The position numbers and the translations under genes were made by a program. Positions 1 to 18,805 of a stretch of DNA of 18,805 nucleotides are shown here, piece by piece. The notes beneath the pieces were generated by a model that saw nothing but the letters and a program-made list of their open reading frames with translations, made no database searches and had not been told where the DNA came from. The first letter of the stretch is position 1, and every line of letters begins with the position of its first letter. This DNA is from Clostridia bacterium (GTDB lineage: Bacteria; Bacillota_E; SLMV01; PUMD01), in assembly GCA_003562655.1 (NCBI GenBank), contig PWUC01000091.1, forward strand, positions 1 through 18,805, in the 5' to 3' direction.

Positions 1-2
1 TT

Positions 3-479
3 GATCTCAAGGGTTTCGATGAGGAATTCTACCGCGAAGTTGTGGGCGGGGAGCTGGCCCCGGTATTGGATGCCCTAAAACTACTGAGGGACGCGGGTGT
101 CCACATCGAAATCACCAACATTCTCATTCCTACCCTCAACGACGACATGGGGACAATAGCAAAAATGTGCGAATGGATTGTAAACGAACTGGGAACAGGG
201 GTGCCGCTTCACTTTTCCCGCTTCTATCCCCTGTATAAGCTCTCAGAACTGCCAAGGACACCTGTTTCTACCCTTGAGAATGCCCGCAGCATTGCCCTGG
301 AGACGGGACTCAGATTCGTCTATATAGCCAGGGTGACCGATCATGAAGGAGAAAACACGTTCTGCCCGGGCTGCGGCGAGAAGATCATTGATCGAGTGGG
401 GTTTGTCATTGACGCGATGCACATGGAAGACGGCAAATGCACGTACTGTGGTTCGGAAATACCCGGCAGATGGGCCTGA
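3..479 (+). CDS. amrS: AmmeMemoRadiSam system radical SAM enzyme AmrS, C-terminal part
   Basis: The open frame runs in from the left edge, so the N-terminal half with the CxxxCxxC cluster motif lies outside the window. What is visible matches the end of the AmrS/PflA-like radical SAM family: a D-L-K-G-F strand at the edge, then an H-I-E-I-T-N-I-L-I-P stretch, the H-F-S-R-F-Y-P segment, and a cysteine-rich tail with CPGCG and a later CTYCG ending in a GRWA-like sequence. AmrS family proteins carry this terminal double CxxC, which probably binds zinc or iron. The family occurs with AmrA and AmrB (MEMO-like) in a conserved but functionally undefined system; those partners would have to lie further left. 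The stop is 21 bases from the stop of the convergent gene. The product call is fairly secure; the biochemical role is not known. Confidence 0.85.
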   Translation, partial: DLKGFDEEFYREVVGGELAPVLDALKLLRDAGVHIEITNILIPTLNDDMGTIAKMCEWIVNELGTGVPLHFSRFYPLYKLSELPRTPVSTLENARSIALETGLRFVYIARVTDHEGENTFCPGCGEKIIDRVGFVIDAMHMEDGKCTYCGSEIPGRWA

Positions 480-500
480 TGGGAAAACCGGAGGCCAACT

Positions 501-1586
501 CTACTTGAGGAGCTTTCGTGCCCTTTCGAGCTGTTCCAGGGATCTTCCGTCAAGGTTGGTCAGCCCAGCTTCTTTGGCCCATTCCATTGCCTCGACATAT
601 TCCTCCGGGGTAATGGCCCGGCCTATGCGTTCGTATTCGAAGGCTCTGTATGCCACCCGGTACTGGGCCATGATGTTCACGTACGTATTCGGGGAAAGGT
701 TTTCGGCCACCCATTTGACGAATTCCCGAGTGCCGGCCACCCGGTTGGGCATTACCAGGTGGCGCACCATCAGCCCGCGTTGGGCAATGCCGCGCTCATC
801 GGAAACCAAATCTCCTACCTGGCGATGCATTTCTACTAGCGCTTCCTGTGCCTTCTCTGGGTAGTCATGAGCCTCAGCATGGTTGTAACGCTCTGCCTCC
901 TCACCGTCCATGAATTTCATGTCCGGCAGGTATATATCGACAATACCGTCCAGCATCTTTATCATTTCCAAATGCTCGTAGCCGCTCGTATTGTAGCAAA
1001 GAGGCAGATGCAACCCTCTCTTCAAGGCAATGCGCACAGCACCGAGTATGTTCGGCATGACGTGGGTTGGTGTAACGAGGTTGATGTTGTGGCATCCCCG
1101 GGTCTGGAGGTCAATCATCATCTGCGCCAGCACTTCATCGCTGACCTCTCGGCCCCTGCCCTTGTGGGCTATGGGATAGTTCTGGCAAAATACGCAACGG
1201 AGATTGCAGTTGGAAAAGAAAATCGTGCCCGAACCGTTGTTTCCTACAAGCGGAAGCTCTTCTCCGAAGTGAGGGCTGTGACTGAACACCATCGCCTCTC
1301 CCGGGGCTCTGCAGAATCCTCTTTCGCCCTCGCGGCGGTTTACCCCGCATTGGCGTGGGCAGAGCGTACATGCTTCCATTACCGCATAGGCTTCTTCCAC
1401 CCGCCCGGCGAGCTTGCCCTCATCTTCCAGTTTTGCATAGGCAGGAGAGTCTCTTAGAACCGCCTCCTTTTCTTCTTCCTCCTCCGGCACACATCCCTTC
1501 AGCAGCGCTCCGCCAGCAAGACCCAGCAGCGCCGCACCCCCGGCGAGCAGAGAATTCTTCACAAAACTCCTGCGACTCATCGTCAT
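501..1586 (-). CDS. PflX-like (COG1313) radical SAM protein with twin-arginine signal
   Basis: The start chosen is ATG 1586, about 10 bases after a G-rich site; ATG 1595 and ATG 1580 are alternatives. The N-terminus reads MSRRSFVKN, then an alanine/glycine/leucine-rich hydrophobic stretch ending L-L-K-G-C and an acidic run of glutamates. This is a Tat signal with a possible lipobox. After it come CTLCPRQCG and a GFC, the N-terminal cysteine cluster of COG1313, and then the radical SAM motif CNLRCVFC followed by QNYPIAH. Further family marks are NINLVTPTH, YNTSGYE, DIYLPDMKF and RHLVMP. COG1313 proteins are related to pyruvate formate-lyase activases, but their substrate is unknown. The oddity is the export signal on an enzyme class that normally depends on cytoplasmic SAM and reductant. 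The family call is secure; actual export is inferred from the signal only. Confidence 0.85.
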   Translation of the reverse strand: MTMSRRSFVKNSLLAGGAALLGLAGGALLKGCVPEEEEEKEAVLRDSPAYAKLEDEGKLAGRVEEAYAVMEACTLCPRQCGVNRREGERGFCRAPGEAMVFSHSPHFGEELPLVGNNGSGTIFFSNCNLRCVFCQNYPIAHKGRGREVSDEVLAQMMIDLQTRGCHNINLVTPTHVMPNILGAVRIALKRGLHLPLCYNTSGYEHLEMIKMLDGIVDIYLPDMKFMDGEEAERYNHAEAHDYPEKAQEALVEMHRQVGDLVSDERGIAQRGLMVRHLVMPNRVAGTREFVKWVAENLSPNTYVNIMAQYRVAYRAFEYERIGRAITPEEYVEAMEWAKEAGLTNLDGRSLEQLERARKLLK

Positions 1587-1676
1587 TGCATCCATGCCCC
1601 CGTGCTGATTGGTGGTAATCCAAGATCCAGGAACGTACAGCAGACAAGTACGCTGGTATCGAATATATTCTGTCAT

Positions 1677-2153
1677 GGAAATGCGGGGAAAGGCAAACTG
1701 CGGGCGGTGTGAGATTTTGCGTTTCCACCAGGTTCGTGTGGGTCGGTGCGTCTAGATGAACATCATGGTGACACCGACAACATGGTCATCGCATCCAGTG
1801 ACATGACGACGGACCATCCCCCTGATCGCCAGACTACAAGGCAGGTAGCGGGGCCAGGTTGAAAAGAAGCTTCAGCAGGCCCCGGGTGGATCTCAACAGG
1901 TGTGGATCAACGGCGATTCGTGAGGATGTCGAGACGTATCTCGGGCGCTGGATGGACTTCTTCACTGTCGACATGAACGGGAACCTGGAGTTTGTCCCAG
2001 GGGATTTGGCTGAGGCTGCAGCAGCAATCCTGGCCCTTGTCTTGGTCCTTTGAGTCTGCAATAATGGCATCATTGTCGGAGATAGCCATGCTGTATATCC
2101 ATCTGACCTGTGCCTGTCTCATCGCTCGTCGAGGAAGAAAGAAGGTAGAGACT
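1677..2153. other. Poorly explained intergenic stretch between divergent genes
   Basis: About 480 bases lie between the divergent radical SAM gene and the MATE-like gene. Apart from the weak 64-residue frame at 1859-2053, I see no recognisable gene, RNA or terminator. A TATATT that could be a -10 element for the minus-strand gene lies just inside that gene's longest possible 5' end (around 1663-1668, reading leftwards), but I find no convincing -35 partner. The end of the stretch (2131-2149) is purine-rich and serves as the ribosome binding region of the next gene. Confidence 0.3.
1859..2053 (+). CDS. Small hypothetical ORF, 64 residues, TTG start
   Basis: I do not recognise this product. 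It would start at a TTG, with only a weak GGGGCCAGG site directly before it. The N-terminus is basic, with KRSFSRPR. A middle part with YLGRWMDFFTVDMNGN looks like a plausible folded segment, and the tail is alanine/leucine-rich (AEAAAAILALVLVL). It lies in the stretch between the Tat radical SAM gene, which is divergent, and the MATE-like gene. It could be a short real gene, the end of a decayed one, or chance. The frame is closed upstream by a stop at 1823-1825, so it is not the tail of a longer intact frame. Confidence 0.25.
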   Translation: MKRSFSRPRVDLNRCGSTAIREDVETYLGRWMDFFTVDMNGNLEFVPGDLAEAAAAILALVLVL

Positions 2154-3488
2154 TTGGCTGTTGTAATGCACGATCGGCTGAGGATGAGAGCGATACTGCG
2201 GTTTCACATACCTCTTGGCATCACTTCGGTGCTCATGGCCAGCAGCCATTCCATCGTCAACTCGGGACTTGCCCGCACACCCCGCCCCGAGATTGCCCTG
2301 GCTGCCTTTGCTCTGGGCCACACGATTGCCAATCTTTTTGCATCTCCACTCTGGAGTACTCGCGATATGCTGATCGCCTTCGGTTCCGACAAGGCCAGTA
2401 TGCGCAGCGGTCTTGTCGCGGCTGCTGGAATTGCCGTGTTCGTCATGGTGTGGATGGTGCTTCTGGGCTACACGCCCTTTGGCCGCTTCGTTTACGTGGA
2501 TGTATTCGGCGCACCGGATAGTCTCTTCCCTGAGATTCTGGGTGTGGTTCGCCTGTGCCTGGCGATTCCGTTGATATACGGGGCCAGGGCATGGGCCCAG
2601 GCGGTGTTGATGCTTTCACGCAAGACAGAGTACATGACGGCGGCAACGATCGCGCGGCTGCTCGGTGGGCTTGTCATGGCCGCCTATCTTCCCCGGTTGG
2701 GGCTCCTCAGCGGCACCATGGTTGGAGCGGTAATCTGGATCGGGGGAATGGCGCTGGAGACCCTGGTATGCTGTCTTTTTGTCCTTCGGGCGAATGGCCC
2801 CTTACCCTCTCAGCCCGTTGAGGGTGAGGCAGCAAGCGTGAGGGACTGCCTGGTCTTTCTCTGGCCTCTGACAGTGAATGCACTGCTGGGCAGTCTGGTA
2901 ATGCCCCTGATCAACGCCGGGCTTTCGCGCACCGATGATCCAGAGCGGAGTCTGGCAGTGTTCAGTGTTGTCTGGTCCCTGGTGTGGGCTCTGAGCTCCT
3001 TCCTTCATATGACCCTACGCCAGACAGTCATGGTCTTTCTGAAGAATGCTCACTGGTTGCGGGTACTGCGCCGGTTTGCCCGGTATTTGCAGGTCGCCAC
3101 CTCGGCGTGTCTGGTGCTGATGACAGTGAGCGGTCTTGCCGACTGGCTCCTTGTAGGGGCGATAGGCCTGGAGCCGGCACTGGTGGGTGATGCCAGGATC
3201 GTGCTTTTCCTTCTGTCCGCATACCCCCTTTTCTGTGGGTTGGTTGACCTCAAGACGGGGGTTGCCCTGGCCTGCCGGAGGACGGGCGTCATCGGTGCTG
3301 CACGGGCAGTTGATCTCGTCGGCCTGAGCTCAGCGGTCTTCCTGCTCACCCTGGTGGTTCCCAGCTGGGGTGCTGCCATTGGGGCTGTGGCCACCATGAG
3401 CGGGCTTGTACTCAATTACCTGGCCCTGCGGTTCTTGATATCCGATGATGAAGTGATGCTCGGTGAACGGGGGATGCAAACAGACTGA
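2154..3488 (+). CDS. MATE/MOP-superfamily-like multi-pass membrane protein
   Basis: The protein is largely hydrophobic with roughly 10-12 predicted membrane segments, separated by short basic loops. The first segment begins around F-H-I-P-L-G-I-T-S-V-L, and a segment pair recurs in the second half from W-P-L-T-V-N-A-L-L-G. This gives the internal two-fold pattern of MOP flippases (MATE, Wzx, ANKH-like). The stretches reading ASPLWSTRDML and HMTLRQTVM sit at equivalent places in the two halves. The start is uncertain. TTG 2154 has AAGGT seven bases upstream and gives a short cytoplasmic N-terminus of about 10 residues. ATG 2166 is the alternative. The long in-frame extension back to 1992 lacks a ribosome binding site and I do not use it. 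Substrate unknown: drug/cation export or lipid-linked sugar flipping are both possible, and no glycan genes are nearby. Confidence 0.65.
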   Translation: MAVVMHDRLRMRAILRFHIPLGITSVLMASSHSIVNSGLARTPRPEIALAAFALGHTIANLFASPLWSTRDMLIAFGSDKASMRSGLVAAAGIAVFVMVWMVLLGYTPFGRFVYVDVFGAPDSLFPEILGVVRLCLAIPLIYGARAWAQAVLMLSRKTEYMTAATIARLLGGLVMAAYLPRLGLLSGTMVGAVIWIGGMALETLVCCLFVLRANGPLPSQPVEGEAASVRDCLVFLWPLTVNALLGSLVMPLINAGLSRTDDPERSLAVFSVVWSLVWALSSFLHMTLRQTVMVFLKNAHWLRVLRRFARYLQVATSACLVLMTVSGLADWLLVGAIGLEPALVGDARIVLFLLSAYPLFCGLVDLKTGVALACRRTGVIGAARAVDLVGLSSAVFLLTLVVPSWGAAIGAVATMSGLVLNYLALRFLISDDEVMLGERGMQTD

Positions 3489-3505
3489 TCCACTCGCCGG
3501 TCTCA

Positions 3506-3527
3506 CCTGAATTTGGAGGAAATCAGG
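3506..3527 (+). other. Hairpin downstream of the MATE-like gene, weak terminator candidate
   Basis: CCTG and ATTT pair with AAAT and CAGG around a GGAGG loop, with one bulged A, giving an eight-pair stem. It lies 18 bases after the MATE-like stop. No T-tract follows (the next bases are G and A), so classical intrinsic termination is unlikely. Confidence 0.25.
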
Positions 3528-3575
3528 GGGGGACAGTAGAATTAGTAAATAGGTGTCCGGCATCAGGTGGGCCTG

Positions 3576-3716
3576 GTGAGTGCACTCGTCTTTTCAAACA
3601 GGCTTGGCCCCGGGATTTTGCGCTGTTCGGAGGCTCTCGTATTCGGCTTTACGTATGCGTGTCCACTCTGCGTGCAGAAGAGGGTGAAGGATCGTACAGC
3701 CCATGGATCGCAATAG
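3576..3716 (+). CDS. Possible 46-residue ORF upstream of tmk
   Basis: A GTG at 3576 follows AGGTGG by five bases, a good ribosome binding spacing. The frame runs 46 codons to a TAG at 3714-3716 and overlaps the first codons of tmk. It would encode a short protein with a CPLC pair near residues 29-32 and a basic end. I do not recognise it, and it does not resemble CsfB, the small protein found two to four genes upstream of tmk in Bacillus. It may simply be a leader or a chance frame. Confidence 0.2.
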   Translation: MSALVFSNRLGPGILRCSEALVFGFTYACPLCVQKRVKDRTAHGSQ

Positions 3717-4386
3717 GGAAGAGTCCTTTCGCTGTGAGATGATCTCCTCCAGTCACAACGGTTTCTTCATATCCTTTGAGGGTGTGGAAACGTCGGGAAA
3801 GACCACCCAGGCAGACCTTCTCGTTTCATGGCTGCAGGCCCACGGACACCGCGTCGTGCAGACCCGCGAGCCGGGCGGCACTGCCCTGGGGGAGGCTGTT
3901 CGCACCTTGCTGCTGGACATGTCCGATGAAGAGGAGATGTCGGCCCGGGCTGAGACCCTGCTGTTTGCGGCAGCACGAGCTCAGCTTGTCCAGAAGATGA
4001 TACGGCCTGCCCTTGCTGCCGGTCACGTCGTGGTATGTGATCGCTATGTGGATTCAAGTGTGGCTTACCAGAGTTTCGGCCTGGGGGTCCCGCTGTCCTC
4101 GGTATGGGACATCAACAGGTTTTCAACGGGAGATCTCCTGCCCGACCTGACCTTTATCCTGGGTCGGGGAGCGGATCTTGAGTCATCGGAGAGGCGAGCA
4201 CCGACAGACCGCATTGAGGCCCGTGAGGAACGCTATCACCGACGCGTCCGCAGCGGGTATCTCTCTCTGGCCCGTCGCTTTCCAGAACGCATTTTCGTCA
4301 TTGACACGATGGGAGGAGTGCGTAGAACGGCGGGCATCATCAGGCGTGCAGTTGCAGCTCGTCTGGGGGACCGGAACAAGTCATGA
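3703..4386 (+). CDS. tmk: Thymidylate kinase (dTMP kinase)
   Basis: The enzyme phosphorylates dTMP to dTDP with ATP, in both the de novo and salvage routes to dTTP, in the cytoplasm. The 227 residues include an FISFEGVETSGKTT P-loop (residues about 22-35), TREPGG (54-59), the CDRYVDSSVAYQ block (112-123) and a LID region with arginines before an RIEAREERYHRRVRSGY helix. The P-loop reads GVETSGKT where most homologues have G-x-D-G-x-G-K-S/T. ATG 3703 has GAAGGAT about 11 bases upstream; ATG 3739 is a possible shorter start and gives the family's usual length of about 210. It heads the cluster with darA and holB, as in Bacillus. Confidence 0.93.
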   Translation: MDRNREESFRCEMISSSHNGFFISFEGVETSGKTTQADLLVSWLQAHGHRVVQTREPGGTALGEAVRTLLLDMSDEEEMSARAETLLFAAARAQLVQKMIRPALAAGHVVVCDRYVDSSVAYQSFGLGVPLSSVWDINRFSTGDLLPDLTFILGRGADLESSERRAPTDRIEAREERYHRRVRSGYLSLARRFPERIFVIDTMGGVRRTAGIIRRAVAARLGDRNKS

Positions 4387-4440
4387 TCTTCAGGCCGGAC
4401 GGATGGGTTCCATTGGGCAGAAGCTTTCAGTGGAGATGAG

Positions 4441-4782
4441 GTGAGCCAGGTGAAGCTTGTTGTGGCCGTTGTGCAGGATCGAGATGCGGTCGATCTTCTA
4501 CAAGAGTTGACAGATGCGGGATATGGAGCGACCAAGCTTTCCAGTACGGGGGGATTTCTTCGAGAGGGTAATACCACCCTCTTAGTCGGATGTGATGATG
4601 ACGATGTTGAGGCGATCACCGGCATCATAAAGCAAGTATGTCGCACAAGAGAACAGATTGTCACACCGTTGACTCCCATCAGAGGGAGTACCGGGGACTC
4701 TTTTGTGCCCTATTCCGTGGAGGTCACGGTTGGGGGGGCAACGGTCTTTGTGCTCAATGTGGACCAGTTCCTGCATGTATGA
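4441..4782 (+). CDS. darA: Cyclic-di-AMP receptor DarA (PstA/YaaQ family, PII-like)
   Basis: The 113-residue product matches the PII-like c-di-AMP receptor of Firmicutes. It begins with a K-L-V-V-A-V-V-Q-D-R-D strand and has ATKLSSTGGFLREGNTTLL (residues about 30-48), which forms part of the ligand pocket and the trimer interface. It ends with VPYSVEVTVGGATVFVLNVDQF. The start is a GTG after a GAGATGAG sequence. In Bacillus the gene also follows tmk; the small yaaR gene that comes next there is missing here and holB follows after a six-base gap. DarA trimers bind c-di-AMP between subunits, but the downstream partner is not established. Confidence 0.93.
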   Translation: MSQVKLVVAVVQDRDAVDLLQELTDAGYGATKLSSTGGFLREGNTTLLVGCDDDDVEAITGIIKQVCRTREQIVTPLTPIRGSTGDSFVPYSVEVTVGGATVFVLNVDQFLHV

Positions 4783-4794
4783 GGGAGGATGCCG

Positions 4795-5760
4795 ATGGCG
4801 GTGTCACTTGACAGGGATGTGGTGAGCGGCGACCAGCCGGTGGCGCACCGCATCCTGACCAGCGTGATGTCTCGGGATGATGTCAGTCCCGCGTACCTCT
4901 TCCACGGGTCACGGGGACTGGGGAAGCTGGCCCTTGCGCGCTGGTTTGTGATGGCGCTGATTTGTGAGGACGCCTCGCCCACAGCGAGACCCTGCCGCGC
5001 CTGTCCTGCCTGTCGCATAAGTACGGCAGGAAATCATCCGGATGTTCATATTCTGCAGCCTGCGGCTAACAGGGCGACCATCAGCATAGATCAAATACGA
5101 AAGGAAGTTCGCCCGGTGATGAGGCGCAGGACCTTTGCGGCGCGGCACAAGGTGCTCATTGTCCCCGAGGCCAACCGTCTCACACCCGAGGCGCAGAACG
5201 CTATGCTGAAGATTCTTGAGGATCCCGTGGGCAGCTCGGTGCTGGTGCTGATCTCGCCGAGTCTGGAGCCGCTTCTGCAGACGGTCCGTTCGCGCTGTGT
5301 GAAGGTCCCGTTCAAGAATCTCAGCTTCTGTGCCTTCAGCGATAGGCTGCAGCGGGTTGGTCTTGATGAAGAGGGGCGGCGCAGGGAGCTTTACCTTGTG
5401 ACCGCCGGCGATGTGGAGCTCGCCGAGGACCTGGTAAATTCTGAGTCGGCAGAGGATCGGTGGACGACGACTGAAGAGTTGACTCAACGGCTGATCGGGG
5501 AGGCGGCTCTGGCTCCCGTCGAGGTCACCCGCTGGGCGGAGAGCCTGGGGAAGGGCCGGGAGGAAGCCGTCGAGAACCTGGCTCTCCTGTTGGTGATCAT
5601 GAGAGGACACCTGCTTCCGGGTGGAGCGCGCGTATTCGCCGAGTGTGTCGATGTCATTGCCCAAACCGTGGAGGCGCTGGAAGCCTATGCCAACAGAAGA
5701 CTGGCCATTGAGGTGGCCCTGGTGAAGTTGCAGAGGCTTCTTCAGTCTCGCTATAATTGA
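4795..5760 (+). CDS. holB: DNA polymerase III subunit delta' (clamp loader)
   Basis: The protein is an AAA+-type clamp loader subunit that helps open the beta clamp. It shows the P-loop region FHGSRGLGKLALA, the four-cysteine zinc module (C of LICED, then CRACPAC), the NHPDVHIL strand, the SIDQIRKEV helix, the NAMLKILEDP box and an SRC motif in TVRSRC. The P-loop has leucine where ATP-binding members have serine or threonine, as is common in delta', which usually does not hydrolyse ATP. I use ATG 4795, six bases after AGGGAGG, and not ATG 4789, which overlaps that site. The length of 321 residues is normal. The C-terminal collar domain has little recognisable sequence. Confidence 0.92.
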   Translation: MAVSLDRDVVSGDQPVAHRILTSVMSRDDVSPAYLFHGSRGLGKLALARWFVMALICEDASPTARPCRACPACRISTAGNHPDVHILQPAANRATISIDQIRKEVRPVMRRRTFAARHKVLIVPEANRLTPEAQNAMLKILEDPVGSSVLVLISPSLEPLLQTVRSRCVKVPFKNLSFCAFSDRLQRVGLDEEGRRRELYLVTAGDVELAEDLVNSESAEDRWTTTEELTQRLIGEAALAPVEVTRWAESLGKGREEAVENLALLLVIMRGHLLPGGARVFAECVDVIAQTVEALEAYANRRLAIEVALVKLQRLLQSRYN

Positions 5761-5802
5761 CTCTGATACAGACACAGTTGCGTACGAAGGAGGCAAGAGC
5801 CC

Positions 5803-6612
5803 GTGCCGGAAGTGATTGGTGTTCGCTTCAAACGGGCCTGTAAGATATATTACTTCGATCCGAGGGGGCTCGACATCACCAGTGGAGACGATGTCATCGT
5901 TGAGACGTCTCGCGGCCTTGGGTATGGATGGGTGGTCCTCGGCCCACAAGAGGTGAAGCCGGACGAAGTAGTCAGCCCTTTGAGGCAGGTAACCAGGCTC
6001 GCGACAGAAGATGATCGCAGGAGAGTCAATGACAAGGAACTGGAGGCAAAGAAAGCGCGGCGGATCTGTCAGCGCAAGGCGGATCAGCATGATCTGAAGA
6101 TGCAGGTGATTGATGCTGAATGCGCCTTTGACGGCAGTCAGCTTCTCTTTTACTTCACCGCCGATGGCCGGGTCGACTTCCGGGAGCTCGTCCGCGACCT
6201 GGCTCGAACCTTCCACACCCGCATCGAGCTCCGCCAGATTGGTGTTCGCGATGAGGCGAAGATGATCGGCGGCATGGGCCCCTGCGGGCGTCCCTGCTGC
6301 TGTACCAGCTTCCTCGATGAGTTCTCTCCCATAACCATTCGAATGGCCAAGCGGCAGAACCTGTCGCTGAATCCCTCCAAGATATCCGGCCTGTGCGGCC
6401 GGCTGATGTGCTGCCTTCAGTATGAGGATGAGGTGTACGAGGAGGCAGAGGAGGTGCTGCCCGATCAGGGGACCAGGGTTGAGACTGCCGACGGTGGGGG
6501 AAGGGTCGTGCGGTGCAATAGCCTCGAACGCAGGGTCCACGTCAGGCTTGCGAGCGGCGAGGTTGTCAGCTATGCCCTGGATGATCTCACAATCTGCGCA
6601 GGGAGCCGGTGA
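5803..6612 (+). CDS. ricT: RicT/YaaT, PSP1-domain Fe-S protein
   Basis: In Bacillus RicT works with RicA and RicF (Y-complex) to stimulate RNase Y-dependent mRNA maturation, and it affects sporulation and competence. The PSP1 domain is visible: EVIGVRFK at the start, GVRDEAKMIGGMG in the middle, then the cysteine clusters GPCGRPCCC (C161, C165-C167) and GLCGRLMCCLQYE (C198, C203, C204) that hold the iron-sulfur centre. The length of 269 residues matches the family. The start is GTG 5803 after GGAGGC. The order holB-ricT is conserved in Firmicutes. RicA and RicF genes are not in the window. Confidence 0.92.
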   Translation: MPEVIGVRFKRACKIYYFDPRGLDITSGDDVIVETSRGLGYGWVVLGPQEVKPDEVVSPLRQVTRLATEDDRRRVNDKELEAKKARRICQRKADQHDLKMQVIDAECAFDGSQLLFYFTADGRVDFRELVRDLARTFHTRIELRQIGVRDEAKMIGGMGPCGRPCCCTSFLDEFSPITIRMAKRQNLSLNPSKISGLCGRLMCCLQYEDEVYEEAEEVLPDQGTRVETADGGGRVVRCNSLERRVHVRLASGEVVSYALDDLTICAGSR

Positions 6613-6648
6613 CCTGGCGTGTACCCCTGTGCTGGAGGTGAGGCCCAA

Positions 6649-7524
6649 GTGGCGAAGGGGGGAACCCTCTTTGTTGTCGCGACCCCCATTGGGAACCTTG
6701 AAGACATAAGCGGCAGGGCCGTGTCCGTCCTGCGGGAGGTTGATCTGGTAGCTGCTGAGGATACTCGCAGGGCCTCAATACTGTTCAGCCGCCACGGAAT
6801 CAGCACCCCCACCAGGAGTTTTCACGATCACAACAAGGAACAGATGCTGCCCCGGCTCATGGCCCGCCTGGAGCAGGGTCAGGATCTGGCCCTCATATCA
6901 GAAGCGGGCACACCGGGGATCTCTGATCCGGGGTTTTACCTTGTTAGAGCTGCGCGGAGACGGCAGATCCCGGTGATGACGGTCCCCGGTCCCTCTGCGG
7001 CCGTGGCTGCCCTGAGCATAAGCGGGCTTCCCACCGACCGGTTTTGTTTCCTGGGTTTCGCGCCCAGGGGCAGCGAGATCGAATCTTTCCTTCGCGAGGT
7101 GGCCTTCATTGACATCTCGCTGGTGTTGTTTCAGGCGCCGGGACGGGTGCCTGAGACCCTGGAAGCGATCTCCCGGGTTCTCGGAGAACGGCAGCTCAGC
7201 ATCTCACGGGAGATGACCAAGGTCTACGAGGAGACCGTGACGGGAACCCCCTCTTCCCTGGCAGACCACTACCGCCGCAACCCGGGTTCACTGCGAGGTG
7301 AGTTCACCCTGATCATTGCTCCCCCTGGGTATTCGATGGCGGAGGATGCCGGGGGAGATGCCCCACCCGGTGACGGGCACGAGGTGAAAGACGTGGTGGT
7401 TGACCAGGTGTCATTGCTCGTAGAGGCGGGCTACCGCGTGGCCGATGCGGCGAGAATCGTGGCCCGGGGACACCGGATGCCACGCAGTGATCTGTACCGC
7501 GCCTACCTTGAGCAACGCACCTGA
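6649..7524 (+). CDS. rsmI: 16S rRNA (cytidine1402-2'-O)-methyltransferase RsmI
   Basis: RsmI adds the 2'-O-methyl group to C1402 in the decoding centre of 16S rRNA, using SAM. The tetrapyrrole-methylase-type fold is clear: TLFVVATPIGNLEDIS near the start, AEDTRR, SRHGI, HDHNKE, ISEAGTPGISDPG and VTVPGPSA for SAM binding, then ISREMTKVYEE and the C-terminal HTH-like segment ending in SDLYRAYL. I place the start at GTG 6649, five bases after GGAGGTGAGG; GTG 6619 would add ten residues but has no comparable site. This gives 291 residues, normal for the family. In Bacillus the same gene (yabC) faces abrB; here two further genes separate them. Confidence 0.93.
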   Translation: MAKGGTLFVVATPIGNLEDISGRAVSVLREVDLVAAEDTRRASILFSRHGISTPTRSFHDHNKEQMLPRLMARLEQGQDLALISEAGTPGISDPGFYLVRAARRRQIPVMTVPGPSAAVAALSISGLPTDRFCFLGFAPRGSEIESFLREVAFIDISLVLFQAPGRVPETLEAISRVLGERQLSISREMTKVYEETVTGTPSSLADHYRRNPGSLRGEFTLIIAPPGYSMAEDAGGDAPPGDGHEVKDVVVDQVSLLVEAGYRVADAARIVARGHRMPRSDLYRAYLEQRT

Positions 7525-7579
7525 CGGCTGACCTGTCAATGGGCTGTCCGAAAGCGCTGCAGGATGCGGGCGGCAGAGG

Positions 7580-7609
7580 TTGAAGGAATGCAGTTGCGGG
7601 GCACACAAT
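7580..7609 (+). promoter_or_regulatory. Weak sigma-A-like promoter candidate for the deacylase gene
   Basis: TTGAAG and CACAAT are separated by 18 bases in the 130-base gap between rsmI and the deacylase gene, about 45 bases before its start codon. Both boxes match the consensus at four of six positions, so this is only a candidate. No terminator-like hairpin is visible after rsmI, and read-through transcription is equally possible. Confidence 0.22.
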
Positions 7610-7654
7610 GCCCGGATGCTTCAGTTGTAAACAGGAAAGAGGTGGACTGGATTC

Positions 7655-9232
7655 ATGTTCGATCTAATCATCAGCGGAGGCAACGTCATAAGCGGCACCG
7701 GAGGTCCCTGGTTTCGAGCCGACGTGGGAATTGATGGGGGCAGGATTGCAGCGGTGGGTGAGCTTGCCGACAGGGATGCAAGGGAGACCATCGATGCAAC
7801 GGGACTGGTGGTATCCCCCGGGTTCATCGACATACATTCGCATTCGGATTCCAATCTCCTGATCAACCCTCGAGCTGAGAGCAAGATACGGCAGGGCGTC
7901 ACCACCGAGGTGATCGGGCAGTGTGGGGTCTCTGCTGCCCCCATTCAGCCCGAACGGATCGAGGAGATGAAGAAGCATCTGACGGGCTTTCCTGACATGC
8001 AGGACCTGTCCTGGTCTTCAATGGAGGACTACCTTTCACTGCTGGAGGATCGGGGTGCCGCAGTCAACTGCGTGGCCCTGGTCGGACACGGCAACATCAG
8101 GCGGATGGTGGTGGGAGAGAAGGATCGGAAGCCGACGCCTGATGAGCTGGACCGGATGTGTGAAATGCTGCGCGAGGCCATGGAGGCAGGTGCTGCAGGC
8201 ATGTCCAGCGGGCTCATATATCCTCCCGGTGTGTACTGCGATACTGCCGAGCTGGTGGCCCTGGCGGAGGTCCTGAACGAGTGCGACGGCATCTACTTCA
8301 CTCATATCCGCAATGAGGCGGACCGGCAGGAACAGAGCCTGGAAGAAGCCATAGAGATCGGCCGGGAGGGTGGCTGTCCCGTCCAGGTATCCCATCTGAA
8401 GATCGTGGGCGAGCCCAACTGGGGGCAGGCTGGTCGCGTCCTTGAGCAGCTGGAGCGTGCTCGCGCAGAAGGTCTGGACATCACCGCCGACCAATACCCC
8501 TACATTGCCACTGCCACCGGACTGACGGCCAGTCTGCCGGCCTGGGCCCATGATGGGGGCCGTGAGGCCATGCTCAGCCGGCTGCGGGATGCCGATCAGC
8601 GCCAGGCCCTGAAAGAGGAGATGCGGGGTGCCGACGGCGGCTGGGATCGGTTGATGGTCTCCCGGGTCGCATCCGAGGCGAACAGCGAATGCGAGGGAAT
8701 GAGCATCGCGGATATCGCTGATCAACGGGGGCTGGATCCCCGGGACGCCGTCTTCGATCTTCTGCTCGAGGAGGAAGGGAACGTGGGCTCGGTGCGGTTC
8801 GGACTCTCCGAGCAAGACGTCAGAGAGATCATGGCGCACCCCCTGGTGATGGTGGGGTCCGACGGAAGCGCCCTGGCACCGCGAGGCATGTTGGGGCGCG
8901 GCAAGCCTCATCCTCGCAGTTACGGTACCTTCCCGCGGGTTCTGGGCAAGTACGCCCGGGAGGAGGCGATAATGCCCCTGGAGCTGGCGGTGGCCAAGAT
9001 GACTTCGCGTCCGGCGGCCAGGTTGGGGTTGTGGGATCGGGGCCTGCTGCTGCCGGGATTCTGGGCGGACGTGGTTGTCTTCGATCCGGAGACCGTGCGG
9101 GACGGCGCTACCTTTCAAGATCCACACCGCTTCCCGGTGGGCATTGAGTCTGTGCTGGTCAACGGTGAGATCGTCATTGCCGACAATGCGCAGCGTGAGG
9201 TGCGGCCCGGTAAGGTCCTGAGAAAGGGTTGA
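7655..9232 (+). CDS. N-acyl-D-amino-acid deacylase (D-aminoacylase)
   Basis: The product is an amidohydrolase of the D-aminoacylase type, which releases D-amino acids from N-acyl forms. The metal ligands of the family can be placed: DIHSHSD (H61, H63), the bridging cysteine in GQCG (C90), THIRNEAD (H217), QVSHLKI (H247) and VGSDGS (D403). The 525-residue length is typical, and the final segment (GFWADVVVFDPETV) is the small beta domain shared by the superfamily. ATG 7655 lies ten bases after an AAAGAGGTGG site. The stop is six bases from the start of the DUF1177 gene, so the two are co-transcribed. Related enzymes act on D-glutamate or D-aspartate derivatives or on dipeptides; the sequence does not tell which. 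Confidence 0.88.
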   Translation: MFDLIISGGNVISGTGGPWFRADVGIDGGRIAAVGELADRDARETIDATGLVVSPGFIDIHSHSDSNLLINPRAESKIRQGVTTEVIGQCGVSAAPIQPERIEEMKKHLTGFPDMQDLSWSSMEDYLSLLEDRGAAVNCVALVGHGNIRRMVVGEKDRKPTPDELDRMCEMLREAMEAGAAGMSSGLIYPPGVYCDTAELVALAEVLNECDGIYFTHIRNEADRQEQSLEEAIEIGREGGCPVQVSHLKIVGEPNWGQAGRVLEQLERARAEGLDITADQYPYIATATGLTASLPAWAHDGGREAMLSRLRDADQRQALKEEMRGADGGWDRLMVSRVASEANSECEGMSIADIADQRGLDPRDAVFDLLLEEEGNVGSVRFGLSEQDVREIMAHPLVMVGSDGSALAPRGMLGRGKPHPRSYGTFPRVLGKYAREEAIMPLELAVAKMTSRPAARLGLWDRGLLLPGFWADVVVFDPETVRDGATFQDPHRFPVGIESVLVNGEIVIADNAQREVRPGKVLRKG

Positions 9233-9238
9233 TTCTAG

Positions 9239-10165
9239 GTGGTGCTGAGACAGGTTCTCGAAGTTGTAGAATTGCTGGATGGAGCCTGGGTAGATGCCCA
9301 TTCTGTGCGAAGCTTTTTTGAAGAGCGGGGTCTGAAGATGATCTCAGTCGAGAGAGTGGAGGGGGACAGGGGGGCAACGGAGTTCATCCGGCTGAGAATC
9401 TACGGTTCTTCCGGACGAGGCCGCGGTGGTGATTCTCCCACGCTTGGGGTCATCGGTCGACTCGGCGGGCTGGGGGCCCGTCCCTCCGAGATCGGTCTGG
9501 TCTCGGACGCCGACGGAGCCATATGCGCCCTGAGCGTGGCACTGAAGATCCTGACCCTACAGCGACACGGTGACTTCCTGCCCGGCGATGTCATCATTGC
9601 CACTCACATCTGTCCGGACGCACCAATAATCCCCCACGATCCGGTGCCCTTCATGGGGTCTCCTGTGGATATGCGGACCATGAATGAGCGAGAGATCCAC
9701 GGCGATATGGACGCTGTCCTCAGCATAGACACGACCAAGGGAAACCGGGTTATCAACCACAATGGCTTTGCCATAACCCCCACGGCAAAGGCAGGCTACA
9801 TCTTGCCCCCTTCACCGGACCTTCTGGAGATAATGCAGCGGACATCAGGGCGCCCTCCCGCGGTCCTTCCGCTGTCTCAACAGGACATCACCCCGTACGG
9901 AAACGGGTTGGATCACATCAACAGCCTGATGCAGCCCTGCACGGCCACCGACAGCCCGGTGGTCGGAGTGGCAATCACGAGTGAGGCCGTCATTCCGGGC
10001 TCCGCAACGGGCTCCAGCAGGGAAGTGGACATCGCCGCTGCCGCCCAGTTTGTCGTCGAGGTGGCGAAGCAGTTCACCCGGGGCAAGTGTTCGTTCTTCT
10101 CAGCGGGAAACCTCAGCAGGTTGGTGGACCTGTACGGCTCGATGCAGCATTTCCAGGTTCTGTAG
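9239..10165 (+). CDS. DUF1177 family protein
   Basis: The 308-residue product matches the DUF1177 family along its length, with GVIGRLGGLGARPSEIGLVS, DADGAI, ATHICPDAPIIPHDPVPFMG, LSIDTTKGNRVINHNGFAI, DITPYGNGLDHIN and a final EVAKQF-containing helix. The many conserved Asp, His and Asn residues suggest an enzyme with a metal site, but no reaction is established. GTG 9239 starts six bases after the deacylase stop, with AAAGGG upstream, which indicates one operon. From context I infer a role in D-amino-acid or small-peptide metabolism. A strong terminator follows the stop by 25 bases. Confidence 0.85.
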   Translation: MVLRQVLEVVELLDGAWVDAHSVRSFFEERGLKMISVERVEGDRGATEFIRLRIYGSSGRGRGGDSPTLGVIGRLGGLGARPSEIGLVSDADGAICALSVALKILTLQRHGDFLPGDVIIATHICPDAPIIPHDPVPFMGSPVDMRTMNEREIHGDMDAVLSIDTTKGNRVINHNGFAITPTAKAGYILPPSPDLLEIMQRTSGRPPAVLPLSQQDITPYGNGLDHINSLMQPCTATDSPVVGVAITSEAVIPGSATGSSREVDIAAAAQFVVEVAKQFTRGKCSFFSAGNLSRLVDLYGSMQHFQVL

Positions 10166-10190
10166 GGGATCTCACCGGTGGGAAAATGTT

Positions 10191-10224
10191 GAGGGCACGG
10201 GGCAGTGCTCCGCCCCGTGCCCTC
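10191..10224. terminator. Strong bidirectional-type hairpin terminator between the DUF1177 gene and abrB
   Basis: GAGGGCACGGGGC pairs perfectly with GCCCCGTGCCCTC across an eight-base loop. It sits between the convergent DUF1177 and abrB genes. A short T-run (CGTTTG) follows on the plus side, and AACATTTTCC follows on the minus side, so it can serve both transcripts. Confidence 0.85.
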
Positions 10225-10233
10225 CGTTTGAAT

Positions 10234-10485
10234 CTATGATCCGGACATATTGGCCATCGCTTCGGTGCAGCCTTTACACACCGTCTTCCCGCGGAACTGC
10301 TGTGTGTTGTAGGCGTTGCCGCAAAATATGCATCCCGGCTCATACTTGCGAAGGATGATGTTTTCTCCATCGACATAGATCTCGAGGGAATCCTTCTTGT
10401 GAATGTCCAAGGTTCTACGAAGTTCGATTGGAATTACCACACGCCCCAGTTCATCAACTTTCCTAACGATCCCGGTAGACTTCAT
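10234..10485 (-). CDS. abrB: AbrB-family transition-state regulator with CxxC...CxxC tail
   Basis: The first 48 residues are nearly the AbrB N-terminal DNA-binding domain: MKSTGIVRKVDELGRVVIPI, then ELRRTL, LEIYVDGE and IILRKYEP. This swapped-hairpin domain dimerises and represses many promoters during exponential growth in Bacillus. The tail differs from Bacillus AbrB: CIFCG (C52, C55) and VCKGC (C70, C73) could form a zinc ribbon-like knuckle in place of the usual tetramerisation region, as in many clostridial homologues. The total is 83 residues. In Bacillus abrB is also convergent with rsmI, so this position is conserved apart from the two inserted genes. Autoregulation through the AT-rich upstream region is likely but inferred. 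Confidence 0.93.
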   Translation of the reverse strand: MKSTGIVRKVDELGRVVIPIELRRTLDIHKKDSLEIYVDGENIILRKYEPGCIFCGNAYNTQQFRGKTVCKGCTEAMANMSGS

Positions 10486-10569
10486 GACTATCCGGTCTCC
10501 TCTCCGCGTAGGTTACGGCCGACCACAGCAACTCAACGATACCATATATCCCAGAAACATACAAGATAT

Positions 10570-10600
10570 TTGCCCCAGAATAGTGATTATAAGGTATAGT
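10570..10600 (+). promoter_or_regulatory. Candidate promoter for the 55-residue ORF, divergent from abrB
   Basis: TTGCCC and TATAGT are 19 bases apart, slightly long for sigma-A spacing. The -10 box matches at five of six positions. It would give a leader of about 80 bases before ATG 10686. It overlaps the abrB promoter candidate on the other strand. Confidence 0.35.
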
Positions 10601-10613
10601 TGCATAGTGTCTG
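10586..10613 (-). promoter_or_regulatory. abrB: Candidate abrB promoter
   Basis: On the minus strand CAGACA (four of six -35 matches) and a perfect TATAAT lie 16 bases apart, about 100 bases before the abrB start codon. The region is clearly richer in A and T than its surroundings. A plus-strand TATAGT at 10595-10600 overlaps it, so the two directions may share this control region. Confidence 0.5.
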
Positions 10614-10685
10614 CCTTCTCCTTCTCCCACCCTGTAGCAACAATAAAAAGGAGTTCCACTGCAATTTTGGTCGTAGGAGGAAGAA

Positions 10686-10853
10686 ATGTCAAGTGTAGTG
10701 GATGAAATGGAGGCATCCGGTCGACATAAGGCGGGCCGCCCGGGAGTCAGGGGCAGCGGCAGGTCCTCTGCAACCGGCCTGATGTGGGCGGGAAAGATCC
10801 GTCTCCCGGAAGCAGGAGCTGGGCTGAACATAGTAGAATTAACGAAGGGGTGA
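10686..10853 (+). CDS. Small hypothetical protein, 55 residues
   Basis: An ATG at 10686 follows an excellent AGGAGGAAGAA ribosome binding site, and the frame stays open for 55 codons to a TGA at 10851-10853. The protein starts MSSVVDEMEASGRHKAGRPG, continues with a glycine, serine and arginine-rich part, and ends with NIVELTKG. I do not recognise it. It is divergent from abrB and its stop is three bases from the stop of the convergent phosphodiesterase gene, with no terminator in between. The strong site and the divergent promoter candidate favour a real gene, but there is no homology support from sequence reading alone. Confidence 0.5.
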   Translation: MSSVVDEMEASGRHKAGRPGVRGSGRSSATGLMWAGKIRLPEAGAGLNIVELTKG

Positions 10854-10856
10854 TGC

Positions 10857-11345
10857 CTATTCCAGGTAGATTATCCTCGCGTCAACCCTGCCGTCGCCCA
10901 GGGAGGCCGTCACGTAAGAAGCCTTGCTTCCCCTTGGCTCTACGGGCGACCCCGGGTTGATGAGGGTGCATCCACGGAATCGTACGATGATGGGTCGGTG
11001 GAGGTGGCCGTAGATGATCAGGTCTGAGTCGGGACCGAACTCCCGGGCCAGGCGAGACGGTCTCGGCCGGCCGTAGGTGTGACCATGCAGTAAGGTTACC
11101 CCTATGCCTCCGAGTTCAAAGGCCAGGTGCTGGGGCAGTAGATCTTCCAGGCTGCCCTCATCGCGATTGCCGCGCACGGCGTGGAGCCTCTTCGACCTTT
11201 GAGCGAAGATCTGATAGGCGTCTTCTGAGTTGAAATCACCGGTGTGAATGACCAGGTCCGCATCAGCGATTGCGCTCAAGATACGTTGTGGGATGTCTTC
11301 TGATCGCTGGGGAATGTGGGTATCACCGGTAATGACTATCTGCAC
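10857..11345 (-). CDS. YfcE/MJ0936-family metallophosphodiesterase
   Basis: The 162-residue protein is a small calcineurin-like phosphoesterase of the YfcE/MJ0936 type, which needs two divalent metals and cleaves phosphodiesters; physiological substrates are mostly unknown. All motifs are visible in order: GDTH (7-10), HTGDF (34-38), RGNRD (58-62), HGH (87-89) and YGHLHRP (112-118), then NPGSP near the end. The start is GTG 11345, four bases after GGAGTGAG; the longer in-frame extension to 11549 runs through the divergent gene and has no matching domain. Its neighbour on the other side is divergent, with 90 bases between the two start codons. Confidence 0.88.
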   Translation of the reverse strand: MQIVITGDTHIPQRSEDIPQRILSAIADADLVIHTGDFNSEDAYQIFAQRSKRLHAVRGNRDEGSLEDLLPQHLAFELGGIGVTLLHGHTYGRPRPSRLAREFGPDSDLIIYGHLHRPIIVRFRGCTLINPGSPVEPRGSKASYVTASLGDGRVDARIIYLE

Positions 11346-11435
11346 ACAACTCACTCCCGTCACGAGGGGTGGGGGAGATCTCGTATACCTGAATCGTATC
11401 ATAAGGCCCGGCCCATTTACAGGGGGGATGTAGGG
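11346..11435. promoter_or_regulatory. Divergent control region
   Basis: Ninety bases separate the start codons of the phosphodiesterase (-) and the P-loop gene (+), so promoters for both must lie here or inside the coding ends. TATCAT on the plus strand and TATGAT on the minus strand around 11396-11404 are possible -10 boxes, but neither has a good -35 partner. Confidence 0.3.
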
Positions 11436-11807
11436 GTGAGGCGCGCTCCGCTGATCGTGGTGGTGGGAATATGTGCCGTGGGGAAGACCACCCTTGTGCA
11501 GCAGCTGCGGCAGAGGGGATACTCTGCGGTGGAGGTGGCCCAGGAACACTCAGAAGTGCCCTATCTCTGGGCCAGGCACAATCCCGATTTCCTGGTACAT
11601 CTGGACGCCCGGGACGAGATTGTTGGGGCCAGACGGAGCTACCTGCATCGCGAGAGACTCCAGGTTGAACGGCAGCTTCTGTCCTATGCAAAAATGAAGG
11701 CGGATCTGCTCATTGATGCCTCGGACAGCACTGTGGAGGAGGTCCTCTGTGAGGTGATCGGGGCTTTGAACAGTGATGAGGCCGCAGATTTCGATCGGAG
11801 GGGTTGA
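11436..11807 (+). CDS. Small uncharacterised P-loop kinase-like protein
   Basis: From GTG 11436 (eight bases after AGGGGGG) the product has 123 residues. The Walker A motif GICAVGKTT follows a VVV strand directly at the N-terminus, then GYSAVEVAQEHSEVPYLWAR, a DFLVHLDA strand, and two arginines (GARRSY) that could act as a LID. The fold is that of small nucleotide or cofactor kinases. The VAQEHS...VP.LW pattern recurs in a widespread family of short P-loop proteins with no assigned substrate; I know it only as uncharacterised. The stop abuts the TTG start of the first beta-helix gene, which implies co-translation. A role linked to the beta-helix proteins is inferred from position only. Confidence 0.7.
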   Translation: MRRAPLIVVVGICAVGKTTLVQQLRQRGYSAVEVAQEHSEVPYLWARHNPDFLVHLDARDEIVGARRSYLHRERLQVERQLLSYAKMKADLLIDASDSTVEEVLCEVIGALNSDEAADFDRRG

Positions 11808-12962
11808 TTGTCGATGTGGTTCTTCCGGCGAAGGCGCAAAGATGGCGAACCTGAACCGTCAGGGGATGAAAAGCCCCGTACTCTGACGGTTCCCGATCAG
11901 TACCCGACCGTACAGGCCGCCATCGATGCAGCGACGGCGGGCTCGGTGGTGATCGTGAGTCCGGGACGGTATCGGGAGACGATTGACTTCAAAGGCAAAA
12001 GCATCACCGTTCGCAGTGAGGATCCAAACGACCGGGAGACTGTCACCGGTACGGTCCTGGATGCCGAACAGCGGGGAAGCGTGGTCTCTTTCTGCAGTGG
12101 GGAGAACGAGGAGGCGACGCTGGCAGGTTTCACCCTGACAGGAGGACGGGGGGATTTTTACGGACCCCCCTCCGGAGGTGGGGTGACGGTGCGGAACGGC
12201 TCCGGTCCCACCATAGAGAACAATGTAATAGCTGCAAACCTGAGTGAACTGGATGGGGGCGGCATCTTCGTTGATGATTCCTGGCCGGTCATCGTGAGAA
12301 ACCGGATCGTCGACAATGAGGCTGCTGGGTGCGGCGGAGGAATTCACATCGGACGGGATTCTGTGAGAGTTGAGGGTCGGCGCGAACCCCTCGCGACGAA
12401 GGATATCGCAGCCTATCTGGACAAGGCTTCACCGGGAGATTTTCGAATCCCAACCCTTGAGGATGAGGCTGAGGGTGACCTAAGCGGCCTCATGATTCAG
12501 TGGGAGGATACTGCTGAGGAAGAGGATGAGAAACGGCTGCCGCCCCGGGTCGAGAGCAACACCGTGGCCGGTAACTGCGCTCTCGCCGGGGGAGGGTTGC
12601 ACGTCTCTGATGAGTCACCCCTGGTCGAAAACAACGTGCTTCGCGAAAACCGGGCCGGCCGTGGAGGGGGGATGTGCTTCTGGGATAATTGCCGCGCCGT
12701 GGTCAGCGGCAATCACATCATCGCAAACGAGGCCACCGAGGAGGGAGGCGGGATGATGATTGAGTGGGGCGCCGCACCTGCCCTTGTGAAAAACCGTCTC
12801 CAGGAGAATGCGTCAGACCGTGGACGGGGCCTGTCGGTGTCCCAGAATGCGGCTCCCATCATCCGGGGCAACCGATTCGGCGGTGACAATTGCGAGGCTG
12901 TCTTCATGTGGGAGAGGAACCGCGCCACGGTGGAGGATAACACCTTTGAAGGTGGAGGCTGA
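11808..12962 (+). CDS. Parallel beta-helix (pectate-lyase-fold, DUF1565/NosD-like) protein 1
   Basis: The first part reads LTVPDQYPTVQAAIDAATAG followed by VVIVSPGRYRETIDFKGKSI, the entry segment of right-handed parallel beta-helix proteins of the NosD/DUF1565 kind. After it come repeating coils with NNVI, NRIVDN, GGGIFV, GGGIHI, GGGLHV and GGGMCF, about seven to nine turns. A less regular acidic insert interrupts them at about residues 185-245 (AYLDKAS... to EEEDEKR). There is no signal peptide: the N-terminus is MSMWFFRRRRKDG, polybasic with three aromatics, which might touch a membrane. The start is TTG 11808, or ATG 11814 ten bases after GGAGGGG. No catalytic signature of pectate lyase is visible. 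Its stop overlaps the ATG of the next gene (TGATG). Confidence 0.8.
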   Translation: MSMWFFRRRRKDGEPEPSGDEKPRTLTVPDQYPTVQAAIDAATAGSVVIVSPGRYRETIDFKGKSITVRSEDPNDRETVTGTVLDAEQRGSVVSFCSGENEEATLAGFTLTGGRGDFYGPPSGGGVTVRNGSGPTIENNVIAANLSELDGGGIFVDDSWPVIVRNRIVDNEAAGCGGGIHIGRDSVRVEGRREPLATKDIAAYLDKASPGDFRIPTLEDEAEGDLSGLMIQWEDTAEEEDEKRLPPRVESNTVAGNCALAGGGLHVSDESPLVENNVLRENRAGRGGGMCFWDNCRAVVSGNHIIANEATEEGGGMMIEWGAAPALVKNRLQENASDRGRGLSVSQNAAPIIRGNRFGGDNCEAVFMWERNRATVEDNTFEGGG

Positions 12963-14116
12963 TGGTCCTATTTCTACTGCTGGTCCTGGTGGTTGCAGCG
13001 ACGATTCTTGTGCTTCGCTGGCTTTCAGGTCACCGAGAGAATGGGGGTCGTGAGGCGCGCCTGCTGATTGTACCCGATCAATATGAGTCCGTGGGTGGGG
13101 CAATCCGGGCGGCCTCAAGTGGTGACACTGTGCTGGTTCGACCCGGGGTGTACAGGGAAAACGTGGATTTCCTGGGCAAGGAGATCACCGTTGTCAGTGA
13201 GAACCCGGACGATCAAGAGACCGTTGGACACACGGTGATCGATGGGGATAGACAGGGACCGGCCGTCTTCTTTGGCCGACAGGAGACCCGGCGCACGGTT
13301 CTGAAGGGTTTCACCATCACCGGTGGGATCGGCTGCCTTGCTGTGCGGTGGAATGTACTGGGAGAGGTTGCCCGGGCGGGGGGAGGCGTGTTCATCGGAG
13401 ACGGGTCGAATCCCACCGTGCGGAATAACGTCATCTCCGGGAATGCGGCAGACATGGGTGGGGGGCTCTATGTCTGTGCCACCTCGGCTGCCCTCATCGA
13501 GGACAACGAGATCAGCAGCAACTGCGCCGTACTGGGCGGGGGGATGCGGGTGGCACGGGATTTCCCCCGTCCCGAGGATGCCCAGTCCCATCGTGAACTC
13601 CCCTACGGCACCACCGTGCGCAACTGCAGGTTCATCGCCAACAGGGCTTCAATAGGTGGTGGTGTGTCGATCAGCCGGGGGGTCTCGCCTGAGCTGTCCG
13701 ATAACGTCTTCTCCCGGAACACAGCGAGGTGGGATGGTGGGGCGATTGCCATCTGGGACAATTCGTCCCCCCGGGTACTCAACAGCGAGTTCAGCGATAA
13801 CACGGCGGGCTCCGACTATGGCTTTGGTGCGGGGGTGAGCATCATGAATGACAGCCGGCCTCAAATAAGAGGCAACCGGTTTGTGGGCAATCAGGCAGTG
13901 GGGAAGATGAAGAGCGGGGGGGGTGCCCTCGCCATCTACCGTTCAACTCCGACCCTGGTCAGAAATACGGCGCGGGACAACCGGGCCAAGCTGGGCTGCA
14001 ACATGTATTTGTGGGGCGGTGCCAGTGCAGAGATGCAGGGCAACGATATTGAGGAAGGCACAGTGTTCATCAGACCCTCGGAGATTGCGCCACCCCGGGG
14101 TCCGGGTCCTCGATGA
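12962..14116 (+). CDS. Parallel beta-helix protein 2, membrane-anchored paralogue
   Basis: The protein is also 384 residues and is a clear tandem duplicate of its upstream neighbour: LIVPDQYESVGGAIRAASSG, PGVYRENVDFLGKEITVVSE and KGFTITGG match the first gene's LTVPDQYP..., SPGRYRETIDFKGKSITVRSE and AGFTLTGG, in the same order. The coils carry GGGVFIG, GGGLYV, GGGMRV, GGGVSI, GGAIAI and GGGALAI. Unlike protein 1, it starts with a hydrophobic stretch of about 19 residues (VLFLLLVLVVAATILVLRWL), an uncleaved anchor or signal anchor. The ATG overlaps the previous stop by one base. Orientation across the membrane cannot be decided: the residues after the anchor are R-W-L-S-G-H-R, and the short N-terminus has no charge. 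Ligand unknown. Confidence 0.8.
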   Translation: MVLFLLLVLVVAATILVLRWLSGHRENGGREARLLIVPDQYESVGGAIRAASSGDTVLVRPGVYRENVDFLGKEITVVSENPDDQETVGHTVIDGDRQGPAVFFGRQETRRTVLKGFTITGGIGCLAVRWNVLGEVARAGGGVFIGDGSNPTVRNNVISGNAADMGGGLYVCATSAALIEDNEISSNCAVLGGGMRVARDFPRPEDAQSHRELPYGTTVRNCRFIANRASIGGGVSISRGVSPELSDNVFSRNTARWDGGAIAIWDNSSPRVLNSEFSDNTAGSDYGFGAGVSIMNDSRPQIRGNRFVGNQAVGKMKSGGGALAIYRSTPTLVRNTARDNRAKLGCNMYLWGGASAEMQGNDIEEGTVFIRPSEIAPPRGPGPR

Positions 14117-14798
14117 GATGTCTGCCCAGGTGCGCCCGGGCTGGAAGGTGTGTCGATCCCCATCCCGGGGAGTTTAGCTCCCGCACTCGGGGCATGCTCT
14201 GCGTGATACCGGGACAGACGCTGCGCAATATTTCACCCCAGGCCGGCGGCGCCGGTTGGGTCCGCTCCCCGCAGGACCGCCGATTCTTTCCGCCAGGGAT
14301 CCTCATATGGTGACCTCAATGCCCCAGACCCACCCGGGCCGGGGGGCGAACTGCAGCCAGCGGTTGTATATGCGAGCGCGGAGGACGCCTGCCGCGAACA
14401 GGCATCCGGTCGTGTTTTGAGGGCTGCACCCAAATGCGGTTGCCTGTGACCGGGGGGTGCCCCTGACGCGTTGATGGTGATGATGAGTCCAGGGGCGCAG
14501 CGCTGCGACAGGGAAACTGTCTCGCCGCTGACGAGCAAAATTTGGGGCAGTACAATGGCCTTGCATAAACTGACGTTTGCCCTCAAGAGTGCTTCGCATC
14601 ATGGCTGTAGGCGAGGCCGCTAGAGACAGAGCTGCACTGCGATCAGCGAACCAGTTCCTGCCGCGAAACTGGTGAAAGGAGCCCTCATTGATACCGCCGC
14701 CCTGACTCGCCCGCAGACGGTAGGGCTGACGGGAAGGTCGCCAGAGGGTTTTCCCCGGTGGATCCCCGGGGATGCGATTTCAGACTCACGCCGGAATG
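14117..14798. other. Convergent spacer without recognisable gene
   Basis: About 680 bases lie between the ends of the second beta-helix gene and the SagB-like gene. Frames of 60-117 codons exist on both strands, but none has a ribosome binding site with family-like sequence. One plus frame (ATG 14113, 66 codons) overlaps the beta-helix stop by ATGA, but its content is not protein-like to my eye. ACCAGTT at 14650 pairs with AACTGGT at 14667 around ten bases, and ATCCCCGGGGAT at 14762 is a 12-base palindrome. Neither is followed by a T-tract, so I cannot call terminators. Confidence 0.4.
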
Positions 14799-15563
14799 TC
14801 AGCGTCGACCAAAGGGCATGATGTACAGGGGGCTTTCATCCGGGGGGAGCTGCATGATTTTTGTGACCTCGTCATCATCGAAGGCCCCGATCACCACCGT
14901 CCCGAGCTCCAGGGAGACCGCCTGCAGGTACGCGTTCTGCGCAGCATGACCTGCTTCCATGTGAACGTATCGGATACCGCGTTCGCCGTACCGGCGGGTG
15001 GTTCTTTCGTACACCGCCGTGAAGACGAGCAAGACGGCGGCATCTCTGACCGGGATCTGCTGCAGGGCAGCCCGGTAGAGGTCCTGGCGCAGGTCCTCCG
15101 AGGATTCCTTACGCAGTTGGTGACGATCCGCTTCATAGCGGTATAGGCCTTCAGATAAGCCCGTGACTTCACCGACGACGAGATACAGTTCGAGGGGGAA
15201 GGTGGCTCCGGCGGAGGGGGCAGTGCGGTAGCCCCTCTCAGTGCAGGTGATCCCCCCGGCAGACCAGAGCAGTTGTGATATTTCACCGAGGTGAAGGGGC
15301 TCCTCCAGGTAGGCACGGATCGACCGTCTCTCGGCCAGTGCGGCCTCGATGGCCAGGCTGCCGTCCTCTTTGTGTGCTGGAAGCTTCACCACCTCATCGA
15401 GGATCAGCTGCCCGCTGTTGGCTTCTGCAAGGGGGGGAGTCTCCTCCGGCAAGGGGATCTCCATGCTGTTCACCGGGCCCCGGAGGAGGGAGACGACCAG
15501 GATGGCTATGCCGAGACAGGCCAACACCGCCAGCACGGGTATCAGCAGGTTTCTTACGTCCAT
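14799..15563 (-). CDS. Membrane-anchored SagB/ThcOx-type nitroreductase-fold oxidoreductase
   Basis: From ATG 15563, ten bases after AAGGAG, the product has 254 residues. It begins with a hydrophobic segment at about residues 5-27 (anchor or uncleaved signal), then a proline and glutamate-rich linker. The FMN-dependent nitroreductase domain follows: ERRSIRAYLEEPL (78-90), LSQLLW-type helix, RTAPSAGATFPLELYLV (113-129), VHMEAGHAAQNAYLQAV (200-216) and VIGAFDDDE near the end. The PSAG..P.E.Y pattern is that of the SagB/ThcOx group, which oxidises azolines to azoles in peptide natural products. No YcaO cyclodehydratase or precursor peptide gene is visible here, so a role in such a pathway is not supported, and many ThcOx-like proteins stand alone. 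The anchor would place the domain outside the cytoplasm if it acts as a signal anchor. Confidence 0.8.
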   Translation of the reverse strand: MDVRNLLIPVLAVLACLGIAILVVSLLRGPVNSMEIPLPEETPPLAEANSGQLILDEVVKLPAHKEDGSLAIEAALAERRSIRAYLEEPLHLGEISQLLWSAGGITCTERGYRTAPSAGATFPLELYLVVGEVTGLSEGLYRYEADRHQLRKESSEDLRQDLYRAALQQIPVRDAAVLLVFTAVYERTTRRYGERGIRYVHMEAGHAAQNAYLQAVSLELGTVVIGAFDDDEVTKIMQLPPDESPLYIMPFGRR

Positions 15564-15842
15564 GATGCACCGACTCCTTTCCCTCATCGGGTGATCACAC
15601 TGCTGCTTCCTTTCGACCACAAGGTGTGGTTTCCCTACACCTATTGACTTATACGTACAGTTCCTCATCCCTTTGTTGCCACGGCTTTTTTGACACCAGC
15701 AACGCCCACCCTGACAGCCGGCAGACTGCGGAGTCGAGGCCCCGCACCCCTTCGTCCCTGTCAGGGCAGCCTCTGGGCCGGCATGGGCCGACGCTGCGGA
15801 AATGATCCCGATGCCTGTGATACAATGGGTCGGGGGGGGGAC

Positions 15843-16769
15843 ATGGATTTGGCTGGGAGAGAGGTTGAGGGTCTGGGTCCTGCCGGGGATATCGTGGTCT
15901 GTTCAACGGGGACCATGCCGTCTGCCCTGGGCATGCGCTATCATGAAATCGATGCCGCCCTCGAGGCCGCTGAGGTCATTCCCGCCAGGGACCTTGAGGT
16001 GGTTCTTCATCCCGACTGGCGACCGGGACTGCCCCCGAGATCGAAGCAGCCCGACCCTCCGGGGACATCGGGCACACTGACATCAGGGGAGATTGTGTCC
16101 AGGCTGAGAGAAGCCATGGCCCGGACCGGCGCCAGGATCCGTTCCATCCATGCCAACCGGGATCTGGGCACATTCCTGGGCGCCCGTGACAGTGGAACCC
16201 GGAGGATCGCGGCGGAGCTTCTTGAGGAGACCATTGGGATTGCACGTGAGGTGGGAGCCGGTATCATCGTCCTGCACCCCTGGAACAGCTGGGCGGGCGC
16301 GGTGGACCTGGAACACATCGCAGTTCCCATCATCGAGGCATCACGCTCCTCTGAGGCGGTCCTGACGGTGGAGAACATACCCCTCAGTGCCCCAGAATGG
16401 TCTCAGGCAGAGGCCATGGTCGGGCTGGCGGATCTACTGCCTGATGCTGTGGGCTTCACCCTGGATCTCTCGTGGAGCTCCATGTATGGGAATTTTGACG
16501 AGCTGTTGGTGCTGCTTTCGCGCGTAAAGAACGTACACGTGCAGGGAAGACTGATGACCGGGGACGACCGGGAATGGCTTCATCCGCGGGCTGGCAACAT
16601 GGATCTCGACGCCTCGATCCGGCGGTTGTGCCGCCTCGGTTACGACGGCCAGTGGACCCTGGAGCTGAACCGGCCTCGTTCACCGACAGATTTTCGACGG
16701 GGAATCAAGCATCTGCAGACTCTGATCGATTCCACAGATGACAAGGGGGGGATGCTGCATGAGCATTGA
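15843..16769 (+). CDS. TIM-barrel sugar isomerase/epimerase-like protein (AP endonuclease 2 superfamily)
   Basis: From ATG 15843, after a run of nine Gs, the product has 308 residues. The barrel strands are recognisable: DIVVCSTGTM, DLEVVLHP, ARIRSIHAN, GIIVLHPWNSW, EAVLTVENIP, VGFTLDLSW and NVHVQGR, with WTLELNRPR closing it. His, Glu, Asp and His/Glu at strand ends (HPWN, VENIP, LDLSW, LELN) correspond to the metal site of xylose isomerase-like enzymes. The substrate cannot be named. The frame is open back to 15690, but this extension contains no domain and the G-run gives no better site. The stop overlaps the next gene's start by 11 bases, so the two are translationally coupled. I therefore infer a shared pathway. 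Confidence 0.75.
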   Translation: MDLAGREVEGLGPAGDIVVCSTGTMPSALGMRYHEIDAALEAAEVIPARDLEVVLHPDWRPGLPPRSKQPDPPGTSGTLTSGEIVSRLREAMARTGARIRSIHANRDLGTFLGARDSGTRRIAAELLEETIGIAREVGAGIIVLHPWNSWAGAVDLEHIAVPIIEASRSSEAVLTVENIPLSAPEWSQAEAMVGLADLLPDAVGFTLDLSWSSMYGNFDELLVLLSRVKNVHVQGRLMTGDDREWLHPRAGNMDLDASIRRLCRLGYDGQWTLELNRPRSPTDFRRGIKHLQTLIDSTDDKGGMLHEH

Positions 16770-18309
16770 GATTTCGGGAGACATTGGAGTTGTGGCCGCC
16801 GGCATCAGGACGGGCCTGATTCTACCCGACGATGACATCGGTGAGATTGCTCTCTCGTCCGTTCGGGGTGTCGTGGATGATGGGGACATCATCTGCATCA
16901 CAGAGTCCGTGGTGGCCAGGTCCCAGAACCGCTACCTGACCTGCGACGACCTGGCTGCTGATATCAGGCAGAAACTGGCTCTGAATCCCGGGGCAACGGT
17001 GGCGGTGATCAGCCCGATCGTCAGTCGCAACCGCTTTGCCCTGATCCTCCGGGCCATTGCCGGGGCGACAGGTGGGGGGCGGGTGATCATCCAGCTGGCA
17101 ATACCCCACGATGAGGTGGGCAACCAGGTGCTGGACAGGGATGTTGCCACGACCCGGCTGCGGCTGAAGAGGATATTTGACAGCATGCAGGAGGTACGGG
17201 GCAACACCCCGCACATGAACGTGCTCATTCGGGAAGTGCTGGCTGCCCTCAAACTGCAGGAGATCGGTTACCAGCTGATAGGGATACGCAAGATAACCGG
17301 TCAGGGAATGGCCGATGTCACTGTCCGCGATTCCGATGGGCGGGTCATCTCCGCGGAGGTCGGATTCGGGGACGTGGAGGGTACGGCGAGGAAGGCCCTC
17401 GGCATCATGCGTGACGCCGGCACCGATGGAGCACTCGCGGTGGCGGTGGATCTGCAGAGTCACCGCATCACCATCGTTGATGCCGTCCAGTGTCGGGATG
17501 CGTCACCGGAGGAGTCGCTGGTGGCCGAGCTCGACTACACCGATCAGCTGGCAGTATACCGGGATCCCGATTGCCTGTATTTTGATGAGCTGAGCCATCT
17601 GAGCTTCTCGCATCCGATCACCGGGATGGATTACCCCCGCCTGTACCGCGATGTGGTCGCGGACCAGGGGGCGAAACCCGACATACTGTTCACCAACAAT
17701 CCGCTGAAGGTATTCGACAGGGGGTTTGTGGACGGCATCGTGATCGGGGCCGTGCACGAGCGAAACGAACTGAAGGATCTGTTTCTGTCCTTTGGGACCC
17801 AGACCCCCATGGTGACCATTCAGGAGATCGGCCCCGAGCCCTGGGGCGTCATCGGTTCCAACGTCTCGCACAACGAAAGAGGCATATTGAAGTTGCTCCC
17901 GGACAACGCCGACGAGACAGCAGACGACATCAAGGCGAAAATCCTGTCCGAGACCGGCAAGTCGGTGGAGGTGCTGATATTCGGTGATGGTGCCTACAAG
18001 GACCCCGACACGGGTATTTACGAACTGGCGGATCCCCATCCGGCCATCGGCTGCAGTTCGGGCCTGCGCAACGCATCCCTGCGGAGGGGGACCAAGCTCA
18101 AACTGCAGGTGGAGACCCTGTTCAGGGGAGGCCATTCCCGCGAGGAGATCCAGCGGATTCTCGACAGCGGCGATGACCTCGTCAGCCGGGAGAGCCTGGG
18201 CACAACTCCGAGGAGCGTGACCGCCATCCTGGGCACCCTGGCAGACCTGGCGGCGGGTTCGGCCGATGCGGGGACCCCCATTGTTCTGGTTCGCAACTTC
18301 TCCTTCTGA
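16759..18309 (+). CDS. CofE-like (F420-0:L-glutamate ligase family) protein with inserted domain
   Basis: ATG 16759 follows GGGGGGG and overlaps the previous gene. The 516-residue product matches the Firmicutes CofE-like family (about 400 residues) at both ends. The N-terminal part has AAGIRTGLILPDDDIGEI, DDGDIICITESVVARSQNRY and ISPIVSRNRFALILR. The C-terminal part has HPITGMDYPRLYRDVV, VEVLIFGDGAYKDPDTG and TPRSVTAILGTLADLAAGS, ending GTPIVLVRNFSF. CofE itself joins glutamate to the F420 precursor by an amide bond with GTP and metal; family members in Firmicutes without F420 have no known substrate. Between the two halves, at about residues 130-258, lies an extra segment absent from the members I can recall. 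It reads as helix, strands and helix with ADVTV and ISAEVGFGD. The enzyme class is fairly sure, the substrate unknown. Confidence 0.8.
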   Translation: MSIEISGDIGVVAAGIRTGLILPDDDIGEIALSSVRGVVDDGDIICITESVVARSQNRYLTCDDLAADIRQKLALNPGATVAVISPIVSRNRFALILRAIAGATGGGRVIIQLAIPHDEVGNQVLDRDVATTRLRLKRIFDSMQEVRGNTPHMNVLIREVLAALKLQEIGYQLIGIRKITGQGMADVTVRDSDGRVISAEVGFGDVEGTARKALGIMRDAGTDGALAVAVDLQSHRITIVDAVQCRDASPEESLVAELDYTDQLAVYRDPDCLYFDELSHLSFSHPITGMDYPRLYRDVVADQGAKPDILFTNNPLKVFDRGFVDGIVIGAVHERNELKDLFLSFGTQTPMVTIQEIGPEPWGVIGSNVSHNERGILKLLPDNADETADDIKAKILSETGKSVEVLIFGDGAYKDPDTGIYELADPHPAIGCSSGLRNASLRRGTKLKLQVETLFRGGHSREEIQRILDSGDDLVSRESLGTTPRSVTAILGTLADLAAGSADAGTPIVLVRNFSF

Positions 18310-18365
18310 ACGGGGGGCCCATAATGTAACACCAGGCAGGACAGAGATCACCGGAGGTGATGTGA

Positions 18366-18805
18366 GTGGGGACGGATCTTGCGGCCGATGCGCTGGGGTT
18401 GATCGGTGACACGCCCCTGGTAAAGGTGAAGGTGGACGGGTACGAGGTTCTCGCCAAGGTTGAGTACGTCAACCCGACGGGCAGTCACAAGGACCGCATC
18501 TATCTGCGGATGATTGAGCAGGCCGAAAGGCGCGGCCAACTGCGACCCGGCATGACCATCATAGAGGGTTCCACCGGCAACGCCGGGGCCGCCTGTGCCA
18601 TGGTGGGGCGTCTCAGGGGATACCGGGTGGTGGTGGTCATGCCCGGGGGCATGTCAGAGGAGAGGAAGAAACTGATCCGGGCGCTGGGGGCCGAGCTGAT
18701 TCTCACCCCCGGTGCCGAGAGCGATCAGGACCTGGCCCTGGCCCGGGTTGAGGAGATCGTCGCCCGGAATCCCGATCAATACTGGTACCCGGCCCAGTTT
18801 GACAA
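18366..18805 (+). CDS. Cysteine-synthase-like PLP-dependent enzyme, 5' part
   Basis: The frame starts at GTG 18366, seven bases after GGAGGT, and runs to the window edge, giving 146 residues. GLIGDTPLVKVKV, EYVNPTGSHKDR (likely Schiff-base lysine K42), IIEGSTGNAGAACAMV (67-80, phosphate/substrate loop) and YRVVVVMPGGMSEERKK are typical of the fold-type II cysteine synthase/cystathionine beta-synthase family. Many members read N-P-x-x-S-x-K-D-R; here the pair is GSHKDR. The gene follows the CofE-like gene by 56 bases with no visible terminator. It could make cysteine or a derivative such as a 2,3-diaminopropionate-type amino acid; the missing C-terminal half prevents a choice. Confidence 0.87.
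   Translation, partial: MGTDLAADALGLIGDTPLVKVKVDGYEVLAKVEYVNPTGSHKDRIYLRMIEQAERRGQLRPGMTIIEGSTGNAGAACAMVGRLRGYRVVVVMPGGMSEERKKLIRALGAELILTPGAESDQDLALARVEEIVARNPDQYWYPAQFD

Follow-up and report, generated by a model that had tools for sequence, protein, structure and literature searches.

Near one end of an 18,805-nucleotide stretch of DNA from a Clostridia bacterium (contig PWUC01000091.1; the window) lies a gene for a CofE-like ligase that is interrupted in the middle of its chain. This raises the question of what the interrupting segment is and what an amide ligase could do with it. A Pfam search with the encoded protein, starting at residue 2, matched PF01996 over ligase residues 15-513 (E 5.4e-43, 147.5 bits at a gathering cut-off of 25), covering positions 1-218 of the 218 profile positions. 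With a score above the Pfam gathering cut-off across the whole profile and with the CofE fold, the protein is a member of the F420_ligase family (PF01996). One relative found in the protein search is 87% identical over the full length. In comparison to CofE of A. fulgidus (PDB 2phn, 7uld; PF01996, TIGR01916), the insert-bearing ligase is twice as long and has an extra alpha/beta region in addition to the nuclease-fold insert described below.

A preliminary description of the window, made from the letters alone, had noticed about 130 extra residues between two CofE-like halves at 17146-17532, which are residues 130-258 of the open reading frame 16759-18309, and this observation was confirmed. 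The nearest relatives of the two halves are insertless CofE-like proteins of Bacillota with about 395 residues, which match the whole PF01996 profile. The closest of them among the matches listed are P0120 (396 aa; 41% identity) and P0121 (393 aa; 43% identity), whose alignments cover about half of the query, flank the segment and skip it. Among the matches listed, N-terminal matches of insertless relatives start at query residue 3-5 and stop at 128-141 (mostly 131), and C-terminal matches start at 261-283 and stop at 511-515. Six insertless loci have 39 aa between the DEVGN and HPIT motifs and insert-bearing loci 165-171 aa, as measured in loci with a motif match (11 of the 42 loci are without one). 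When 112 insert-bearing rows were aligned with 51 insertless ones, insert-only columns appeared at residues 136 to 267, except for a patch (150-162) that the aligner placed in shared columns. The segment is therefore not a part of the core common to all close CofE-like proteins, and since close relatives do without it, the ligase core does not need this block. The coordinates of all features are given in Table 1.

Table 1. Features of the insert-bearing ligase gene and of its neighbours in the window.
Feature	Position	Strand	Basis or remark
SagB-family nitroreductase	14799-15668	-	TIGR03605 over cut-off; same order in L001 and L002
TIM-barrel gene (AP_endonuc_2, PF01261), upstream	15690..16769	+	E 5.3e-13; same order in L001 and L002
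CofE-like (F420_ligase family) gene with inserted domain	16759..18309	+	516 aa + stop; frame checked
Ligase N-terminal part, residues 1-131	16759..17151	+	N-half matches of insertless relatives
Inserted restriction-endonuclease-like domain (predicted), residues 132-268	17152..17562	+	Missing from insertless relatives; AF2; structural matches
E159, putative motif I acid, first core helix	17233..17235	+	108/109; aligned to UPF0102 N-terminal Glu
R177-K178, conserved basic pair after first strand	17287..17292	+	109/109, 108/109
D186, putative motif II aspartate	17314..17316	+	109/109; aligned to UPF0102 Asp
E200-V201-G202, motif III (E-x-K position)	17356..17364	+	E200 108/109; aligned to UPF0102 E-V-K
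K212, helix after motif III, candidate migrated lysine	17392..17394	+	K 99, R 8, Q 2 (n=109)
Ligase C-terminal part, residues 269-516	17563..18306	+	C-half matches of insertless relatives
Cysteine-synthase-like PLP enzyme, downstream, cut by window end	18366..18805	+	TIGR01136; same order in L001 and L002

AF2 prediction of the isolated segment resulted in a model with a pLDDT of 90.4 and a pTM of 0.86, in agreement with the earlier claim that it constitutes an independent domain. The restriction-endonuclease-like fold proposed in the same description also stood: structural matches of the predicted segment were Hjc, I-Ssp6803I, HsdR and SPARDA, all of which belong to one superfamily and its neighbour. 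The insert is thus predicted to have a PD-(D/E)XK / restriction-endonuclease-like fold.

Sequence searches with the isolated window segment gave no match in Pfam (up to E 1) or in NCBIfam (up to E 0.1). Nothing convincing was obtained with 22 insert segments against Pfam either, where the best matches, each with one member, were Adenine_deam_C (0.038), NucS_C (0.092) and Methyltransf_4 (0.17), and PDB sequences contained no credible match (best E 0.081). A search of about 5.8 billion proteins with an insert profile returned 12 matches. Among the six that were inspected, none was recognisable as a stand-alone relative of the insert: all contain CofE-like core sequence as well and seem to be fragments of insert-bearing genes. 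Of the remaining six, two bear PF01996 and four are short.

Profile-profile comparison of the insert (109 sequences) with UPF0102/YraN (PF02021; 30 proteins) gave a score of 30.2 and a probability of 59% over 43 columns. Sixty column-shuffled insert profiles scored 12.4 on average and 20.4 at most, and five unrelated profiles (YbeY, RbfA and three ligase pieces) reached 10.5-17.3. The match places the E, D and E-x-K positions in register, with E159 on the N-terminal Glu, D186 on the Asp and E200-V-G202 on E-V-K. UPF0102 members differ in being small proteins with E-V-K, whereas the insert has E-V-T/S/G. Compared with Mrr the insert scored 15.4, which is under the shuffle maximum of 17.3, and compared with RecU, whose profile comprised only six sequences, it scored 12.7. 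In control comparisons UPF0102 scored 40.1 against Mrr and just 12.6 against RecU, showing that the method also misses true superfamily members. By sequence alone, the link between the insert and UPF0102 is suggestive but not conclusive.

Conservation within the insert was counted in 109 of the 132 protein matches, namely those with the DEVGN..HPIT stretch; this set includes the protein of the window along with P0113, P0116 and P0122, which are shorter, and misses five proteins of insert length (P0004, P0027, P0037, P0058, P0103). The motif II aspartate and the motif III acid of the PD-(D/E)XK superfamily are both present as D186 and E200, 14 residues apart, and the third motif position is G202, as the preliminary description had stated. 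Its assignment of the two acids and of the missing lysine proved right by the register against UPF0102. The canonical motif III lysine is found in none of the 109 proteins, position 202 being T in 81, S in 20, G in six, A in one and V in one. Since this lysine is missing, we do not file the insert as a canonical PD-(D/E)XK nuclease. R158 and Q167 are both invariant (109/109 each).

The label "inactive" that the domain had received went too far, since the acids are almost never lost and since replaced and migrated motif residues have been published for this superfamily. Overlooked at that stage were E159 (108/109) and the lysine or arginine at position 212 (107/109), located in the helix after motif III as in the migrated-lysine variant. 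The superfamily core and the roles of motifs I to IV are described in PMC1913061, and replaced and migrated residues are listed in PMC1189080 as well. In DUF1626, according to PMC1913061, threonine often takes the place of the motif III lysine, for which a Lys/Arg of the next helix is proposed to substitute. By their description in that paper, the migrated-lysine nuclease families DUF1626, DUF506 and DUF790 resemble the insert in having another residue at the position of the motif III lysine and a conserved Lys/Arg in the following helix. The insert shows this DUF1626-like pattern, with K/R212 as the putative replacement of the lysine. The archaeal Holliday junction resolvase Hjc (1gef, 2wcw), in contrast, has K48 in motif III and is without a ligase part. 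In one divergent protein of 501 residues (P0112), E159, K178 and E200 are replaced by V, W and F while D186 is kept. The joint loss of these three residues fits residues working as one site, and this single protein shows that the ligase can exist without the predicted acid site. P0112 is thus a natural variant that bears on the need for this site.

To see how the insert is distributed, 398 Bacillota genomes were searched with a 25-row alignment, and 188 of them had matches. The insert is present in one open frame in 22 genomes and in two pieces in one more (G001). In 94 genomes the best matches ranged from 1e-102 to 1e-27, and here, among the matches listed, the halves end near residue 131 or start near 268 and leave the insert unspanned; another 71 genomes had nothing better than matches of 9e-10 or weaker. 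At least two of the 23 insert-bearing genomes (G010, G057) contain both the insert-bearing and the insertless form. Named carriers of the insert-bearing protein are Natranaerobius thermophilus and N. trueperi. In Syntrophaceticus schinkii (L005, 4923-6553) the insert-bearing gene lies in two frames with the break inside the insert, which is either a sequencing error or a real split.

A FastTree phylogeny was calculated from 371 core columns with the insert columns excluded. All 112 insert-bearing sequences were separated from all 49 insertless ones by a single branch with a support of 1.0 and a length of 0.78 substitutions per site, the insertless proteins of about 395 residues falling outside the insert clade. 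L041 and L037 were left out of the final tree: L037 has 265 core residues, and in L041 the longest frame encodes an unrelated transporter and the ligase frame has a stop; when included, L041 fell inside the insert clade. Judged by this tree, the insertion is of one origin and defines a single clade of the sampled sequences. Between the window and L001 (86% identical, tblastn), dN/dS is 0.14 in the insert and 0.10 in the rest, which indicates that the insert is under purifying selection. Identity and polar-residue counts were made on 105 of the 109 proteins; among these the insert averages 58% pairwise identity and the core 67%, with a correlation between the two (r 0.90). The combination of ligase and insert looks old and maintained.

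Insert-bearing proteins are labelled F420 ligases in public records. The protein of the window does not reach the cut-offs of the CofE equivalogs, with 44.1 versus 180.65 bits for TIGR01916 and 48.2 versus 274 bits for NF009809. None of 26 insert-bearing genomes (a set of unstated completeness to which the window's own genome does not belong) had CofD or CofH over cut-off, and the CofH and CofD searches each found 3 of 14 control genomes over cut-off. The best CofD match in the 26 genomes had 30.5 bits versus a cut-off of 257.45. For CofH, eight near-misses of 320-349 bits versus a cut-off of 374.1 were found in four genomes (G001, G005, G167, G192), which we take to be probably related menaquinone radical-SAM enzymes. 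The insert-bearing form thus differs from CofE in its genomic setting as well. The missed equivalog cut-offs and the lack of any CofD or CofH match over cut-off in these genomes led us to reject F420 ligase in the strict sense as the likely role. That a nuclease-fold domain was gained in this clade and its acids stayed intact argues further against the name.

Members of the ligase family can use substrates other than F420, since FolC2 (CT611) of Chlamydia, a member of COG1478, complements an E. coli folC mutant (PMC1971073) and replaces the missing FolC there. The insert-bearing genomes differ from Chlamydia in that FolC is over cut-off in 25 of the 26 (the exception is G339), and replacement of FolC is therefore unlikely. 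It is probable that the ligase serves neither as F420 ligase nor as the main folate glutamyl ligase of the cell.

We consider it probable that the protein is an amide ligase of the F420_ligase family, one ancestor of which took up a restriction-endonuclease-like domain in the middle of its chain, and that this domain carries a putative site for metal and a phosphate-containing ligand. Comparison of the family members shows a discrete insertion in a single clade, held by purifying selection and with near-invariant E159, D186 and E200. These three acids would bind one or two divalent metals, and the missing motif III lysine could be supplied by K/R212 of the next helix or by K178. So equipped, the insert would bind a ligand that contains phosphate and perhaps hydrolyse a phosphodiester, and the ligase part would then act on the same or a linked molecule. 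The conserved basic residues R133, K137, R147, R158, R177 and K178 of the first helices may help to hold the ligand. CofE itself is reported to be dimeric, the active site lying at the dimer interface and a domain-swapped hairpin covering the cofactor (PMC10861534). That the protein is in addition a bifunctional enzyme, with the amide ligase and a metal-dependent nuclease-fold phosphodiesterase acting in turn on one substrate, seems unlikely; the substrate would be a phosphodiester-containing cofactor-like molecule, or else a nucleic acid that either receives an amino acid or gives up a conjugate. F420 contains a phosphodiester bond.

Close to the earlier view that the domain binds rather than cuts, the insert might be a nuclease fold without catalysis, retained because it binds nucleic acid, a nucleotide or the ligase substrate, or because it serves in protein assembly. 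There is a published precedent in RecC, whose nuclease-like domain is no longer catalytic and has gained another role (PMC1185551), and a role of this kind would account for the motif III lysine missing in 109 of 109 proteins, for the many conserved basic residues (R133, K137, R147, R158) outside the predicted acid site and for P0112, which keeps the domain without E159, K178 and E200. However, RecC is described in the same paper as being without the catalytic features, whereas here the acids are kept in 108-109 and K/R212 in 107 of the 109 proteins, so that we regard a non-catalytic domain as possible but doubtful. Very unlikely, in our opinion, is a purely structural addition to the ligase that resembles the nuclease fold by chance, has no ligand site of its own and uses its conserved residues to pack on the core. 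Close relatives have a core that does without the block, a conserved E, D, E set is atypical of packing, and the structural matches come from one superfamily and its neighbour. In addition, the UPF0102 match scores higher than any of the 60 shuffles or the five unrelated profiles and has the catalytic positions in register.

Both parts of the protein are of known kinds, and it is the combination of ligase and nuclease fold that is new. To our knowledge, no nuclease-fold domain has been seen inside an amide ligase before, and such an insert was not found among the listed titles and abstracts of open-licence papers on CofE/F420 ligases and the nuclease superfamily. The finding adds either one more nuclease fold with a changed role or a first fusion of a ligase with a nuclease. 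With its predicted metal site and defined residues, the inserted domain offers a handle on the function of the protein. If the enzyme were bifunctional, this would mean an unrecognised glutamyl-conjugate pathway in Bacillota without F420 genes.

The gene neighbourhood was investigated by clustering 24 loci together with the window, 20 of them insert-bearing (including the window) and five insertless. Nitroreductase, TIM barrel, ligase and PLP enzyme form a longer neighbourhood that is common to the window, L001 and L002 only; in L001 and L002 an M20 peptidase comes next after the PLP enzyme. The TIM-barrel gene overlaps the start of the ligase gene by 11 bases, and its true start codon may be further in. 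The cut PLP gene matched TIGR01136 with E 2.3e-43 and 148.7 bits versus a cut-off of 344.15. In mycobacteria, FbiB is a CofE domain fused to a nitroreductase (PMC8498797). The neighbourhood in these three loci may be a small operon devoted to an amino-acid-like conjugate. Other sharing of context is confined to pairs of similar loci (e.g. L043/L056, L044/L062, L004/L049) or is patchy. A cluster common to six insert-bearing loci turned out to be generic ABC ATPases (6/6 loci scanned), and a cluster in L051, L053 and L055 had a glycosyl transferase family match in one of the three.

Further upstream in the window, 11808-12962 and 12962-14116 encode two adjoining, similar proteins of 384 residues whose sequences read like beta-helix repeats; this tandem pair is also located upstream in L001 and L002. 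The insertless paralogue lies near methylenetetrahydrofolate reductase in G057 and G010. At L057 (7184-12348) it is followed by a protein without Pfam match, methylenetetrahydrofolate reductase and a methionine-synthase-like protein, the last being annotated in G057 only, with the same cluster in G010. This context hints at a connection of the insertless paralogue to one-carbon metabolism.
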